Shown here: piece by piece, positions 1 to 64,000 of the stretch
Layout: the number at the start of each line of letters is the position of its first letter
How positions within the stretch are numbered: the stretch's first letter is position 1
Assembly: GCA_030678995.1 (NCBI GenBank)
Contig: JAUXTQ010000017.1
Coordinates: forward strand, 1-64,000
Length of the DNA: 64,000 bases
Source of the DNA: Caulobacter sp.
Lineage (GTDB): Bacteria; Pseudomonadota; Alphaproteobacteria; Caulobacterales; Caulobacteraceae
Reading direction: 5' to 3'
Translations under genes and position numbers: made by a program
The notes under the pieces: generated by a model
The model's database searches: none
Seen by the model: the letters and a program-made list of their open reading frames with translations, nothing else
What the model was told of the DNA's origin: nothing

Positions 1-93
1 CGGCGTGGTTGGGGGTTATCCAGCGGTTCATCGGCAGCGCTCCGTTGTCTGGGGGTAGACGAGACCGACGGCGCGACTGTGAAATGTAAAGAT

Positions 94-201
94 GCTCCCC
101 CATGGGGGGAGCTGTCCGCGCCGCGGACTGAGGGGGTCCGCTCAGATCTCGGGTGACCCCCACAGTCCGCTTCGCGGACCGCTCCCCCGATGGGGAGCAT
201 T
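94..201. repeat. Intergenic inverted repeat, family A
   Basis: GC-rich inverted repeat directly downstream of hemF. It opens with GCTCCCCCATGGGGGGAGCT, and the far end has the GCTCCCC...GGGGAGC inverted counterpart. Its core resembles the copy at 39395-39510: both contain GGGGGTCCGCTCAGAT and a GGGTGACCCC core. It may act as a transcription terminator or mRNA-end structure for hemF. No supported gene lies upstream of it in bases 1-93. Confidence 0.7.
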
Positions 202-202
202 T

Positions 203-1075
203 CTAAGGCCACTTCACCGTCGGCGGCATGGAGCTGAGGATCGAGTCGACGTTGCCGCCGGTCTTCAGGCCAAACGTCGTGCCTCGGTCGTAGAGCAGGT
301 TGAACTCCACGTAGCGACCGCGGCGGATCAGCTGCTCCTCGCGTTCCTCCGCCGTCCAGGGCTCGGCCATGCGGCCGCGGACGATTTGCGGGTAGATGTC
401 CCGGAAGGCCGTCCCGACGTCGCGGGTGAAGGCGAAGTCGCGGTCCCAGTCGCCGCTGTCGTGGTGGTCGTAGAAGATGCCGCCGATGCCTCGCGGCTCA
501 TTGCGGTGGGGCAGGAAGAAGTACTCGTCGCACCACTGCTTGTATTTCGCGTGCCAGTCGCCGTCGTGGGCGTCGCAGGCGGCCTTCATGGCGGCATGGA
601 AGGCGATGGCGTCCGGGAAGTCCTGCTCCCGCTGGAAGGCCAGCAGCGGCGTCAGGTCCGCTCCGCCGCCGAACCAGCCCTTCGTGGTGCAGATAAAGCG
701 GGTGTTCATATGCACCGCCGGCACGCGCGGACTGGCCATGTGGGCGATCAGGCTGACCCCTGTGGCGAAGAACCGCGGGTCTTCCTTCGCGCCGGGCATG
801 TTCGCGGCCATCTCCGGCGTGAAGGTTCCAAAGACCACCGAGGTGTGTACCCCGACTTTTTCGAACAGACGGCCGTGCATCATCGACATCACGCCGCCGC
901 CGCCGGCGTCCCGAACCCACGGCTTGCGCTCGAATCGCCCCGGCGCGCCGGGATAGAGGTCGGCGGGCGCTTCGTCCTCAAGGGATTCGAAGGCGGCGAT
1001 GATCTGGTCGCGCAGTGATTCGAACCACGCCCGGGCGCGGGTTTTGCGGTCTTCGAGGAGGGCGGCGTCGGTCAT
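203..1075 (-). CDS. hemF: Oxygen-dependent coproporphyrinogen-III oxidase
   Basis: 290 residues, the usual length for aerobic HemF, which decarboxylates coproporphyrinogen III to protoporphyrinogen IX in cytoplasmic haem synthesis using O2. Family-typical stretches are visible: [20 protein letters not shown] near the N-terminus, [20 protein letters not shown] mid-protein and [20 protein letters not shown] near the C-terminus. I chose the ATG at 1075 (MTDAALLED) because the open frame continues upstream for over 1.6 kb only as antisense of petA/petB. It is divergent from the bc1 operon, which needs haem. Confidence 0.95.
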
Positions 1076-1309
1076 GGCGGGCGTTTTACAGCCTCGCTCA
1101 CGCGCGTCCATATGGCGCCGATATCCATATTCCCGACATGGTCGGTTGAAAAAGGACGAGACGCGCACTAATCGGTCCTGCGACGGGACTTTGCCGGGGC
1201 GGCGATCTACCCAATTCGGGTCGTGCCGCGCGCGTCGGTCACTTTGGTCCCGCAGGCATTTGCAAGCCGCGCCCCTGTCGGCGCGGCGTTTTCGAAGGGT
1301 GATCTCAAG

Positions 1310-1861
1310 GTGGCCCACACCGCCGCGGACGCAACCAATCCAGTCGCCGGGGATGATCCCTCCCGCCGCGACTTCATCCATATCGCCGCCATCACCGCCG
1401 CCGCCGGCGGTGGTCTCGCGGCGGTGTGGCCGTTCGTCGCCCAGATGAACCCGTCGGCCGACACCCTGGCCCTGGCCAGCGTCGAGTACGACCTGACCAA
1501 GATCGAGCCTGCCCAGCAGGTGGTGATCAACTGGCGCGGCAAGCCCCTGTTCATCCGCAACCGCACCGAGGCGCAGATCGCCGCGGCGGTGAAGGATGAC
1601 AACAACCCGAGCCTCAAGGACCCGCAGACCGACGCCGAGCGTCACAAGGAAGGCAAGGCCCAGTGGCTGGTCCTGGTCGGCTCCTGCACCCACCTGGGCT
1701 GCGTGCCCACGGTCGGCGGCGGCGAGTACGGCGGCTGGTTCTGCCCCTGCCACGGCTCGCACTACGATACCTCGGGCCGGATCCGCAAAGGTCCCGCCCC
1801 CCTGAACCTGGCGGTGCCTGAGTACGCCTTCCTTTCCGACACCAAGGTCAAGATCGGCTGA
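1310..1861 (+). CDS. petA: Ubiquinol-cytochrome c reductase, Rieske iron-sulfur subunit
   Basis: 183 residues from a GTG at 1310, preceded by a GAAGGG Shine-Dalgarno about 10 bp away; the in-frame start at 1223 would add 29 atypical residues. The N-terminus has a twin-arginine motif (SRRDF, residues 18-22) followed by a hydrophobic segment that acts as Tat signal and membrane anchor. The 2Fe-2S ligands are in CTHLGC (126-131) and CPCHGSH (145-151). It transfers electrons from ubiquinol to cytochrome c1 on the periplasmic face. First gene of petABC, 6 bp before petB. Confidence 0.95.
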
Positions 1862-1867
1862 TTCAAG

Positions 1868-3151
1868 ATGAGCGGACATTCGACCTATCAACCGAGCAAC
1901 GGCTTCGCCCGCTGGCTTGACGCGCGTCTGCCCGTCGGCCGTCTGGTCTGGGACAGCTTCGTCGACTATCCGACGCCGCGGAACCTGAACTACTGGTGGA
2001 CCTTCGGCGGCATCCTGTCGCTCTGCCTGGGCGTCCAGATCGTCACCGGCATTGTGCTGGCGATGCACTACACGCCCAGCGCCGCGGCGGCCTTCACCTC
2101 GGTCGAGCACATCATGCGCGACGTGAACTACGGCTGGCTGCTGCGCTACATGCACTCCAATGGCGGGTCGATGTTCTTCATCGCCGTCTACATCCACATG
2201 CTCCGCGGCGTGTACTACGGGTCCTACAAGGCCCCGCGCGAGGTGCTGTGGATCCTCGGCTGCGTGATTTACGGCCTGATGATGGCCACGGCCTTCATGG
2301 GCTACGTCCTGCCCTGGGGCCAGATGAGCTTCCACGGCGCGGTGGTCATCACCAACCTGCTGGGCGCCTTCCCGGTGGTCGGCGAGGCCATCACCACCCT
2401 GCTGTGGGGCGGTTTCGCGGTCGACGAGCCGACGCTCAAGCGCTTCTTCTCGCTGCACTACCTGCTGCCATTCATGATCGCAGGCGTGGTGATCCTGCAC
2501 GTCTGGGCGCTGCATGTGGTCGGCCAGAACAACCCGACCGGGATCGAGCCCAGGTCCAAGGCCGACACCCTGCCGTTCACCCCCTACGCGACGGTGAAGG
2601 ACGGCTTCGCGATGAGCCTGTTCCTGATCCTCTTCGCGGTGTTCATCTTCTACATGCCCAACGCTCTGGGCCACCCGGACAACTACGTCCGCGCCGACCC
2701 GCTGGTGACGCCGCAGCACATCGTGCCCGAATGGTACTTCCTGCCGTTCTACGCGATCCTGCGCGCGGTGCCGGACAAGCTGATGGGCGTGCTGGCCATG
2801 TTCGGCTCGATCGCCGTCATCTTCGCCCTGCCCTGGCTGGACACGTCGAAGGTGAAGTCGATGCGCTATCGCCCGCAGGCCAAGCTCTACTTCTTCATCT
2901 TCCTGGTCGTGTGCGTGATCCTCGGCTTCTGCGGCGCCAAGCTGCCGGACGACCAGGTGATCCCGGGCCTGACGACCATCAAGGTCTTCGACTCCGATCT
3001 GAACAGCTTCGTCTGGCTGTCGCGCTTCTCCACCCTCTACTACTTCGCCTACTTCCTGCTGGTGATGCCGCTGCTGGGTCTCTTCGAGAAGCCCCTGCCC
3101 ACGCCTGAAACCATCTCCTCGCCGGTTCTCGGCGGCGACAAGAAGGACTGA
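1868..3151 (+). CDS. petB: Cytochrome b subunit of the bc1 complex
   Basis: 427 residues with eight or so hydrophobic segments; the membrane core of complex III, carrying haems bL and bH and both quinone sites. Landmarks are [16 protein letters not shown] (histidine-containing helix B), [15 protein letters not shown], the paired-histidine helix D (SLHYLLPF...HVWALHVVG) and the Qo-site [13 protein letters not shown]. Middle gene of petABC, six bases from each neighbour. Confidence 0.97.
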
Positions 3152-3157
3152 GCCCCG

Positions 3158-4000
3158 ATGCTGCGCAAAGTCACCCTGCTCGCGGCGGCGCTGTTCCTGG
3201 TTGGCGGCCCGGCCCTGGCGTCAAGCAAGGCCCACGCGCCGCGCGAAGTCGCCTTCAGCTTCGAGGGGCCTTTCGGCCACTTTGACGCCGCCCAGCTTCA
3301 GCGGGGCTACAAGGTCTATCGCGAGGTTTGCTCGGCCTGCCACAGCATGGACCTGCTGGCCTTCCGGAACCTCGGCGACAAGGGCGGGCCGTTCTTCGAT
3401 CCGAAGTACCCCAACGCGAACGACAACCCGGTGGTCAAGGCGCTCGCCGCCGAGGCCCAGATCAACGACATCGACGGCGAGACCGGCGATGCGATGAAGC
3501 GCCCCGGCATCCCCGCTGACCGTTTCCCGGCGCCCTTCGCCAACGCCGCGGCGGCCAAGGCCGGCAACAACGGCATCGTCCCCCCGGACCTGTCGCTGAT
3601 CGCCAAGGCCCGGGCCGGCGGCCCCGAGTACGTCGCCAGCCTGCTGCAGGGCTACGTCGCCGCGCCGGCCGGCCTGACCGTGCCCGCCGGCCTCAACTAC
3701 AACGCCTGGTTCCCGGGCGATGTGTCCGCCGGCTGGACCGGCGACCATGGCCACGTTCCGCCGGGCGGCTTCATCGCCATGGCCCAGCCGCTGACGGCCG
3801 GGCAGGTCTCGTTCGACGACGGGACCAAGTCGACCCTGCGCCAGCAGGCCGAGGACGTCGCCGCCTTCCTGATGTGGGCCGCCGAGCCCAAGATGGAGGA
3901 GCGCAAGCAGATGGGCTTCTCGGTGCTGATCTTCCTGATCCTGTTCTCGGGGCTGACCTACGCCAGCTACCGCCGGGTCTGGCGCAACGAGAGCCACTAG
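3158..4000 (+). CDS. petC: Cytochrome c1 of the bc1 complex
   Basis: 280 residues. A signal peptide (residues 1-22, ending ALASS) exports the haem domain to the periplasm. The haem c attachment site CSACH is at 58-62, and a C-terminal helix (about 254-270, [18 protein letters not shown]) anchors it. It accepts electrons from the Rieske centre and passes them to a soluble or membrane cytochrome c. Last gene of petABC, followed by a strong terminator at 4024-4059. Confidence 0.96.
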
Positions 4001-4023
4001 GCGCTTGCGCCGTCCATGAGTTC

Positions 4024-4059
4024 GAAGGCCCGGGATCCATCCCGGGCCTTCTTCATTTT
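4024..4059 (+). terminator. Rho-independent terminator of petABC
   Basis: Perfect 12-bp stem GAAGGCCCGGGA / TCCCGGGCCTTC (4024-4035 and 4040-4051) with a TCCA loop, followed by TTCATTTT. It lies 24 bp after the petC stop. Confidence 0.85.
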
Positions 4060-4081
4060 GGGCTCAACCACAACCGGCCGC

Positions 4082-4176
4082 GGCTAATTCGGGGACAGTT
4101 TACCTATTTCGAATCCACTCCGAGCGCCGAACCTGGGCCGCTGGGACGAAATAGGTAAACTGTCCCCGAATTAGCC
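4082..4176. repeat. REP-like long inverted repeat, family 1, copy 1
   Basis: Two perfectly complementary 30-bp arms (4082-4111 and 4147-4176), each containing GGGGACAGTTTACCTATTT or its complement, separated by a 35-bp loop. The arm sequence recurs at 24349-24443 around a different loop. Such GGGGACAG-type palindromes are, from memory, typical of REP elements mobilised by REP-associated tyrosine transposases; none is encoded here. It sits between petC and the 3' end of the next minus-strand gene. Confidence 0.85.
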
Positions 4177-4181
4177 CGTCT

Positions 4182-4961
4182 TCACCCGGGGCTGAGCCAC
4201 AGCCGGCCGCGGCCGATGTCGAGGCGGATACGCCAGCGGGACCACAGGTCCGTGCCCAGGGCGCCGGCGAGGGCCTGATCCAGGTCAGGGGCCAGGGCGG
4301 CGGAGGTCTCCTCGAACAGCCGGCCGCCCATCGACAGGGCCCGCAGCCGGCCGGGCGCGATCCCGCGCGGCGCTTCGCTGGCCGCCTTGCTCGGGGGCCG
4401 GAAGTCGGCGGCGGTCAGGCGGACCGACGCCCGGGAACTGAAGTCGATGGCGAACAGACCCTGCCGCGCCCGCCGGTCGTCCGACACGGCGGCGGTCAGC
4501 ACTGGAATCCCGCCGGCCGTGGCCAGCCGCAGCATCTGCGTCCCGCGCCCCGGCGTACGGCCCGCACCGGTGGCGAACCGCACCTTGCAAGGGGCGAAGT
4601 CGATGTCGACGACGAACCGCCCCAGCACGTCCGCGCCGATCACCCCGGCGATGGGGGTGGCGAATCCTGGCGCGCGGCCGTCCAGGTCGGCCACGGTCAC
4701 CTCCAGCCCGGCCAGCGACACCCCGGCGAAACGGGCCGAGGCGGGGAATACCGCTGGCAGGCCCTCCATCTGCGCCCGGGTCTCGTGCAACAGGGTGTGC
4801 GGGGCGGAGGGGTCCAGCAGCCAGTCGCCCGCGACGCCGCCGACCTCGGCGGCGATCACCACCGCCCCGTTCTCGAACCAGCAGGCCGCTTCGCCCGCCC
4901 GCGCTGTCTGGGCGCCGAGGGCTGTCAACAGCACGGCGAGAAGCGGCGCGCGCAGGGGCAT
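4182..4961 (-). CDS. Exported aspartic-protease-like protein, catalytic motif degenerate
   Basis: 259 residues with a signal peptide (1-22, ending ARA-GEA). Two similar halves are visible, each with a candidate catalytic loop (WLLDPSAPHT; FAIDFSSRAS) and a downstream flap or hydrophobic-glycine unit (GVIGADVLGRFVVDIDF; GALGTDLWSRWRIRLDIG). This is the duplicated layout of pepsin/retropepsin-like domains. The usual D-T/S-G triad is replaced by DPS and DFS, so peptidase activity is doubtful. Family assignment is by pattern only. Its stop lies 6 bp from the REP-like repeat. Confidence 0.6.
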   Translation of the reverse strand: MPLRAPLLAVLLTALGAQTARAGEAACWFENGAVVIAAEVGGVAGDWLLDPSAPHTLLHETRAQMEGLPAVFPASARFAGVSLAGLEVTVADLDGRAPGFATPIAGVIGADVLGRFVVDIDFAPCKVRFATGAGRTPGRGTQMLRLATAGGIPVLTAAVSDDRRARQGLFAIDFSSRASVRLTAADFRPPSKAASEAPRGIAPGRLRALSMGGRLFEETSAALAPDLDQALAGALGTDLWSRWRIRLDIGRGRLWLSPG

Positions 4962-5025
4962 GCGGGCATCCTAGCCAATCGACGCCGTGGCGGCGATAAC
5001 GGGATCACGGGTGGAGGAGGGCGAC

Positions 5026-5916
5026 ATGGCGGGCTGGACGCTGGGGGTAATCGGCGGCTCGGGCCTCTATGACCTCGAGGGGCTGGAGGATCGCGAGACC
5101 CTGCGGTTCGACGGGCCGTTCGGTGAGCCTTCCGGCGACCTGGTCACCGGGCGAATCGGGACTACCCGGCTGGTCTTCCTGCCACGGCACGGCCCCGGCC
5201 ACCGCATCCCGCCCGGTGAGATCAACGCCCGGGCCAATATCGACGCCCTCAAGCGGGCAGGGTGCACCGACGTCCTCTCCCTGTCGGCCGTCGGGTCGTT
5301 GCGGGAGGACCTGTCGCCGGGGACCTTCGTCATCGTCGACCAGTACATTGACCGGACGGTGGGCCGGGTCCCGAGCTTCTTCGGCGCGGGCCTGGTCGCC
5401 CATGTCTCCATGGCCGACCCGGTCTGTCCGCGAATGGCCGGTTTCGCCGCCAGGGCCGCTCGGGAGGCCGGCGCCCGCGTCGTGGAGGGCGGGACCTACC
5501 TGGCAATGGAAGGCCCGCAGTTCTCCAGCCGCGCCGAGAGCGAGCTCTACCGGTCCTGGGGCTGCGCCGTGGTCGGCATGACCAACATGCCCGAGGCCAG
5601 GCTGGCCCGGGAAGCCGAGCTGCCCTACGCCTCGGTCGCCATGGTCACCGACTACGACTGCTGGCGCGCCGGCGAGGAGGCGGTGGAAGTCGGCCAGATC
5701 CTCGCCGTGCTGCAGGCCAACGCGGCGATCGCGCGGGGGCTGATCCGGCGCCTGGCCCTGGCCTTGCCGACGTCGCGCGACGCCTCGCCTATAGACACCT
5801 GCCTGGATGCGGCGATCATCACCGCGCCGGAGGCTCGCGATCCGGCGTTGATGTCGACGCTCGACGCCGTCGCGGGTCGGGCGCTGAGGGGGAACGACCA
5901 TGGACAGCGAGATTGA
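5026..5916 (+). CDS. mtnP: S-methyl-5'-thioadenosine phosphorylase
   Basis: 296 residues; splits 5'-methylthioadenosine into adenine and methylthioribose-1-phosphate in methionine/polyamine salvage. Visible family marks: GVIGGSGLYDLEGL at the N-terminus, phosphate-binding RHGPGHRIPP (about 57-66), EGPQFSSRAES, and MTNMPEARLAREAEL with VTDYDCW. The last two favour MTAP over purine nucleoside phosphorylase. The ATG at 5026 follows a strong GGAGGAGG, which decides the start over the in-frame codon at 4987. Its last 17 bases overlap the next gene. Confidence 0.92.
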   Translation: MAGWTLGVIGGSGLYDLEGLEDRETLRFDGPFGEPSGDLVTGRIGTTRLVFLPRHGPGHRIPPGEINARANIDALKRAGCTDVLSLSAVGSLREDLSPGTFVIVDQYIDRTVGRVPSFFGAGLVAHVSMADPVCPRMAGFAARAAREAGARVVEGGTYLAMEGPQFSSRAESELYRSWGCAVVGMTNMPEARLAREAELPYASVAMVTDYDCWRAGEEAVEVGQILAVLQANAAIARGLIRRLALALPTSRDASPIDTCLDAAIITAPEARDPALMSTLDAVAGRALRGNDHGQRD

Positions 5917-6598
5917 GCGGACCATCGACGCCAAGCGTCTGGACGCCTTCGTGGATGCCGCCTTCGCCTTCGCGGTGACCATGTTGCTGATCGCCGGCGT
6001 CGAGCCCATCTCGACGCTGGACGGCCTGTACCGGGCGTTGGGGCAGATACCGGCCTCGGCCGCATCCTTCGTGCTGGTGGTCCTGTTCTGGCTGGCCCAC
6101 CGGGACTATGGCCGCATAACGCCGCACCGGGACCAGGTCGCCACCCTGATCAGCCTGGCGCTGGTGTTCACCGTGCTGGTCTATGTCTTCCCCCTGCGGA
6201 TGCTGGTGGACTCCGCCTTTCACTGGGGCAGCGGCCGGCGGCTGCCCGGCTCGGTGCTGATCCGGTCGTTCGACGACTTGCGAGCGCTCTACACGATCTA
6301 TGGCCTGGGCTTCGCCGGCCTGTCGGTGCTGGTGGCGGGCCTGTTCGGCCACGCCGCGCGCCGGGCGGTCGCCTTGAGGGTCAGTGAGGCCGACAGGGTC
6401 GATGCAGCTGACCGGGCGTGGATCTGGCTGATGGTCGCCACGGCCGGGGTCGTCTCGGCGCTGCTGGCCACCCTCGGTCCCGTCCCCGCCGCCCCCTGGC
6501 TGCCCGGCGCCGCCTACTGGCTGATCCCGGTGATGATCCAGGCGCGGATCCTGCTGAAAAAGCGCAGGGCGCGCCGCGCTGTCGTTCCCGCCGATTGA
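5900..6598 (+). CDS. TMEM175/DUF1211-family membrane protein, putative potassium channel
   Basis: 232 residues with about six hydrophobic segments. The N-terminal RLDAFVDAAFAFAVTMLL fits the DUF1211/TMEM175 signature, whose helix 1 usually reads RxxxFSDGVFAIA and forms the K+ pore; here the FSD triplet is FVD. Family members act as potassium-selective channels in the inner membrane. The start overlaps the mtnP end by 17 bp, so the two are probably cotranscribed. Confidence 0.7.
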   Translation: MDSEIERTIDAKRLDAFVDAAFAFAVTMLLIAGVEPISTLDGLYRALGQIPASAASFVLVVLFWLAHRDYGRITPHRDQVATLISLALVFTVLVYVFPLRMLVDSAFHWGSGRRLPGSVLIRSFDDLRALYTIYGLGFAGLSVLVAGLFGHAARRAVALRVSEADRVDAADRAWIWLMVATAGVVSALLATLGPVPAAPWLPGAAYWLIPVMIQARILLKKRRARRAVVPAD

Positions 6599-6616
6599 CA
6601 CAGAGGACTTTATAAT
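6595..6616 (+). promoter_or_regulatory. Possible promoter for the secreted protein at 6651
   Basis: TTGACA (6595-6600) and TATAAT (6611-6616) are both perfect hexamers but only 10 bp apart. That is too close for a classical sigma-70 promoter. Caulobacter housekeeping promoters tolerate shorter spacing, but usually with a GCTANAWC-type -10. Confidence 0.3.
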
Positions 6617-6650
6617 ACAGAGTCATGGCATCTCAGCAAGGAGAGCGCCC

Positions 6651-7232
6651 ATGCGCCGTTCGTTCGCTGTCGCCATCGCGACCCTGTCCCTCGCCTGCGC
6701 CGCGCCGGTCCTGGCCCAGCCGGCTGCGCCCGCGGCCCTCGTCGCCGCCCAGAAGGAGGCGCTTGCCCCCCTGTCGATCATGGACGGCGTCTGGCGCGGC
6801 AAGGGCTGGAGCCTCGACCCCGCCACGCGTACGCGTCACGACGTGAACCAGACCGAGCGGGTAGGGCCGTTGCTGGGCGGCGCGGTGAAGCTGATCGAGG
6901 GGCGCGGCTATGGCGCCGACGGCTCGATCACCTTCAACGCCTTCGCCGTGGTGTCCTACGACCCGATGAAGAAGACCTTCACCCTCAGCTCCTGGGCCAT
7001 GGGCCGCGCCGGCGACTTCCCCCTGGTCCCCACCGCCGAGGGCTTCATCTGGACCGTGCCGGCCGGGCCGACCGCCGTCGTCCGCTACACCGCCGTGATC
7101 AAAGACGGGACGTGGCGCGAGATCGGCGAGTATGTCGCCGAAGGCCAGCCCCCGCGCCAGATCTTCGAGATGAACCTCAAGCGAGTCGGCGACTCCAGCT
7201 GGCCGGAAGCGGGCGCCGTGCCGATGGAGTAG
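6651..7232 (+). CDS. Exported protein of unknown function, DUF1579-like
   Basis: 193 residues. A clear signal peptide (1-23, ending VLAQPAA) is followed by a beta-rich domain opening with IMDGVWRGKGWSLDP and containing GYGADGSITFNAFAVVSYDP, which resembles DUF1579-type lipocalin-like barrels. No catalytic motif is obvious. AAGGAG lies shortly before the ATG. Function unknown; the gene ends just before a family A repeat. Confidence 0.65.
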   Translation: MRRSFAVAIATLSLACAAPVLAQPAAPAALVAAQKEALAPLSIMDGVWRGKGWSLDPATRTRHDVNQTERVGPLLGGAVKLIEGRGYGADGSITFNAFAVVSYDPMKKTFTLSSWAMGRAGDFPLVPTAEGFIWTVPAGPTAVVRYTAVIKDGTWREIGEYVAEGQPPRQIFEMNLKRVGDSSWPEAGAVPME

Positions 7233-7237
7233 TCGAC

Positions 7238-7405
7238 CTTCCTCCCCAGCTCTGCCGGAGAGGGGGACCATGCGGAGCATGGTGGAGGGGCAGCGCCAGG
7301 CTCGCCGGAAGGCCCGGAATTCAGGATGGGGCCGCTCGTGTTCGCGCTGCCCCCTCCACCGCCTCCGGCGGTCCCCCTCCCCAGCGAAGCTGGGGAGGAT
7401 GAGCA
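7238..7405. repeat. Intergenic inverted repeat, family A
   Basis: Composite inverted repeat: CCTCCCCAGCTCTGCCGG...GGGGGACCATGCGGAGCATG GTGGAGGGG on one side and CCCCCTCCACCGCCTCCGG ...CCCCAGCGAAGCTGGGGAGG on the other. The same modules recur at 20668, 23203 and 44720. It lies between convergent genes and may terminate transcription from both. Confidence 0.7.
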
Positions 7406-7408
7406 GGC

Positions 7409-8083
7409 CTAGACCTCCCCCTTGCCCCTGCCGCTGCGGTGGAAGTGCTGCAGCGTGCGGAGCATGGCCAGCTTCGCGCTGTCCTCGTGATAGCCGCTGG
7501 GCGCCACGAAGGCATGGCCGGCGTCATAGAGCCAGGCGGGCAGGTCCGGATGGGCGGCGGTGATCCTCGCCACATCCGCCTGCGGGATCGTCTCGTCGGT
7601 CCGGCCGAAGTGCAGGATCGTCGGGCAGCGGGGCGTCTCGCCGACATAGTGGATGATGTTGCCGCCATAGAAGCAGGCGACCGCGGCCAGCCCCTCGCAG
7701 CGGCAGGCGGCCAGCCACGCGGTCGTGCCGCCAAAGCAGAACCCCAGCAGGTAGACCGGCCCGTCCAGGGCCTCGATGGCGGCCTGGACCACCTCCAGGC
7801 AGCCCGCGCCCCAGCCGACCGCCTCGCCCATGGCCAGCCGCCCGGCAAGCCGGGGAAAGTCGGTGTTCTGATCCGGGAAGGCGTTGGTCCCGTCCATCAG
7901 GCTCGGCGCGATGACCTCATAGCCCTGGGCCGCCAGCCCGTCGCAGAACTCACGGATATGCGGCGTCACGCCCCAGATGGCGTGCAGCACCACCAGCCCA
8001 CCGCGCCGGGCGTCGCCGGGCGTCGCGCGCCAGGCGCTGAACGGCTTGCCCGTCCGGGTCGCCAGGGCGATCCGCTCGCCCAT
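7409..8083 (-). CDS. Dienelactone hydrolase family protein (second of pair)
   Basis: 224 residues, alpha/beta-hydrolase fold. The nucleophile is Cys116 in GFCFGG, with the acid in RTDETIP and the base in DAGHAF, matching the Cys-Asp-His triad of dienelactone hydrolases. The loop that in the classical enzyme carries Glu36 (QEIFG) reads HAIWG here, so that glutamate is replaced by alanine. The start is 2 bp after the stop of the upstream hydrolase, so they are coupled. Substrate unknown. Confidence 0.8.
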   Translation of the reverse strand: MGERIALATRTGKPFSAWRATPGDARRGGLVVLHAIWGVTPHIREFCDGLAAQGYEVIAPSLMDGTNAFPDQNTDFPRLAGRLAMGEAVGWGAGCLEVVQAAIEALDGPVYLLGFCFGGTTAWLAACRCEGLAAVACFYGGNIIHYVGETPRCPTILHFGRTDETIPQADVARITAAHPDLPAWLYDAGHAFVAPSGYHEDSAKLAMLRTLQHFHRSGRGKGEV

Positions 8084-8085
8084 GA

Positions 8086-8769
8086 TCAGCCCGCCACGCT
8101 GGCCTCGAACAGCGCCACGGTGCGCCGGCGGGCCAGTTCGGCGTCGCCCAGGTCGGAGTCCGGCCGTCCGTCGTTATTGAAGCCGTGGCCGGCGTTCTCG
8201 TAGATCCAGACCGGGACTTCCGGATGGGCGGCGGCGATCTTCGCCTTCACCTCGTCGGCGGGGATGTGGCCGTCCTTGCGGCCCAGGTGGATCTCCACCG
8301 GGCAGGAGAGGGGCAGGCCGGCCATGCCCGCCACCTGGCCGCCGTAGTAGCTGGAGCCGGCGCTGAGACCCGTGCAGCGCGACGCGGCCAGCCAGACCAT
8401 CGTCCCGCCGTAGCAGTAGCCGACGATGAACACCGGACCGCGGGGGGACAGGAAATCGATACAGGCCTGGATGTCGCTCATGGCGTTGGCCGGCCCGTTG
8501 GCGGTGGCCAGTCTGACCGCCTCCTGGAACTGCGCCGGATCGTCATGCTCGGCGACAAAGCCGGGCTGCTGGCGATCGTACATCGAAGGGGCGATGGCTT
8601 CGTAGCCCCGCGCAGCCCAGCGGGCGACGTCGGCGTGGATGTATTGATCCAGGCCGAAGATCTCCTGGATGACAATCACCCCGCCCTTGCGCGGCCCCTG
8701 TGGCTGGGCGTGCAGGGCGGCGAAGGCGAAGCCGTCGTGGCCGGAGGTCAGGGTGATCATCTCGGCCAT
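8086..8769 (-). CDS. Dienelactone hydrolase family protein (first of pair)
   Basis: 227 residues. The catalytic residues of dienelactone hydrolase are all present: Glu36 in QEIFG, Cys119 in GYCYGG, the Asp in GRKDGHIP and the His in AGHGF. The ATG at 8769 is preceded by GAGGAG; an earlier in-frame start would add only eight residues. The family opens lactone rings in chlorocatechol breakdown, but many members act on other esters. Paired with the Glu-less paralogue immediately downstream. Confidence 0.85.
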   Translation of the reverse strand: MAEMITLTSGHDGFAFAALHAQPQGPRKGGVIVIQEIFGLDQYIHADVARWAARGYEAIAPSMYDRQQPGFVAEHDDPAQFQEAVRLATANGPANAMSDIQACIDFLSPRGPVFIVGYCYGGTMVWLAASRCTGLSAGSSYYGGQVAGMAGLPLSCPVEIHLGRKDGHIPADEVKAKIAAAHPEVPVWIYENAGHGFNNDGRPDSDLGDAELARRRTVALFEASVAG

Positions 8770-8797
8770 GGGGCGGCTCCTCGGGTTGGGCAAGCGT

Positions 8798-9553
8798 CTA
8801 GCGGGACTGGAAGATCATCGGGCAGCCGGCGGGCCGCGAGGCGGCGTCCGGGCGCGGCGACTTGAAGTCGATGCCGGACAGCCGCAGGAGGCCGTCGGCG
8901 CCCAGCTCAGCGCGGCCGTCCAGATCCGCGCCCTGCGGGACGTTGTTGCCCCCGTCCGGCGCGAAGCTGATCGCCCTGGCGGCGGGGTCAAAGCTGTAGG
9001 TCCCCCAGAAGTCGACATAGGACTCGAAGGGAGTCCAGGTCGCCTCGAAACGGCCGTTGGCGAGGAAGCGCAGCTCGCGCATCGGCGGATCACCGGCGGG
9101 GCAGCCCGCGTCGCCGACCTCGCGCCAGTAGCCGGTCAGCACCAGCGCCTCACGGGCCACGACGATGAACTCGACGGTGACTGTCTTGCCATCGATCACG
9201 GCCGACAGGCTCGCCTTCGCGCCCGGCGCGGCGGTCTCTGCGATAGTCAGGCGGGTGTTTTCCGCCGACAGGGTCGCGACGGCGGGGGCAGAGACCGTCA
9301 ATCGTTTCAGGCAGGCGACCGGAATGGGCCTGCCCCAGGGCGCCTCGGGGCCCCGGGAGACGACCGAAACGGCCAAAGCGGCCCCTTGCCGGGCAACCTC
9401 CGGCGACAGAAAGATGCGGTAGTCGTCGCCCTTCGCCTCCCGGCAGGCAGTTCGCAGCGCCGCACCGGTCAGCGCCGGCTCCGCCGCGGCGGGCAAGGCG
9501 AGCAGGGCGGCGGCGGCGGCGAGGGCGACGGGGATCAGTCGAAACGCGGTCAT
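8798..9553 (-). CDS. Exported protein of unknown function
   Basis: 251 residues with a signal peptide (1-24, ending AAAEPA). The rest is predicted beta-rich; the C-terminal half includes RELRFLANGRFEATWTPFES and FWGTYSFDPAARAISF, reminiscent of META/lipocalin-type barrels. Three or four cysteines (CREAKG, VACLKRL, AGCPAG, AGCPMIF) could form periplasmic disulfides. I do not recognise the family. It lies 28 bp upstream of the hydrolase pair on the same strand. Confidence 0.6.
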   Translation of the reverse strand: MTAFRLIPVALAAAAALLALPAAAEPALTGAALRTACREAKGDDYRIFLSPEVARQGAALAVSVVSRGPEAPWGRPIPVACLKRLTVSAPAVATLSAENTRLTIAETAAPGAKASLSAVIDGKTVTVEFIVVAREALVLTGYWREVGDAGCPAGDPPMRELRFLANGRFEATWTPFESYVDFWGTYSFDPAARAISFAPDGGNNVPQGADLDGRAELGADGLLRLSGIDFKSPRPDAASRPAGCPMIFQSR

Positions 9554-9594
9554 GCGCCATTGAAGCAGGCGCGGGCCGCCCGCCGCAACCGGGG

Positions 9595-10344
9595 TCAGAT
9601 CTCGGTGGGCGCGATCTCGCGCATCACCTCGCCGATTTCATCGTGCAGGACCAGGTCGGCGTGGGCGTCCATGTCGGTGGCCTCGCGGTTGACGATGGCC
9701 AGCATGGCGCCATTGCGCTTGGCCAGCAGCGGGAAGCCCGCCGCCGGGAACACCACCAGGGACGATCCCAGCACCAGGAACAGGTCGCAGGCCAGGGTCT
9801 CTTCCTCGGCCGCCAGCATCGGCCCCTCGGGCATCGGCTGGCCGAAGGAGATGGTCGCGGTCTTCACCAGCCCGCCGCAGGACCGGCAGGCGGGGATCTC
9901 GCCGCCCTCGACGAACCTCGGCTTGAGGTGATGCAACTCGTGCCGCAGGGCGCATTTGAGGCAGGTGGCGTAGCTGGCGTTGCCGTGCAGCTCGATCACC
10001 CGGTCGTCGGGGATGCCGCTGTCCTGGTGCAGATTGTCGACGTTCTGGGTGATCACGCTGGAGACCTTGCCCGCCGCCACCAGCCGGGCCACTGCGTCAT
10101 GGCCGGCGTTGGGCGCGCGGCCGACCCAGCCGGCCGTGCCGTTGAACACCCGGGTCCAGGCCTCCCGCCGCTTGTCCTCGCTGGCGACGAAGTCCTGGAA
10201 CTGGATTGGCTTTATCTTCGACCAGACCCCGCCCGGGCTGCGGAAGTCGGGAATGCCGGACTCGGTGGAGATGCCCGCGCCGGTAAACACCACCACCCGG
10301 CGGGCGTCCTCGATCATTCGGGCGAGTTCGGCGCGCCTGCTCAT
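9595..10344 (-). CDS. cobB: NAD-dependent protein deacylase (sirtuin)
   Basis: 249 residues. Sir2 motifs in order: FTGAGISTESGIPDFR (NAD binding), TQNVDNLH, the catalytic His in ELHGN, zinc cysteines CLKC and CRSC, and GSSL. Removes acyl groups from lysines while consuming NAD, in the cytoplasm. It follows the SnoaL-like gene by 13 bp and is probably cotranscribed with it. Deacetylase versus desuccinylase specificity cannot be told here. Confidence 0.9.
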   Translation of the reverse strand: MSRRAELARMIEDARRVVVFTGAGISTESGIPDFRSPGGVWSKIKPIQFQDFVASEDKRREAWTRVFNGTAGWVGRAPNAGHDAVARLVAAGKVSSVITQNVDNLHQDSGIPDDRVIELHGNASYATCLKCALRHELHHLKPRFVEGGEIPACRSCGGLVKTATISFGQPMPEGPMLAAEEETLACDLFLVLGSSLVVFPAAGFPLLAKRNGAMLAIVNREATDMDAHADLVLHDEIGEVMREIAPTEI

Positions 10345-10357
10345 GTGAGGGGGCTCA

Positions 10358-10744
10358 TCAGGGGGCGTAGCTCGAGCGGGCCTTCACGCCCCAGTGCCCG
10401 TCCTCGCAGGTGATCACATAGATCGAGTCGAACCCGCCGATGACGCTGCCGTCGGCGCGAAAGCGGCTGAAGCGGGTGTCGATATGCACCTTGTCCGAAC
10501 CGGCATGGATCACCTTGCGGCGTTCCCAGGCCGAATGGTCCCACTCCGTCAGGGCGCCGCTGCCGAACATCTCCGGCTTGTGATAGTCGGCGTCGATGAT
10601 CGTCAGGGTGTTCGACGCCAGCCGCACGCTGGGAAAATTGAACGTCTTCTGCCAGGCGTCGATGTCCCGGGCGTTGAACGCCGCCATGAAGGCATCCAGG
10701 ACGGCCTGCGCGGCGGCGATGGCGTCGGCGTGATCGGTGGTCAT
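10358..10744 (-). CDS. SnoaL-like/DUF4440-type small protein
   Basis: 128 residues from the ATG at 10744. AAQAVLDAFMAAFNARDIDA is the typical first helix of NTF2/SnoaL-fold proteins, and the ending GHWGVKARSSYAP fits the final strands. These folds range from isomerases to binding proteins. No catalytic residues can be assigned. Cotranscribed with the sirtuin, which may be its functional context. Confidence 0.65.
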   Translation of the reverse strand: MTTDHADAIAAAQAVLDAFMAAFNARDIDAWQKTFNFPSVRLASNTLTIIDADYHKPEMFGSGALTEWDHSAWERRKVIHAGSDKVHIDTRFSRFRADGSVIGGFDSIYVITCEDGHWGVKARSSYAP

Positions 10745-10776
10745 GGGGGGTAGCCTAGTACGCTTACCCACACCTC

Positions 10777-10889
10777 GTCATGGCCCGGCTTGTCCGGGCC
10801 ACCCATGCGCACCCCGGTGCGAGGTTGAATCTCCACGCGCGCCCGGATTGATCGAGGTCTTGGGTGGCCCGGACAAGCCGGGCCATGAC
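10777..10889. repeat. Intergenic inverted repeat, family B, copy 1
   Basis: Perfect 29-bp arms at 10777-10805 and 10861-10889, containing GGCCCGGCTTGTCCGGGCC and its complement, around a 55-bp loop. The copy at 43411-43528 has the same arms. It sits downstream of ychF. Confidence 0.8.
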
Positions 10890-10903
10890 GGTCGGGTCAG
10901 GGC

Positions 10904-11998
10904 CTACACGTTGAAGCGGAAGTGCATCACGTCGCCGTCCTTGACGATGTATTCCTTGCCTTCCGACCGCATCTTGCCGGCTTCCTTGGCGCCGTTTTCG
11001 CCGCCCAGCTTGATGAAGTCGTCGAAGGCGATGGTCTCGGCGCGGATGAAGCCCTTTTCGAAGTCGTTGTGGATCACCCCGGCCGCCTGGGGGGCGGTGG
11101 TGCCGACCTCGATGGTCCAGGCGCGGGCCTCCTTGGGGCCGACGGTGAAGTAGCTCTGCAGGCCCAACAGGGCGTAGGCCTCGCGGATCAGGCGGTTGAG
11201 GCCCGGCTCGTGCAGGCCCAGGGTCTCGAGGAACTCGGCGCGCTCGGCCGGATCCAGCAGGGCGATCTCGCTCTCGATCTGGGCGGAGATGACCACGCTC
11301 TTGGCGTTGTCGCGTTTGGCCCGCTCGGCGACCAGGTCGGAGAAGGCGTTGCCCTTGTCGGCCGAGGCCTCATCGACGTTGCAGACGTACAGCGCCGGCA
11401 GCGAGGTCAGCAGCTGCAGCATGTGCCAGGCCTTGTAGTCGTCCTTGCTGATCTGCGCGGCCCGGGCCGGGCGGCCGGCGTTCAGCTGCTCCAGGGCGAC
11501 CTTGACCAGGCGCAGGGTGTCGGCGCTGTCCTTGTCCTGCCGGGCGCGCTTCTCGAGATTGGGCACGCGCTTTTCGAGGCTTTCGAGGTCGGCCAGCATC
11601 AGCTCGGTCTCGATGATCTCCAGGTCGGCGATCGGGTCGATGCGGCCCTCGACGTGGGTGATGTCGCCGTCCTCGAAGCAGCGGGCGACGAAGGCCACCG
11701 CGTCGCAGTCGCGAATGTTGGCCAGGAACTGGTTGCCCAGGCCCTCGCCCTTGCTGGCGCCGCGCACCAGGCCGGCGATGTCGACGAAGTTGATCCGCGA
11801 GGGAATGATGTCTTTAGACCCGGCCACCTTCGCCAGCTGTTCCAGCCGGGGCTCCGGCACCGCCACGTCGCCAGTGTTCGGCTCGATGGTGCAGAATGGA
11901 TAGTTGGCCGCCTGGGCCGACGCCGTCTGGGTCAGGGCATTGAACAGGGTCGACTTGCCCACGTTGGGCAGGCCGACGATCGCGACTTTAAGGGCCAT
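10904..11998 (-). CDS. ychF: Redox-regulated ATPase/GTPase YchF
   Basis: 364 residues, the usual YchF length. P-loop GLPNVGKST (9-17), switch region with DIAGLVRGASKGEGLGNQFL, the NVDE motif, and a C-terminal TGS domain ending VKDGDVMHFRFNV. OLA1/YchF proteins bind ribosomes and act in translation and stress responses. The ATG at 11998 gives the standard N-terminus MALKVAIVGLPNVGK; the longer open frame upstream is not homologous. Confidence 0.95.
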   Translation of the reverse strand: MALKVAIVGLPNVGKSTLFNALTQTASAQAANYPFCTIEPNTGDVAVPEPRLEQLAKVAGSKDIIPSRINFVDIAGLVRGASKGEGLGNQFLANIRDCDAVAFVARCFEDGDITHVEGRIDPIADLEIIETELMLADLESLEKRVPNLEKRARQDKDSADTLRLVKVALEQLNAGRPARAAQISKDDYKAWHMLQLLTSLPALYVCNVDEASADKGNAFSDLVAERAKRDNAKSVVISAQIESEIALLDPAERAEFLETLGLHEPGLNRLIREAYALLGLQSYFTVGPKEARAWTIEVGTTAPQAAGVIHNDFEKGFIRAETIAFDDFIKLGGENGAKEAGKMRSEGKEYIVKDGDVMHFRFNV

Positions 11999-12074
11999 GG
12001 AATTCTCGAACGAAAGGGTGGCGCGCGACCTACCACAGATGCGTCGAACGGCGAAACCGGCCGGGCTTTCGGGT

Positions 12075-12932
12075 TCAGTTCCCGACCGGATCCGGACCCA
12101 TGAAAGCGATGATCCTGGCGGCGAAGTCGGCGGGGCGCTCGACGTACATGAAGTGGCCGGCCGACGGGACGATCGCCAGCTTGCCGTTCTGGACCCTGTT
12201 CGCGATCTCGGTGGCCTGGACGCGGACGGCGCGCATGTCGGACGAGCCGACCAGCACCAGCGTGGGCGCGCGGATTTCGCCAAGTCTCGGCCTGGCGAGG
12301 AGCGTGAAACGCTCCGCGGCGCCGGCCGTGACATTGCCGGGACTGGTGCGGAGCCAGGTGGTCACCTGGGCGCGGGCCGCATCGGCGTTCCGCGTCAGGA
12401 TGTAGGGGTCCCTTGCCGCCTGATCGAGAAGCCCGGCCCGGAACAGCGCCAGTAAGGTGAGGTTGCGGATGGTGAACCCGAAGGCCGGCTTGAACCCGGC
12501 GACCCAGGGACCGGCCAGCACCAGCCCATCGACCGACTCGGGATGGGTAAGCGCGAAGTCGACCGCCAGTCCGCCGCCGGATGACGCGCCGACGAAGGTC
12601 GCCCGCGTGACGTCCAGGACCTTCAGCACCGCCTCCAGATCGCGCGCCGGGGCGTAGGGTCCCCTGGCCGGGGCTGAAGCGCCATAGCCGCGCCGATCGT
12701 AGCGGATGACGCGAAACTGTTCGCAGAGCCGGGGCCAGACGGCGTCATAGGCGGCCGAATGGAGGATGCCGTCATGCAGCAGCACGATCGTGCGCGGTCC
12801 CGCGCCGCAGGTATCGACCCACAGCCGGCCTCCCGGGACATCCATCATGTCTGCTCGCACTGGCGTCACTCCGCTCCAGAACAGCAGGCACAGGATCGCG
12901 ATCGCCCGGGCGGGCGTGAAGGGCAGGCGCAT
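12075..12932 (-). CDS. Exported alpha/beta hydrolase
   Basis: 285 residues. Signal peptide (1-27, ending PVRAD). Oxyanion loop LLHDGILHS, nucleophile Ser in GASSGG, a plausible acid in VGSSDMRAV and catalytic His in SAGHFMYVE. Likely a periplasmic esterase or lactonase of unknown substrate. It is 25 bp downstream of the XRE regulator on the opposite orientation of a shared minus-strand run. Confidence 0.8.
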   Translation of the reverse strand: MRLPFTPARAIAILCLLFWSGVTPVRADMMDVPGGRLWVDTCGAGPRTIVLLHDGILHSAAYDAVWPRLCEQFRVIRYDRRGYGASAPARGPYAPARDLEAVLKVLDVTRATFVGASSGGGLAVDFALTHPESVDGLVLAGPWVAGFKPAFGFTIRNLTLLALFRAGLLDQAARDPYILTRNADAARAQVTTWLRTSPGNVTAGAAERFTLLARPRLGEIRAPTLVLVGSSDMRAVRVQATEIANRVQNGKLAIVPSAGHFMYVERPADFAARIIAFMGPDPVGN

Positions 12933-12957
12933 GGGTGGTCTCCGGTCTTGAGGGTGG

Positions 12958-13194
12958 TTAGCCGGCGCGGCGCAAGGCCTGGACGCCGTCCTCCGGCACG
13001 TATTCGAGAAGGTCTGCCGGCTGGCAGTCGAGGGTGCGGCAGATGGCGTCGAGCGTCGACAGCCGCAGGCCCCTGACCTTGCCGGACTTGAGCAGCGAAA
13101 GATTGGCCTCGGTGATGCCGATCAGTCGGGCCAGGGTGTTGGAGCGCATCTTGCGCCGGGCCAGCATCACATCGAGGCGCAGGACGATGGGCAT
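12958..13194 (-). CDS. Small XRE/Cro-family transcriptional regulator
   Basis: 78 residues, essentially one helix-turn-helix domain: MRSNTLARLIGITEANLSLL carries the HTH, followed by KSGKVRGLRLSTLDAICRTL. This is the YozG-like class that accompanies DUF2975 membrane proteins. Its ATG overlaps the stop of the DUF2975 gene (TGATG), so translation is coupled. A palindrome at 13811-13828 upstream of the operon is a candidate autoregulatory operator. Confidence 0.85.
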   Translation of the reverse strand: MPIVLRLDVMLARRKMRSNTLARLIGITEANLSLLKSGKVRGLRLSTLDAICRTLDCQPADLLEYVPEDGVQALRRAG

Positions 13195-13784
13195 CAGACG
13201 AATGCCTTCCGGTCTTCCTCGATCTCGTGGCCGACCGCCATCACCTGGGCGATGACGAAGACCAGCAGGCCGAGCACGAGGGCCTGGACGCTCGACAGAT
13301 GCATCCAGACCTTGTCGATCTCGTAGCCCGTGGCGGCCAGCACCAGATGGCAGACGAATGGACTGACCGCGTAGAGGCATAGCCAGGCGCCGATGTGGGC
13401 CAGTCGCCGGCCGTTGCGACGCCCGAAGACTTCCCCTCTGGCGTACAGGTCGAACAGCCCGCGCAGGTGCCAGAAGATCATCAGGGTCGGCGCGATGCGC
13501 GCAATGCCGACCGCGGCGTAGACCAGGCGATGAGGCAGGGTCAGGGTGTGGAAGGCCACCGAGTCCGGCGATCCTTCGCCAATCCAGACCGCGCCCGCGC
13601 CGATGCGATAGTTCTCGCCGCCATAAAAGACGACGCCCGCGATGAGGATCGCCGCAACCAGGCCGACAACGCCGATCAGGCCCGTAAACAGCCACGACAG
13701 GGCGCGACTGCCGAGCCGGAGGCGCCGCAGCCGGGGCGGCGTCGGCGGGGTGTCGGGGACGGGAAACTGGACGACGGCGGACAT
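13194..13784 (-). CDS. DUF2975 membrane protein
   Basis: 196 residues from the ATG at 13784 (GAGAGG six bases upstream; a GTG at 13790 is less likely). Four hydrophobic helices, approximately 30-55, 85-105, 120-150 and 160-185, and the charged tail GHEIEEDRKAFV typical of DUF2975 proteins. The family is widely paired with a small XRE regulator, as here; its biochemical role is unknown, possibly a membrane partner of the regulator. Confidence 0.75.
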   Translation of the reverse strand: MSAVVQFPVPDTPPTPPRLRRLRLGSRALSWLFTGLIGVVGLVAAILIAGVVFYGGENYRIGAGAVWIGEGSPDSVAFHTLTLPHRLVYAAVGIARIAPTLMIFWHLRGLFDLYARGEVFGRRNGRRLAHIGAWLCLYAVSPFVCHLVLAATGYEIDKVWMHLSSVQALVLGLLVFVIAQVMAVGHEIEEDRKAFV

Positions 13785-13810
13785 GCACACCTCTCGCCAT
13801 CATGATCTCA

Positions 13811-13828
13811 ACAGAAAAAACTTTCTGT
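13811..13828. promoter_or_regulatory. Candidate operator of the DUF2975-XRE operon
   Basis: Perfect palindrome ACAGAAA-AAAC-TTTCTGT (7-bp arms, 4-bp spacer) in an AT-rich patch 27 bp upstream of the DUF2975 ATG. The small XRE protein of the operon is the obvious candidate binder (inference). Confidence 0.55.
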
Positions 13829-13854
13829 CAAACGATAACGATGCGTGGTGCGTG

Positions 13855-14592
13855 TCAGGCCAGGGCTTCGGCCGCAAAGTCACGCCACATCCGGGCCTCG
13901 CGGCGGAAGTGGGAGGTCGTCTTGGCCGCCCGCTTGTCGATCTCGGCCAGGGCTTCGACGGCCTCGTCGCGACGGCCGACCTCGACGAGAAAGGCGGCGT
14001 AACGGGCGAGGCCTTCGAGCCCGGGAAGCCGGCCCGCGGCCCACTGGTAGGCGGTGTCAGCCTCGGCCGTGCGGCCCAGGGCGTGATAGGCGCGGCCCAT
14101 GGCCAGGGCGGCGGACGCCGTGCGGCCTACCTCGCCCTGAGCGCCCATCTGTTCGAGCAGGGTCAGGGCCTCGGCCGCCCGGTCCAGTTCGAGCAGCGCC
14201 CTGGCCCGGCCCAACAGCAGCGACGGATCGTCGGCATGGATGCCGGCGGCGGCCTCGCCATAGAGCTGCTCGGCCTCGGCGAATCGGCCAAAGGCGGCGG
14301 ACGCGGAAGCGAGGCGCATCCTTGCGCCCACGGTCGGGCTGTCATCGACGGCCGCCTTCGCCGCGCGGTATTCACGTTCCGGATCGAGGGTGTCGCGGGC
14401 CGCCTTGCCGAGCCGCCGCGCCGTCGCGCCGCCCATCAAGTCCGGCAGGAGCTGGGTCAGCCCGTAGACCAGGCTGCCCAGGCCGGGGAAGGCCAGCAGG
14501 ATGAACATCCAGTACATCGGCCGCCCCGTGCGCGTGACGTGGACGCACATGGCGATGGCGATCAGGTAGTTGAGGCCGATGGCGGGGATCAT
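13855..14592 (-). CDS. Membrane-anchored TPR protein
   Basis: 245 residues. Two N-terminal hydrophobic helices (about 1-20 and 28-50, YWMFILLAFPGLGSLVYGL, like a PLD-nuclease N-terminal anchor), then a helical region with tetratricopeptide-like pairs such as AAFGRFAEAEQLYGEAAAG and AYHALGRTAEADTAYQWAAG. Likely a scaffold at the inner membrane; partner unknown. ATG 14592 (MIPAIGLNYL) is preferred to a start seven codons upstream. It follows pth by 30 bp. Confidence 0.65.
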   Translation of the reverse strand: MIPAIGLNYLIAIAMCVHVTRTGRPMYWMFILLAFPGLGSLVYGLTQLLPDLMGGATARRLGKAARDTLDPEREYRAAKAAVDDSPTVGARMRLASASAAFGRFAEAEQLYGEAAAGIHADDPSLLLGRARALLELDRAAEALTLLEQMGAQGEVGRTASAALAMGRAYHALGRTAEADTAYQWAAGRLPGLEGLARYAAFLVEVGRRDEAVEALAEIDKRAAKTTSHFRREARMWRDFAAEALA

Positions 14593-14622
14593 GACGCTAC
14601 TCTGACGCGGCAATGGCTGGCG

Positions 14623-15246
14623 TCAATCGGGGTCTCGCGCCAGTTTGCGCGGGTCGGCCTTGGGGGCGGGGGCCAGGCGCATGACCTCGGCCTGGTAGCG
14701 TTCGTCGTCGCCGGAAGCGGCGAAGGGCAGGGCGTCGGCGAGGGCGTCGAGCATCGGGTCCAGCCAGACGCGGTCGGCCTTGGCGAGGTCGCCCAGCACG
14801 TAGTGCATCACCGCATCCCGGTCGCCGGGATGGCCCACGCCGATTCGGGCGCGGCGGAAGTCGGCGCCGACCTGGGCGGTGACCGAGCGGATGCCGTTGT
14901 TGCCCGCCGCTCCACCGCCGGGCTTCATGCGGAAGCGGCCGGGGGCCAGGTCGATCTCGTCATGGAAGACGATCACATCGGCCGGCTTGAGCTTGAAGAA
15001 CCGCACCGCCTCGCCCACCGCCCGGCCGGCCTCGTTGTAAAAGGTCTGGGGCTTGAGCAGCAACAGCTTCACCAGCCCGTCCGGCGTCTCCACCTGGCCC
15101 TCGCAGGCCAGGCCCTGGAAGCGCGCGCGCCAGGGCGCGGTCGCGTGGCGCCGGGCGATGGCGTCCATCGCCTGGAAGCCGACGTTGTGCCGGTTCTTCT
15201 CGTATTTGGGGCCCGGATTGCCGAGGCCGGCGAGGATCAGGGTCAC
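14623..15246 (-). CDS. pth: Peptidyl-tRNA hydrolase
   Basis: 207 residues from a GTG at 15246, chosen because it places the active-site residues at their canonical positions, Asn10 (GLGNPG) and His20 (NRHNVGF). HDEIDL and GGGAAGNNGIRS complete the signature. It recycles peptidyl-tRNAs released prematurely from ribosomes. Downstream of rplY, as in many proteobacteria, but a terminator separates them. The Shine-Dalgarno is weak. Confidence 0.93.
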   Translation of the reverse strand: MTLILAGLGNPGPKYEKNRHNVGFQAMDAIARRHATAPWRARFQGLACEGQVETPDGLVKLLLLKPQTFYNEAGRAVGEAVRFFKLKPADVIVFHDEIDLAPGRFRMKPGGGAAGNNGIRSVTAQVGADFRRARIGVGHPGDRDAVMHYVLGDLAKADRVWLDPMLDALADALPFAASGDDERYQAEVMRLAPAPKADPRKLARDPD

Positions 15247-15277
15247 GTCAGGATTCCAGCGGGCGGGAAGCCCCAAA

Positions 15278-15311
15278 CGAAAACGGGCGAGCCATAAGCC
15301 CGCCCGTTTCG
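15278..15311 (-). terminator. Terminator between rplY and pth
   Basis: On the minus strand the stem AAACGGGCG / CGCCCGTTT (15281-15289 with 15301-15309) is followed by TTTTCGTTT. It is 22 bp past the rplY stop and overlaps the region where a pth promoter would have to lie, so it may attenuate rather than end transcription. Confidence 0.7.
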
Positions 15312-15332
15312 ATATCACGATGCGCGAACCAA

Positions 15333-15950
15333 TCAGCCCTCGGCTTCGCCTTCGGCTTCGGAGGCTTCGGCCATGTCGGACATGCCCGCCGAGGAAACCT
15401 TCAGGGTCGCCAGCACGAAGTCGCGGTCGGCCAGCACCGGGGTCACGCCCTTGGGCAGCTCCACGTCGCTGATGCGGACCGTGTCGCCCAGTTCCTTGGC
15501 GGACAGGTCGACGATGAGTTCTTCCGGAATCGCGTCGGCCGGGCAGTTCAGCTCGACGTCGTGACGCACGATCTCGAGCGAACCGCCCATCTTCAGGCCG
15601 GGGCAGATGTCCTGGTTCTTGAAGTGAACCGCGACGGAGATGCGGATCGTGGAGCCTTCCTCGACGCGGTACAGGTCGAAGTGCATCGGCTCATCCGTCA
15701 CCGGATGGAACTGGATGTCCTTGGCGATGACCGGCTGGTTCTCATCGCCGTACTTCAGGGTCACTAGGTGGCCCAGCAGCTTGCCGGTGTAGAGCGACTT
15801 GCGGAACTCGTTGGACTTCACGGCGATGGCCACCGGAGCCTTGGAGCCGCCATACAGGACGCCGGGCACCTTGCCGGCGCGGCGGGCTTCGCGGGCGCCG
15901 CCCGTGCCGGTGCGGTCGCGGACTTCGACGTTCAGGACGATCTCGGCCAT
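15333..15950 (-). CDS. rplY: 50S ribosomal protein L25/general stress protein Ctc
   Basis: 205 residues: the long form with an N-terminal L25 domain (VRDRTGTGGAREARRAGKVP, GVLYGG) and the C-terminal Ctc/TL5 domain (FKNQDICPGLKMGGSLEIV). Binds 5S rRNA in the large subunit. The tail is acidic (EASEAEGEAEG), common in alphaproteobacterial homologues. Ends at a terminator before pth. Confidence 0.95.
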   Translation of the reverse strand: MAEIVLNVEVRDRTGTGGAREARRAGKVPGVLYGGSKAPVAIAVKSNEFRKSLYTGKLLGHLVTLKYGDENQPVIAKDIQFHPVTDEPMHFDLYRVEEGSTIRISVAVHFKNQDICPGLKMGGSLEIVRHDVELNCPADAIPEELIVDLSAKELGDTVRISDVELPKGVTPVLADRDFVLATLKVSSAGMSDMAEASEAEGEAEG

Positions 15951-16085
15951 GGTCTTGCGTTCTCAAAACGAAGTCGCCGCGGCAGATGGATCCGCGCGGC
16001 GACGGTCGGTGAATTCAGGGTTGCGCTCGATACACGCTTTCCACGGACGGCGCAACGCCGCCCGGCGAGAGTCTCACCGCAAAGG

Positions 16086-17153
16086 TTAACGGCGAACCGG
16101 CGGCTTTTTCGGCGGCGCTTCGGTGATCGAGGTCTTCTTCGGCGCCGTGCGCGTCACCGGCGCGGGCCGCGGCGGCTCGGGCGGCATGGTCGCGCCGGTC
16201 CACTTGACCATGCAGGTCCCGGTGTCGATCAGGATGTGCTGGCCCAGGCAGAAGACGTCCTCGTAGTTGGGCTTGGACACCGCCAGGCACTGGTAGAGGT
16301 TCAGCTTGGCCATGTTCAGACAGTAGGCCGCGTTCGGCTCGGCCGACAGGACGGCGATGGCGTCGAAGTTGGCGTCGCCGCCTTCGCCGATGGCCGCCAG
16401 GGCCGCCAGGGTCAGGCCGCGCACCACGATCGGCGACCAGGGCGGCGGGGCGGCGCCCGGCGTCAGGCCCAGCTGGGCGGCCGCGGTCGGCCCGGTGCTG
16501 GCCTGCTGCAACAGCATGACGTCGGCCGCGTCACCAAGCATCGGCGAGGCCGACAGGGTCTTGGCGGCGATCAGTCGGCCTTCGCGGTCGGGCACGGTGA
16601 CCTTGGACCAGGCGCTGTGCTGGACGGTGTAGGCCGCCTGCTTCACGGCGCGGCCGTTGACGACCATCCGTGTGCCCTCGGCGCCGAGGGCCTGCAGGAT
16701 CAGGCCGGCGGCCGAGTCGGCGCCGGGCAGGATGGTGGCCATGTTGGGGTTGGAGATCAGCTGGTCGCGCATGGCGATGCGCTGGGCCGGGTCGGCCGCG
16801 ATCTTGCGCAGCTCGGCGACGAACAGCGGATCCTGCAGGGCGACGATGGCGGCGTAGGCCACGGCGCCGCGCAGGAACTGCTTGGGCTCATAGGCCGCCG
16901 CCGTGCGCAGGGCGGTCTGGATCTGAGCGCCGTCCTGGAAATCCGGCGAGATGGCGTTGGCGCGGGCCATGTAGCCGCGCCAGGCGCTGGCTTCCTCGAT
17001 CAGGCGCGGGGCCAGGGTGATCGGCGGCGGCGGCGGCGGCGGGGGCGGCGGCAGATAGGGCGCGGGCTTCTCGGGACCGCAGGCGGCCAGGACGGCGGCA
17101 AGGGCGAAGGCGGCGAGCGCCGACGCGAACCGCGCAGGTAATTGAAGTTTCAT
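16086..17153 (-). CDS. Lipoprotein with polyproline linker, unknown function
   Basis: 355 residues. Lipobox LAAC with the lipidated Cys at residue 25, then ten consecutive prolines (about 35-44), which would form a rigid spacer away from the membrane. The body is helical and alanine-rich (LRGAVAYAAIVALQDPLFVA), with a four-cysteine C-terminal region (AAYCLNMAKL, YQCLAV, DVFCLGQ, GTCMVKW). A basic Lys/Pro tail ends PPKKPPVRR. I do not recognise the family. The start at 17153 gives a standard lipoprotein signal. Confidence 0.7.
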   Translation of the reverse strand: MKLQLPARFASALAAFALAAVLAACGPEKPAPYLPPPPPPPPPPITLAPRLIEEASAWRGYMARANAISPDFQDGAQIQTALRTAAAYEPKQFLRGAVAYAAIVALQDPLFVAELRKIAADPAQRIAMRDQLISNPNMATILPGADSAAGLILQALGAEGTRMVVNGRAVKQAAYTVQHSAWSKVTVPDREGRLIAAKTLSASPMLGDAADVMLLQQASTGPTAAAQLGLTPGAAPPPWSPIVVRGLTLAALAAIGEGGDANFDAIAVLSAEPNAAYCLNMAKLNLYQCLAVSKPNYEDVFCLGQHILIDTGTCMVKWTGATMPPEPPRPAPVTRTAPKKTSITEAPPKKPPVRR

Positions 17154-17268
17154 GCCAGCAGCTTCCCCGTCACACCCCGGACAAGTCAATAGAACCCGCC
17201 TGAGGGGCGAGAATGTGACGCGGGGCCGTTAAGGTGTCGTTTACGGTGGGGGCGCGGTCGGCGCCTCC

Positions 17269-17385
17269 TAAATCCCTCCCCCACGGGGGAGGTGGCTCGC
17301 CGAAGGCGAGACGGAAGGGGGCCTTCCAGCCGCCCCCCTCAGTCACCGCTTCGCGGCGACAGCTCCCCCGTGGGGGAGCGATTCA
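17269..17385. repeat. Intergenic inverted repeat, family A
   Basis: CCCTCCCCCACGGGGGAGG ... GCTCCCCCGTGGGGGAGC, with internal GCCGAAGGCGAGAC / CGCTTCGCGGCGAC modules. It separates prs from the lipoprotein gene and contains two strong local hairpins. Confidence 0.7.
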
Positions 17386-17410
17386 AGACTGCGTCTTCCG
17401 CGCGGGCTCT

Positions 17411-18346
17411 TCAGTCGAACAGCTTCGACACCGACTCCTCGTTGGCGATGCGGCGGATGGCTTCGCCCATCAGGGGGGCGCAGGAGACGGCGCGGATCTT
17501 CTTGCAGGCCTTCACCGGGTCCGACAGCTCGATGGAGTCGGTGACCACCAGTTCCTTGAGCACCGAGGCGGCCACGCGGTCGGCGGCGGCGCCCGACAGC
17601 ACCCCGTGGGTGACATAGGCGCTGACCTCGACCGCCCCGTGCTCACTGAGCGCCTTGGCGGCGTTGCACAGGGTGCCGGCGGAATCGACGATGTCGTCGA
17701 ACAGGATGCAGCGGCGCCCGGACACCTCGCCGATGATATTCATCACCTCGCTCTCGCCCGGCCCCGAGCGGCGCTTGTCGACGATGGCCAGATCGGCGCT
17801 CAGCCGGTTGGCCAGGGCCCGGGCCCGGACCACCCCGCCGACGTCCGGCGAGACGATCAACAGGTCGTCGGTCTTGCCGTAGCGGGCGCGGATGTCCTCG
17901 GCCAGCAGCGGCACCGGCAGCAGGTTGTCGGTCGGGATGTCGAAGAAGCCCTGAATCTGGCCAGCGTGAAGGTCCATGGTCAGCACCCGGTCGGCGCCGG
18001 CCCGGGTGATCAGGTTGGCCACCAGCTTGGCCGAGATCGGCGTGCGGCCGCCGGTCTTACGGTCCTGCCGGGCGTAGCCGAAATAAGGCAACACCGCGGT
18101 GATCCGCCGCCCCGACGCGCGTTTCAGCGCATCGATGCAGATCAGCAGCTCCATCAGATTGTCGTTGGCCGGGTAGCTGGTCGACTGGATGACGAACACG
18201 TCCTCGCCCCGGACGTTCTCGTCGATGGTCACGAAGACCTCGTTGTCAGCGAAGCGCCGCACCTGGGCCTTGGTCAGGGGAACATCCAGATAGCCGGCGA
18301 TGGCGCTCGCGAGCGTTCGGTTGGAGTTGCCTGCGAGCAGCTTCAT
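17411..18346 (-). CDS. prs: Ribose-phosphate pyrophosphokinase
   Basis: 311 residues, normal for Prs, which makes PRPP from ribose-5-phosphate and ATP for nucleotide, His and Trp synthesis. Visible: [17 protein letters not shown] at the N-terminus, [10 protein letters not shown] (ATP/ribose region), [15 protein letters not shown] and the PRPP signature [17 protein letters not shown]. Standard start at 18346. Confidence 0.96.
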
Positions 18347-18430
18347 CGGGACGACTCTTCGCGCTGGGGACGTTGCGCGGCTTCTAGCAGGCAAGGCGAA
18401 CGCGGCAAGGCCGATTCCGCCACACGGCGT

Positions 18431-19543
18431 TCACTCTTCGCCCTCGACCTCCAGGTCCGCCTCCAACGCGCGCAGCTTCGCCCGGGCGTCCGGCAGGGTG
18501 ATCAGCCGGCCGTCCTCGTCGACCAGGCCGGTCAGCATGCCGTTTTCCACCAGGTCGACGCTGGGCACCATGTACAGGGTCGCCGGACCCAGCCGCGCCG
18601 ATTCCTTCATCGGCTCTGCCGGCGCCCCGCGGGCGAGCATGTAACGGTCGGCCTCGCGGCCCTGGCGGCGGGTGGCCACCGTCGACCAGTCGCTCTTGAG
18701 ATCGACGATGGCGTCATAGGCATGGAAGCCGATGGTCATGTCATAGTCGGCCAGCCGGGTCTCGCCGCCCATCAGCACGATGATGCAGGCGCTGGCGCAC
18801 TGGGCGCGGGCGACCACGGTCATGCCCGGCCGGGCCTGCAGCATGCGGGCGCTGCGCATGGCCTCGTCGATCAGCCCGCCGGGGCTGGTGATCTCCACCC
18901 GCGCCACGTCCCGTCCGGTCAGCTCGGCCTTCAGCCGCCGCGCGAAGCCCGGGCCGATCATGCCGTCGATCTTCACTGTGCGGGACCGGCCGTCCCAGGC
19001 GAAGCTGTAGTGACGCATGGTCTCGGCGGCGGTGCTGACGGTCGCCACGTGCCGCGCCTGGAACAGCTGCATGGCGGCGAGGCTGGCCCCGACCAGCACC
19101 AGGATGATGGCCATGATGCGGAACAGGCCGCGCAGCTCGGCGCGCAGCCAGCGGCCCGTCCAGCGCCACCAGAGGACCGGCCCGGCCAGGGCGGTCACCG
19201 CCAGGGCGACGCCGCCGGCGGTCCAGATCAGCGTCGCCTGGGGGCGCGGCAACAGGTCCAGGCCGTTGAGATAGAGCAGCGTCACCGCCAGCGCCGCCGC
19301 CGCCGTGTAGAGGAGACTCATCGCCAGCAGGATCAGGAACTCCAGCGGTGAGGTCCGCCGCCGCCGCCGGCTGGCCCTGGCGGCCTTCTGGAAGTGTTTG
19401 CTGATCGGCTCCCAGCCGGCCATGCCCTCGCGCCAGACCAGGCAGCGGTCGGACAGCTCGCCGCGCTCCAGCGCCGCCTGCAGCGCCTCGCTGGAAAAGG
19501 GGCCGAGCCGGCGCTGGCCGTCAGCGACGTGCCAGTCGGCCAT
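18431..19543 (-). CDS. GYF_2-domain membrane protein with periplasmic ClpP-like (COG3904-type) domain
   Basis: 370 residues. The N-terminal GYF_2 domain (1-56: WHVADGQRRLGPFSSEALQA, WREGMAGWEPIS) is followed by a basic stretch (RRRRR). Then come three hydrophobic segments (about 67-93, 104-127, 142-161) and a Ser-protease/crotonase-fold domain (185-300). That domain has SPGG at 220-223, candidate nucleophile Ser251 in CASAC and His274 in GFHAYD. The arrangement suggests a cytoplasmic adaptor domain joined to an extracytoplasmic ClpP-like domain. Its ATG overlaps the stop of the upstream GYF-RDD gene (TGATG). Activity and partners unknown. Confidence 0.75.
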   Translation of the reverse strand: MADWHVADGQRRLGPFSSEALQAALERGELSDRCLVWREGMAGWEPISKHFQKAARASRRRRRTSPLEFLILLAMSLLYTAAAALAVTLLYLNGLDLLPRPQATLIWTAGGVALAVTALAGPVLWWRWTGRWLRAELRGLFRIMAIILVLVGASLAAMQLFQARHVATVSTAAETMRHYSFAWDGRSRTVKIDGMIGPGFARRLKAELTGRDVARVEITSPGGLIDEAMRSARMLQARPGMTVVARAQCASACIIVLMGGETRLADYDMTIGFHAYDAIVDLKSDWSTVATRRQGREADRYMLARGAPAEPMKESARLGPATLYMVPSVDLVENGMLTGLVDEDGRLITLPDARAKLRALEADLEVEGEE

Positions 19544-20304
19544 CAGCCGGTCGCTTTCAGCAGCGCCTCGCCGAAGCGGGCGTACAGCAGCACCGGAATG
19601 GCCAGCAGGATCAGCACGATCTGCAACAGATTCATCGGCCGGTGCAGCAGCACCCGGTCGCGTCCGCCGTCCCACGGCGTGTGGCCCCGCTCGGCCAGCT
19701 GCTGGAACGAGAAGACCATGGCGATCAGGGAAATCAGCGGCAGGCCCAGCCCCAGGCCCTGGGCCCAGACCTGCAGCTCGCGGCCGAAAGCCCGCAGCAC
19801 CCCGATCGGCCGTCCGTCCCGCCGCACCACCTTGATGCCGAACAACCACTTGCCCACCGTCAGCCCGGTCAGGCCGGTCATCAGCGCCATGCCGGGGATC
19901 GACGCCACCAGGGTCAGGAACACGTTGAGGACGCTGCCTGTGGCCCCCTCGAACATCCCGAAGAACAGGTCCGCCTGGATCGGCGCGGCCAGGTAGAAGA
20001 CCACGCTGATCACCGCCCAGGTCAGGCCGCCGACCACCAGGCTGTCGATGATGCGGGCGAAATAGCGCCGCCAGGGATGCGGCTCGCGGTCGATCCAGGC
20101 GCCCCGGGGATGGGGGATCTTCGGCGGCTCGGGATAGAGCTGCGGCAGCCAGACCGCCAGCGGCGCCCAGCTGGCCACGTCGGCGGGCCGCACCGGCGTC
20201 TCGGCGTTGATCGCGCCCTCGGCGACCAGCGCCGCGAGGGCCTCCTCCGTCACCGGCCGGCTGTGACCTTGCGGGCCCGCATAGATCCACAGCCTCGATG
20301 CCAT
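19543..20304 (-). CDS. GYF_2-like plus RDD-family membrane protein
   Basis: 253 residues. An N-terminal GYF_2-like domain (4-52: LWIYAGPQGHSRPVTEEAL, ADVASWAPLAVWLPQL) precedes an RDD domain from about residue 74 (RRYFARIIDSLVVGGLTW, with LTVGKWLFGIKVVRRDGRP later). There are four to five transmembrane segments. RDD proteins are poorly characterised transporters or assembly factors. Overlaps the ClpP-like GYF protein by one base, so the two are coupled and share an N-terminal domain type. The start at 20304 gives a clean N-terminus. Confidence 0.75.
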   Translation of the reverse strand: MASRLWIYAGPQGHSRPVTEEALAALVAEGAINAETPVRPADVASWAPLAVWLPQLYPEPPKIPHPRGAWIDREPHPWRRYFARIIDSLVVGGLTWAVISVVFYLAAPIQADLFFGMFEGATGSVLNVFLTLVASIPGMALMTGLTGLTVGKWLFGIKVVRRDGRPIGVLRAFGRELQVWAQGLGLGLPLISLIAMVFSFQQLAERGHTPWDGGRDRVLLHRPMNLLQIVLILLAIPVLLYARFGEALLKATG

Positions 20305-20439
20305 CACGCAACGCCCCCGCCCGGAATCACCAGACCAAATTGGGAGACGGGGTTCAACCGGGGAACGCGTGTGGGTTGAAGTAGGGAGATGTCCCGAATG
20401 TCTCGACCAGCCTTTGCGACGCCGCCCTTGAGCACCGCC

Positions 20440-20525
20440 CGGGGACTGCTTCGCCCGCAGGGCGTAGCTGTCCCGCGGATCAGGGCGCGGTCGGGGACAG
20501 CTGCGCTTCGCGAAGCAGTCCCCGG
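20440..20525. repeat. REP-like inverted repeat, family C, copy 1
   Basis: Outer arms CGGGGACTGCTTCGC and GCGAAGCAGTCCCCG with inner AGCTGTCCC / GGGACAGCT. The same nested structure is at 58869-58956. Confidence 0.75.
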
Positions 20526-20667
20526 TTCGTGCCTGACCCTCTTCATGCCGACAGGATAACCCCGCCCGGAGGACCGGGATTTCCCGGCCGCCATTTTCGG
20601 CGCGGGAGTCCCGAAATGTCTCGCTTTGTCTCAAGATTATAGGTCTCAAGAGTCTCGCTTCCGCGCT

Positions 20668-20832
20668 TACCTCCCCCACTTGGGGGAGGGGGACCATGCG
20701 AAGCATGGTGGAGGGGGATGCGCGGTGGTGGACGGTGATGCGCGGTCGATCCGGATGCCCAGTCCAACCCCTGCGCCTCCCACTCCACCACCCTGCGGGT
20801 GGTCCCCCTCTCCCAAGTGGGAGAGGCCAGCC
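20668..20832. repeat. Intergenic inverted repeat, family A
   Basis: CCTCCCCCACTTGGGGGAGG, GGGGACCATGCGAAGCATGG and TGGAGGGGG on one side; CACTCCACCACCCTGCGGGTG, GGTCCCCCTCTCCCAAGTG on the other. Same modules as the copies at 7238 and 23203. Confidence 0.7.
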
Positions 20833-21048
20833 CCTTCATCTCACGCCGGCCCGTCCGGCACGCTGGCCTGCATGAGATGAAGGGCGGGGTGTGGGCTGTT
20901 CACCGCCACGCCACGCTCGTCATCGTCGGAACAAACCCGACGATGACGGAGGGAGAGGGCCTGCCTGGGTGAAGGGCAGGGGTTCACGATTTGCATTGGT
21001 CGCCATCGGGCGTAGCGTCAGGCGGATCAGGAGCCGGAGAGTGTTCCA

Positions 21049-21414
21049 ATGCTGGCAGGGCTGTTTACCGCTATCGCGCTGATGTTCGCGCCGGCGCCGG
21101 CCGAACCTGTGCCGCTGGTCAGTCTGGACTTGCCGCCCGGCGGCGGGTTCGGACCCGAGGGCTGTAAGCTGACGATAGTATTCGTCCAGAGCACGGGCGT
21201 CATCTACCTGAACAAGCAAAGGATCGATCGGGCGAAGCTCGGCGAGGCCCTCGTCAAGCTGGATGGCAGTCCGGGTGCTTGCAAACGCATAGCCGTGCGG
21301 GCGAACGAAGATGCTCGCTACACCGACGTGCTGAGCGTCATTTCGCTAATCCGCTACAACGGATTCACGGCCATTGCTTTGATCTCCGAGGACTGGCGGG
21401 CAGACGCCCCCTAA
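21049..21414 (+). CDS. Exported ExbD/TolR-like periplasmic domain protein, unpaired
   Basis: 121 residues. A short hydrophobic N-terminus (1-18, ending APAPAEP) looks like a signal peptide rather than the Asp-containing ExbD membrane helix. The rest matches the ExbD/TolR periplasmic domain: [19 protein letters not shown], then [20 protein letters not shown] and [11 protein letters not shown]. No ExbB/TolQ gene is adjacent. Its stop overlaps the convergent cobS stop. Function unknown; it may be a stand-alone sensor or a decayed ExbD. Confidence 0.55.
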
Positions 21415-22421
21415 GCCACCTTCACCCGCGCCGCGCTCTCCGGCAGATCCTCCCCGAACGCCCGCTGATAGAACTCCGCGACCGTCGGGCGTTCCAGTTC
21501 GTCGCATTTGTTCAGGAAGGTCATCCGGAACGCCAGGGCCAGGTCGCCGGCGAAGATGTCGGCGTTCTGGGCCCAGGTGATCACCGTGCGCGGGCTCATC
21601 ACCGTGGAGATGTCGCCGTTCATGAAGGCGTTGCGGGTCATGTCGGCGACGCGGACCATGGCGGCCAGGGTGCGGCGGCCTTCGGGGGTGGCATAGCCGG
21701 GGTTCTTGGCCAGCACGATCTCGGCCTCGGCGTCGTGCTCGAGGTAGTTCAGCGTGGTGACGATGCTCCAGCGGTCCATCTGGCCCTGATTGATCTGCTG
21801 GGTGCCGTGATAGAGGCCGGTGGTGTCGCCCAGACCGATGGTGTTGGTCGTGGAGAACAGCCGGAAATAGGGGTTGGCGCGGATGACGCGGTTCTGGTCC
21901 AGCAGGGTCAGCTTGCCGCCGGCCTCCAGCACGCGCTGGATGACGAACATCACGTCCGGCCGGCCGGCGTCGTATTCGTCAAAGACAAGGGCCATCGGCC
22001 GTTGCAGGCACCAGGGCAGGATGCCTTCGCGGAATTCGGTGATCTGCTTGCCGTCCTTCAGGACGATGGCGTCCTTGCCGACCAGGTCGATACGGCTGAC
22101 GTGGCTGTCCAGGTTGACCCGCACCATCGGCCAGTTCAGCCGGGCGCAGACCTGCTCGATGTGCGTCGACTTGCCGGTGCCGTGATAGCCCTGGATCATC
22201 ACCCGTCGGTCGAAGGCCAGGCCCGCGACGATGGCCAGGGTGGTCATCGGGTCGAAGCGATAGGCCTCGTCGAGGTCCGGCACATGGGAGTCGCGATGGC
22301 TGAAGGCCGGAACCATCATGTCGGAATCGACGCCGAACACCTCGCGGATCGAGACCTGCTTGTCGGGAACCAGAGCCTGCAGGGCGTCGGGGGCGGGTGC
22401 GGTGTCGGTTTGGTCAGCCAT
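21411..22421 (-). CDS. cobS: CobS-type AAA+ ATPase (aerobic cobaltochelatase subunit family)
   Basis: 336 residues. Walker A GYHGTGKS (78-85), Walker B region [18 protein letters not shown] and the sensor [18 protein letters not shown] fit CobS, the ATPase that with CobT and CobN inserts cobalt into hydrogenobyrinate diamide. In related genomes cobT normally follows; here the next gene is convergent and unrelated, so no CobT partner is in the window. The start at 22421 is standard; a CAAAC-N4-GTTTG palindrome lies 37 bp upstream. Confidence 0.85.
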
Positions 22422-22457
22422 GATGGTTAGACCGATTAGCGCCTTATCAGCGATCAG

Positions 22458-22471
22458 CAAACATTCGTTTG
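22458..22471. promoter_or_regulatory. CAAAC-N4-GTTTG operator-like palindrome between cobS and PAP2 genes
   Basis: CAAAC-ATTC-GTTTG in the 72-bp divergent intergenic region. The same 5-4-5 arrangement occurs at 35912-35925 and 38366-38379. It resembles the operator recognised by PsrA/FadR-like TetR regulators as I recall it. Confidence 0.5.
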
Positions 22472-22493
22472 AGGGAAAAATGGAGCAGACGGC

Positions 22494-23237
22494 GTGATCG
22501 ATCGGCGAAGGGTGCTCGAGGGGCTGGCGCTGGCGCGGCGGGAGGTGGGCCTGCTGGCCGGTTTGCTGGCGATCGCGGCGGCCGTGCTGTCGTTCCTGGA
22601 GATCGCCGGGCACACGGCGCAGGGCGACACCCACGGCGTCGACCGCGCGGTGCTGCTGTGGCTGCGCTCGCCGGCGGACCCTTCGCTGCCGCTGACGCCC
22701 GCCTGGCTGACGACGGCGGCGATGGACGTGACGGCCCTGGGCTCGGTGGCCGTGCTGTCCCTGCTGGTGCTGTTCGTGACCGGGCTGTTCGGCGCCCTGC
22801 GGCGCGGGCGGGAGGCGGCGGTGCTGCTGCTGGCGTCCGGCGGCGGCCTGGGCCTCAGCCAGGGCCTCAAGGCCCTGTTCGGCCGCGACCGCCCGGAAGA
22901 GGCCCTGCGGCTGGTCGAGGCGATCAATCCCAGCTTCCCCAGCGGCCACGCGATGTTGTCGGCGGTGGTCTACTTGACCCTCGGCGCCCTGGTCGCCCGG
23001 TTCGCGCCGGCGCGGCGGGTCAAGGTCTTCGCCCTGGGCGGGGCGAGCGTGCTCGCCCTGCTGGTCGGGGCCAGCCGCGTTTACCTGGGCGTCCACTGGC
23101 CGTCGGACGTGCTGGCCGGCTGGTGCCTGGGCGGCGCCTGGGCCCTGGCCTGGTGGCTGGCGGTGGCGCTGTGGGACCGGTGGCGGCCGCTTCCTTCAGA
23201 TCCTCCCCGCGAAGCCGGGGAGGGGGACCGCCCGTAG
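22494..23237 (+). CDS. PAP2-family phosphatase
   Basis: 247 residues from a GTG with GGAG eight bases upstream. About six transmembrane helices and all three PAP2 motifs: [17 protein letters not shown] and [13 protein letters not shown]. Acts on lipid phosphates such as phosphatidic acid, phosphatidylglycerophosphate or undecaprenyl diphosphate at the membrane. The last dozen residues ([13 protein letters not shown]) are encoded by a family A repeat, which supplies the stop codon, so the original C-terminus was probably shorter or different. Confidence 0.85.
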
Positions 23238-23366
23238 GGCGGTGGAGGGGTCAGCGCGAACGCGAGCGGTCCCATCCTGAATTCAGGTCGTTCCGGTCCA
23301 GCCGGCGCAGCCCCCTCCACCATGCTTCGCATGGTCCCCCTCCCCGACTTCGCGGGGAGGACAAGA
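23203..23366. repeat. Intergenic inverted repeat, family A, overlapping a gene end
   Basis: CCTCCCCGCGAAGCCGGGG with GGTGGAGGGG on the left; CCCCCTCCACCATGCTTCGC and CCCCGACTTCGCGGGGAGG on the right. The left part lies inside the PAP2 reading frame (to 23237), and the right end abuts the J-domain gene stop. Confidence 0.75.
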
Positions 23367-23368
23367 GA

Positions 23369-24025
23369 TCAGGCCAGCCCAGCCTTCTTCAGCGTCTTCC
23401 ACGCCTTCAGAACCCGTTGCAGCTTGTGTTCGGCGCTGCGGTCGCCGCCGTTGGAGTCCGGGTGGCACTTCTTGACCAGCTCGGTGTAACGGGTGCGGAT
23501 CAGGTCCTTCTCGGCGGTGTCGGGCAGGTCCAGGTCGGCCAGGGCGCCCCGCTCCAGCTTGCCCAGCCGCCGACCATCGGCCCTCGTGGGAGAGGCCTCG
23601 ACGCCCGAGCGGTCAGCCCGGCCGAAGCCAAACAGGCTGAATGGATCGGCCCAGCCCATCGGGCCCTTGGCCTGGGCGGCGGCCTCGCGGGAGCGGTTGG
23701 ACGCCTTGAAGCTCCAGGTCGGCCGCTCGCCGGTCAGCCGTCCGGCCTGCACCTCGGCGATGGCGTCGTCGGTCATCCCGGCGAAGAAGTTCCAGTGCTT
23801 GTTGTAGTCGGCGGCGTGCGGCTGGCAGAAGTGATAGAACTGCCCGGGCAGGTCGCGGGCCTTGGGCGCGCGCGCCGTGGCCACGCTCAGGCAGTCGGAA
23901 TGCTCACAGCGGCGCTCGCCCGGCTTGAGGGCGTGCACGTCCCTTTCCGCCTCGGCCTCGCCGGGTTTGGGGGGGCGGACGCGGATGTCTACGAATCTGG
24001 GACGGTATTGAAAGGCGTTCGCCAT
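23369..24025 (-). CDS. J-domain protein
   Basis: 218 residues. The C-terminal J domain contains the invariant HPD (KKCHPDSNGGD) after DTAEKDLIRTRYTELVKK. The N-terminal 100 residues carry a CEHSDC and FCQPH cysteine/histidine pair typical of the alphaproteobacterial DnaJ-like family encoded near bolA and cobS. It would recruit and stimulate DnaK. The start at 24025 (MANAFQYRPRF) is chosen over one seven codons upstream. Divergent from bolA. Confidence 0.85.
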   Translation of the reverse strand: MANAFQYRPRFVDIRVRPPKPGEAEAERDVHALKPGERRCEHSDCLSVATARAPKARDLPGQFYHFCQPHAADYNKHWNFFAGMTDDAIAEVQAGRLTGERPTWSFKASNRSREAAAQAKGPMGWADPFSLFGFGRADRSGVEASPTRADGRRLGKLERGALADLDLPDTAEKDLIRTRYTELVKKCHPDSNGGDRSAEHKLQRVLKAWKTLKKAGLA

Positions 24026-24077
24026 ATTCCGAAGTATGAGCCTCAACCTTTCTCATTCAAGAATTGACCTGCGAAAA

Positions 24078-24347
24078 ATGACCACCATATCGGACTCCAT
24101 ACGCACAAAACTGACCGATGCGTTCGCGCCGACACGGCTGGAGGTCGTCGACGACTCCGCCCGGCACGCCGGACACGCCGGCGCCCGGCCCGGCGGACAG
24201 AGCCATTTCAACGTCCTGATCGAGTCGGCGGCCTTCGCCGGGGTGGGCCGCGTGGCCCGCCAGCGGCAGGTCTATGCGGCGCTTTCGGAGGAACTGGCCG
24301 GGCCGGTGCACGCGCTGTCGCTGAAGGCCCTGGCGCCGGGGGAATGA
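24078..24347 (+). CDS. bolA: BolA family protein
   Basis: 89 residues. The BolA signature is present: GGQSHFNVLIESAAFAGVGR followed by RQRQVYAAL. BolA proteins work with monothiol glutaredoxins in iron-sulfur cluster trafficking and influence cell shape and division. The ATG at 24078 gives the usual length. It is divergent from the J-domain gene across a 52-bp region; bolA-dnaJ-cobS proximity is common in alphaproteobacteria (from memory). Confidence 0.85.
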   Translation: MTTISDSIRTKLTDAFAPTRLEVVDDSARHAGHAGARPGGQSHFNVLIESAAFAGVGRVARQRQVYAALSEELAGPVHALSLKALAPGE

Positions 24348-24348
24348 C

Positions 24349-24443
24349 GGCTAATTCGGGGACAGTTTACCTATTTCGCTGGAAACAGCTGGTCGGGCGT
24401 TCGGACGCCGCGCGCGAAATAGGTAAACTGTCCCCGAATTAGG
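24349..24443. repeat. REP-like long inverted repeat, family 1, copy 2
   Basis: Arms at 24349-24379 and 24414-24442 are identical in sequence to those at 4082-4176, while the 34-bp loop is unrelated. The right arm contains the stop codon of the adjacent response regulator (24439-24441), and the left arm begins right after bolA. Confidence 0.85.
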
Positions 24444-24807
24444 CCCGCGGCAACGCGTTCAACGCCCGTTCCAGGTCCGCCTGGCGGAACGGCTTCTGCA
24501 GCACCGGGGCGCCCCGGTGGGCTTCGGCCAGGCTGCTTTCGCCGTAGCCGCTGGCGAAGACGAACGGCACGCCCCGCGCCTTCAGGGCGTCCGCCACGGG
24601 AAAGATCGGGTCGCCGCCCAGGTTGACGTCCAGCACCGCGGCGTCGAGGTCCGCGGTCTGCGCCAGGGGCAGGGCCTCGCGGAGGGTGGAGGCCGGGCCG
24701 ACCACGCAGCAGCCGAAATCGCCAAGCATGTCCTCAAGCAGCATCGAAACGAGCATCTCGTCCTCGACGATCAACACCCGCAGTCCGTTCAACGCCCCGA
24801 TACTCAC
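24439..24807 (-). CDS. Single-domain response regulator (CheY-like)
   Basis: 122 residues, receiver domain only. Acidic pocket VEDE (14-17), phosphoacceptor Asp60 in AAVLDVNLGG and the conserved Lys in LQKPF. It lacks an output domain, so it probably acts in a phosphorelay or by protein binding; the class is often partnered with HWE/HisKA_2 kinases, none of which is here. The stop codon lies inside the REP-like arm, so the repeat defines the protein end. Confidence 0.85.
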   Translation of the reverse strand: MSIGALNGLRVLIVEDEMLVSMLLEDMLGDFGCCVVGPASTLREALPLAQTADLDAAVLDVNLGGDPIFPVADALKARGVPFVFASGYGESSLAEAHRGAPVLQKPFRQADLERALNALPRA

Positions 24808-24906
24808 AACAACCCTTCCTGCCGGCGATTCTGCCGTTCCGCCCCGCGCGTGGACACCGGCGCGTGAACCCCCAACGCGGCCGCGCCGATCCGGTTCCCG
24901 ATTGTG

Positions 24907-26208
24907 TTAACCAGACTCGATCCAGCCGCCGTCTGTGTCGGCCCGGGGGCTGATACGCAGCTCGGTGATCTGGTTGCGGCGGCGCCGGGCGACCTCGAAA
25001 CGGTGACCGAAGAAGAAGAAGGTCTCGCCCTCTTCCGGAATGGCCTGGGCCTCCTCGATCAGCAGGCCGGCGACCGTCACGGCCTGGTCGTCGGGCAGGT
25101 CCCAGTCGAGGGCGCGGTTCAGGTCGCGCACGGTGACGGTGCCGGCGGTCTCGACCCAGCCGTCGGGCTGGATGCGGAGGCCCTCGACCGTGGCGTCATG
25201 CTCATCGTCGATCTCGCCGACGATCTCCTCGAGGATGTCCTCCAGGGCGACGACCCCCTGCAGGCCGCCGTACTCATCGACCACCAGGGCGAAATGATTG
25301 CGCTTCTTGAGGAAGCCGTTGAGCTGGTCCTTCAGCTTGGTCGTCTCCGGCGTGAACCAGGGCTTGCGGGCCAGGGCGGCCACGTCGATGGCGTCCAGGC
25401 TCGCATCGCCCTGGGCCAAGACCTTGATCAGGTCGCGGACATGCAGCACCCCGACGATGTTGTCGGGATTGTCCCGCCACAGGGGCAGGCGGCTGTGGCC
25501 GCAGTCCAGGGCCTGGCGGACCAGCTCGCGTGGCGGCAGGGCGGCGTCCAGCATCTCCACCGACTTGCGGTGGACCATGACCTCCGAGACATCCATTTCC
25601 GACAGGTCCAGGACGCCGCCCAGCATCCGCCGGTCGCGGCTTTCGACCACGCCTTCGGCGTGGTGGTACTCGACGGCCCCGCGGATCTCCTCGTGGGCGG
25701 CCAGGACGTCGGTCTCCATCGACAGGTTGATGCCGAACGGGCGCAGGGTCTGACGGACGATCCACTGCGCGGCGCGGGCCAGCGGGCCGAAGATGCGCAC
25801 CAGCCACCAGGTCGGCAAGGACAGGAAGCGGGCGACGACCTCGGGCCGGGTGATGGCCAGAGTCTTGGGCAGGATCTCGCCGAACACCACCACCAGCACC
25901 GTCATGATCACCGTCGAGGCGACCACGCCGAGCGTGCCGGGGAAGGCGACCGCCAGCACGCTGGTGGTCAGGGCGGAGGCGCCGATGTTGACCACATTGT
26001 TCGACAGCAGGATCGCGCCGATCATGTTCTCCTGGTCGCCCATCAGCCGGTTGACCCGGGCCGCGGAGCGGTCGCCGTCGCGCTCAAGCTGGTGCATCCG
26101 GCCACGGCTCGCGGCGGTCATGGAAGTTTCCGCCGCCGAGATCAGGGCGCCTATGCCCAGCAGGATGACGAGGGCGGGGGCGAGGGTGGCGATGATGGCC
26201 ACGATCAC
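24907..26208 (-). CDS. CNNM/CorC-family transporter-like protein (DUF21, CBS pair, CorC_HlyC)
   Basis: 433 residues from a GTG with AGGAG seven bases upstream; the GTG overlaps the aroB stop (GTGA). N-terminal DUF21 membrane domain (about 1-140, [26 protein letters not shown]), CBS pair (about 190-320, [50 protein letters not shown]), and C-terminal CorC/HlyC transporter-associated domain. Related proteins are implicated in Mg2+/Co2+ efflux. Confidence 0.88.
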
Positions 26209-27317
26209 GGCTTGGCTCCTTGTTCGATCAGGAAACGGCGCAGGGCGTCGGGATCGACCCCTTTGGCGGTGAACGCCTCGCCGATGCGGCGGGCGAGGAT
26301 GAAGGTCAGCGACCCGCCCTGCGCCTTCTTGTCCTGACCCATGTGGTGGATCAGGCGGTCGGCGCTGAACGGATGGCCGGGCGTGTCGGCCATGCCGGCG
26401 GGCAGGCCGGCGGCCTTGAGGGCCCGCTGGACCCGGTCGGCGTCGGCGGGATCGCACAGGCCCAGCGCGGCGGAGAAGCGGAAGGCCAGGCCACAGCCGG
26501 CGGCGACAGCCTCGCCGTGCTTGAGGGTCTCACCGTAGCCGGTCTCGGCCTCCAGGGCGTGGCCGAAGGTATGGCCGAGGTTCAGCAGGGCGCGGCGGCC
26601 CTGTTCCTTCTCGTCCTCGGCGACGATTTCGGCCTTCATCTCGACCGATCGTCCGATCGCGTGGCTCAGGGCGTCGACCTCGCGGTCCAGCACCGCGGCG
26701 CTGTTGGCCTCGAGCCAGGCGAAGAAGCCGGCGTCGCCCAGCATGCCGTACTTGATCACCTCGGCGTAGCCGCAAGCCATCTCGCGGGCGGGCAGGGTGC
26801 AGAGCACGTCCAGGTCCGCCAGCACCAGTTTCGGCTGGTGGAAGGCCCCGATCAGGTTCTTGCCGCGCGGGGTGTCGATAGCCGTCTTGCCGCCGACCGA
26901 GCTGTCCACCTGGGCCAGCAGGCTGGTGGGGACCTGGATGAAGTCGATGCCGCGCTTGTAGATCGAGGCGGCGAACCCGGCCAGGTCGCCGACCACCCCG
27001 CCGCCGAAGGCGACGATCACGTCGCCGCGGTCCAGCTCCAGGCTCAGCAGGCGGTCCGACAGGTCGGCCAGGCCCTCGAAGCTCTTGCTCTCCTCGCCGG
27101 CCGGCACGGTGATCACATCGACCGCCACGCCCGCCTTCTCCAGAGACACGCTCAGCCGCTCGCCGTGGTGTTCGCCGACATTGCTGTCGGTGACGATGGC
27201 GGTGCGCCTGGTCTTCAGCAGCGGCGCGATGCGCTCGCCGGCCCGGTCGATCAGGCCGGGGCCGACGACCACGTCATAGCTTCGGCCGGCCAGGGCCACG
27301 GGGATGGTGCGGATCAC
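26205..27317 (-). CDS. aroB: 3-dehydroquinate synthase
   Basis: 370 residues. NAD-binding [40 protein letters not shown], the metal-binding Glu in GYAEVIKYG and histidines in [12 protein letters not shown] identify AroB, which cyclises DAHP to 3-dehydroquinate in the shikimate pathway. Its start overlaps the aroK stop by 4 bp (ATGA) and its stop overlaps the corC-like GTG, so all three are coupled. Confidence 0.96.
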
Positions 27318-27862
27318 GCCTCGGCTCCGGCCAGATGGTCGCTCAGGGCCCTGAACACGGCCTCGACGGCTTCGTTGTGCGGGGTGTCGCCGGTTTCGAC
27401 GATGATGTCGGCCTGGGCGTAGATCGGAAAGCGGGCTTCGGCCAGGGCGGTGAGGACCTCCAGCGGGTCCTTGCCGCGCACCAGCGGGCGGTTGTCCTTG
27501 CGGCCAATGCGGCGGGCCAGCAGCTCCAGGTCGGCCTTCAGCCAGACCGACACCGCCCGCGCCTTGATCAGGGCCCGCGTCTCGTCGTTGATGAAGGCCC
27601 CGCCGCCGGTGGCCAGCACATGCGGGCCTTCGTCCATCAACCGAGCGATCACCCGCCGCTCGCCGTCGCGGAAGGCCTGCTCGCCGAAGGTCTCGAAGAT
27701 TTCGGAGATGGTCCGGCCCGCGGCGGTCTCCACCTCGGTGTCGGCGTCCTTGAACGGCAGGTCCAGCACCGCGGCCAGCCGACGGCCGATACTGCTCTTG
27801 CCCACGCCCATGAGGCCGACGAGGGCGATAGTCTTGCGGCGAAGGCGGGGGTCGGCGGTCAT
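27314..27862 (-). CDS. aroK: Shikimate kinase
   Basis: 182 residues. Walker [10 protein letters not shown] (15-23), substrate-binding [23 protein letters not shown] and RPLVRGKD. It phosphorylates shikimate with ATP. First gene of aroK-aroB-corC-like. Confidence 0.95.
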
Positions 27863-27980
27863 GGCCCTCCTTGGCTTACACGACTGGAGCGGGGGGAGCC
27901 AAGTTTCTGCTGCATCGCCGTCGGGTCATGTTTCCCGGGGAACAGGCCGGGCTTCGGGTCAGGGAGGGTCACGTCGTGAC

Positions 27981-28250
27981 CTACGGCTTGCCGCCCAGTT
28001 CATGGTCGAACCGGGCCAACTCGGCGGGCAGTTCCTGTTCTGTTATGGCGCGGAATGCCTCGTCGGAGAGGTCGTCGACCTTCAGGGCGACCCGATCCCG
28101 GGCCTTCAGCCGCTGATACTCGTCCACGCCCATCAGAACGAGGCTGGCGCGACCGTGGTTTGTGATGGTCACGGGCTGTTTGAGCGCCGCTTCGCGATAG
28201 CGACCGAACGCTCTCTGGAACTCGGCGGACGAGATGCTCAGGCCGGACAT
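27981..28250 (-). CDS. Phd/YefM-family antitoxin, no toxin adjacent
   Basis: 89 residues: SISSAEFQRAFGRYREAALK followed by QPVTITNHGRASLVLMGVDE is the classic Phd DNA-binding and dimerisation pattern, with a variable C-terminal toxin-neutralising tail. GGAG lies 10 bases before the ATG at 28250. The 118 bp downstream before aroK hold no toxin frame, so the antitoxin is solitary. A perfect palindrome 16 bp upstream suggests autoregulation. Confidence 0.8.
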   Translation of the reverse strand: MSGLSISSAEFQRAFGRYREAALKQPVTITNHGRASLVLMGVDEYQRLKARDRVALKVDDLSDEAFRAITEQELPAELARFDHELGGKP

Positions 28251-28266
28251 GCGGGCGTCTCCAAAA

Positions 28267-28281
28267 TACGAATAATTCGTA
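28267..28281. promoter_or_regulatory. Candidate operator of the Phd-like antitoxin
   Basis: Perfect palindrome TACGAAT-A-ATTCGTA in an AT-rich patch just upstream of the antitoxin start; Phd proteins bind such sites to repress their own promoter. Confidence 0.55.
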
Positions 28282-28362
28282 CTATCAAAATTGTCCACAT
28301 TTTCAAGTCGCGCACCAAGGGGCGGCTCCCGATTTCGGCGCGAGAGGTGTTAGTGTCTCACC

Positions 28363-29541
28363 ATGCGCCCGCTCGCCCTTGTCGCCGCTCTCGCCCTCCT
28401 CGCCGCGCCCGCGTGGGCCCAGGTCGAGGTCTCGACCCTCGCAGCGCCGGACTATTTCTCGCTGGGCGAACGAGACACGGCCATGCCGCGGGACCTGTGG
28501 CGCGGGACATCCCCGGCGCTGGCGCGGGACATTCTGCCGACGGTTGGGCGCAAGCCGCTCAGCCCCGCGGCGGCGTCTCTGGCCGGCAGGGTGCTGGGCG
28601 CCGGCGTCGCCGGGCCGGAGGGCGCCGGCCGCGACCCGGACGTGGCCGCCGCCCGGGTGCAGGCGCTGCTGGCTCTCGGCCGGCCGCAGGCCGCCTGGCT
28701 GGCCACGGAACGCGCGCCGGGCGTCGCCACCAACCCCAACCTGGCCGTCGCGGCGGCCGAGGCGGCGCTGATCGTCGGCCAGGACGAGGTCGCCTGCCGC
28801 ATCTCCGACCAGCTGTCGGTCGGCCGGGGCGAGCTCTACTGGCTGCGGCTGCGCGCCTTCTGCCAGGCCCGCGCCGGGCAGGTCGACGCGGCGCAGCTGA
28901 CCTTCACCCTGGCCAATGAGAAGGCGCGGGATCCGGTCTACGGTCGGCTGATGGGCGCCATGATGGCCGGGGCCGGCGATCCCGGCGCGGCGTCTCTGCG
29001 CAACGGCCTGGAGCTGGCTCTGTCGCGGCGTCTGGCGCTGGATGTGGAGGCCGCCCGGCCCACCGCCTCGGCCGCCGTCGCCGGGGCGCTGTGGCCGGCG
29101 CCGGGAGGTTACGAGACCGAAGAGGCCGCCGCCGCCCGCTCGCTGATCGCCAGCGCCGGGACCACGCCGGGGCTGTTCGACGGCCTGCTGAACGAGGCCG
29201 ACGCGGCCACGCTCAAGGCCCGTCCGGCCCTGATCGGAAAGATCCTGTTGCTGGAAGCGATGGGCGGCCAGCCGGGCCCCGACGCGCGCGCGCGGTTGGC
29301 CCGCGCCGACGCCGGCAGGAGCGCGGCCTCGCCGGCCCTGCTGCTGGCCCTGGACCGCGCCGCGGCGCTGGGGCTGAAGGGTGAGGCCGCTCTGGTCGTG
29401 CTGGCCATCGCCGCCGACGCCGGGCCGCAGGGACCGTCGCCGCTGGATCGCGCCCGGATCATCTCGGCCCTGCGCCGGGCGGGCCTCGACGACGACGCCA
29501 TGGCCTTCGCCATCGAGGGCCTGCTGGTCCCGGCGAAATGA
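28363..29541 (+). CDS. Exported helical-repeat protein of unknown function
   Basis: 392 residues with a signal peptide (1-19, ending AWAQVE). The mature part is nearly all alpha-helical and alanine/leucine-rich, with TPR-like segments (ARVQALLALGRPQAAWLATE, WLRLRAFCQARAGQVDAAQL). Likely a periplasmic scaffold. The stop is 11 bp before xerD, so they are probably cotranscribed. I do not know the function; no catalytic motif seen. Confidence 0.65.
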   Translation: MRPLALVAALALLAAPAWAQVEVSTLAAPDYFSLGERDTAMPRDLWRGTSPALARDILPTVGRKPLSPAAASLAGRVLGAGVAGPEGAGRDPDVAAARVQALLALGRPQAAWLATERAPGVATNPNLAVAAAEAALIVGQDEVACRISDQLSVGRGELYWLRLRAFCQARAGQVDAAQLTFTLANEKARDPVYGRLMGAMMAGAGDPGAASLRNGLELALSRRLALDVEAARPTASAAVAGALWPAPGGYETEEAAAARSLIASAGTTPGLFDGLLNEADAATLKARPALIGKILLLEAMGGQPGPDARARLARADAGRSAASPALLLALDRAAALGLKGEAALVVLAIAADAGPQGPSPLDRARIISALRRAGLDDDAMAFAIEGLLVPAK

Positions 29542-29551
29542 GCCCGTCCCC

Positions 29552-30460
29552 ATGAGCGACGGCTGGACCGAGGCCTTTCTCGAGATGATGGCCGTCGAGC
29601 GGGCGGCGGCGAAGAATACCCTGACCGCCTACGGCCGGGACCTGGCCGACGCCGCGGCGTTTCTCAAGGGGCGGGGCGGGGACCTGGCCACCGCTTCGGC
29701 GGAGGACATCGAGGCGTATTTCGCCGCCATGGGCGCGGCGGGTCTCTCGCCCGCCACGGCGGCCCGGCGGCGGGCGGCGGTGCGGCAGTTCTATCGCTTT
29801 GTGCTGGGCGAGGGCTGGCGGGCGGACGATCCCTCCCGTCGCGTCGAGGCCCCGAAGCAGGGCCGACCCCTCCCCAAGGTCCTCTCCCGGGACGAGGTCG
29901 AGCGGCTGATCGTCGCCGCCGCGGCCAGGGACGGGGCCCAGGGCCTGCGCCTGGCCTGCCTGGTCGAGATGACCTACGCGTCCGGCCTGCGGGTCTCCGA
30001 GCTGCTGGCCCTGCCGCTGACCGCCCTGGCGCGGGACCCGGCCTTCCTGATGGTCAGGGGCAAGGGCGGCAAGGAGCGGCTGGCGCCGCTGAACGAAGCC
30101 GCCCGCAAGTCGGTGAAGGCCTGGCTGGATGTGCGCAAGGGCTTCATCCCCGCCGGCGACGCGGCCAATCCCTGGCTGTTCCCCTCGCGCGGCAAGGGCG
30201 GGCGGTTGACGGCCCGGCGGTTCTCGCAGCTGCTGGAGGAGGCGGCCATCGCCGCCGGAATCGACCGCGCCCGGGTCAGCCCCCACGTCCTGCGCCACGC
30301 CTTCGCCACCCATCTGCTGGAGGGCGGCGCCGACCTGCGGATCGTCCAGACCCTGCTGGGCCACGCCGACATCGCCACCACCCAGATCTACACCCATGTG
30401 GCCGGCGACCGGCTGGCCGAGGTGGTCCGCAGCAAGCATCCGCTCGCGAAAAAGCCCTGA
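29552..30460 (+). CDS. xerD: Site-specific tyrosine recombinase XerD
   Basis: 302 residues, standard for XerC/XerD, which resolve chromosome dimers at dif with FtsK. The N-terminal SAM-like domain (about 1-95) is followed by the catalytic domain with Arg147 (SGLRVSEL), Lys171 (GKGGKE), His245 and Arg248 (HVLRHAFATH), His271 and nucleophile Tyr280 (LLGHADIATTQIYTH). XerD rather than XerC is inferred from its position near aroK/aroB and accA, seen in relatives. Confidence 0.9.
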   Translation: MSDGWTEAFLEMMAVERAAAKNTLTAYGRDLADAAAFLKGRGGDLATASAEDIEAYFAAMGAAGLSPATAARRRAAVRQFYRFVLGEGWRADDPSRRVEAPKQGRPLPKVLSRDEVERLIVAAAARDGAQGLRLACLVEMTYASGLRVSELLALPLTALARDPAFLMVRGKGGKERLAPLNEAARKSVKAWLDVRKGFIPAGDAANPWLFPSRGKGGRLTARRFSQLLEEAAIAAGIDRARVSPHVLRHAFATHLLEGGADLRIVQTLLGHADIATTQIYTHVAGDRLAEVVRSKHPLAKKP

Positions 30461-30513
30461 CGCATGGTAGGGGCATTGCGGACTCAAGCGACCACTCTCC
30501 AGGATCCCATCCC

Positions 30514-30732
30514 ATGTCGGAAACCCGCGACTCCAACGGCGCCATCCTCAACGACGGCGACAGCGTCACCCTGATCAAGGACCTCAAGGTCAAAGGCTCG
30601 GGCGGCGTGACCCTCAAGCGCGGGACGCTGGTGAAGAAGATCCGCCTGACCGGCGACCCCGACGAGATCGAGGCCAACGTCGATAAGGTGAAGGGTCTGG
30701 TGCTCAGGACCGAGTTCATCAAGAAGGCCTAG
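30514..30732 (+). CDS. PhnA/YjdM-family small protein (C-terminal domain only)
   Basis: 72 residues. SNGAILNDGDSVTLIKDLKV and LKRGTLVKKIRLTGDPDEIE match the C-terminal PhnA domain; the N-terminal zinc ribbon of full-length YjdM is absent. Despite the name alkylphosphonate utilisation protein, the function of the family is not established. Short-lived spacing (53 bp) after xerD. Confidence 0.8.
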   Translation: MSETRDSNGAILNDGDSVTLIKDLKVKGSGGVTLKRGTLVKKIRLTGDPDEIEANVDKVKGLVLRTEFIKKA

Positions 30733-30777
30733 GAGGATTGCCGAGGTCAGCCAACGAACGGTGATGAAAACCCCAAA

Positions 30778-30935
30778 AGCCCTCCTCCTCGATGGAGGAG
30801 GGTTGGGTGGTGGTGTGGCCACGGGTTTGGGGCGAATGACGCCGTAGGGCTCGGCGCCCGATAGTGCTATTCGCCTGACGCCATCGCGCGCACCACCATC
30901 CCCGACCCTTCCTCCATCGAGGAGGAAGGGAGAAG
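30778..30935. repeat. Intergenic inverted repeat, family A variant
   Basis: CCTCCTCCTCGATGGAGGAG at the left end is answered by CCTTCCTCCATCGAGGAGG at the right, enclosing GGGTGGTGGTG and CACCACCATCCC modules. Lies between the PhnA-like and MscS genes and could terminate the former. Confidence 0.65.
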
Positions 30936-30988
30936 ATGATCGCCCATTCACTCGTCAGACAGCGAATCCCGCCCTGGAGGCCGGCCGC

Positions 30989-32014
30989 ATGCAGCAGGAC
31001 CTGGAGGCTCTGGGCCACATCGACAAGCTGGTGCTGTTCAGCATCGGCAAGACGCCGGTGACCTCGGGCAGCCTGATCGCGGCCCTGCTGACCTTTGTCG
31101 TGGCCCTGGTGGCCGCGCGGCTGATCGCCCTGGCGATGCAGCGGGTGCGGGCCAAGGCGACCCGGGGCGGCGCCGGCCTCTATATCGTCGAGAAGCTGTC
31201 GACCTACGGCCTCTTGGTATTCGGGGCCATCGCCGGGGTCTCGACCCTGGGCATCGACCTGTCGTCGCTGGCGGTGTTCGGCGGCGCGCTGGGCGTCGGC
31301 GTGGGCCTGGGCCTCCAGGGCGTGGTCAAGGAGTTCGTCTCCGGCATCGTGCTGATCTTCGACGAGTCCCTGCGGGTCGGAGACTACATCGAGCTGGAAA
31401 GCGGCCAGCGCGGCGTGATCCACGAGATCGGCGCCCGGGCGACCCGCATCCGCAACAACGACAGCGTCGATATCCTGATCCCCAACAGCCAGCTGATCCA
31501 GGGCACGGTGACCAACTGGACCCTGCGCGGGCATACCCGGCGCATCCGCATCCCGTTCCGGGCGGCCTACGGGGTCGATAAGGAAAAGGTGCGCGACGCG
31601 GTGCTCGAGGCCGCCGTGGCGGTGCCCTTCACCCTGCCCGACAGCGGCACTTATCGCACCCAGGTCTGGCTGGTCGGGTTCGGCGAGTCCGGCCTGAATT
31701 TCGAACTGGTGGTCTGGCCCCGGCTCGAGGCGGTCAAGCGGCCCAACGCCATGCAGGCGGCCTACACCTGGGCCATCGATGACGCCCTGCGCAAGGCGGG
31801 GATCGAGGCGCCGTTCCCGCAGCAGGACCTGCGCATCCGCTCCCTGTTCGGCGAGGAGGGCGACGCCGCGCGCCGGACGTTGGGGCTGCAGGCCGGACCG
31901 GCGGCGCCGACGCGTGGGCGCAAGGCCAGGGCCTCGAGCAACGACGCCGTTGACGACCTGCTCCGCCCGCCCGACGAGGACGAGGAGCCCCCGGCCGAGC
32001 CGCGCAAGCCTTGA
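30989..32014 (+). CDS. Small-conductance mechanosensitive channel (MscS family)
   Basis: 341 residues. Transmembrane helices near 25-50, 65-85 and the pore-lining TM3 ([20 protein letters not shown], about 100-125), followed by the beta domain ([33 protein letters not shown]) and C-terminal domain. Opens on membrane tension during hypo-osmotic shock. The charged, proline-rich tail ([13 protein letters not shown]) is an extension beyond the minimal fold. GGAGG precedes the ATG. Confidence 0.9.
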
Positions 32015-32078
32015 CGGCCTCGCGGCGCCGCCGCAATACCTCTCGCAATTGCGAAGAGCAGGGACGGGGACCAGGCCG

Positions 32079-33128
32079 ATGAAGACGCCGCGCGGGTTTT
32101 TCAAGCCTCTGGCCATCGGCGCGCCGGCGCCGTTACGCGAGCTGCCGGTCCGCGTCGAGCGGATGATCCACTTCGTCCCGACGCACCTGGAAAAGATCCG
32201 CGCTAAGGTCCCCGAGATTGCTCCGACCGTCGACGTCGTGCTCGGCAACCTGGAAGACGCCATCCCCGCCGACGCCAAGGATGCCGCCCGCGCCGGCTTC
32301 ATCGAGATGGCCAATGCGACCGACTTCGCCGCCCTCGGCGTGGGCCTGTGGACCCGCATCAACTGCCTCAACTCGCCCTGGCACCTGCAGGACGTGGCCG
32401 ACATCGTCGCCGGCGTCGGCGACCGGCTGGATGTGATGATGGTTCCCAAGGTCGAAGGGCCGTGGGACATCCACTACATGGACCAGCAGCTGGCCCTGCT
32501 GGAGGCGAAACACGGTCTGACCAAGCCGATCCTGCTCCACGCCATCCTCGAGACGGCCGAGGGGGTCAATAACGTCGAGGCCATCTGCGCCGCCTCGCCC
32601 CGCATGCAGGGCATCAGCCTGGGCCCGGCCGACCTCGCCGCCAGCCGCCAGATGAAGACCACCCGCGTCGGCGGCGGCCACCCCTTCTACAAGGTCATCG
32701 AAGACCCGCGCGACGACGGCCAGCCGCGCGTCGCGGCGCAGCAGGATATCTGGCACTACACCTTCGCCAAAATGGTCGACGCCTGCGCCGCCTACGGCAT
32801 CAAGGCCTTCTACGGCCCGTTCGGCGACATCTCCGACGCCGACGCCTGCGAGCAGCAGTTCCGCAACGCCTTCCTGCTGGGCTGCAGCGGCGCCTGGAGC
32901 CTGCACCCCAACCAGATCGCCATCGCCAAGCGCGTGTTCAGCCCCGACCCGGGCGAGGTGGCCTTCGCCAAACGCATCCTCGACGCCATGCCCGACGGCA
33001 CGGGCGTGGTGATGCTCGACGGCAAGATGCAGGACGACGCCACCTGGAAACAGGCCAGGGTGATGGTCGACTGCGCCCGGCAGATCGCGGCGAAGGATCC
33101 GGAATACGCGGCGCTCTACGGCCTCTGA
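32079..33128 (+). CDS. HpcH/HpaI-family CoA-ester lyase (malyl-/citramalyl-CoA lyase-like)
   Basis: 349 residues. [20 protein letters not shown] (acidic loop, CoA-ester lyase signature), [31 protein letters not shown] and [11 protein letters not shown] indicate a CitE/Mcl-like TIM barrel that cleaves (S)-malyl-CoA or a related 3-hydroxyacyl-CoA with Mg2+. Exact substrate cannot be read from sequence. The next gene, a hotdog thioesterase, starts one base after its stop. Confidence 0.82.
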
Positions 33129-33129
33129 C

Positions 33130-33582
33130 ATGGCCGAGCGCGAACCGCCCGCCGTCCTGTCGGACTTCACCTTCACCACGCCCCTGCGGGTGCGGTGGGC
33201 CGACTGCGACATGCAGGGGATCGTCTTCAACCCCAACTACCTGATGTACGCCGACGTCGCGATGACCGAGTACATGCGGGCCGTCGGCTTTCCCTATCCG
33301 GAAGCCCTGTTGCCGCACGGGGCGGACATCTTCGCAGTCAACGCCAACACCGACTTCCGCGCCTCGGCCCGCTTCGACGACGAGCTGACCATGGGCGTGC
33401 GGGCCGTACGCTTCGGCCGGACCAGCTTCCTGTTCCGCATCGCCGCCTTTCGCGGCGAGGCGCTGATCTGCGACGTCCGCAACACCTACGTCTGCGCCAC
33501 CGAGGGCGAGCAGACGCCCGTGCCCGTGCCGGCGACCTTCGTCGAGGCGGTGACGGCGTTCGAGCGGGTGAAGCCGGAATAG
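33130..33582 (+). CDS. Acyl-CoA thioesterase, 4HBT hotdog family
   Basis: 150 residues. VRWADCDMQGIVFNPNYLMY is the 4-hydroxybenzoyl-CoA thioesterase motif with the catalytic Asp in the WxDxD position, and SARFDDELTMGVRAVRFGRT fits the hotdog strands. Likely hydrolyses a CoA ester in the cytoplasm. Coupled one base downstream of the CoA-ester lyase, suggesting the two act in sequence on one substrate (inference). Confidence 0.85.
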   Translation: MAEREPPAVLSDFTFTTPLRVRWADCDMQGIVFNPNYLMYADVAMTEYMRAVGFPYPEALLPHGADIFAVNANTDFRASARFDDELTMGVRAVRFGRTSFLFRIAAFRGEALICDVRNTYVCATEGEQTPVPVPATFVEAVTAFERVKPE

Positions 33583-33610
33583 GGGACCTGTACCGAAGGT
33601 AAGTGCCCCC

Positions 33611-34978
33611 TCAGACCGCTTCCACCCGGAACCAGGGCTCATGGTCCGGCGCCGTCGTCACGCCGCCGACCGGCATCACCGGTCCGTCGCTCTCCAGCGA
33701 AATCTCGAACCGGTTCAGCACCGTGGCCAGCATGATCGAGGCCTCCGCCAGCGCGAAGGACGCGCCGATGCAGATGCGGGGGCCGCCGCCGAAAGGCAGG
33801 TAGGCCGGCTCGCTGATCCAGGGCGTCGCCTTGCCGGCGAAGCGGTCGGGGATGAAGGCCGTCGGGTTTTCCCAGTAAACCGTGTGCCGGTGCATCACCC
33901 ATGGGCTGATCCAGACCAGACAGCCCTTGCCCAGGCTCTCGCCGCAGAGGGCGTGCGGCGTCACCACCTGGCGCATGAGGATCGGCACCGGTGGATAGAG
34001 CCTCATGGTCTCCAGCAGCACCTGACGCAGGCGCGGCCAGCGGTGCAGGTCCTCAAGCGTGCCGAGACGCCCGGGTGGGAAGGCGCGGACCTCCTGGCGC
34101 AGGCGGGTCTGTTCGGCGCCGTCGAGGCTGAGCAGATAGGCGGCCCAGAACAGCAGGCGCGAGGTGGTCTCGAAACCGGCGAACAGCATGGTGGCGCACT
34201 GGTCGCGGACCTCGACGTCGGACAGCGGCTGGCCGGTCTCCGCGTCGCGCACGGCCAGCAGCCGGTCGAGCAGGTCGTCGTGGCCTGCGCCGGGCGGTTC
34301 GGCGCGGCGGGCGGCGACCAGGCGGTCGACGGCGGCGAACCAGCGCTTCTGGAACCGGCGGCGCGCCCCGCCGATGAAGGCAAAGTCGCTCTCGGCGCGG
34401 GCGAAGCCGTCGAAGAGGGTCGGCCGGCCGGCGGTGGCCACATAGTCGCGGACCATGGCTGCCAGCTCGATCTGTTCCGGGCCGGCGGACAGCGAGAACA
34501 ACGACCGCAGCACCGCCTCCAACGCCGCCTGGTGGAAGGCGTCGGCGAGGTTTGCGCGCGGCTCGCCGGCCAGGCGCGTGGCCAGGCTGCCGGCCGCCGC
34601 ATGGAAGTGCGGGATCAGCGACTCGACGCTGCCCGGGGTGAAGGCCGGCGCCAGCATCCTGCGCTGGCCGCGCCACGCCGCGCCTTCCGACAGCAGCAGC
34701 CCGGCGCCCGCCAGCGGCCGCACTGGCCGCACCGCCGCCAGCGGGCGGGCATAGGCGGCCATGTTGGTCTGCAGCACCTCGCGGATCGCCGCCGGGTCGT
34801 TGACCAGCAGGCTATCGACCCCCAGCACCTTGCGGCGCCCATACGGGATGTCGAACGCGTTCCTCGACCAGTTGCCCAGCGTGTTGGAGAGCGTCGCCAC
34901 CACCAGCCGCGGGGTCGATAGGTCCACCGGATGCACATAGGGCGCGGGTGGAATGATCGGGCGGGCGAGGGCGTCCAT
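33611..34978 (-). CDS. Cytochrome P450
   Basis: 455 residues. Oxygen-activating I-helix motif AGFETTSRLL, K-helix ExxR in LLETMRLYPP, and the haem loop FGGGPRICIG with ligand Cys403. The soluble N-terminus and length fit a bacterial class I P450 needing a ferredoxin partner; none is adjacent. The neighbours (SDR, CoA-ester enzymes) suggest small-molecule metabolism, but the substrate is unknown. Convergent with the thioesterase, 28 bp apart. Confidence 0.92.
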   Translation of the reverse strand: MDALARPIIPPAPYVHPVDLSTPRLVVATLSNTLGNWSRNAFDIPYGRRKVLGVDSLLVNDPAAIREVLQTNMAAYARPLAAVRPVRPLAGAGLLLSEGAAWRGQRRMLAPAFTPGSVESLIPHFHAAAGSLATRLAGEPRANLADAFHQAALEAVLRSLFSLSAGPEQIELAAMVRDYVATAGRPTLFDGFARAESDFAFIGGARRRFQKRWFAAVDRLVAARRAEPPGAGHDDLLDRLLAVRDAETGQPLSDVEVRDQCATMLFAGFETTSRLLFWAAYLLSLDGAEQTRLRQEVRAFPPGRLGTLEDLHRWPRLRQVLLETMRLYPPVPILMRQVVTPHALCGESLGKGCLVWISPWVMHRHTVYWENPTAFIPDRFAGKATPWISEPAYLPFGGGPRICIGASFALAEASIMLATVLNRFEISLESDGPVMPVGGVTTAPDHEPWFRVEAV

Positions 34979-35012
34979 AGGCAGGGTCTAGCACAGCCAG
35001 GGACTGACGCCG

Positions 35013-35093
35013 CAGGTGTCTGTCCCTACGGGGAGTCTCCGGAATGAGCTTGGGAAACGGCGCTTTGGGACAGACACCTGAAGTGTCTGTCCC
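35013..35093. repeat. REP-like repeat, family 2
   Basis: CAGGTGTCTGTCCC (35013-35026), its complement GGGACAGACACCTG (35067-35080) and a third partial copy GTGTCTGTCCC (35083-35093). The GGGACAG core recalls families 1 and C but the sequence differs. It separates the P450 from the upstream SDR gene. Confidence 0.75.
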
Positions 35094-35098
35094 TGATT

Positions 35099-35884
<786 letters not shown>

Positions 35885-35910
35885 GATGAAATAGTTCCTG
35901 TCCCGAGAGT

Positions 35911-35926
35911 TCAAACGGTCGTTTGA
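35911..35926. promoter_or_regulatory. CAAAC-N4-GTTTG operator upstream of the SDR gene
   Basis: TCAAACG-GT-CGTTTGA, 7-bp arms with a 2-bp centre. Matches the sites at 22458 and 38366. It lies between the SDR gene and accA, closer to the SDR start. Confidence 0.6.
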
Positions 35927-36041
35927 GGCAATGGAGCATGACCGGGCCGTGCGGCGCAACGTCCTCGCGCCCCGCCTTGCCCCGCTTTTCACCAGCCTCT
36001 AGTTTCGCGATGGTTCAGGGGCGGCCCGCGTTAGGCGATTC

Positions 36042-37004
36042 ATGGTTCAGCACTATCTCGAGTTCGAAAAACCGATCGCCGAGCTGGAGGGCAAGATCGA
36101 GGAGCTGTCGCGGCTCTCCGACACGGCCGGGGCGGGAACCTTCGACAGCGAGATCGACGCCCTGCGCTCGCGGCTGGGCGAATTGCGCAAGGAATCCTAT
36201 GCGCGGCTGACGCCCTGGCAGAAGACCCAGGTGGCCCGCCATCCGGAGCGGCCGCACTTCGTCGACTACCTGGCCGGCCTGATCGAGGAGTTCGTCGAGC
36301 TGCGCGGCGACCGCAAGTTCGCCGACGACCAGGCGATCATGGGCGGCCTTGGCCGGTTCCGCGGCCAGCCGGTGATGGTCATCGGCCAGGAGAAGGGCCA
36401 CGACACCACCACCCGCCTGAAGCACAACTTCGGCATGGCCCGGCCCGAGGGCTACCGCAAGGCGGTCCGGCTGATGGACATGGCCGAGCAGTTCAACCTG
36501 CCGGTGCTGACCTTTGTCGACACCGCCGGGGCCTATCCGGGCCTGGGCGCCGAGGAGCGCGGCCAGGCCGAGGCCATCGCGCGCGGCACCGAGCGCTGCC
36601 TGACGCTGAGAGTGCCGATGATCGCCACCATCACCGGCGAGGGCATGAGCGGCGGGGCGATCGGCATCGCGGCGGGCAACAAGGTGCTGATCCTCGAGCA
36701 CGGCATCTATTCGGTGATCAGCCCCGAGGGCGCGGCCTCGATCCTGTGGCGTGACGGCGCCCGGGCCAAGGACGCCGCCGAACAGATGCACATCACCGCC
36801 CAGGACCTGATCAAGACCGGGGTGGTCGACCGGATCATCGAGGAGCCGGCCGGCGGCGCCCATTCCGACCCGGAATTCGCCATCACCGCCGTGGGCAACG
36901 CCATCGAGGAGGAGCTGCGGCTGCTCTCAGATCTGGACGCCGACCAGCTGCTGACCCAGCGCGCCGAGCGTTACTACGCCATCGGCCGCGAGGGGCTGAT
37001 CTAG
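36042..37004 (+). CDS. accA: Acetyl-CoA carboxylase carboxyltransferase subunit alpha
   Basis: 320 residues, normal AccA length. FEKPIAELEGKIEELSRLS at the N-terminus, MGGLGRFRGQPVMVIGQEKG, FVDTAGAYPGLGAEERGQAE and GEGMSGGAIGIAAGNKVLIL are diagnostic. With AccD it transfers carboxyl from biotin to acetyl-CoA to make malonyl-CoA, the first step of fatty-acid synthesis. Followed after 19 bp by the DUF1835 gene. Confidence 0.97.
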   Translation: MVQHYLEFEKPIAELEGKIEELSRLSDTAGAGTFDSEIDALRSRLGELRKESYARLTPWQKTQVARHPERPHFVDYLAGLIEEFVELRGDRKFADDQAIMGGLGRFRGQPVMVIGQEKGHDTTTRLKHNFGMARPEGYRKAVRLMDMAEQFNLPVLTFVDTAGAYPGLGAEERGQAEAIARGTERCLTLRVPMIATITGEGMSGGAIGIAAGNKVLILEHGIYSVISPEGAASILWRDGARAKDAAEQMHITAQDLIKTGVVDRIIEEPAGGAHSDPEFAITAVGNAIEEELRLLSDLDADQLLTQRAERYYAIGREGLI

Positions 37005-37023
37005 CCCCGGCGGCGGGGACCCG

Positions 37024-37785
37024 ATGACCCTGCACATCACCTTCAGCGAGGCCGGCGCGGACGTCCTTCGCGAGGCGCTGCGCCTGGCTGGCCGCGACGC
37101 GCGGGTCATCAGCCTGCCGGATGACCTGTCGATGGGTCCCGTCGGCCCGGCCGATCCTGACCGGCGACCGGCCTGGTTCCGCGACCAGGGGATCGGCGGG
37201 TCCGAACCCTTTGGCGATGTAGAGGGCTTCTGGCGTGAAGCGTTGGCGCATGGACCGCGCAGGGTGGTGTGGACCAACCGCCGGGTCGCGCGTGAGTACG
37301 CGGGCTTTCTCGAATGGCTGTCGCGGAACGGCGCCGGCGCCTTCGCGCTGGTCGATCTCACCCACAGACAGACCCCCGGCGGCGGTAAAGCGATGCTGGG
37401 TATTGCGGAGCCGGGAGACGTTGTCGCGTCGGGCTGGCTGGAGGCGGCGCGCCCGCTCTCGGCCCCGGCGCGACGCGAGCTGATGGACCTGTGGGCGCGG
37501 CTGACGACGGACCCGGCGCCCCTGCGGCTGGTGCGGGATGGCGTCCTGGTCCCGGCGCTGGTGTCGGCCTTCGACGAGGTCCTGATGGCCGCGACGTCGC
37601 GCTACTGGACCCGCCTGGTCCTGATTGTCGGCAAGGTTCTGGGCGAGGAGACGCGGCGCGGCGAACACAATGCCAGCCTCGGCCTGCTGGAGGCCCGGGT
37701 GCGGGCGCTGGTCGAGGCCGGCCGGCTGGAGGCGGAGGGCGAAGTCAGGCTTGCCGACGGCGGCTGTTTGATCCGCCGTCCCTGA
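37024..37785 (+). CDS. DUF1835/DUF3658-type protein
   Basis: 253 residues. LHITFSEAGADVLREALRLA and VISLPDDLSMGPVGPADPDR are the start of DUF1835; the C-terminal VGKVLGEETRRGEHNASLGL with FDEVLMAATSRYW fits the associated DUF3658. Predicted cytoplasmic and of unknown function. Likely translated from the accA message. Confidence 0.7.
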   Translation: MTLHITFSEAGADVLREALRLAGRDARVISLPDDLSMGPVGPADPDRRPAWFRDQGIGGSEPFGDVEGFWREALAHGPRRVVWTNRRVAREYAGFLEWLSRNGAGAFALVDLTHRQTPGGGKAMLGIAEPGDVVASGWLEAARPLSAPARRELMDLWARLTTDPAPLRLVRDGVLVPALVSAFDEVLMAATSRYWTRLVLIVGKVLGEETRRGEHNASLGLLEARVRALVEAGRLEAEGEVRLADGGCLIRRP

Positions 37786-37846
37786 CGATCTGGTCTCCCG
37801 CCTCGAAAGCCGCCAGACTGCCGCCGTGTAACGGATGAGGCGAACC

Positions 37847-38311
37847 ATGAAGACCATCGCGATGCTGCTCGCCCTCGCCGGGACGCTGGCCGCCACCCCC
37901 GCCCTGGCGGTCGACGCCGCCGAGGTCGAGGCGCGCTACACCCCGGCCTTCCAGACCTGCCTGGAGTCGCCCGAAGGCCAGTCGACCATGGGCATCGTCC
38001 AGTGCATCGGCGCCGAGCTGGAGATCCAGGACGCGGCCCTAAACGCCGCCTATCGCGCCCTGATCGCGGACATGACGCCTGCGCAGAAGGCCGGCGTGCA
38101 GAAGGCCCAGCGCGCATGGATCGCCTTCCGCGACGCCGACTGCCGGTCCCGATACAGCCCGGACTGGGGCTCGATCTCGACGACCGTCGCCAACATGTGC
38201 GTGCTGCAGAGGACCGTCGAGCGGACGATTGAACTTGGGACGTTCAACCCTGATTGGGCGGCGCCTGCGGACAGCGCGCCCGCCGTCGGCCTGCTGCCGG
38301 CACATCGCTGA
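37847..38311 (+). CDS. LprI-like (DUF1311) periplasmic protein
   Basis: 154 residues. Signal peptide (1-21, ending ALAVDA), then the DUF1311/LprI pattern: CIGAELEIQDAALNAAYRAL, TPAQKAGVQKAQRAWIAFRD and DCRSRYS, with four cysteines that probably form disulfides. LprI-like domains are linked to lysozyme inhibition. The start at 37847 is set by GAGG seven bases upstream; an ATG four codons earlier is possible. Confidence 0.8.
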   Translation: MKTIAMLLALAGTLAATPALAVDAAEVEARYTPAFQTCLESPEGQSTMGIVQCIGAELEIQDAALNAAYRALIADMTPAQKAGVQKAQRAWIAFRDADCRSRYSPDWGSISTTVANMCVLQRTVERTIELGTFNPDWAAPADSAPAVGLLPAHR

Positions 38312-38357
38312 AGACCTATCGCGAGACCTCTTGCCTGACGTGGGGTGACATGTCTGA

Positions 38358-39392
<1,035 letters not shown>

Positions 39393-39394
39393 AG

Positions 39395-39510
39395 ATCCTC
39401 CCCGTCGGGGGAGGTGGACCGGCGAAGCCGGGACGGAGGGGGTCCGCTCAGATTTCGGGTGACCCCCTCAGTCGTCGCCACGCGCCGACAGCCCCCCGAT
39501 GGGGAGCATG
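39395..39510. repeat. Intergenic inverted repeat, family A
   Basis: CCTCCCCGTCGGGGGAGG at the left and GCCCCCCGATGGGGAGC at the right around a core resembling the copy at 94-201 (GGGGGTCCGCTCAGAT and GGGTGACCCC). Begins two bases after the nitronate monooxygenase stop. Confidence 0.75.
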
Positions 39511-39595
39511 ACCAAGGCTTAACTTCAGTTCGTCACGGATCGGGGACAGGATAGGCCGTCCCAAGGGACAGCCAGTTCTGTCCCGGAGTTCCGCC

Positions 39596-40432
39596 TTGCC
39601 CAGACTGATCCGCACCCTTGTCGTCCTGTCGCTATCCTTTGCCCTGTCCGCCTGCATGTCTGCGGAGGTGCAGCGGTATCCGACCTCGGCGGACTATCCG
39701 GCCGGGACCATGGAGCGGGTCGCGTTCCAGGCGGGCGGGCGCCCCTGGCGGCTGTCGGCCCTGCGCACGCCCCGCGCGGCGCCGTGGAAGGTGGTGGTGA
39801 TCACCGGCACGCCCTCCTGGTCGGAATACTGGGCGCCGACCCTGGCGGCGCTGCCGGAGCGGTTCACGATGATCGTCGCCGACCGTCCGGGGTTCGCCCT
39901 CAGCGAGCCGGCGGAGGCCGTCGGGTCGATCAGCGACCAGGCCGACGCCCTGGCGCCCCTGCTGGATGCGGCCCCGGGGCAGAAGGTGATCCTCGTGGGC
40001 CAGTCCTACGGCGCGCCGATCGCCTCGCTGATGGCCGCCCGGCATCCGGACAAGGTCCAAGCCCTGGTGCTGATGAGCGCCTTCTTCGGCGAGCGAGGGG
40101 CGACCGCGCGGCGGCTGACCAGCCTTGGCGGCATGGTGCGGCCGATGCTGCCGCGGGATCTGAAGAACTCGATTGCCGAGGTGCGCGGCCAGGCGCCCCA
40201 GCTGCCGGCTGCTCGCGCGGCGCTCGTCGGCCTGCCCCAGCCGGTGGTGGTGCTGCACGACGACGCCGACACCTTCGTGCCGGTGGCCTCGGCCCGGGCG
40301 CTCGCCGCTGGCCGGGGCAAGGCCCCGACGCTGATGATCGAAACCCCCGGTGGCGACCACTTTCTCAACGCCTGCTGCGTCCCGGCGCTGATCGGCGCGC
40401 TGGAACGGGCGGCGGGGATGGTAGGAGACTGA
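39596..40432 (+). CDS. Lipoprotein alpha/beta hydrolase
   Basis: 278 residues from a TTG codon with GGAG eight bases upstream; no better ATG yields the signal. Lipobox LSAC (Cys19 or so) follows a hydrophobic stretch. Nucleophile Ser in VGQSYGA, acid Asp in HDDADTF, and base His in GGDHFLNA. Probably an envelope-anchored esterase/peptidase of unknown substrate. Confidence 0.75.
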   Translation: MPRLIRTLVVLSLSFALSACMSAEVQRYPTSADYPAGTMERVAFQAGGRPWRLSALRTPRAAPWKVVVITGTPSWSEYWAPTLAALPERFTMIVADRPGFALSEPAEAVGSISDQADALAPLLDAAPGQKVILVGQSYGAPIASLMAARHPDKVQALVLMSAFFGERGATARRLTSLGGMVRPMLPRDLKNSIAEVRGQAPQLPAARAALVGLPQPVVVLHDDADTFVPVASARALAAGRGKAPTLMIETPGGDHFLNACCVPALIGALERAAGMVGD

Positions 40433-40435
40433 CCT

Positions 40436-40562
40436 CTCCCACTTGGGAGAGGGGGACCATCCGAAGGATGGTGGTGAGGGATGCGCCGTTGTCGGCCGAC
40501 AGCAGCGCATCCCACTCAGTCAGCCCTTCGGGCTGACAGCTCTCCCAACAGGGAGAGCGAAG
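40436..40562. repeat. Intergenic inverted repeat, family A
   Basis: CTCTCCCACTTGGGAGAGG and GGACCATCCGAAGGATGG on the left, GCTCTCCCAACAGGGAGAGC on the right. Lies between two convergent genes (the lipoprotein hydrolase and the DUF4167 gene). Confidence 0.7.
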
Positions 40563-40565
40563 TTT

Positions 40566-41495
40566 TTAAGCCTCTTCCGTCTCCGGCTTGACGTCCTCGC
40601 CGCCTTCGAAGCTGCGCGGGGCGCGGCGGCGGCGGGGCTTCTTGGCCTCTTCGGCCGGCGCTTCCTCGCGCGTCTCGGCGGGACGGCCGAGGAAGGCGGG
40701 GAGTTCGCTGACCGCGCCGTCCTGACCGCGCAGGCGCGGGGATTCCGACACGGCGATTTCCGGCGCCAGGGGCGCGGCCTGGGGCTCGATCACGGCCAGC
40801 GGGTCGCGCGGGGCCTCGCCCCGGTCTCCGCGCGGCTGTCGGTCATCCCGGTCACGCCAGCGCTCGCGGCGGCTTGAGCCTTCGCCTTCCTGGCGGGGAC
40901 GCTCGTCGCGCGGGCGATCATCACGGGGCCGGTCGTCACGAGGCCGGTCATCGCGCTGCGGCCGGTCATCCCGCGGCCGGTCGTCGCGCTGCTGGCGATC
41001 ACGGCTTTCGAACCGCTGGCCGTCGCGCTGACGACCCTCGAAGCGCTGGCCGCCCTGGTTGTCGCGATTGCCGTCCCGCTGTTGCTGCTGCTGGCCATCG
41101 CCCTCGGGGCCCTCGGCCTGTTCGACGTAGCCGCCCTCGGGCGCTTCCTCGGGCTCGGCCTCGAAATCGATGTCGAAGCCAGAGGCGAACTGCTCGCGGC
41201 CGACGATGTCGGACACCGGCCGGTGCGGCTGCATGGCCCGCAGGGTCCGGAAATAGTGTTCGGCGTGCTGCAGGTAGTTTTCGGCCAGGACCCGGTCGCC
41301 GGCCGAACCGGCGTCGCGCGACAGCTGCTGGTACTTCTCGAAGACGCCCTGCGCGGCGCCGCGCACCTTGATGCCTTCGGGACCGTTGGAATCGAACGCC
41401 CGGTTGGCGTTGTGCTGGGGCTTGCCGCCCTGGTTGCCGCCGCTGCCGCCGCGATTGCGGCCGCGTTGACGCTTCATACCCTTGAAATCTCTCAT
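40566..41495 (-). CDS. DUF4167 protein with low-complexity RDDRP tract
   Basis: 309 residues. N-terminal DUF4167: MRDFKGMKRQRGRNRGG, then GVFEKYQQLSRDAGSAGDRV and AENYLQHAEHYFRTLR, a TPR-like helix pair. The middle is disordered, with about eight RDDRP/RDRQQ-type units (about 165-205) rich in Arg/Asp, and a basic C-terminal KKPRRRRAPR patch. Predicted RNA-binding or ribosome-associated by composition (inference). The gene sits downstream of prmC in many alphaproteobacteria. An alternative start is at 41477. Confidence 0.8.
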   Translation of the reverse strand: MRDFKGMKRQRGRNRGGSGGNQGGKPQHNANRAFDSNGPEGIKVRGAAQGVFEKYQQLSRDAGSAGDRVLAENYLQHAEHYFRTLRAMQPHRPVSDIVGREQFASGFDIDFEAEPEEAPEGGYVEQAEGPEGDGQQQQQRDGNRDNQGGQRFEGRQRDGQRFESRDRQQRDDRPRDDRPQRDDRPRDDRPRDDRPRDERPRQEGEGSSRRERWRDRDDRQPRGDRGEAPRDPLAVIEPQAAPLAPEIAVSESPRLRGQDGAVSELPAFLGRPAETREEAPAEEAKKPRRRRAPRSFEGGEDVKPETEEA

Positions 41496-41727
41496 CTTAC
41501 CCTTCGACCTGCCAGCCGGCGTGCGATCCGCGGATCGGCTGCGTGGGCTGGTTCTGGCTACTGCTTCGGGCTTGCCGCCCGCTTTTGTTGTTTCGAAAAG
41601 ACGCTGTTCTTCGTCCCCGCCCGGCTTTCAGCGCCGCGACCCGGTCCTCCAGGGACCTCGCGCGCCCGCCGTCGATTGCGATCAATCTCTACGGCGATCT
41701 GAGTGGGAACGAGTCAGATGTAGCGCC

Positions 41728-42594
41728 TCAGGCCCCTGTTTCCAAGGGGTTTCTGGAACCCGCGACAACGCGGTCCCGCAGGCCCAGGTCCTTGATGGTC
41801 CGCACGCCCGCCGCGCCGGCCTGCCGGAACAGGGCCTCGACGGCCGCGCTCTGGTCATGGCCGATCTCCACGGCGAACATGCCGCCGGGCTTGAGCACCC
41901 GCAGGATTTCGGGCGCCAGGAGGCGGTAGGGATCCAGCCCGTCGGGCCCGCCGTCCAGGGCCAGGCGCGGATCGTGGTCGCGCACCTCCGGGTCGAGGGT
42001 CTCGATGACGTCGGTTGGAATGTAAGGCGGGTTGGCCACCACCAGATCGAAGCCCTCGTCGCCCAGTCCCGCAGTCCAGTCGCCGCGCAGCAGGGCGGTG
42101 CGGCCGTCGAGGTCCAGGTTGGCGGCGTTCTCCCGCGCCACAGCCAGGGCGTCCTCGGAGATGTCGACGCCCAGCCCCCTGGCCGCCGGCCGCTCGGCCA
42201 GGATCGCCAGCAGGATCGCGCCCGAGCCGACACCCAGGTCGAGAATGTTGAACGCCATCTGCTCGGGGAAAGCCTTCAGCGCCTCGTCGACGATCACCTC
42301 GGTGTCCGGCCGCGGCGTCAGCACCGCGCTGTTCACGTTGAGCATGATCTTCCAGAAGCCCTTGCGGCCCAGGATGTGGCTGACCGGCTCGCGGCGGCCC
42401 CGCCGTTCGACATAGCTCTCGTAGACGGCTTCCTGTTCGGCGGTCAGTTCGCGGTAGGGCTCGGTGACGATCTCCAGCCGGGTCACCCCGGCGGCGGCCT
42501 CCAGCATCAGCCGGGCGTCGATCGCCGGCTGGTCGATGCCGATGGTTTTCAGCCGCTCGCCGCCGGCCTTCCAGGCCTTCACCAGGGTGGTCAC
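41728..42594 (-). CDS. prmC: Peptide chain release factor N5-glutamine methyltransferase
   Basis: 288 residues from a GTG overlapping the MOSC stop (GTGA). SAM-binding motif LDLGVGSGAI (118-127) and the catalytic NPPY (188-191) that positions the target amide; SHILGRKGFW is the PrmC N-terminal signature. Methylates the Gln of the GGQ motif in RF1/RF2, the product of nearby prfA. In relatives prfA and prmC are adjacent; here a MOSC gene lies between them. Confidence 0.93.
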   Translation of the reverse strand: MTTLVKAWKAGGERLKTIGIDQPAIDARLMLEAAAGVTRLEIVTEPYRELTAEQEAVYESYVERRGRREPVSHILGRKGFWKIMLNVNSAVLTPRPDTEVIVDEALKAFPEQMAFNILDLGVGSGAILLAILAERPAARGLGVDISEDALAVARENAANLDLDGRTALLRGDWTAGLGDEGFDLVVANPPYIPTDVIETLDPEVRDHDPRLALDGGPDGLDPYRLLAPEILRVLKPGGMFAVEIGHDQSAAVEALFRQAGAAGVRTIKDLGLRDRVVAGSRNPLETGA

Positions 42595-43355
42595 GCCGCA
42601 AGCTCCACGAAATCGCCCTGCGCCACCCGGCCCGCCGCGGTGGTCTGGACATAGATGCCGCACAGCATGTGGCCGTAGTTGTCGAACAGGGCCTTGACCA
42701 CATCGACATCCCGCTCGGCGGTGACCGGGTCGACCCCGGGAGCGGCGCAGCGGACGATGGACTTGAACACCGTGGCCGTCGCCCCGCCGACCGACAGCGT
42801 CCGGTCCTTCCAGTCGTTCTCGATCCAGGCCGGCCAGCCCTCGACATAGAGGTTGGCCCGGAAGCGCAGCGGATCGAGCGGCCGGCCGATGCGGGCCTCG
42901 AGATCCCGCACGCTGGCCAGGTTGATGATCGAGACATGGCCCAGCGGGTGATCCATGAATCGCCAGGTTCCCGGCGCCCGCAGCACCTTCAGCGGCGCCC
43001 GGGCTTCCTCACCCAGCAGGTCGGTCAGCCAGGCGGCGAACGCCTCGCGGCCCGTCTCTCCGGTCAGGTCGCCGGCGAAGTCGGGCCGGCCGGGCGCGGT
43101 CGCATGGAACACGCCGGTGGCGTCGTCGTACCGTGTCCGCGCCTTCGCCACCTCGGCGATGTGCGCCAGCACCGCGAACTTCGTCTTGGGCACGAAGGCG
43201 GGCCGGTCAGGGTCGAAGCCGCAGTCCCCAACCTCGACCGCATACATCCGGTCGCCCGGAAAGCCCTCGCCCACGGCCAGATCGGCGGCGTCCAGCCGCT
43301 CGGGCGTGAAGCCCTTCACGGGGTGGCGATAGAGGGCGGTGACGGCGGCGCGCAT
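42591..43355 (-). CDS. MOSC-domain protein
   Basis: 254 residues. N-terminal MOSC beta-barrel (YRHPVKGFTPERLDAADLAV, FPGDRMYAV) and C-terminal MOSC domain with the sulfur-carrying cysteine region VRCAAPGVDPVTAERD and LCGIYVQTTAAGRV. MOSC domains occur in molybdenum-cofactor sulfurases and in mARC/YcbX-type N-hydroxylated compound reductases. It overlaps prmC by 4 bp and thus shares its transcript although functionally unrelated. A family B repeat lies just upstream. Confidence 0.85.
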   Translation of the reverse strand: MRAAVTALYRHPVKGFTPERLDAADLAVGEGFPGDRMYAVEVGDCGFDPDRPAFVPKTKFAVLAHIAEVAKARTRYDDATGVFHATAPGRPDFAGDLTGETGREAFAAWLTDLLGEEARAPLKVLRAPGTWRFMDHPLGHVSIINLASVRDLEARIGRPLDPLRFRANLYVEGWPAWIENDWKDRTLSVGGATATVFKSIVRCAAPGVDPVTAERDVDVVKALFDNYGHMLCGIYVQTTAAGRVAQGDFVELAA

Positions 43356-43410
43356 GGGGTGGTCAGTGCCTCAGAGCCGTGCCGGGAGCAAGCTCATCCA
43401 GTTTTCAACC

Positions 43411-43528
43411 GTCATGGCCCGGCTTGTCCGGGGCCACCCATGAACTCCCTGCTTCCGACGGCGCTGTAGTGTCACAACATCCCCTTCTGACACCTCACGC
43501 ATGGGTGGCCCGGACAAGCCGGGCCATG
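43411..43528. repeat. Intergenic inverted repeat, family B, copy 2
   Basis: Left arm 43411-43440 and right arm 43502-43528 contain the same GGCCCGGCTTGTCCGGG core as the copy at 10777-10889, with one extra G in the left arm. Lies between prfA and the MOSC gene. Confidence 0.8.
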
Positions 43529-43564
43529 TCGGTGCTTGTTACGTTTGACCGGGAGGGGTTCAAC

Positions 43565-44641
43565 TCAGCCGTAACTGTCCTCCAGCGTCGCCAGCCTTGC
43601 CGCCTGGTCCTCGGCGATCAGGGGGTTGATGACGTCGTCGAGGGCCTCGCCCTCCATGATCTTGGGCAGGTTGTAGAGGGTCAGGTTGATGCGGTGGTCG
43701 GTGACCCGGCCCTGCGGGTAGTTGTAGGTGCGGATCCGTTCGGACCGGTCGCCACTGCCGACCTGGGCCTTGCGGGCGTCGGAGCGGGCGGTGTCCAGCG
43801 CCTCGCGCTGCATGTCGTAAAGCTTGGCCTTGAGGTTCTTCATCGCCTTGCGGCGGTTCTCATGCTGCGACTTCTCGCTGCTGGTCACCACAATGCCGGT
43901 GGGCAGGTGGGTGATGCGCACGGCGGAGTCGGTCTTGTTGACGTGCTGGCCGCCGGCGCCGCTGGAGCGGTAGGTGTCGATGCGCAGGTCGCCGTCGTTG
44001 ATCTCGATCTCGACGTCCTCGACCTCGGGCAGGACGGCGACGGTGGCGGCGGAGGTGTGGATGCGGCCCTGGGCCTCGGTCTCGGGCACCCGCTGCACCC
44101 GGTGCACGCCGCTCTCGAACTTCAGCCGGCCGAACACCCCGTCGCCGGTGATCGAGGCGATGATCTCCTTGTAGCCGCCCATCTCGCCCTCGGAGATGCT
44201 GTCGATCTCCACCCGCCAGCCGCGGCTGGCGGCATAGCGCTGGTACATGCGGAACAGATCGCCGGCGAACAGGGCCGCCTCGTCGCCGCCGGTGCCGGCG
44301 CGCACTTCCAGTATGGCCGAGGCGTTCTCGTCCTTGTCGCGCGGGGCCAGCAGCAGGGCCACCTCGCGCTCCATGTCCGGCAGCCTGGCCTCCAGCCGCT
44401 CCAGCTCGTCGCGGGCCAGTTCGGAGATTTCCGGGTCTGTGTCGGCGGCCATGGCCTCCAGGTCCGGCTTCTCGGCCAGCACCTTTTCCAGCGCCAGCAC
44501 GGCCTCGGCCACTGGCCTCAGCTCGGCGTGCTCCTTGCCCAGCCGCACAATCTCCGGCCCCTCGGTGGCCGCGCCCATGCGGGCCTCGATCTCGCGGAAG
44601 CGGTCGAGCACCTGGTCGAGACGGGCCTGGGGAAGTCGCAA
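43565..44641 (-). CDS. prfA: Peptide chain release factor 1
   Basis: 358 residues, standard RF1. GGQ in [18 protein letters not shown], the RF-1 domain continuing HLPTGIVV, and PxT-type codon-recognition region upstream ([20 protein letters not shown]). Terminates translation at UAA/UAG. RF1 rather than RF2 by length and absence of a frameshift site. The GGQ glutamine is the substrate of PrmC encoded downstream. Confidence 0.96.
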
Positions 44642-44719
44642 GGTTGGCTATCCGGTGTGTGGCGGGAAGGGGCCGGTGTTTACAGCGGAGGGTGGCGTGC
44701 TGTCGATGGAACAGACGTT

Positions 44720-44902
44720 CCTCCCGGCGAAGCCGGGGAGGGGGACCGCCGCAGGCGGTGGAGGGGGCAGCGCTGTAGTGTTCGGACAATCCCGAAGAAC
44801 TGCCGCCGGCCGAGACCGGCGTCCAGGCTCTGTCGGCTGACGTCGGCGCTGACCCCTCAGTCACGCTCCGCGCGACAGCTCCCCGGCAAGCGGGGAGCAT
44901 GG
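44720..44902. repeat. Intergenic inverted repeat, family A
   Basis: CCTCCCGGCGAAGCCGGGGAG and GGTGGAGGGGGCAG on the left, GCTCCCCGGCAAGCGGGGAGC on the right, with CAGTCACGCTCCGCGCGACAG inside. Fills most of the gap between prfA and the M23 peptidase gene. Confidence 0.7.
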
Positions 44903-44912
44903 AAGTCTGCGT

Positions 44913-46316
44913 CTACCCCGCGCGGGGCTTGAGGCCGGCGCGGGGGGCGGTGAAATCGGTGCGGGCCAGCTTCTTTGTCGCGCCAGGCGCTTCCGGCGTG
45001 GCGGCCGGAGCGGGGATGGCGGCGGCCACGCGGCGCGGGGCGATCAGGGCCTCGATGCGCTTCTTGGTGCTGTTGAAGGCGGCCACGTCGCGCGGATCGA
45101 CGCTGATGCCGCCCTGGATCTTGGTCATCGGGTTGATCCGACGGCCTTTGAGCCAGACCTCGTAGTGCAGGTGCGGTCCGGTCGAGGCGCCGGTGGAGCC
45201 GACGTAGGCGATCAGCTGGCCCTGACGCACCCGCATGCCGGGCTTGAGGCCCTTGGCGTAGCGCGAGAGGTGGGCGTAGCCGGTCTCATAGCCGCCTGCA
45301 TGGCGGATGCGGACCCAGTTGCCGTAGCCACCCCAGCGGCGGGCCTCGACGACCACGCCGTCGCCGGCCGCCAGCACCGGCGTGCCCGTGCCGACCCCGA
45401 AGTCGATGCCCTGGTGCATCTTGTTGTAGCCCAGGATCGGATGGCGGCGGAAACCGAACCGCGAGGTGATGCGGGCGCCGTCGACCGGCGTGCGCAGCAG
45501 GAAGCCCTTGATGCTCTTGCCGATGGAATCGAGGAAGGTCTTCTTCCCGTCGGCGCGGGTGAAGCCATAGAACCGCTGACCCTTGACCTCGGCATAGACC
45601 AGGCCGCCGGCCTCGATGGTGCGGCCGCTCTCGGTGACCTTGCGGTCGAACACCAGGCAGAACGGGTCGCCCGCCTTGATGTCGCGGGAGAAGTCGATCT
45701 TGTGAGCGAACAGCTTGGAAGCCTCGGCGATCACGCCGGAGGTGGCGCCGATGGCGTTAGCGCTCTCGTGGAACGAGCCCTGCATCCGGCCGCAGGCGGC
45801 GACGGTCTCGGGTTTGACGGTCTCTTCCAGCTCGCGCAGGCGCAGGGCGCCGTCGAAGGTGCGCGACACGGTCAGGGTGCTGGCCGCGCCGGTGCGCATG
45901 GACAGGCCGACCAGCCGGGCGGGACCGCGGCGGTCGCGCGGCCTGGCGACCGAGGCGACGAAGTCCATGCCGGCGCGGATGTTCACGGTGTCCATGGCCT
46001 GGGCCAGGACTCGCACCGCCAGGCGGGCGTCGGTCGGACCCACGCCGCTGCGCAGGACCGCGGCCTCGAGGGTCTCGCCGGGCTGGACCTCGACATTGAT
46101 GTTCTGGCCGGGGTCGAAGCCCGGCTGGACCTCGGCGCGGGCGAAGGCGATGTGCTGCAGGGCTGTCAGGGCGGCGGGGTCGAGCGGCTGGGCGACGTTG
46201 ACGGCCGCGCCGCCGGTCAGGTTCCAGCCAAGGGCGAGGACGCCGAAACCGGCGACCGCTACCAGGATCTTGGGCGCGAACCGGAAGGTCGGGCGCCTGG
46301 GATCGAATTCCTGCAT
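44913..46316 (-). CDS. M23-family (LytM) metallopeptidase
   Basis: 467 residues. One N-terminal membrane anchor (about 16-35), a LysM-like/linker region with PGETLEAAVLRSGV, and a C-terminal peptidase_M23 domain: MHQGIDFGVGTGTPVLAAGD (zinc His and Asp) and GASTGPHLHYEVWLKG (HxH). Cleaves peptidoglycan cross-links in the periplasm; all ligands are present so it should be active. Similar in layout to Csd3/NlpD-like proteins. Long Ala/Pro tail. Confidence 0.88.
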   Translation of the reverse strand: MQEFDPRRPTFRFAPKILVAVAGFGVLALGWNLTGGAAVNVAQPLDPAALTALQHIAFARAEVQPGFDPGQNINVEVQPGETLEAAVLRSGVGPTDARLAVRVLAQAMDTVNIRAGMDFVASVARPRDRRGPARLVGLSMRTGAASTLTVSRTFDGALRLRELEETVKPETVAACGRMQGSFHESANAIGATSGVIAEASKLFAHKIDFSRDIKAGDPFCLVFDRKVTESGRTIEAGGLVYAEVKGQRFYGFTRADGKKTFLDSIGKSIKGFLLRTPVDGARITSRFGFRRHPILGYNKMHQGIDFGVGTGTPVLAAGDGVVVEARRWGGYGNWVRIRHAGGYETGYAHLSRYAKGLKPGMRVRQGQLIAYVGSTGASTGPHLHYEVWLKGRRINPMTKIQGGISVDPRDVAAFNSTKKRIEALIAPRRVAAAIPAPAATPEAPGATKKLARTDFTAPRAGLKPRAG

Positions 46317-46479
46317 CGTTCCCCCGTCAGTTTACGATGCCGCACTAGCGTCAGAATGGCACGGCTGGGATGTCCCCCAGCAATCGGCGGGCCGGTCATG
46401 CCCGCCCGTGACCCCGAAACGCAAGCAATATTCGATGCTTCGTTCCATTTGTCACGCCCCGGAGCGGGAACCCGAACCC

Positions 46480-46842
46480 CTAGCGGGTGAGAAGTGAAAG
46501 AACCGTCTCCGCGGGCCGGCAGAGCGCCGTTGCCTTCGCAGTCGCGACGATCGGTCGCTGCACGAGGATCGGCTCGGCGATCATGGCGTCGAGGAGGGCC
46601 TCGTCGGTCGTGGCCGGATCGGTGAGGCCGAGGTCCTCCGCCGCTGTGCCGTTGACCCGCAGGATGTCGCGCGGCCCCTTGCCCATGCGGGCCAGCAGGG
46701 CGGTCAGCTGGGGCCGGGTCCAGCCGGTCTTGAGGTATTCGACCACGGTCGGCTCGATGCCGGCCTCGCGGATCAGCGCCAGGGTGTTGCGCGAGGTGCC
46801 GCAGGCGGGGTTGTGGAAGATGGTCACGGCGGGATGGGTCAT
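46480..46842 (-). CDS. arsC: Glutaredoxin-dependent arsenate reductase (ArsC, Spx/YffB fold)
   Basis: 120 residues. FHNPACGTSRNTLALIRE has the catalytic Cys (about 14) and RxILRVNG-like loop (RDILRV); ARMGKGPRD fits the family. Uses glutathione/glutaredoxin to reduce arsenate to arsenite. Its ATG overlaps the acr3 stop (ATGA), so it is the last gene of arsR-arsC(LMW)-acr3-arsC(Grx). A second arsenate reductase of different fold precedes acr3. Confidence 0.88.
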   Translation of the reverse strand: MTHPAVTIFHNPACGTSRNTLALIREAGIEPTVVEYLKTGWTRPQLTALLARMGKGPRDILRVNGTAAEDLGLTDPATTDEALLDAMIAEPILVQRPIVATAKATALCRPAETVLSLLTR

Positions 46843-47882
46843 GGCGCGGCTCCGGGGGTCTTGAGGCCGCGTTCGTACCAGCCCCGGGAACGATTCACGA
46901 TGGCCACCACGGTCAACATGACCGGCACCTCGACCAGCACCCCGACCACCGTGGCCAGGGCGGCGCCCGACTGAAAGCCGAACAGGCTGATGGCGGCGGC
47001 GACGGCCAGTTCGAAGAAGTTGCTGGCCCCGATCAGGGCCGACGGGCCGGCCACGCAGTGGGCCTCGCCTGTCGCCCGGTTGAGCAGGTAGGCCAGGCCG
47101 GCGTTGAAATAGACCTGGATCAGGATCGGCACGGCCAGCAGGGCGATGATCATCGGCTGGGCGATGATCTGCTCGCCCTGGAAGGCGAACAGCAGCACCA
47201 GCGTGGCCAGCAGAGCCATGATCGACACCGGTCCCAGCCGGGCCAGCGCGCGCTGCAGGGCGGGCTCGCCACGGGTCAGCAGCAGGCGGCGGACGATCTG
47301 GGCCAGGACCACCGGCACGATGATGTAGAGGCCGACCGACAGCAGCAGCGTCTTCCAGGGCACGATGATCGCCGACAGCCCCAGCAGCAGCGCGACGATC
47401 GGGGCGAAGGCGACAACCATGATGGTGTCGTTGAGCGCCACCTGGCTGAGCGTGAAGTTCGGCTCGCCCCTGGTCAGGTTGCTCCAGACGAAGACCATGG
47501 CCGTGCAGGGCGCGGCCGCCAGGATGATCAGGCCGGCGATGTAGCTGTCGATCTGCGCCGCCGGCAGCAGGGGCCGGAACAGCGTTCCGATGAACAGCCA
47601 GGCCAGCAGCGCCATGGAGAACGGCTTGATCGCCCAGTTGATGAACAGGGTCACGCCGATGCCCCGCCAGTGGCGGCCGACCTGGCGCATGGCGCCGAAG
47701 TCGACCTTCATCAGCATCGGGATGATCATCAGCCAGATCAGGCCGGCGACCGGCAGGTTCACCCGCGCGACCTCCAGCTCCCCGATGGCCTGCGCTGCGC
47801 CGGGAAACAGCTGGCCCAGGGCAACGCCGGCAACGATGCACAGCGCGACCCAGAGGGTCAGGTAGCGTTCGAATATGGACAT
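46839..47882 (-). CDS. acr3: ACR3-family arsenite efflux pump
   Basis: 347 residues, ten hydrophobic helices. Conserved LIILAAAPCTAMVFVWSNLT with the essential Cys, plus NDTIMVVAFAPIV and GASNFFELAVAAAISLFG, are ACR3 hallmarks; this is not the unrelated ArsB fold. Exports arsenite across the inner membrane. Two bases separate it from the LMW-type arsenate reductase and it overlaps the Grx-type one. Confidence 0.93.
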   Translation of the reverse strand: MSIFERYLTLWVALCIVAGVALGQLFPGAAQAIGELEVARVNLPVAGLIWLMIIPMLMKVDFGAMRQVGRHWRGIGVTLFINWAIKPFSMALLAWLFIGTLFRPLLPAAQIDSYIAGLIILAAAPCTAMVFVWSNLTRGEPNFTLSQVALNDTIMVVAFAPIVALLLGLSAIIVPWKTLLLSVGLYIIVPVVLAQIVRRLLLTRGEPALQRALARLGPVSIMALLATLVLLFAFQGEQIIAQPMIIALLAVPILIQVYFNAGLAYLLNRATGEAHCVAGPSALIGASNFFELAVAAAISLFGFQSGAALATVVGVLVEVPVMLTVVAIVNRSRGWYERGLKTPGAAP

Positions 47883-47884
47883 GG

Positions 47885-48379
47885 TCAGCCCTTGCCGATG
47901 CCGTCGAGGCGGGCCTGCAGGGTCATCCGGTCGAGGGACGCCATCGGCAGGTTGACGAAGATCTCGAGCCGGTTGTGCAGCCGGCCGTAGATGTCGGCGA
48001 AGGCCGCGGCGATCGCCGCGTCGGTTCCTTCGACGGCGGCCGGATCGGGCACGCCCCAGTGGGCGGTCATCGGCTGGCCCGGCCAGAAGGGGCAGACCTC
48101 GCCGGCGGCGTTGTCGCAGACGGTGAAGACGAAGTTCAGGTCCGGCGCACCCGGGTTGTGGGCGCGGTCGAACTCTTCCCACGACTTCGAGCGCAGGCCG
48201 GCGGTCGGGTAGTTGAGCCGCTCCAGCAGCCGGATGGCGTGGGGGTTCACCCGGCCGGTGGGCATGGACCCGGCCGAGAAGGCCTTGAATCGGCCGGCGC
48301 CGAGCCGGCCCAGGATCGACTCGGCGAGGATCGAGCGGGCCGAGTTACCGGTGCAGAGGAAGAGGACGTTGTGGCTCAT
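47885..48379 (-). CDS. arsC: Arsenate reductase, low-molecular-weight phosphatase type
   Basis: 164 residues. P-loop LFLCTGNSARSILAES with nucleophile Cys9, and FVFTVCDNAAGEVCPFWPGQ with the later redox cysteines, match the thioredoxin/mycothiol-type ArsC of the LMW-PTP fold. Its ATG shares bases with the arsR stop (TGATG). Together with the Grx-type enzyme the operon encodes two mechanistically different arsenate reductases. Confidence 0.88.
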   Translation of the reverse strand: MSHNVLFLCTGNSARSILAESILGRLGAGRFKAFSAGSMPTGRVNPHAIRLLERLNYPTAGLRSKSWEEFDRAHNPGAPDLNFVFTVCDNAAGEVCPFWPGQPMTAHWGVPDPAAVEGTDAAIAAAFADIYGRLHNRLEIFVNLPMASLDRMTLQARLDGIGKG

Positions 48380-48729
48380 CAGCAGGTCTTCACATCACAG
48401 TCGGCGCCGCCGAGGACGCCGGCCAGAGGGCCGCAGATCGCCGGCTCGCCCTGGCAGCAGTCCTCCATCAGGAACGTCAGCAGGCCGCGCATGACGTCGT
48501 AGTCGGCGGTGTAGATGATCTGCCGCCCGTCACGGCGCGAACGGGCCAGGCCCGCCTGGGTCAGGATGTTGAGATTGGCCGACAGGGTGTTCGACAGGCT
48601 GCCGGTGGCTTCGGCGATGTGACCGGCCGGCATCCCGGCGGCCCCGGCCTTCACCAGCAGGCGAAACACCGCCAGGCGGCCGGGATGGGCAAGGGCCGAC
48701 AGGGCGGCGACGGCGTCAGTCTGTTCCAT
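48379..48729 (-). CDS. arsR: ArsR-family arsenic-responsive repressor
   Basis: 116 residues. Winged helix: LAHPGRLAVFRLLVKAGAAG, recognition region GSLSNTLSANLNILTQAGLA and wing RRDGRQIIYTA. C-terminal cysteines C91, C92, C99, C111 and C116 are candidates for As(III) binding, unlike the helix-3 CVC type. The start at 48729 is preferred to one 19 codons upstream. ATTCGAGAA lies immediately before it and recurs upstream of arsI. Confidence 0.9.
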   Translation of the reverse strand: MEQTDAVAALSALAHPGRLAVFRLLVKAGAAGMPAGHIAEATGSLSNTLSANLNILTQAGLARSRRDGRQIIYTADYDVMRGLLTFLMEDCCQGEPAICGPLAGVLGGADCDVKTC

Positions 48730-48730
48730 G

Positions 48731-48748
48731 ATTCGAGAATAGCCGAAT
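48731..48748. promoter_or_regulatory. Candidate ArsR operator of the ars operon
   Basis: ATTCG-N8-CGAAT directly upstream of the arsR ATG; its left half ATTCGAGAA recurs upstream of the ArsI-type gene at 49371-49379. Confidence 0.5.
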
Positions 48749-48781
48749 TTTGTGACGGTCGCGTGTCGCCAAGTCTCAACT

Positions 48782-48882
48782 GTCATCCCGGCCGCAGCGC
48801 GTAGCGCGGAGAGCCGGGACCCAGATTCGGCTGAGATTGAATCTGGGTCCCGGATCGGCCTTGCGGGCCGTCCGGGATGACA
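48782..48882. repeat. Intergenic inverted repeat, family D
   Basis: TCATCCCGGCCGCAGCGCG at the left is answered by CCGTCCGGGATGACAG at the right, with an inner GGGACCCAGATTC / GAATCTGGGTCCC 13-bp pair. The structure matches a repeat type common in alphaproteobacterial intergenic DNA (from memory). Lies between arsR and arsI. Confidence 0.75.
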
Positions 48883-48891
48883 GTGAAGAGG

Positions 48892-49338
48892 TTATCCGCA
48901 GCACCCCGCCACAGCCGGCGCCGGCGTCGCCACCTTGAGCGCTTCGGCATGCGCCGACTCATCCTCGCCGTAGGTCGTGGCCTCGCCCAGGGTGTGGAAG
49001 GTCTCCCAGCGCACGCCCGACGGGTCGGCGACCCAGCTCTTGTCGGACTTCGCGTAGCAGCAGGTGGTGGCTTCCTGGTCGAAGGTCGTCTCGCCGGCGG
49101 CCTTCAGCCGCGTGGCCATTTCGGCCAGTTCGGCGGCGGTCTCGGCCTGGACGCCAACATGGTCGATGCCGGCCGACCCGCCGCGCTGCGAGATGGCCAG
49201 GTTCACCCGCGGGTCCTCCAGCATCCACTTGGCATAGTCGTCCTTCACCACCGACGGCTGGGCGCCGAACAGGGTGGAATAGAAGCCGATGGACCGGCTG
49301 AGGTCCTCGACGGCGATGTGCAGGTGCAGGCGTTTCAT
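48892..49338 (-). CDS. arsI: ArsI/CadI-family dioxygenase (C-As lyase type)
   Basis: 148 residues, vicinal-oxygen-chelate fold. Fe(II) ligands match ArsI: His5 (LHLHIA), His60 (GIDHVGV) and Glu112 (WETFH); the arsenic-binding pair Cys93-Cys94 is in TTCCYAKSDKSWV. Cleaves the C-As bond of methylarsenite. A C-terminal CCG could add metal binding. CadI is the closest alternative. It is transcribed separately from arsR, but shares its upstream motif. Confidence 0.88.
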   Translation of the reverse strand: MKRLHLHIAVEDLSRSIGFYSTLFGAQPSVVKDDYAKWMLEDPRVNLAISQRGGSAGIDHVGVQAETAAELAEMATRLKAAGETTFDQEATTCCYAKSDKSWVADPSGVRWETFHTLGEATTYGEDESAHAEALKVATPAPAVAGCCG

Positions 49339-49370
49339 GGCGGTCTCCTATAAATCGATAATTCGAGAAA

Positions 49371-49379
49371 TATAGAAAT
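49371..49379. promoter_or_regulatory. ArsR-site half motif upstream of arsI
   Basis: ATTCGAGAA in the context GATAATTCGAGAAATATAG, 32 bp before the arsI ATG; same nonamer as upstream of arsR. The only AT-rich patch in the region. Confidence 0.5.
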
Positions 49380-49469
49380 AATGCCTGCCGTCAAGAGGCG
49401 GGTTGACGATTTCGGCGTCTTGATCAATCAATCAAGAGAACTTGAGTATCCAATCAACCGGGGACCCTC

Positions 49470-50027
49470 ATGGCCACCATCGACGACGCCACCCGCACCA
49501 TGATCCGCAATCTCGAGGACAAGACCGGCCGGTCTCTGGCCGATTGGGCGGCGCTGGCCAGGGACTCGGGGCAGGAGAAGCACGGCCAGATCGTCGCCTG
49601 GCTCAAGAGCGAACACGGGATCGGCCACGGCTACGCCAATCTGGTGGCGCTGGAGTCCCGGGGCGGGCTGACCCTGGATACGCCGGCGGACGACGGCCTG
49701 GCGGCGGTGTTTTCCGGCGACAAGGCCGGGCTGCGGCCGCTCTACGACGCGATCGAGGCCTATGTGAAAACCCTCGGCGACGTCGAGGTCTCGCCCAAGA
49801 AGGCCAACGTCTCCCTACGGCGCTCGAAACAGTTCGCCCTGGTCCAGCCCTCGACGAAGACGCGGATGGATCTGGGCATCCAGCTCAAGGGCGTGGCGCC
49901 GAGCGGCAAGCTGGAAGCCGCCGGCTCCTGGAACAGCATGGTCAGCCACCGCATCCGGCTGGAGACGGCGAGCGACTTCGACGCCGAGGCGAAGAGCTGG
50001 CTGAAGGCGGCCTGGGATGCGGCGTGA
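49470..50027 (+). CDS. DUF4287/DUF5655 protein
   Basis: 185 residues. The N-terminal DUF4287 (KTGRSLADWAALARDSGQEK, LKSEHGIGHGYANLVAL) and C-terminal DUF5655 (VKTLGDVEVSPKKANVSLRR, SKQFALVQPSTKTRMDLGIQ) are typical; the latter resembles a DNA- or nucleotide-binding transport-like domain, function unknown. An inverted CTTGAT-N6-ATCAAG at 49419-49436 is upstream and could be an operator. Confidence 0.8.
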   Translation: MATIDDATRTMIRNLEDKTGRSLADWAALARDSGQEKHGQIVAWLKSEHGIGHGYANLVALESRGGLTLDTPADDGLAAVFSGDKAGLRPLYDAIEAYVKTLGDVEVSPKKANVSLRRSKQFALVQPSTKTRMDLGIQLKGVAPSGKLEAAGSWNSMVSHRIRLETASDFDAEAKSWLKAAWDAA

Positions 50028-50030
50028 GCC

Positions 50031-52460
50031 CTACCAGGACGTCTTGATGCGCCCGGTCCTGACGGCGGAATCCGACAGGTCGAAGGCCATCACCTCCGAC
50101 GGCCTCGACGGAAGCGGGCGAGCGTCGGCTGGCCAGGGGCCGTCGACAAGCGCGTAGCGGAGCTCGAGTGTTCCCCGACTCATCGCCGGCAGGATGAGCT
50201 GATGTGGCGCAGGGACGCCGGCCAGCCGCACGCCGAGCGTCCGGGAAGCCGCGGGGGTCACGGGCGTCGCCGAGGCATCCTCCAGCGCCAGGCTCGCCGA
50301 CTGATCATCGATCTGCACCGTGCCGTGGAAGCCGCTGGGGACGGTCAGGCGAAGAAGGACCACGCTCGCTGGTGGCAGATTTATCTGGATCCTGCCGTCG
50401 GCGCGGCGCTCCAGCGTGACGGAGGCATTGCCCGGGACGCCCGGACGGTCGGCCACGGCCCAGACCGGGCGACGGCCGACCGGCCGCAGATCGACCTTGC
50501 CGATCTTGCCGCCGCCCGCGCCGAGCGCCTTGCGGCTCCAGGGATCGAGGTCCGGCGTCTGGGCGGCGATCCAGGTCTTGCCGGTGATCTCGTCACGCAC
50601 GTGCAACACCTGCGTCGCCTGCGGATAGCGCGGCGACCAGGGATCGCTGAACCGGACCACCAGCAGCAGGACCAGACCCAGCGCCAGGAACCCGACGGCC
50701 GGCGCCAGGGCCGGCTTTGGCCAGCGGCCCGAGGGCCAGGCCAGCGGCCAGAGGAGGAAGCCGCCCAGCCAGAGGAACAGGCCGAGGATGGCCGGCAGGT
50801 CGAGACCCTGGGCCACGCCATGGAAGAACACCGCCAGCCAGCCGCCGCCGAGCGCCGCCAGGATCGCCAGCGCCGTCGTGCGCGACAGGTCCAGCCGCGT
50901 GCCCATCAGGGTCGCCGCCGCGCCGAGACCCGCCAGCACCAGCGGCCAGGCGATGAGGAATCCCACCGCCGGCAACAGGATCTGCAGAGCCAGGGCGGCG
51001 ACCAGGCCGGTCAGCAGCACGCCCAGCCAGGCGCCGGGCAGGGCGCTCGGCTTGCCGAACGCCGCGTAGCCGAGCAGGGCGGCGGCCAGACCCAGGCCCG
51101 CCCCCATGATGTCCCAGCCACCGAACAGGCTGCAGAGCAGCCCGGCGATCAGGCTGCCGCCCGCCAGCCACAGCCGCAGCCCCGACCGGGTCTGCAGGTT
51201 CGGAACCAGCAGCAACAGGCCCACCCCCAGCGCCGACAGCGCGGTCTCCCACAGGGTCCACTGCGCCAGCAGCGGCCGCTGACCCATGAAGCCGAACTCG
51301 ACCCCCGTCGCCCGGCGGGCCAGATGCAGCAGCAGGGCCCCGACCACCAGCAGGAACAGGGCCGCCCCGGCGCCGCGCGCCGCGTCGATCAGGCGGATCG
51401 TGTCGGTCTTGCGGCCGCGCGCCACCGCCAGGCCGATCAGGCCCGCCGCGATCAGCAGCACGATCCAGCCGCCCCAGGCCGGATAGGCGAGGATGTGGTC
51501 GCCGAAGGTCTGGCTGTAGACCGCGTCGGGCGCCTTGCCGGGCAGGGTGTCGGTGAAAGCGAGCGCCAGCGTCGCCGCCAGCGCCTGCTCGCCCATGTGG
51601 CGCACCGACCCCTGGTCCAGATTGGCCGGGGTCGAGGTGGCCGAGTGATAGTCGAACTGCCGGCCGATGAAGGCGAAGTTCAACCCCCGGATCCCGGCCG
51701 CGTTGGACACGGTGAAGTCGGTGTCGTTGGGCATGGTTTCGTAGAGGAACACGGCCAGGGAGTTGCTGATCGGGCTGACCGCGCTCTGGGCGAACACCGG
51801 GATCAGGGCGCCGTTGCCCGGCCCCGTCTGAAACATGTTGGCCCGGCCGCCGCCGCCGCGGGCCTCCAGGTTGATCAGCAGGCCGATGCGCTTTTTCAGC
51901 GGATGATCATGGAAGAACCGGCGGGCGCCCAGTAGTCCCGCCTCCTCGCCGTCGGTGATGATGACGATGATGTCCCGCGCCGGGGTTCCGCGCGCCTTCA
52001 CCGCCCGCGCGATGTCGAGGATCACCGCCACCCCGGTGGCGTCGTCGGCCGCGCCGGGGGAGCCGGGCACGCTGTCATAGTGGGCCATCAGGGCCAGGGC
52101 CGGCTTGCTCCGGTCGCGGCCCGGCAGCACGCCGACGATGTTCTGCACCTGGCCACCGACCAGCCAGGTCTCGCCGCCGAAGGCGCGGCTCTCGATCGCC
52201 ATGCCGTCCTGCCGCTGAGGCTCCAGGCCCAGCGCCGTCATGCGGCCAACGAGATAGTCGCGCACGCCGGCGTTCTCGGCCGATCCGCCGGGATGCGGGA
52301 CCCGGCCGATGCGATGGATGTCGACCATCGCCAGATCAGTCTGGAAGGCCGTGGCCACGGGCGTGGCCGAGACGGGCTTGGGCCCCGGGGTCTTCGTCCC
52401 GGTCCAGGCCAGCAGCAGCGCGCCGGCCAGCGCCGCGGTCAGGGCGATCGTCCGTTTCAT
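50031..52460 (-). CDS. Membrane M28-family aminopeptidase
   Basis: 809 residues. N-terminal signal/anchor, then the M28 domain (about 40-360) with metal residues in LMAHYDSVPGSPGAADDATG (His127, Asp139/140), DGEEAGLLG (Glu172-173), INLEA (Glu199) and a later His in FDYHSATSTP. The C-terminal half has about eight to ten hydrophobic helices and ends in a beta-rich soluble domain (about 680-809). This resembles the ERMP1/Fxna-type architecture. Likely hydrolyses peptides in the periplasm; the long membrane and C-terminal regions are unexplained. Confidence 0.82.
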   Translation of the reverse strand: MKRTIALTAALAGALLLAWTGTKTPGPKPVSATPVATAFQTDLAMVDIHRIGRVPHPGGSAENAGVRDYLVGRMTALGLEPQRQDGMAIESRAFGGETWLVGGQVQNIVGVLPGRDRSKPALALMAHYDSVPGSPGAADDATGVAVILDIARAVKARGTPARDIIVIITDGEEAGLLGARRFFHDHPLKKRIGLLINLEARGGGGRANMFQTGPGNGALIPVFAQSAVSPISNSLAVFLYETMPNDTDFTVSNAAGIRGLNFAFIGRQFDYHSATSTPANLDQGSVRHMGEQALAATLALAFTDTLPGKAPDAVYSQTFGDHILAYPAWGGWIVLLIAAGLIGLAVARGRKTDTIRLIDAARGAGAALFLLVVGALLLHLARRATGVEFGFMGQRPLLAQWTLWETALSALGVGLLLLVPNLQTRSGLRLWLAGGSLIAGLLCSLFGGWDIMGAGLGLAAALLGYAAFGKPSALPGAWLGVLLTGLVAALALQILLPAVGFLIAWPLVLAGLGAAATLMGTRLDLSRTTALAILAALGGGWLAVFFHGVAQGLDLPAILGLFLWLGGFLLWPLAWPSGRWPKPALAPAVGFLALGLVLLLVVRFSDPWSPRYPQATQVLHVRDEITGKTWIAAQTPDLDPWSRKALGAGGGKIGKVDLRPVGRRPVWAVADRPGVPGNASVTLERRADGRIQINLPPASVVLLRLTVPSGFHGTVQIDDQSASLALEDASATPVTPAASRTLGVRLAGVPAPHQLILPAMSRGTLELRYALVDGPWPADARPLPSRPSEVMAFDLSDSAVRTGRIKTSW

Positions 52461-52620
52461 GCTGTTTCTCCCCGAAACCGCGAATGGCGGTGAGGGAGAC
52501 ACGGCGCCGGGAGTCGCGCAACGCTGAACCGGTTCGCCGATCGCCGGTCTTTGTGGTCGCCGCTCGGCCCGGACCGATGCTAGCGTTGGCGCGAGATCAA
52601 GCGACCGTTCAGGAGACCTC

Positions 52621-53187
52621 ATGAAGACCGGAATGTTCATCGCCCTGGCCGCCGCGGCCGCGCTCACCGGCAGCGCCGTCACGGCATGGGCCCAGAGTGT
52701 TCAGATGCCGGGCGGCAGCTACCGCACCAGTTGCTCGAACATCAGCGCCTATCGCGGCCCGGGCGGCGGCAAGGTCGTCACTGCCCGCTGCCGCGCGGCC
52801 AACGGCCGCTGGTTGCAGACCAGCCTGCGCTTCGACAATTGCCGCGGCGACATCGCCAACATCAACGGTCGGCTGACCTGCAAGACCTCGCCCGCGCCGG
52901 GCGGTGGCGGCGCGCCGGGCGGCGGATCCGGCTCCAGCCTGGTGCTCTACGGCCAGCCCGGCTATCGCGGCGCCAGCGTGGTCCTGCGCGGCGCGGCGCC
53001 GACGCTGTCGCCCTGGTCGTTTGGCGACCGGGCCAAGTCGGTCCAGATTCGCGGCCGCGGTCGCTGGGAAGTCTGCACCCTGACCGACTTCCGCGGCCGC
53101 TGCGAGATCATCGGCGACAGCGTCTATGACCTGGGAACCTGGCGGCTGAGCAACCAGATCTCTTCGGCCCGGCCGGTGGGAAGGTAG
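52621..53187 (+). CDS. Exported CVNH plus beta/gamma-crystallin fusion protein
   Basis: 188 residues. Signal peptide (1-24, ending AWAQSV). The CVNH-like domain (30-88) has GSYRTSCSNISAYR, CRAANGRWLQTSLRFDNC and DIANINGRLTC, with the four cysteines of the cyanovirin fold. A glycine-rich linker (92-105) follows, and then a beta/gamma-crystallin-like domain (107-187: LVLYGQPGYRGASVVL, VCTLTDFRGRCEIIG) with Greek-key motifs that may bind Ca2+. Suggests an extracellular carbohydrate- or Ca2+-binding protein (inference). Confidence 0.75.
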   Translation: MKTGMFIALAAAAALTGSAVTAWAQSVQMPGGSYRTSCSNISAYRGPGGGKVVTARCRAANGRWLQTSLRFDNCRGDIANINGRLTCKTSPAPGGGGAPGGGSGSSLVLYGQPGYRGASVVLRGAAPTLSPWSFGDRAKSVQIRGRGRWEVCTLTDFRGRCEIIGDSVYDLGTWRLSNQISSARPVGR

Positions 53188-53238
53188 GGGCGAAGGAAGG
53201 GCTTTTCACGTTGAGAGTGGGTGGGAAGGCACAGCCCC

Positions 53239-53535
53239 ATGACCTGGAAGTTTGATCAGGCTCCAAATGTCGTCTGCATCACCTGTCGCTCAGTGATCGA
53301 CGGCTCCCCAGTCTTGGTTGTCACTCACTATGAAGATGATCACTCGTGGTGTTTTTTGGATGGACAGGCCCACGATCTGAGCGAGGGTCTGGTGGTGGCG
53401 ATGTCGACCGTCATAGAGGCTCATCCCGACCTTGATGACATCGCCCACCTACCCGCTGGTTGGACCGCCACACGGGCAGCTGCAGACCAGCCTTGGACCA
53501 AACAACAGGATTTCTGGGAGCCGGGAGACGCCTAG
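53239..53535 (+). CDS. Small protein of unknown function
   Basis: 98 residues from the ATG at 53239. CITCRSVIDGSPVLVVTHYE and WCFLDGQAHDLSEG fit a family of small cytoplasmic proteins often found near polymorphic-toxin immunity genes, but I cannot name it with confidence. No signal peptide or membrane segment. Slightly lower GC than its neighbours. Confidence 0.6.
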   Translation: MTWKFDQAPNVVCITCRSVIDGSPVLVVTHYEDDHSWCFLDGQAHDLSEGLVVAMSTVIEAHPDLDDIAHLPAGWTATRAAADQPWTKQQDFWEPGDA

Positions 53536-53584
53536 CCGGCGAGGCGCGCCGACCATCCACAGAGACCCAACGTGAAAACCGCCA

Positions 53585-53617
53585 AAAGAAAACCCCCGCC
53601 GGACGAACCGGCGGGGG
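53585..53617 (-). terminator. Rho-independent terminator of ctrA
   Basis: Minus-strand stem CCCCCGCCGG / CCGGCGGGGG (10 bp; 53593-53602 and 53608-53617) with a 5-base loop, followed by TTTTCTTTT. Thirty bp past the ctrA stop. Confidence 0.85.
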
Positions 53618-53647
53618 CTGTTACGCGACGCTACTAAAACCGGTGGA

Positions 53648-54343
53648 TCAGGCGGCGACGATGGCTTCCTGCGGGTCGCGCAGCACATAGCCGCGGCCCC
53701 AGACGGTTTCGATGTAGTTGTCACCCTCGCAGGCGTGCGCCAGTTTCTTGCGCAGCTTGCAGATGAACACGTCGATGATCTTCAGCTCGGGCTCGTCCAT
53801 GCCGCCGTAGAGGTGGTTGAGGAACATCTCCTTGGTCAGGGTCGTGCCCTTCCGCAGGGAGAGGAGTTCCAGCATCTGGTATTCCTTGCCGGTCAGGTGA
53901 ACGCGCAGGCCGTTCACCTCCACCGTCTTGGCGTCCAGGTTCACGGCGATCTCGCCGGTCTGGATGACCGCCTGGGCATGACCCTTGGAGCGGCGCACCA
54001 CCGCGTGGATGCGGGCGACCATCTCGTCCTTGTGGAACGGCTTGGTCATGTAGTCGTCGGCGCCGCCGCCCAGGGTCTTCACCTTGGTGTCGATCTCGGC
54101 AGAGCCGCTGAGGATCATGATCGGCGTGTTGATCTTGCCGTTGCGCAGTGTGCGCAGCACGTCCATGCCGCTCATGTCCGGCAGGTTCAGATCCAGCAGG
54201 ATGAGGTCGTAGTCGTAGATCTTGCCCAGATCGACGCCCTCCTCGCCCAGGTCCGTCGTGTAGACGTTGAACCCTTCGGACTTGAGCATCAGCTCGATGG
54301 TCTGCGCCGTCGCGCTGTCATCCTCAATCAACAGTACGCGCAT
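53648..54343 (-). CDS. ctrA: Cell cycle response regulator CtrA
   Basis: 231 residues, the exact length of Caulobacter CtrA. Receiver domain with phosphoacceptor Asp51 in [13 protein letters not shown] and Lys in TKPFHK; DNA-binding OmpR/PhoB domain with [19 protein letters not shown] and [12 protein letters not shown]. The C-terminal AA is the ClpXP degradation signal seen in the Caulobacter protein. CtrA silences the origin and activates division, flagellar and pilus genes. Upstream is a ten-fold GANTC cluster and TTAA motifs; a strong terminator follows the gene. Confidence 0.98.
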
Positions 54344-54685
54344 CGATCCCCTCCCCGCGGCACCCGCGGTTACGATTTCAGGCGAGGCGGAATCCGCCTC
54401 CGGAGCTCAATTCCGACATTGGAATTAAGCTGCTTTAAGACTGGTTAATGCTGAACGGCCCTTCGAAAAGAATCGTTAAGCCGATTTGCGAATCGGGGGC
54501 AAGCGACCATCTCGCGGCGTCGAGTCACTGCAGGGATGACTCTTTCGTGATCGCGGATTCCCGAGGGAATCCCGTGGGAATCCGTGAAGCCTTGCAGCGG
54601 TGAGGGAATGGAGTCGCTGGGGCGCCCGGGGGCCGGCTGCATTCGGGGCGGCGCCCGCCCCGTGAGTCAATCTGACGCGGTCGGG
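54344..54685. promoter_or_regulatory. ctrA upstream control region with GANTC cluster
   Basis: No gene. Ten GANTC (CcrM-type) sites at 54390, 54470, 54490, 54522, 54538, 54556, 54567, 54578, 54611 and 54664 in about 280 bp; roughly one is expected by my estimate at this base composition. Three TTAA motifs lie about 10 bp apart at 54424, 54435 and 54445 near the gene, reminiscent of CtrA binding sites (consensus TTAA-N7-TTAA) but with 6- to 7-bp gaps. In Caulobacter the ctrA P1 promoter is repressed by GANTC methylation and P2 is CtrA-activated. Confidence 0.7.
54644..54662. repeat. Short hairpin downstream of the HigA-like antitoxin
   Basis: CGGGGCGG-CGC-CCGCCCCG, 8-bp arms. No T-tract on either side, so a terminator role is weak. 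Confidence 0.35.
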
Positions 54686-55012
54686 TTACGCGACGGCCCG
54701 GCTGCGCGCGACAGGATCTCGCGGCGTCACCGACAGAGTCACGTTAATGTCCCGGCCCAGGCGGTCGAGGATCATCATCAGCCGGTCGATGGTGAATCTG
54801 TCCAGTCTCACGTTGCGGATGCGTGAGAAATCGGCGGCGGCGATGCCGGTCAGGGCTTCCGCCGCCCGTACTGTCAGCTTGTCGGCGTCGAGCGCCTTGA
54901 TAATCGCGGCCGCCAGGAGGGCTCTGAGCTGTTGTCGGTCAGCGTCTTCGACGCCGAAGTCGCGGAAAATGTTGCCACTGCCCCGGACGACTTCGAGGGG
55001 TTCGTCGCTCAT
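54686..55012 (-). CDS. XRE-type antitoxin (HigA-like)
   Basis: 108 residues. LTVRAAEALTGIAAADFSRI with RNVRLDRFTIDRLMMILDRL is the helix-turn-helix of HTH_37/HigA-like antitoxins, C-terminal to a leader. Its ATG overlaps the toxin stop by 4 bp (ATGA), giving toxin-first order as in higBA. Expected to neutralise the toxin and repress the operon. Confidence 0.83.
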   Translation of the reverse strand: MSDEPLEVVRGSGNIFRDFGVEDADRQQLRALLAAAIIKALDADKLTVRAAEALTGIAAADFSRIRNVRLDRFTIDRLMMILDRLGRDINVTLSVTPRDPVARSRAVA

Positions 55013-55371
55013 GAATGGGTCTCCTTGAGGCGTTTGATCCGGGCCTTGATGACGTCGATCTCCGGCTTGGGCGTGGCGATTCCCGAAATCGACTTTTTCT
55101 GAAAGGCGTGGACCACCCAGATGTCGTCTCCGATCTGAAGTCCGTAGACCACTCGCCAGGCGTCTCCGCGTTCTCTGATCGCCAGTTCCCAAACGCCGGC
55201 GCCAAGTCCGGACAGTGGCTTGGCGATGTCTGGCGTTTCACCCTCCGCAATCACCGCCAGCGCGCGAAAAGTGCGGAGCCGGGCGTTCGCCGGAAAGTCC
55301 GCGAAGGCTTTTCGCGCCGCCTTCACCCAACTGATCTGGCGCAGGCCTCGCGCAGGCCTTGTCGTGGTCAT
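55009..55371 (-). CDS. HigB/Gp49-family toxin (RelE superfamily)
   Basis: 120 residues. SWVKAARKAFADFPANARLR, KPLSGLGAGVWELAIRERGD and WRVVYGLQIGDDIWVVHAFQ followed by KKS are the phage Gp49/HigB pattern with the conserved K/R near the C-terminus (FQKKSIS). RelE-fold toxins cut mRNA on ribosomes. First gene of the pair with the HigA-like antitoxin. A TTGTCG-N10-CGACAA inverted repeat spans the start codon (55359-55380). Confidence 0.83.
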   Translation of the reverse strand: MTTTRPARGLRQISWVKAARKAFADFPANARLRTFRALAVIAEGETPDIAKPLSGLGAGVWELAIRERGDAWRVVYGLQIGDDIWVVHAFQKKSISGIATPKPEIDVIKARIKRLKETHS

Positions 55372-55380
55372 ATTCGACAA
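55359..55380. promoter_or_regulatory. Candidate operator at the HigB-like toxin start
   Basis: TTGTCG-N10-CGACAA spanning the toxin ATG. Antitoxin binding here could repress translation and transcription together. Confidence 0.4.
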
Positions 55381-55431
55381 CACTCGATGCAATGTCAAGG
55401 CGTCCCCAGACACATACAACCGAGAGTACAA

Positions 55432-56616
55432 TCAAGCCAGTTCTGCCAGATCAGCCCGCACCGCCCCCGCGATGAACCCGCCGCCCAGCACGCGGCTCGG
55501 CTCCTCGGGCGCATAGAGGACGCAGGCCTGGCCGGGGGCGACGCCTTCTTCCAGGGTATCCAGCGCCACGCCCACCACGCCGTCGATCATCGCCAGGCGG
55601 CCGGCGACCGGCTCGCGGGTTGAGCGCACGCGCGCCAGCACGGGCCGGCCGATGGCGGCGGCCGCGGCGATGGTCGCCTCCTCGCCCAGCCAGTTGTCGT
55701 CCTTCAGGGTCAGGGCGCGGGTCAGCAGGGCCTCGCGCGGGCCGACGATCACCTGGCGAGCATCGGCGTCGATGCGCACCACGAACAGCGGATCACCGCC
55801 GCCGATGTTCAACCCACGCCGCTGGCCGATGGTGTAGCGGGTGACGCCCTCGTGGCGGCCGATCACCCGGCCGTCCAGATGCACGATGTCGCCCGGCTCG
55901 GCGCCGTGCGGGCGCAGGCGGTCGATGACCGTGTGGTACTTGCCCTCCGGCACGAAGCAGATGTCCTGGCTGTCGGGCTTGTCGGCCGCCGACAGGTCCA
56001 TCCGCGCCGCCGCGCCGCGCACCGCGGGCTTGGGCAGCCCGCCCAGCGGGAAGCGCAGGAAGTCCAGCTGCTCGCGGGTGGTGGCGAACAGGAAGTAGCT
56101 CTGGTCGCGGTTCGCATCGACCGCGCGGTGCAGGGTCGGCCCGCCTGGCCCGTCCTCGCGGCGTACATAGTGGCCGGTGGCCATGGCGGCGGCGCCCAGG
56201 TCCCGCGCCACGTCCAGCAGGTCGCGGAACTTGACGGTTTGATTGCAGCGGATGCAGGGCACCGGCGTCTCGCCGCGCAGATAGGCGTCGGCGAACTCCT
56301 CGATCACCTGGTCGCGGAAGCGGCTCTCGTAGTCGAGGACGTAGTGCGGGATGCCGATCGCCTCGGCGGCCTGGCGGGCGTCAAGGATGTCCTGGCCGGC
56401 GCAGCAGGCGCCCTTCTTCTGGATCGCCGCCCCGTGGTCGTACAGCTGCAGGGTCACGCCCACGACGTCATAGCCGGCGCGGGCCAGCAGGGCGGCGGTC
56501 ACCGTCGAATCCACCCCGCCCGACATGGCCGCGACCACCCGCGACCCGACGGGCAGGCCGACGGCCGCGCGCACGACGTCGTCGGCGATCTCCAGAGAGG
56601 GCAGGGGCGCGTTCAT
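55432..56616 (-). CDS. mnmA: tRNA-specific 2-thiouridylase
   Basis: 394 residues. PP-loop [14 protein letters not shown] (30-43), the first catalytic Cys in PCIRCN and the second in [12 protein letters not shown], plus GLNIGGG and the C-terminal beta barrel. Adds 2-thio to U34 of tRNA-Lys, -Glu and -Gln. It is bracketed by two toxin-antitoxin modules on the same strand. Confidence 0.95.
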
Positions 56617-56661
56617 CGGGCGCTATGTAGAGGCTCGGGGCTCAAATTGCGACCGGCGGAC

Positions 56662-57060
56662 TCAGGCGAGCAGGCGGGCGGCTTCTCCGCTAGCGGCGAC
56701 CAGCCGCACGGCCTTCCGGTCGAAGGACACGAAGACATTGCCGCCGAGCCGCCGGCCCTCGTAGGCGATGACGGCGTCAGCGAAGTCTCCACCCGCCTCA
56801 AGCGCGGCCAGACCGACATCTACAGCAGGCCCGTCGAGGTGGACGTTGTCGCTGGCCGCGAGACCCCGCATCGCGGTCGCGATGTCGGGGAGGGCGATCC
56901 GATAGAGGCGCGACAGCACCCAAACGAGTTCGCAGAGCGTAGGCAATGTGAGCGCGACGATTTCAGCGCCGGCGACCTCAGCCTCGGCGAGGCCGCGCTG
57001 CTGCTCATCGTCCCGGGTCAAAATCCTGACCAGGACATTGGTGTCCGGCGTGATCTTCAC
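56662..57060 (-). CDS. vapC: VapC-type PIN-domain toxin
   Basis: 132 residues from a GTG overlapping the antitoxin stop (GTGA). PIN acidic residues are complete: Asp6 (TPDTNVLV), Glu44 (LCELVW), Asp92/95 (GDFADAVIA) and Asp114 (SFDRKA). VapC toxins are Mg2+ RNases that cleave tRNA or rRNA. Partner of the AbrB-type antitoxin directly upstream. Confidence 0.9.
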   Translation of the reverse strand: MKITPDTNVLVRILTRDDEQQRGLAEAEVAGAEIVALTLPTLCELVWVLSRLYRIALPDIATAMRGLAASDNVHLDGPAVDVGLAALEAGGDFADAVIAYEGRRLGGNVFVSFDRKAVRLVAASGEAARLLA

Positions 57061-57308
57061 CGCTCGCCGGCCCAACCCTTGGCGATGGCCTCATTGATCT
57101 CCTCGATCGTGAACGTCGGGCCATCCTTACGATGGAGCATCCCGAAGACGTCCGAGATCTTGCCGGTCCGCCGCGCGGCGCGCACCTCGATACGGCCATT
57201 GGGCAGCATGTCCAGGTCGATCTTGTCGCCCGGCCGGACGCCCAGATGCTTCAGCAGGTCCTTGCGCAGCGTGACCTGACCCTTGGCGGTGACGGAGAGG
57301 GTGCTCAT
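57057..57308 (-). CDS. vapB: AbrB/SpoVT-type antitoxin (VapB)
   Basis: 83 residues. SVTAKGQVTLRKDLLKHLGV and RPGDKIDLDMLPNGRIEVRA form the AbrB swapped-hairpin DNA-binding domain; the C-terminal 35 residues (SDVFGMLHRKDGPTFTIEEI) would wrap the toxin. First gene of the vapBC pair, overlapping vapC by 4 bp. Confidence 0.9.
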   Translation of the reverse strand: MSTLSVTAKGQVTLRKDLLKHLGVRPGDKIDLDMLPNGRIEVRAARRTGKISDVFGMLHRKDGPTFTIEEINEAIAKGWAGER

Positions 57309-57465
57309 GGCGAGAAGGTAAGGCAAAACGACATTACTTTCAAGCGAAGCCGGCAGCGGCGATCCCTCCCCGTCGCGGGCGCCGCGTAAACGGTTCAGTG
57401 AGTCTTGCGGATGCACCAAGGGCCGACGGCGGTCCGTGGCGCTTGGCGCGAGGGTGAACCAGACC

Positions 57466-57999
57466 ATGCAGATCCAGTGGCGCGATGAGATGGCCATTGA
57501 CCACGGCCTGATCGACAACGATCACAAGTATCTGATTTCGATCATGAACGAGTTCTGCGAGACCGATCCGACCGACGGCTCGCCCGATCGCCTGGTCAAC
57601 ATCCTGAGCAAGCTGAACGCCTATACGACGATCCATTTCCGTCGCGAGGAAGCCCTGCAGCGGTCGGTCCACTACAGCTACATCGACGCCCATCACCACG
57701 AACACGGCGACCTGCTGCGGGCCCTGTACAGCATCCACCGGGGCCTGTTTTCCCTCGATGCGTCGCCGGTCGAGGACGAGGCGGAGGACCCCGCCGCGCC
57801 GTCGGGCGGGCCCGATCCGGCGACCCCGGCCGGCCGCGTGGTCAGGGCCCACCGCAAGGTGGCGGAGTTCCTCCATCACTGGCTGATCGACCACATCATC
57901 AAGTCGGACCTGCGCATGAAGCCCTATGCCCGGGACATGCTGCCGATGGCCCGGGGCATGAAGCCGCTGAAGCAGATGTCCGCCTGGGTCGACGACTGA
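57466..57999 (+). CDS. Bacteriohemerythrin
   Basis: 177 residues from the ATG at 57466 (a GTG at 57436 would add ten unlikely residues). The di-iron ligand pattern is present: MAIDHGLIDNDHKYLISIMN, TTIHFRREEALQR, DAHHHEHGDLL and HHWLIDHIIKSDLRMKP. Binds O2, and may act in oxygen sensing or delivery near the flagellar/respiratory machinery. A loop insert (about 108-125, Pro/Ala/Asp-rich) is longer than usual. Confidence 0.88.
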   Translation: MQIQWRDEMAIDHGLIDNDHKYLISIMNEFCETDPTDGSPDRLVNILSKLNAYTTIHFRREEALQRSVHYSYIDAHHHEHGDLLRALYSIHRGLFSLDASPVEDEAEDPAAPSGGPDPATPAGRVVRAHRKVAEFLHHWLIDHIIKSDLRMKPYARDMLPMARGMKPLKQMSAWVDD

Positions 58000-58026
58000 G
58001 CGGCGCGTGGCCGACCGGCCGCGACC

Positions 58027-58788
58027 TTAGCCCAGCACCAGCAGGTCGCTCTCACCCGTGTCTGGCAGTTCGCCGGGATCGGCGGCGACATGGGCGTCCA
58101 TCCGCGCGAAGCCTTCCTCGATCTCGGCCTCGGTCATGTGCTCGAAGGTCGAGATGGCCCGCAGGCGCAGCTTGGCCGCCGCCTCGGCGGCGCTGGCGGC
58201 ATAGGTCTCGTTGACCACGTCCAGCGCCAGGGTCTCAAGGCCCACGGCGGCGAACACCCCGGCTGCCTCGGCCAGGGTCGGGAACATCTGCCGCTCGATC
58301 TCCAGGGCGCGGGGGAAGAACCGCTGCCACCAGCCGCCGGTCATCCGGTCGCTGAACGGGCTGCGCACCAGCACCCGGCCGCCGGGCTTCAGCACCCGGC
58401 GGATCTCCGCCGCCGCGGCCGCGCGGTCGGGCACATGGTGGAGGGACAGGAACATCAGCACCGCGTCGGCGCTGGCGCCCGGCAGGGGAATGGCCGCCGC
58501 CTCGCCGGCCAGATAAGTCACCGCCGGGTGCGCCGCCTCTGCCCGCGCCACGGCCCGCATCTTCGCCGAGGGCTCCACCCCCCACACCGGCCCGCCAAAG
58601 GTCTCCGCCAGGGCCGGCGTCAGCCGCCCGACCCCCGACCCCAGGTCGATCAACGTCAGCGGCCGGCGCGCCGGCAGATGCGCGGCGAACCGCCCCATCC
58701 ACCGCGCCAGCGCCTCGGCCGGCATCCGCCGCCCCCGCGCATAGACCGCGTGCTGGTTCTCGTCATAGTCGACCCGCTTCAGCGCCAT
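58027..58788 (-). CDS. Class I SAM-dependent methyltransferase
   Basis: 253 residues. Motif I LIDLGSGVGRLTPALAETFG, acidic loop VWGVEPSAKM, and LKPGGRVLVRSP (motif post-II). Resembles UbiE/Methyltransf_11 proteins acting on small molecules. Substrate unknown. Convergent with the hemerythrin gene. Confidence 0.82.
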   Translation of the reverse strand: MALKRVDYDENQHAVYARGRRMPAEALARWMGRFAAHLPARRPLTLIDLGSGVGRLTPALAETFGGPVWGVEPSAKMRAVARAEAAHPAVTYLAGEAAAIPLPGASADAVLMFLSLHHVPDRAAAAAEIRRVLKPGGRVLVRSPFSDRMTGGWWQRFFPRALEIERQMFPTLAEAAGVFAAVGLETLALDVVNETYAASAAEAAAKLRLRAISTFEHMTEAEIEEGFARMDAHVAADPGELPDTGESDLLVLG

Positions 58789-58868
58789 GGGCTCCTCCCG
58801 GTGAGTTGGGGATACGACAGAAACCTAGCGGAAAAGGGCGCGGGTCCCCAGTTCCGCGCCACCCCGCT

Positions 58869-58956
58869 CCGGGGACTGCTTCCGGCGGAGCCGGTAGCTG
58901 TCCCGGCTACCAGGACCGGCATCAGGGACAGCTACGCTTCGCGAATCAGTCCCCGG
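58869..58956. repeat. REP-like inverted repeat, family C, copy 2
   Basis: GGGGACTGCTTCCGGCGG and TTCGCGAATCAGTCCCCGG with inner TAGCTGTCCC / GGGACAGCTA; same architecture as 20440-20525. Just downstream of flgL. Confidence 0.75.
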
Positions 58957-58979
58957 CCGGTGCGTTCGGTCTCCCGTCT

Positions 58980-59903
58980 TTACCGCAGCAGGTTCAGCAG
59001 GGAGCTGTCGCTGAGGGAGCGGAACACCTGGGCGCTGGCTTCGACCGTGGTCTGGGCCTGTTGCAGGCGGCTGATGGCCTCGGCCATATCCACGTCGGTG
59101 ATGCCGCCGACCATGCCTTCGAGCATCGCGCGGCGGGCCTCCTGGGCGTCCATGGTCTTGTCGACGCGGTTCTGGATCAGGCCGTTGCGGGCGGTGGCGT
59201 CGGTCAGGTCGTTGGCGGCGGCGTCGAAGTCGTCCAGCATGCCTTCCAGGAAGCTCGACTGGGCCGTGGTCAGCTGGCCGGTGAAGTCGCCGTTGACGTC
59301 GACGAAGTCCTGCACCTGGCGGAAGGCGTCGAACAGGCCGGTCCCCAGCTGGTCGGCGAGGAAGCCCGACTGGATGGTGGTCGACTCGTCCAGCTGGCTG
59401 GCCGGGACCAGGTTGTCGTTCTGGAAGAACGACGCGACCGTCGGCTGGGTGGTCAGGTCGGCCAGGGCGCCGGCGGAGACCGGCGGGGTGTCCACCTGGC
59501 CGCCGGCGAACAGATACCGGCCGCCGAACCGGGCGTTGAGCGAGTCCGAGGCCGAGGAGAACCAGCTGGAGAGCTCGCTCATCAGCGCCTCACCGCGGCC
59601 GGTGGCCAAGGCCTCGGCGACGGCCTGACGGGCCCCGCGGGAGGCGTCGGTGGCCTGGGTCATGGCCTGTTCCTGCGACTGCAGCTTGGAGGTCAGGGTC
59701 AGGCCCTGGGAGAGGAAGCCCTCGACCTTGGTCTGGATCGAGCGGGTGGCCAGCAGGGTCTCGGCCTGGCGGGCGAAGCCTTTCAGGTCGCCGGCGACCT
59801 TGCCGCTGGAGACCTGGGCGCTGGCGTCCTGCTGGCGCACCTGGGCGCGCATCAGGTCGTTGAGGACCGAGGAATAGCTGTTGCCGGTGGCGACGCGGTT
59901 CAT
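58980..59903 (-). CDS. flgL: Flagellar hook-associated protein 3
   Basis: 307 residues. Flagellin-like N-terminus (MRAQVRQQDASAQVSSGK, ARQAETLLATRSIQTKVEGF) and C-terminal helix (DMAEAISRLQQAQTTVEASA, VFRSLSDSSLLNLL) with a variable centre. Forms the junction between hook and filament with FlgK. Four bases separate it from flgK; the two share the sigma-54-type promoter at 62178. Confidence 0.93.
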   Translation of the reverse strand: MNRVATGNSYSSVLNDLMRAQVRQQDASAQVSSGKVAGDLKGFARQAETLLATRSIQTKVEGFLSQGLTLTSKLQSQEQAMTQATDASRGARQAVAEALATGRGEALMSELSSWFSSASDSLNARFGGRYLFAGGQVDTPPVSAGALADLTTQPTVASFFQNDNLVPASQLDESTTIQSGFLADQLGTGLFDAFRQVQDFVDVNGDFTGQLTTAQSSFLEGMLDDFDAAANDLTDATARNGLIQNRVDKTMDAQEARRAMLEGMVGGITDVDMAEAISRLQQAQTTVEASAQVFRSLSDSSLLNLLR

Positions 59904-59907
59904 GGGC

Positions 59908-62028
59908 CTAGTCCGTGATCATCAGCAACAGGACGTCGTACATGTCCTTGCTGGCCTGCACGAGGCGGGCGGAGGCGTTGAACGCCTGTTGATAGGTGGT
60001 CATGCTGATCAGCTCCTGGTCCAGGTTGACCCCTTCGGCGGCGCTGCGGCGGGTGTCGGCCTCGGAGCCGACGGCCTCGGCGATCGTCTGGCGCGAGGCG
60101 GCGGCGTCGGCCTTGCGGGCGATCGAGCCGGCCAGTTCGGAGGCGTAGCGCGAGACGCTCATTGAAGAGGCGGCCAGGCCCCCGGCGGCGTCGAAACCGG
60201 TGGTCGTCTCGCCGGCCCGCGCAAGGGTCAGGGCGCCGCTGCCGTTGCCGACCGCCAGCACCGGCTTGCCGGCCAGGGCCTGGGTCAGGTCCAGCGAGGC
60301 CAGGGCCAGCCGCAGGGGGTTGGCGGCGATGTCGCCGCGCACCTCGAACCGCTCGGCGCGTCCGGAGCGCTGGGCCAGGCCCACCCCGAACAGCTCGGAG
60401 ATGGACGGGCCGCCGGCGCCCCGCTCGGTGCCGTCGTCGAGCACCGACAGGCTGGCGCCCCTGGCGTTGGCCGTGAAGGTCATGGCCCCGTCGGCGTCGA
60501 GGCTGAACGCGCCGTAGAGGCCAACGCCGGTGGTCGATGAGTTCAGGGCGTCGAGCAGGTCCTGCATGGTCCCGCCGGCGGGGACCGCCACGGTGACGTC
60601 CTTGACCCGCACCCCGTCGCTGTCCGCGACCCGCAGGCTGATGGTGTCGCCGGTGGTGAAGCCGTGGCTGCTCGCGGCGCTCAGGCCGGTGTCGTAGAAG
60701 GGATAGCCGTCCGACGTGACCAGGTCGTTCAGCCCGAAGAAGTGCGAGAACCCCTTGCTGGCCTTAAGCGAGGGGTTGGTCGCGTCGTCGGCGATGGCGA
60801 TCCCGGCGCCGCCGCTGGCCGCCAGGCTCAGGGCGCCGCCCGCGAAGCTGGCCGTGCCGAACGCGCCCAGGGCGGTGTTCAGGTTCGGCAGGAAGCTGGC
60901 CGTGGTGAAGGCCGTCGCCGCGCCGCCATCGACGCTCATGGTCAGGGCGTCGAAGTCGATGGCCACCTGCCGCTGCAGGATGCCGTCGGCGCCGACCACG
61001 CCGATGGTCGTCTGGCCGGTGAAGCCGCTGATGGCGGTCCCCAGGTCCAGGCCGGTGTTGCGGCCGGTCAGACTGGTCGGCGCCGGCACGCTGGAACTGG
61101 CGTTGTGCGCGCGGTTCAGCTCATCGACGGCCTTGGTGACGAACTCCGACAGCTGGTCGCTGACCGCCGGCAGCTCCCGGTCGCGCAGGTCCAGCAGGCC
61201 GCGGATCTCGCCAGAGGTCAGCCGCGCCCGCAGGTACTGCTGCGCGGTCGCGCCGGGCAGGGTGACGGCGATCTCGCCGGAGGCCCCGTCGGCGCGCACA
61301 TAGGCCAGGGTAGCCGCTCCGCCGCTGCCGGCCAGCACCGTGCCGTCGGAGGCGCGGATCACCGACCCGCCGTTGGCGCGGGCGTTGACGCTGACGTCCA
61401 TCAGGCTGCTGAGCTCGTCGATCAGCTGGCTCTGGATGTTCTCCGAGCCGGTGGCGTCGCGGCCCTCGACCAGGGCGCGGCTGATGTCGGCGTTCAGCGA
61501 GTCGATCTGGCTCAGCAGCTGGTTGGATCGGTCCACGGCCGCGCCGATGCGGGCGTCGGCCTCGGTGGCCAGGCGCTTGAGCGAGGTCGAAATGCGGCCG
61601 GCTTCGTTGAGGAAGTCGGTGACGCTGTCGATCGCCGCGCCGCGCTGGATGGTCGAGGCGGCGTCGCCGGCGGCGGCCGAGAAGGCGGCGAACACCTCGT
61701 CCAGCCGGCTGAAGAAGGAGCTGGAGCCCGAGGGGTCGCCGAACAGCGCCTGGGCGCGGTCGAAGGCCTCGGACAGGACGCCGGCCTGGGCGGTGTCGGC
61801 CCGGGCGTTGAGCGAGGCGCGCTGCAGGAACTGGTCGGCGGCCCGGCGGATCTGGGTGATATCGACGCCCACGCCCATACCGGCGGAGACCAGCGGGGCC
61901 TGCTCGACGATCTTGCGGACGTATCCGGCCGTGTTGACGTTGGCGATGTTGTCGGAAACCGTCCGCAGGCCGGTCTGGGCCGCCATCAGCCCGGTCGTCG
62001 CCGACGACATGATGTGGGCAAGGCTCAT
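59908..62028 (-). CDS. flgK: Flagellar hook-associated protein 1
   Basis: 706 residues. N-terminal ATTGLMAAQTGLRTVSDNIA and NVNTAGYVRKIVEQAP, typical of rod/hook family proteins, and a C-terminal SVNLDQELISMTTYQQAFNA-like motif (GVNLDQELISMTTYQQAFNA) with ARLVQASKDMYDVLL. The large glycine/alanine-rich centre is variable. Exported through the flagellar secretion apparatus, first gene of flgKL. Confidence 0.95.
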   Translation of the reverse strand: MSLAHIMSSATTGLMAAQTGLRTVSDNIANVNTAGYVRKIVEQAPLVSAGMGVGVDITQIRRAADQFLQRASLNARADTAQAGVLSEAFDRAQALFGDPSGSSSFFSRLDEVFAAFSAAAGDAASTIQRGAAIDSVTDFLNEAGRISTSLKRLATEADARIGAAVDRSNQLLSQIDSLNADISRALVEGRDATGSENIQSQLIDELSSLMDVSVNARANGGSVIRASDGTVLAGSGGAATLAYVRADGASGEIAVTLPGATAQQYLRARLTSGEIRGLLDLRDRELPAVSDQLSEFVTKAVDELNRAHNASSSVPAPTSLTGRNTGLDLGTAISGFTGQTTIGVVGADGILQRQVAIDFDALTMSVDGGAATAFTTASFLPNLNTALGAFGTASFAGGALSLAASGGAGIAIADDATNPSLKASKGFSHFFGLNDLVTSDGYPFYDTGLSAASSHGFTTGDTISLRVADSDGVRVKDVTVAVPAGGTMQDLLDALNSSTTGVGLYGAFSLDADGAMTFTANARGASLSVLDDGTERGAGGPSISELFGVGLAQRSGRAERFEVRGDIAANPLRLALASLDLTQALAGKPVLAVGNGSGALTLARAGETTTGFDAAGGLAASSMSVSRYASELAGSIARKADAAASRQTIAEAVGSEADTRRSAAEGVNLDQELISMTTYQQAFNASARLVQASKDMYDVLLLMITD

Positions 62029-62177
62029 GCGTTCTTTGCCCGGTTAGCGGCAAAGCCTGACGCGCCTGGCGGCGTTTTTTGCCGGGCGAACGCGACCGCG
62101 CTCGCGAGGGTCAAGTCTAACCTGTTGAAATCCATGACGTTTCGTTCCGACCGGAAAACGGTTCGGAATTCAACAGC

Positions 62178-62192
62178 GCAAGAGCCGCGCCA
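62178..62192 (-). promoter_or_regulatory. Sigma-54-type promoter for flgKL
   Basis: On the minus strand TGGCGCG-GCTC-TTGC against the consensus TGGCACG-N4-TTGC, with one mismatch. About 150 bp upstream of the flgK ATG. Confidence 0.7.
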
Positions 62193-62330
62193 CGACCCGG
62201 CGGGCGGCAGTTTCCGGCCCTCGCGACCAATAGCGGCCCGGCAAAACCGACCCGGCGGGGCGTCGGAGGCTGGGTCACGACCGCCCGGAAACCCCTTGTG
62301 GAACAACGGGTTGGGGCCGCGATGCGGAAC

Positions 62331-62345
62331 TGGCCCGGCGGTTGC
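62331..62345 (+). promoter_or_regulatory. Sigma-54-type promoter for fliK-flgD
   Basis: TGGCCCG-GCGG-TTGC against TGGCACG-N4-TTGC, with one mismatch; 75 bp upstream of the fliK ATG. Confidence 0.7.
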
Positions 62346-62419
62346 TTTGGATGGATCGAATAATCCGGGCGCAGCAGGCGCCGACCGTTTTACCCTTCCC
62401 CCAGGCGACCTCGCCCTAA

Positions 62420-63934
62420 ATGACCGCGCTCGCGTCCAGTCTGCTCGCCGCCCTGCCGGGTGGTTTCGCGCCCTTCGCCGGGGTCGGCGCCGCCGTGTCG
62501 ACCGGCGTGGACGGCGCGTTCGAGGGTCTGCTGGCCGGTCTGCTGACGGCGGAAACCGATGCCCGGCCGCGCCCGCCCGGCCTGCCGGACGAGGCCCAGG
62601 CCGACGCCGGTCAGACTGCGCCCGACGCACTCCTCCTGTCAGACAGCGCATTCACGGTGTTCGCGGCCGCGCCGGCGCCACTGCCCCTGCTGACCCCGGT
62701 CGCGCCGGAGGCCGCCGAGGCCGGCGCCACTGTCACGCCCGAGTCGGTGGACGCCGCCTCGAATGCTGTTGCAGCCCTGGCCGCACAGGGCTGGACCCGG
62801 CCGCACCTGCCGGTGGCCGCCGCCGTTACAGCCATCGCGCCTGCCGATATGCCGATTCCGGCGCCGGCCGTCGCCGATCGGGCGCAGGTCGACACAACTG
62901 GTCTGCCCGCCGCGACCTCGCCGGCTGTTCCGGACACAGCGATGCCGGCGCGGCCGGATCGGCCTGTCCGCTCCGGGCTGCTTTGGCAGACGGATTGGCA
63001 GCCTGCCGCCGCCCGGCCAGCCGATGACCAGCCGGTATCCGTTCGACCCGCCGCCGCCCAGCTGGCCGCGCCGGCGATCCCGTCGCAACCCGCGTCTGCG
63101 ACCCCGGCGCAGCCGGCCGTTCCAGTCGTCCCGCCGACCCGGACCGAAGCCGCCGTCATCGACGTCGTTCCCCTGGCCGCGCCGGTGAAGGCCATCGCGC
63201 CGGACGGCGAGAGCCGCCGCCCCGCCATAGCCTCGCGCGGCGAGCGCCCGGCGCACGCCGCCGCCCGCTTCGGCCCGACCCCCACGGCCGCGTCCGATCG
63301 GCTGGCCCCGGTCGAGGCCGCCGCCGAGGAGCTTGCCGCCCTCGACGGCGACGAGTCCCAGGCCGTCGATCTGGGCGCCGCGCCCGTTGACCTGATCGAG
63401 GCGCCCGAGGCCCGTCCGCCCGCCCTGTCGGCGGAAGCCCGCGCCGCGGCCGTCGGCACGGCCGGCGCCGTGGCCCCCGAGACGCTTGTGCGCGGGTCGC
63501 CGGAGACCGTCGCCAAACTCGCCGCCGACATCGTCCGCAAGCTGGACGGCCAGACCACCCGCTTCGACCTGGAGCTGGACCCGCACGGGCTGGGAAAGGT
63601 CGACGTGGCCATCGAGATCGACCGGGCCGGCAAAATGACCGCCGCCCTGACGTTTGACTCAGCCCAGTCCGCCGCCGACCTGCGCGGCCGCTCGGGTGAG
63701 CTGCGGCTGGCCCTTGAACAGGCCGGGTTCGACGTTTCCGAAAGCGGCCTGACCTTTGACCTCGCCGGACAGGGGCCCGGCTTCGGCGGCCGCGAGGCGG
63801 CCCAGCAGGAGCGCGGCTGGAACGGCCGCGCCTTCCAAAGCGCGCAATCGGGCGCCGAGGAGGCCGACGCCGCCCTCGCCGCCACAACCCAACTCCCGTC
63901 CCGGACCCGTTCCGGGGTCGACATCCGGATCTGA
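62420..63934 (+). CDS. fliK: Flagellar hook-length control protein
   Basis: 504 residues, rich in Pro/Ala as is usual for the FliK N-terminal secretion and ruler region. The C-terminal Flg_hook domain (about 385-455) contains RFDLELDPHGLGKVDVAIEI and RLALEQAGFDVSESGLTFDL. It measures the hook and switches export specificity. The centre (about 150-280) is compositionally biased; large residue-level identity to known FliK is not expected. Followed eight bases later by flgD. Confidence 0.85.
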   Translation: MTALASSLLAALPGGFAPFAGVGAAVSTGVDGAFEGLLAGLLTAETDARPRPPGLPDEAQADAGQTAPDALLLSDSAFTVFAAAPAPLPLLTPVAPEAAEAGATVTPESVDAASNAVAALAAQGWTRPHLPVAAAVTAIAPADMPIPAPAVADRAQVDTTGLPAATSPAVPDTAMPARPDRPVRSGLLWQTDWQPAAARPADDQPVSVRPAAAQLAAPAIPSQPASATPAQPAVPVVPPTRTEAAVIDVVPLAAPVKAIAPDGESRRPAIASRGERPAHAAARFGPTPTAASDRLAPVEAAAEELAALDGDESQAVDLGAAPVDLIEAPEARPPALSAEARAAAVGTAGAVAPETLVRGSPETVAKLAADIVRKLDGQTTRFDLELDPHGLGKVDVAIEIDRAGKMTAALTFDSAQSAADLRGRSGELRLALEQAGFDVSESGLTFDLAGQGPGFGGREAAQQERGWNGRAFQSAQSGAEEADAALAATTQLPSRTRSGVDIRI

Positions 63935-63942
63935 GGCAGACC

Positions 63943-64000
63943 ATGGCAGACGCCGTCAGCAGTGCAGCCGCCGCAGCCGGAGCTTCGGTCAGCGACAAGT
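63943..64000 (+). CDS. flgD: Flagellar hook capping protein (partial, 5' end)
   Basis: Only 19 codons (MADAVSSAAAAAGASVSDK) lie in the window. Identity rests on position: fliK is followed by flgD in related genomes, and a hook-capping protein would be expected here. The reading frame is open to the edge. Confidence 0.5.
   Translation, partial: MADAVSSAAAAAGASVSDK

Follow-up and report, generated by a model that had tools for sequence, protein, structure and literature searches.

Replication is tied to ctrA transcription by a textbook methylation clock, worked out from a single site of a single species. What, then, should be made of a ctrA upstream region in which ten GANTC sites are crowded together, and do all ten of them form a single device? 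The question arose in a stretch of 64,000 nucleotides from a Caulobacter sp. (the window, that is, the whole stretch of DNA analysed here), for which an earlier note had listed ten GANTC sites from 54390 to 54664, all of them exact on recount.

Results

Density of GANTC upstream of ctrA

The features of the region are collected in Table 1. As background we used a sample of the own genome comprising the window and 20 stretches of 20 kb (464 kb, 12.8% of the 3.62-Mb assembly), which contained 712 GANTC, or 1.53 per kb, corresponding to 0.43 expected per 279 bp. The densest 279-bp stretch of the 464-kb sample was the ctrA cluster with its 10 sites, and the next place had 6. Monomer shuffles of 54344-54685 (n = 5000) averaged 1.17 sites and never exceeded 6, against 10 observed, so the earlier estimate of about one site by chance was right for the local composition. 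The Poisson probability of at least 10 sites is 3.4e-11 per counting window and about 1.2e-4 after multiplication by 3.62 Mb. Chance origin of the cluster is excluded.

Table 1. Features of the ctrA locus; distances are from the ctrA ATG unless P1 is named.
Feature	Position	Strand	Remarks
ctrA coding sequence, 231 aa	53648..54343	-	ATG at 54343; NCBIfam CtrA equivalog, 411 bits (cut-off 350)
Intergenic stretch, ctrA to next minus-strand ORF	54344-54685		
Putative 5'-UTR hairpin GAGGCGG-ATT-CCGCCTC, loop creating GANTC 54390-54394	54384..54400	-	both arms altered together in L008 and L009
Two overlapping CtrA boxes TTAA-N6-TTAA, -105 and -95	54425..54448	-	putative P2 activator site, by position relative to PMC4287350
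Second P1 GANTC, -131	54470..54474	-	overlaps the -10 (about -9 relative to the inferred P1 start); adjoins the TTAA half-site
CtrA half-site TTAA, -14 of inferred P1	54476..54479	-	seen in the sequence; repressor position in C. crescentus according to PMC4287350
First P1 GANTC, -151	54490..54494	-	GATTC-N10-TTAA, the spacing described in PMC4287350; homologous to the P1 methylation site of C. crescentus (-29 of P1)
GANTC, -183	54522..54526	-	N varies between relatives, GA/TC fixed in 6/6
GANTC, -199, inside conserved element GATCACGAAAGANTCATC	54538..54542	-	own genome: one exact copy, one other place with 3 mismatches
GANTC triplet, -217, -228 and -239, 11-bp spacing	54556..54582	-	6/6 own clade
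GANTC, -272	54611..54615	-	4/6 own-clade species
GANTC, -325	54664..54668	-	4/6 own-clade species

Base composition and coding constraint were also considered. The intergenic stretch has 62% GC against 69% overall, and non-ORF DNA of the 464-kb sample carries 2.40 GANTC per kb against 1.43 in ORF DNA. Of non-ORF runs measuring 80 bp or longer the sample has 172; the one at ctrA held 11 GANTC, followed by three with 6, 4 and 3. Because of a chance ORF opposite ctrA, the run at ctrA was taken as 54449-55014, and its count leaves out 54390 and takes in two further sites, at 54736 and 54794, within the neighbouring gene. The earlier note had proposed comparing the cluster with the rest of the genome, and over the sampled 12.8% and the 172 non-ORF runs no other stretch matched it. 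A control with the reversed pattern was set aside as uninformative, since reversal turns GANTC into CTNAG, which is not a comparable sequence.

The genome-wide number of GANTC pairs at 11-bp spacing was 21, including several copies of one repeated motif, and for this reason the spacing of the triplet is not special by itself. Another triplet at the same spacing was found elsewhere in the own genome (L142:1021-1047). Across the window (1-64000) GANTC is strongly depleted, with 110 sites against 271 in dinucleotide shuffles. The search of 53600-55450 for known RNA families gave no match at Rfam gathering scores.

Conservation in related genomes

We searched 61 genomes (our own and 60 relatives), of which 59 had a ctrA orthologue, the best matches in G015 and G018 being too weak for ctrA, and compared the DNA upstream of ctrA in these 59 (30 + 29; just 94 bp at L184). 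Within 300 bp of the start, the own clade (the source genome and five relatives, six species in all; L005-L009 and L014) had 8 or 9 GANTC, and the sister loci had 7 (L010 and L011), 6 (L013) and 4 (L012). The other 25 members of the genus had 1 to 4, and 24 genomes of other families in the order had 0 to 7. Among 80 named loci, four Brevundimonas had 4 to 6 and six Phenylobacterium 3 to 8 within 350 bp, many Rhizobiales had 3 to 7 at recurring positions, and some had 0 to 2. The highest 300-bp count among the loci examined was nine, here and in three relatives, and L060-L114 reach 7. Such counts indicate that several GANTC upstream of ctrA are common. PMC8116508, in its part on these promoters, gives at least one motif in all its ctrA promoters of Sphingomonadales and Caulobacterales, whereas the order relatives L180, L192, L194 and L196 had no GANTC within 300 bp of ctrA.

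The complete genome G019 (G019:C1), with 8 sites in 350 bp, has ctrA at about 54% of the half-chromosome from dnaA, and in G003, G005, G013 and G026, with 1 to 3 sites, ctrA lies at 34-39%. With one case against four and symmetric arms assumed, a relation between chromosome position and site number is a lead only.

The stretch from -250 to -154 of ctrA has five GANTC in each of the six own-clade species. Once the upstream DNA was aligned, 20/20 GA/TC columns of these five sites (54522-54582) proved invariant, as did 2/5 N columns and 35/72 of the other columns in the stretch (Fisher p = 6e-6). Joint shifts of the five sites by 1 to 96 bases gave a mean of 11.7/20 and a maximum of 17, none of them reaching 20, and when the conserved -199 block was left out the difference held (16/16 against 22/58, p = 3e-6). 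The cluster had been picked for its density in one of these six related species, a choice that has no bearing on its conservation in the other five. N differs between species at -239, -217 and -183 with GANTC intact, and the flanks change at four of the five sites while GA/TC does not. A free N within a kept GANTC is the pattern expected for selection on the CcrM site itself, and, judged from this alignment, neutral drift is excluded for the five sites. Over the wider stretch from -345 to -154, including the two less-shared sites, the invariant columns were 23/28 against 45/146; in the conserved P1/P2 part they were 12/12 against 110/133, a difference that is not significant (p = 0.11). The comparison with close relatives, likewise proposed in the earlier note, has thus found the cluster conserved in them.

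Two of the upstream features have a form of their own. The element GATCACGAAAGANTC at 54538-54552, about -200 of ctrA, occurs as NATCAC-N4-GANTC in 16/16 loci of the own clade, the sisters and Phenylobacterium; the 19-base form of this element has a single exact copy in the own genome and is therefore possibly a private binding site. Within the triplet at 54556-54582 lies an inverted repeat that reads GATTCCC-TC-GGGAATC in the own genome and GAATCCC-NN-GGGATTC in its five relatives; the triplet is absent from the sister loci L010-L013.

The P1 promoter module

The C. crescentus ctrA promoter has its P1 methylation site at -29 and the CtrA half-site TTAA at -14 (PMC4287350). Since the sites at 54490 and 54476 have the same spacing as in C. 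crescentus, we place the P1 start near 54465, which gives the GANTC at 54470 a position of about -9; P1, P2 and the transcription starts were placed by homology only. With the start position inferred in this way, the region has a GANTC at -29 and a TTAA at -14 upstream of ctrA. GcrA in vitro covers -35 to +7 of the fully methylated ctrA P1 (PMC3667746), and the second P1 site falls inside this stretch. Flanks of the form YGAKTCK were found in all six own-clade species at the P1 sites 54490 and 54470 only, and at the -183 site in two species. Such flanks have been proposed for GcrA activation in C. crescentus, a preference that, as PMC7987155 describes it, was not seen with B. subvibrioides GcrA.

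We defined the two-site P1 module as two GANTC separated by 14 or 15 bases. It was present in 23/28 Caulobacteraceae-like loci outside the crescentus-like group (own clade 6/6, sisters 4/4, L015-L017 3/3, Phenylobacterium 4/6, Brevundimonas 4/4, Asticcacaulis and others 2/4, L055 0/1) but in 0/24 crescentus-like loci, and it was absent from all 28 loci of other families (24 + the order relatives L200-L203). The label crescentus-like means a match to the published description, one GAnTC in P1 (PMC3667746), and the group so labelled includes C. hibisci (L045) and no locus named C. crescentus or C. vibrioides. The ctrA tree and the module count were made without L035, L036, L040 and L042 (duplicates of L007, L011, L018 and L031, identical to them over 2 kb) and L055 (partial ctrA); L055 and L200-L203 were added to the module tally afterwards. 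The first P1 site is present in 6/6 own-clade and 23/24 crescentus-like loci, and L055 has the first site without the second.

The earlier note had named a single GANTC in the C. crescentus P1, which agrees with PMC3667746, and P. zucineum is described as having P1, P2 and the GAnTC motif in common with C. crescentus (PMC2529317). Because the pair occurs in 23/28 of the others but in none of the 24 crescentus-like loci, the model promoter looks like a reduced form; the one-site P1 of the model species seems derived, the two-site P1 being apparently older. At L028, the earliest crescentus-like branch in the ctrA tree, the two P1 places read GATTT and GATTG, as if both sites had been lost by single changes. 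In Brevundimonas poindexterae the two-site module is intact (L049:9741-9764), and its distance upstream from ctrA exceeds that in the other three Brevundimonas by about 120 bp, as an insert would make it.

Sites unlike the rest

The site at 54390 has another character. It arises in the loop of a putative hairpin that sits in the inferred P2 leader, and both arms of this hairpin change together in the two relatives named in Table 1. A stem of the form GGCGG-N3-6-CCGCC is kept in 22/24 crescentus-like loci (not L022 and L028), with a GANTC there in 6/24. C. crescentus also has a GAnTC after the P2 start (PMC3667746), and its P2 leader has a predicted stem that hides the ribosome site and is bound by the RNA CcnA (PMC8959179). 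We therefore rejected all ten sites as one device, 54390 belonging to a hairpin with paired stem changes. The single cluster of the earlier note is not uniform in other respects either, since only four of the six species have 54611 and 54664, and the YGAKTCK flanks are common to all six at the P1 pair alone; the note's interpretation is accordingly supported in part.

Next to this hairpin, at 54404-54431, an inverted repeat AGCTTAATTCC-N6-GGAATTGAGCT with 11-bp arms and one G-T pair lies over the inferred P2 core promoter. It was found in 5/6 own-clade species and is not the best stem in L008. In the space separating mnmA from the ctrA promoter, 54686-55371 encodes an HTH_37 and Gp49-like pair that resembles a toxin-antitoxin system of the HigBA type. 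Immediately upstream of the promoter, L007 resembles the own genome and L008 and L009 differ from it.

Trans-acting factors and other GANTC clusters

The own genome encodes both proteins that a methylation-controlled ctrA promoter of the C. crescentus kind would call for, namely GcrA (C41:45197-45658; PF07750, E 4.1e-55) and a CcrM-type methylase (C18). The methylase combines an N6_N4_Mtase with a RAMA domain; among NCBIfam models it scores best with Caulobacter CcrM, and its 634 bits fall short of that model's cut-off of 830. The GcrA model PF07750 also matched the Sulfolobus acidocaldarius control genome, which was unexpected. Two ROS_MUCR (PF05443) genes are present; for C. crescentus, the relevant part of PMC7987155 reports that no MucR1/2 consensus was identified. 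The SeqA family (PF03925) had 0 matches in the own genome, which is 89.5% complete so that a missing gene is possible, and the E. coli control was positive.

The second-densest cluster of the sample, 5 sites in about 117 bp (L139:4752-4868, in G000:C51), lies upstream of ORF 2235-4733 (-). The product is an 832-aa PAS histidine kinase whose architecture looks like that of PleC, a regulator of the ctrA pathway; none of the NCBIfam models listed for the kinase is over its cut-off, and the PDB sequence matches do not name it. Orthologues of this PleC-like kinase were found in 39/41 genus genomes, three of them partial, and 30 such loci had 2 to 7 GANTC in up to 500 bp around the open-frame start. 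At dnaA, three GANTC lie in about 60 bp (L208:3071-3129), 200-260 bp upstream, and upstream of gcrA there is no GANTC within 1 kb.

Discussion

The cluster is real, is conserved as if selected, and is larger than the known multi-site ctrA promoters. Our favoured reading, which we consider probable, is that ctrA has here a promoter under the control of CcrM and GcrA whose complement of methylation sites is enlarged. By analogy with C. crescentus, CcrM would methylate the array late in the cycle, the replication fork would make all sites hemimethylated at once, and GcrA with sigma-70 at the P1 pair would fire P1 in the hemimethylated state; CtrA would then bind the TTAA between the pair, shut P1 and turn on P2. 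As for the upstream sites, they would most likely provide additional GcrA binding or make the hemimethylated interval longer and sharper, given that many of them have to be closed by an enzyme that acts distributively. Re-methylation by CcrM is indeed distributive (PMC3667746), which favours extra GcrA binding or a longer, less variable interval. Against this reading, the upstream sites are mostly without YGAKTCK flanks (a preference that B. subvibrioides GcrA does not show), some order relatives have no GANTC within 300 bp of ctrA, and the methylase scores under the Caulobacter CcrM cut-off.

A more specific idea, possible but tentative and in our judgement not likely, is a multi-site methylation clock, in which CcrM would close about nine sites independently and P1 would stay open until the last is closed, making the interval longer and less variable, and of which C. 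crescentus would have reduced the ancestral multi-site form to one mark. For independent closing at rate k, the computed mean is 1/k for one site against 2.8/k for nine, with a coefficient of variation of 1.0 against 0.44. Two published findings also weigh on the favoured reading as a whole. In C. crescentus, cells whose ctrA promoter could not be methylated showed no abnormal phenotype (PMC3973325), and any effect may thus be small; PMC2877005 states that a high number of promoter sites alone does not show methylation control.

Could the upstream GANTC serve something other than CcrM and GcrA? They may belong to binding sites of another protein, for instance MucR or some further factor that recognises GATCACGAAAGANTCATC or the 11-bp inverted repeats, and what matters would then be local hypomethylation and not methylation. 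The two ROS_MUCR genes, the conservation of the -200 element beyond its GANTC and the dyad symmetry of the triplet all speak for this, and MucR and CtrA can block GANTC methylation (PMC5172544). The motif of another protein would nevertheless be expected to fix its remaining letters too, whereas N changes at 3/5 sites and the flanks at four with GA/TC fixed, and the test holds without the -200 block; we consider this reading unlikely. An accident of AT-richer, weakly constrained intergenic DNA with a local GATTCCC duplication would be in keeping with the lower GC content of the region and the GANTC-richer non-ORF DNA, and the triplet could stem from such a duplication. This we hold to be very improbable, as the shuffles reach at most 6, none of the 171 other non-ORF runs compares, and the sites are conserved with a free N; on these grounds we regard an accidental origin as refuted both for the P1 pair and for the five sites upstream of it, although 54611 and 54664 may have arisen in this way.

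At oriC of E. coli, SeqA sequesters a cluster of hemimethylated GATC, and a protein of this kind might bind several hemimethylated sites at once and silence the promoter. The density here appears similar to that of the oriC cluster, and several spacings (11, 11, 20 and 32 bp) are near whole helical turns. We know, however, of no SeqA-like protein in alphaproteobacteria. Since PF03925 had no match in the own genome (89.5% complete) and the E. coli control was positive, SeqA sequestration was rejected, and a SeqA-like mechanism is the least probable of the readings, hardly to be expected at this promoter.

For a CcrM/GcrA-controlled promoter, the dense and preserved CcrM sites suggest that ctrA may read replication timing from many marks and not from one. 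Related promoters span one to nine sites, many of them apparently kept by selection in the own clade, and the role of site number and position becomes directly testable. It is also a warning that the C. crescentus ctrA promoter should not be taken as typical.

Comparison with known systems

Many sites of a solitary methylase in a short stretch are also found at E. coli oriC, although there both the methylase and the reader are different, and here no SeqA family match was found. A close likeness is to the C. crescentus ctrA P1 (PMC4287350, PMC3667746), with the GATTC at -29, the TTAA at -14, the CtrA box before P2 and a GANTC after the P2 start. In contrast to its one GANTC in P1, our locus has a second at about -9 and seven further upstream. 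Agrobacterium tumefaciens repABC/ori2, as far as PMC11514494 describes it, likewise has groups of three GANTC in promoters, single sites differing in effect, but it is a replication module, not ctrA, with fewer sites per promoter. Several CcrM motifs within 300 bp are shared with the alphaproteobacterial ctrA promoters of PMC8116508, and beyond those counts the parts of the literature covered by our search do not describe such a cluster at ctrA. The promoters counted there, in Sphingomonadales and Caulobacterales, have up to five or six CcrM motifs per 300 bp of ctrA, against nine here and in three relatives.
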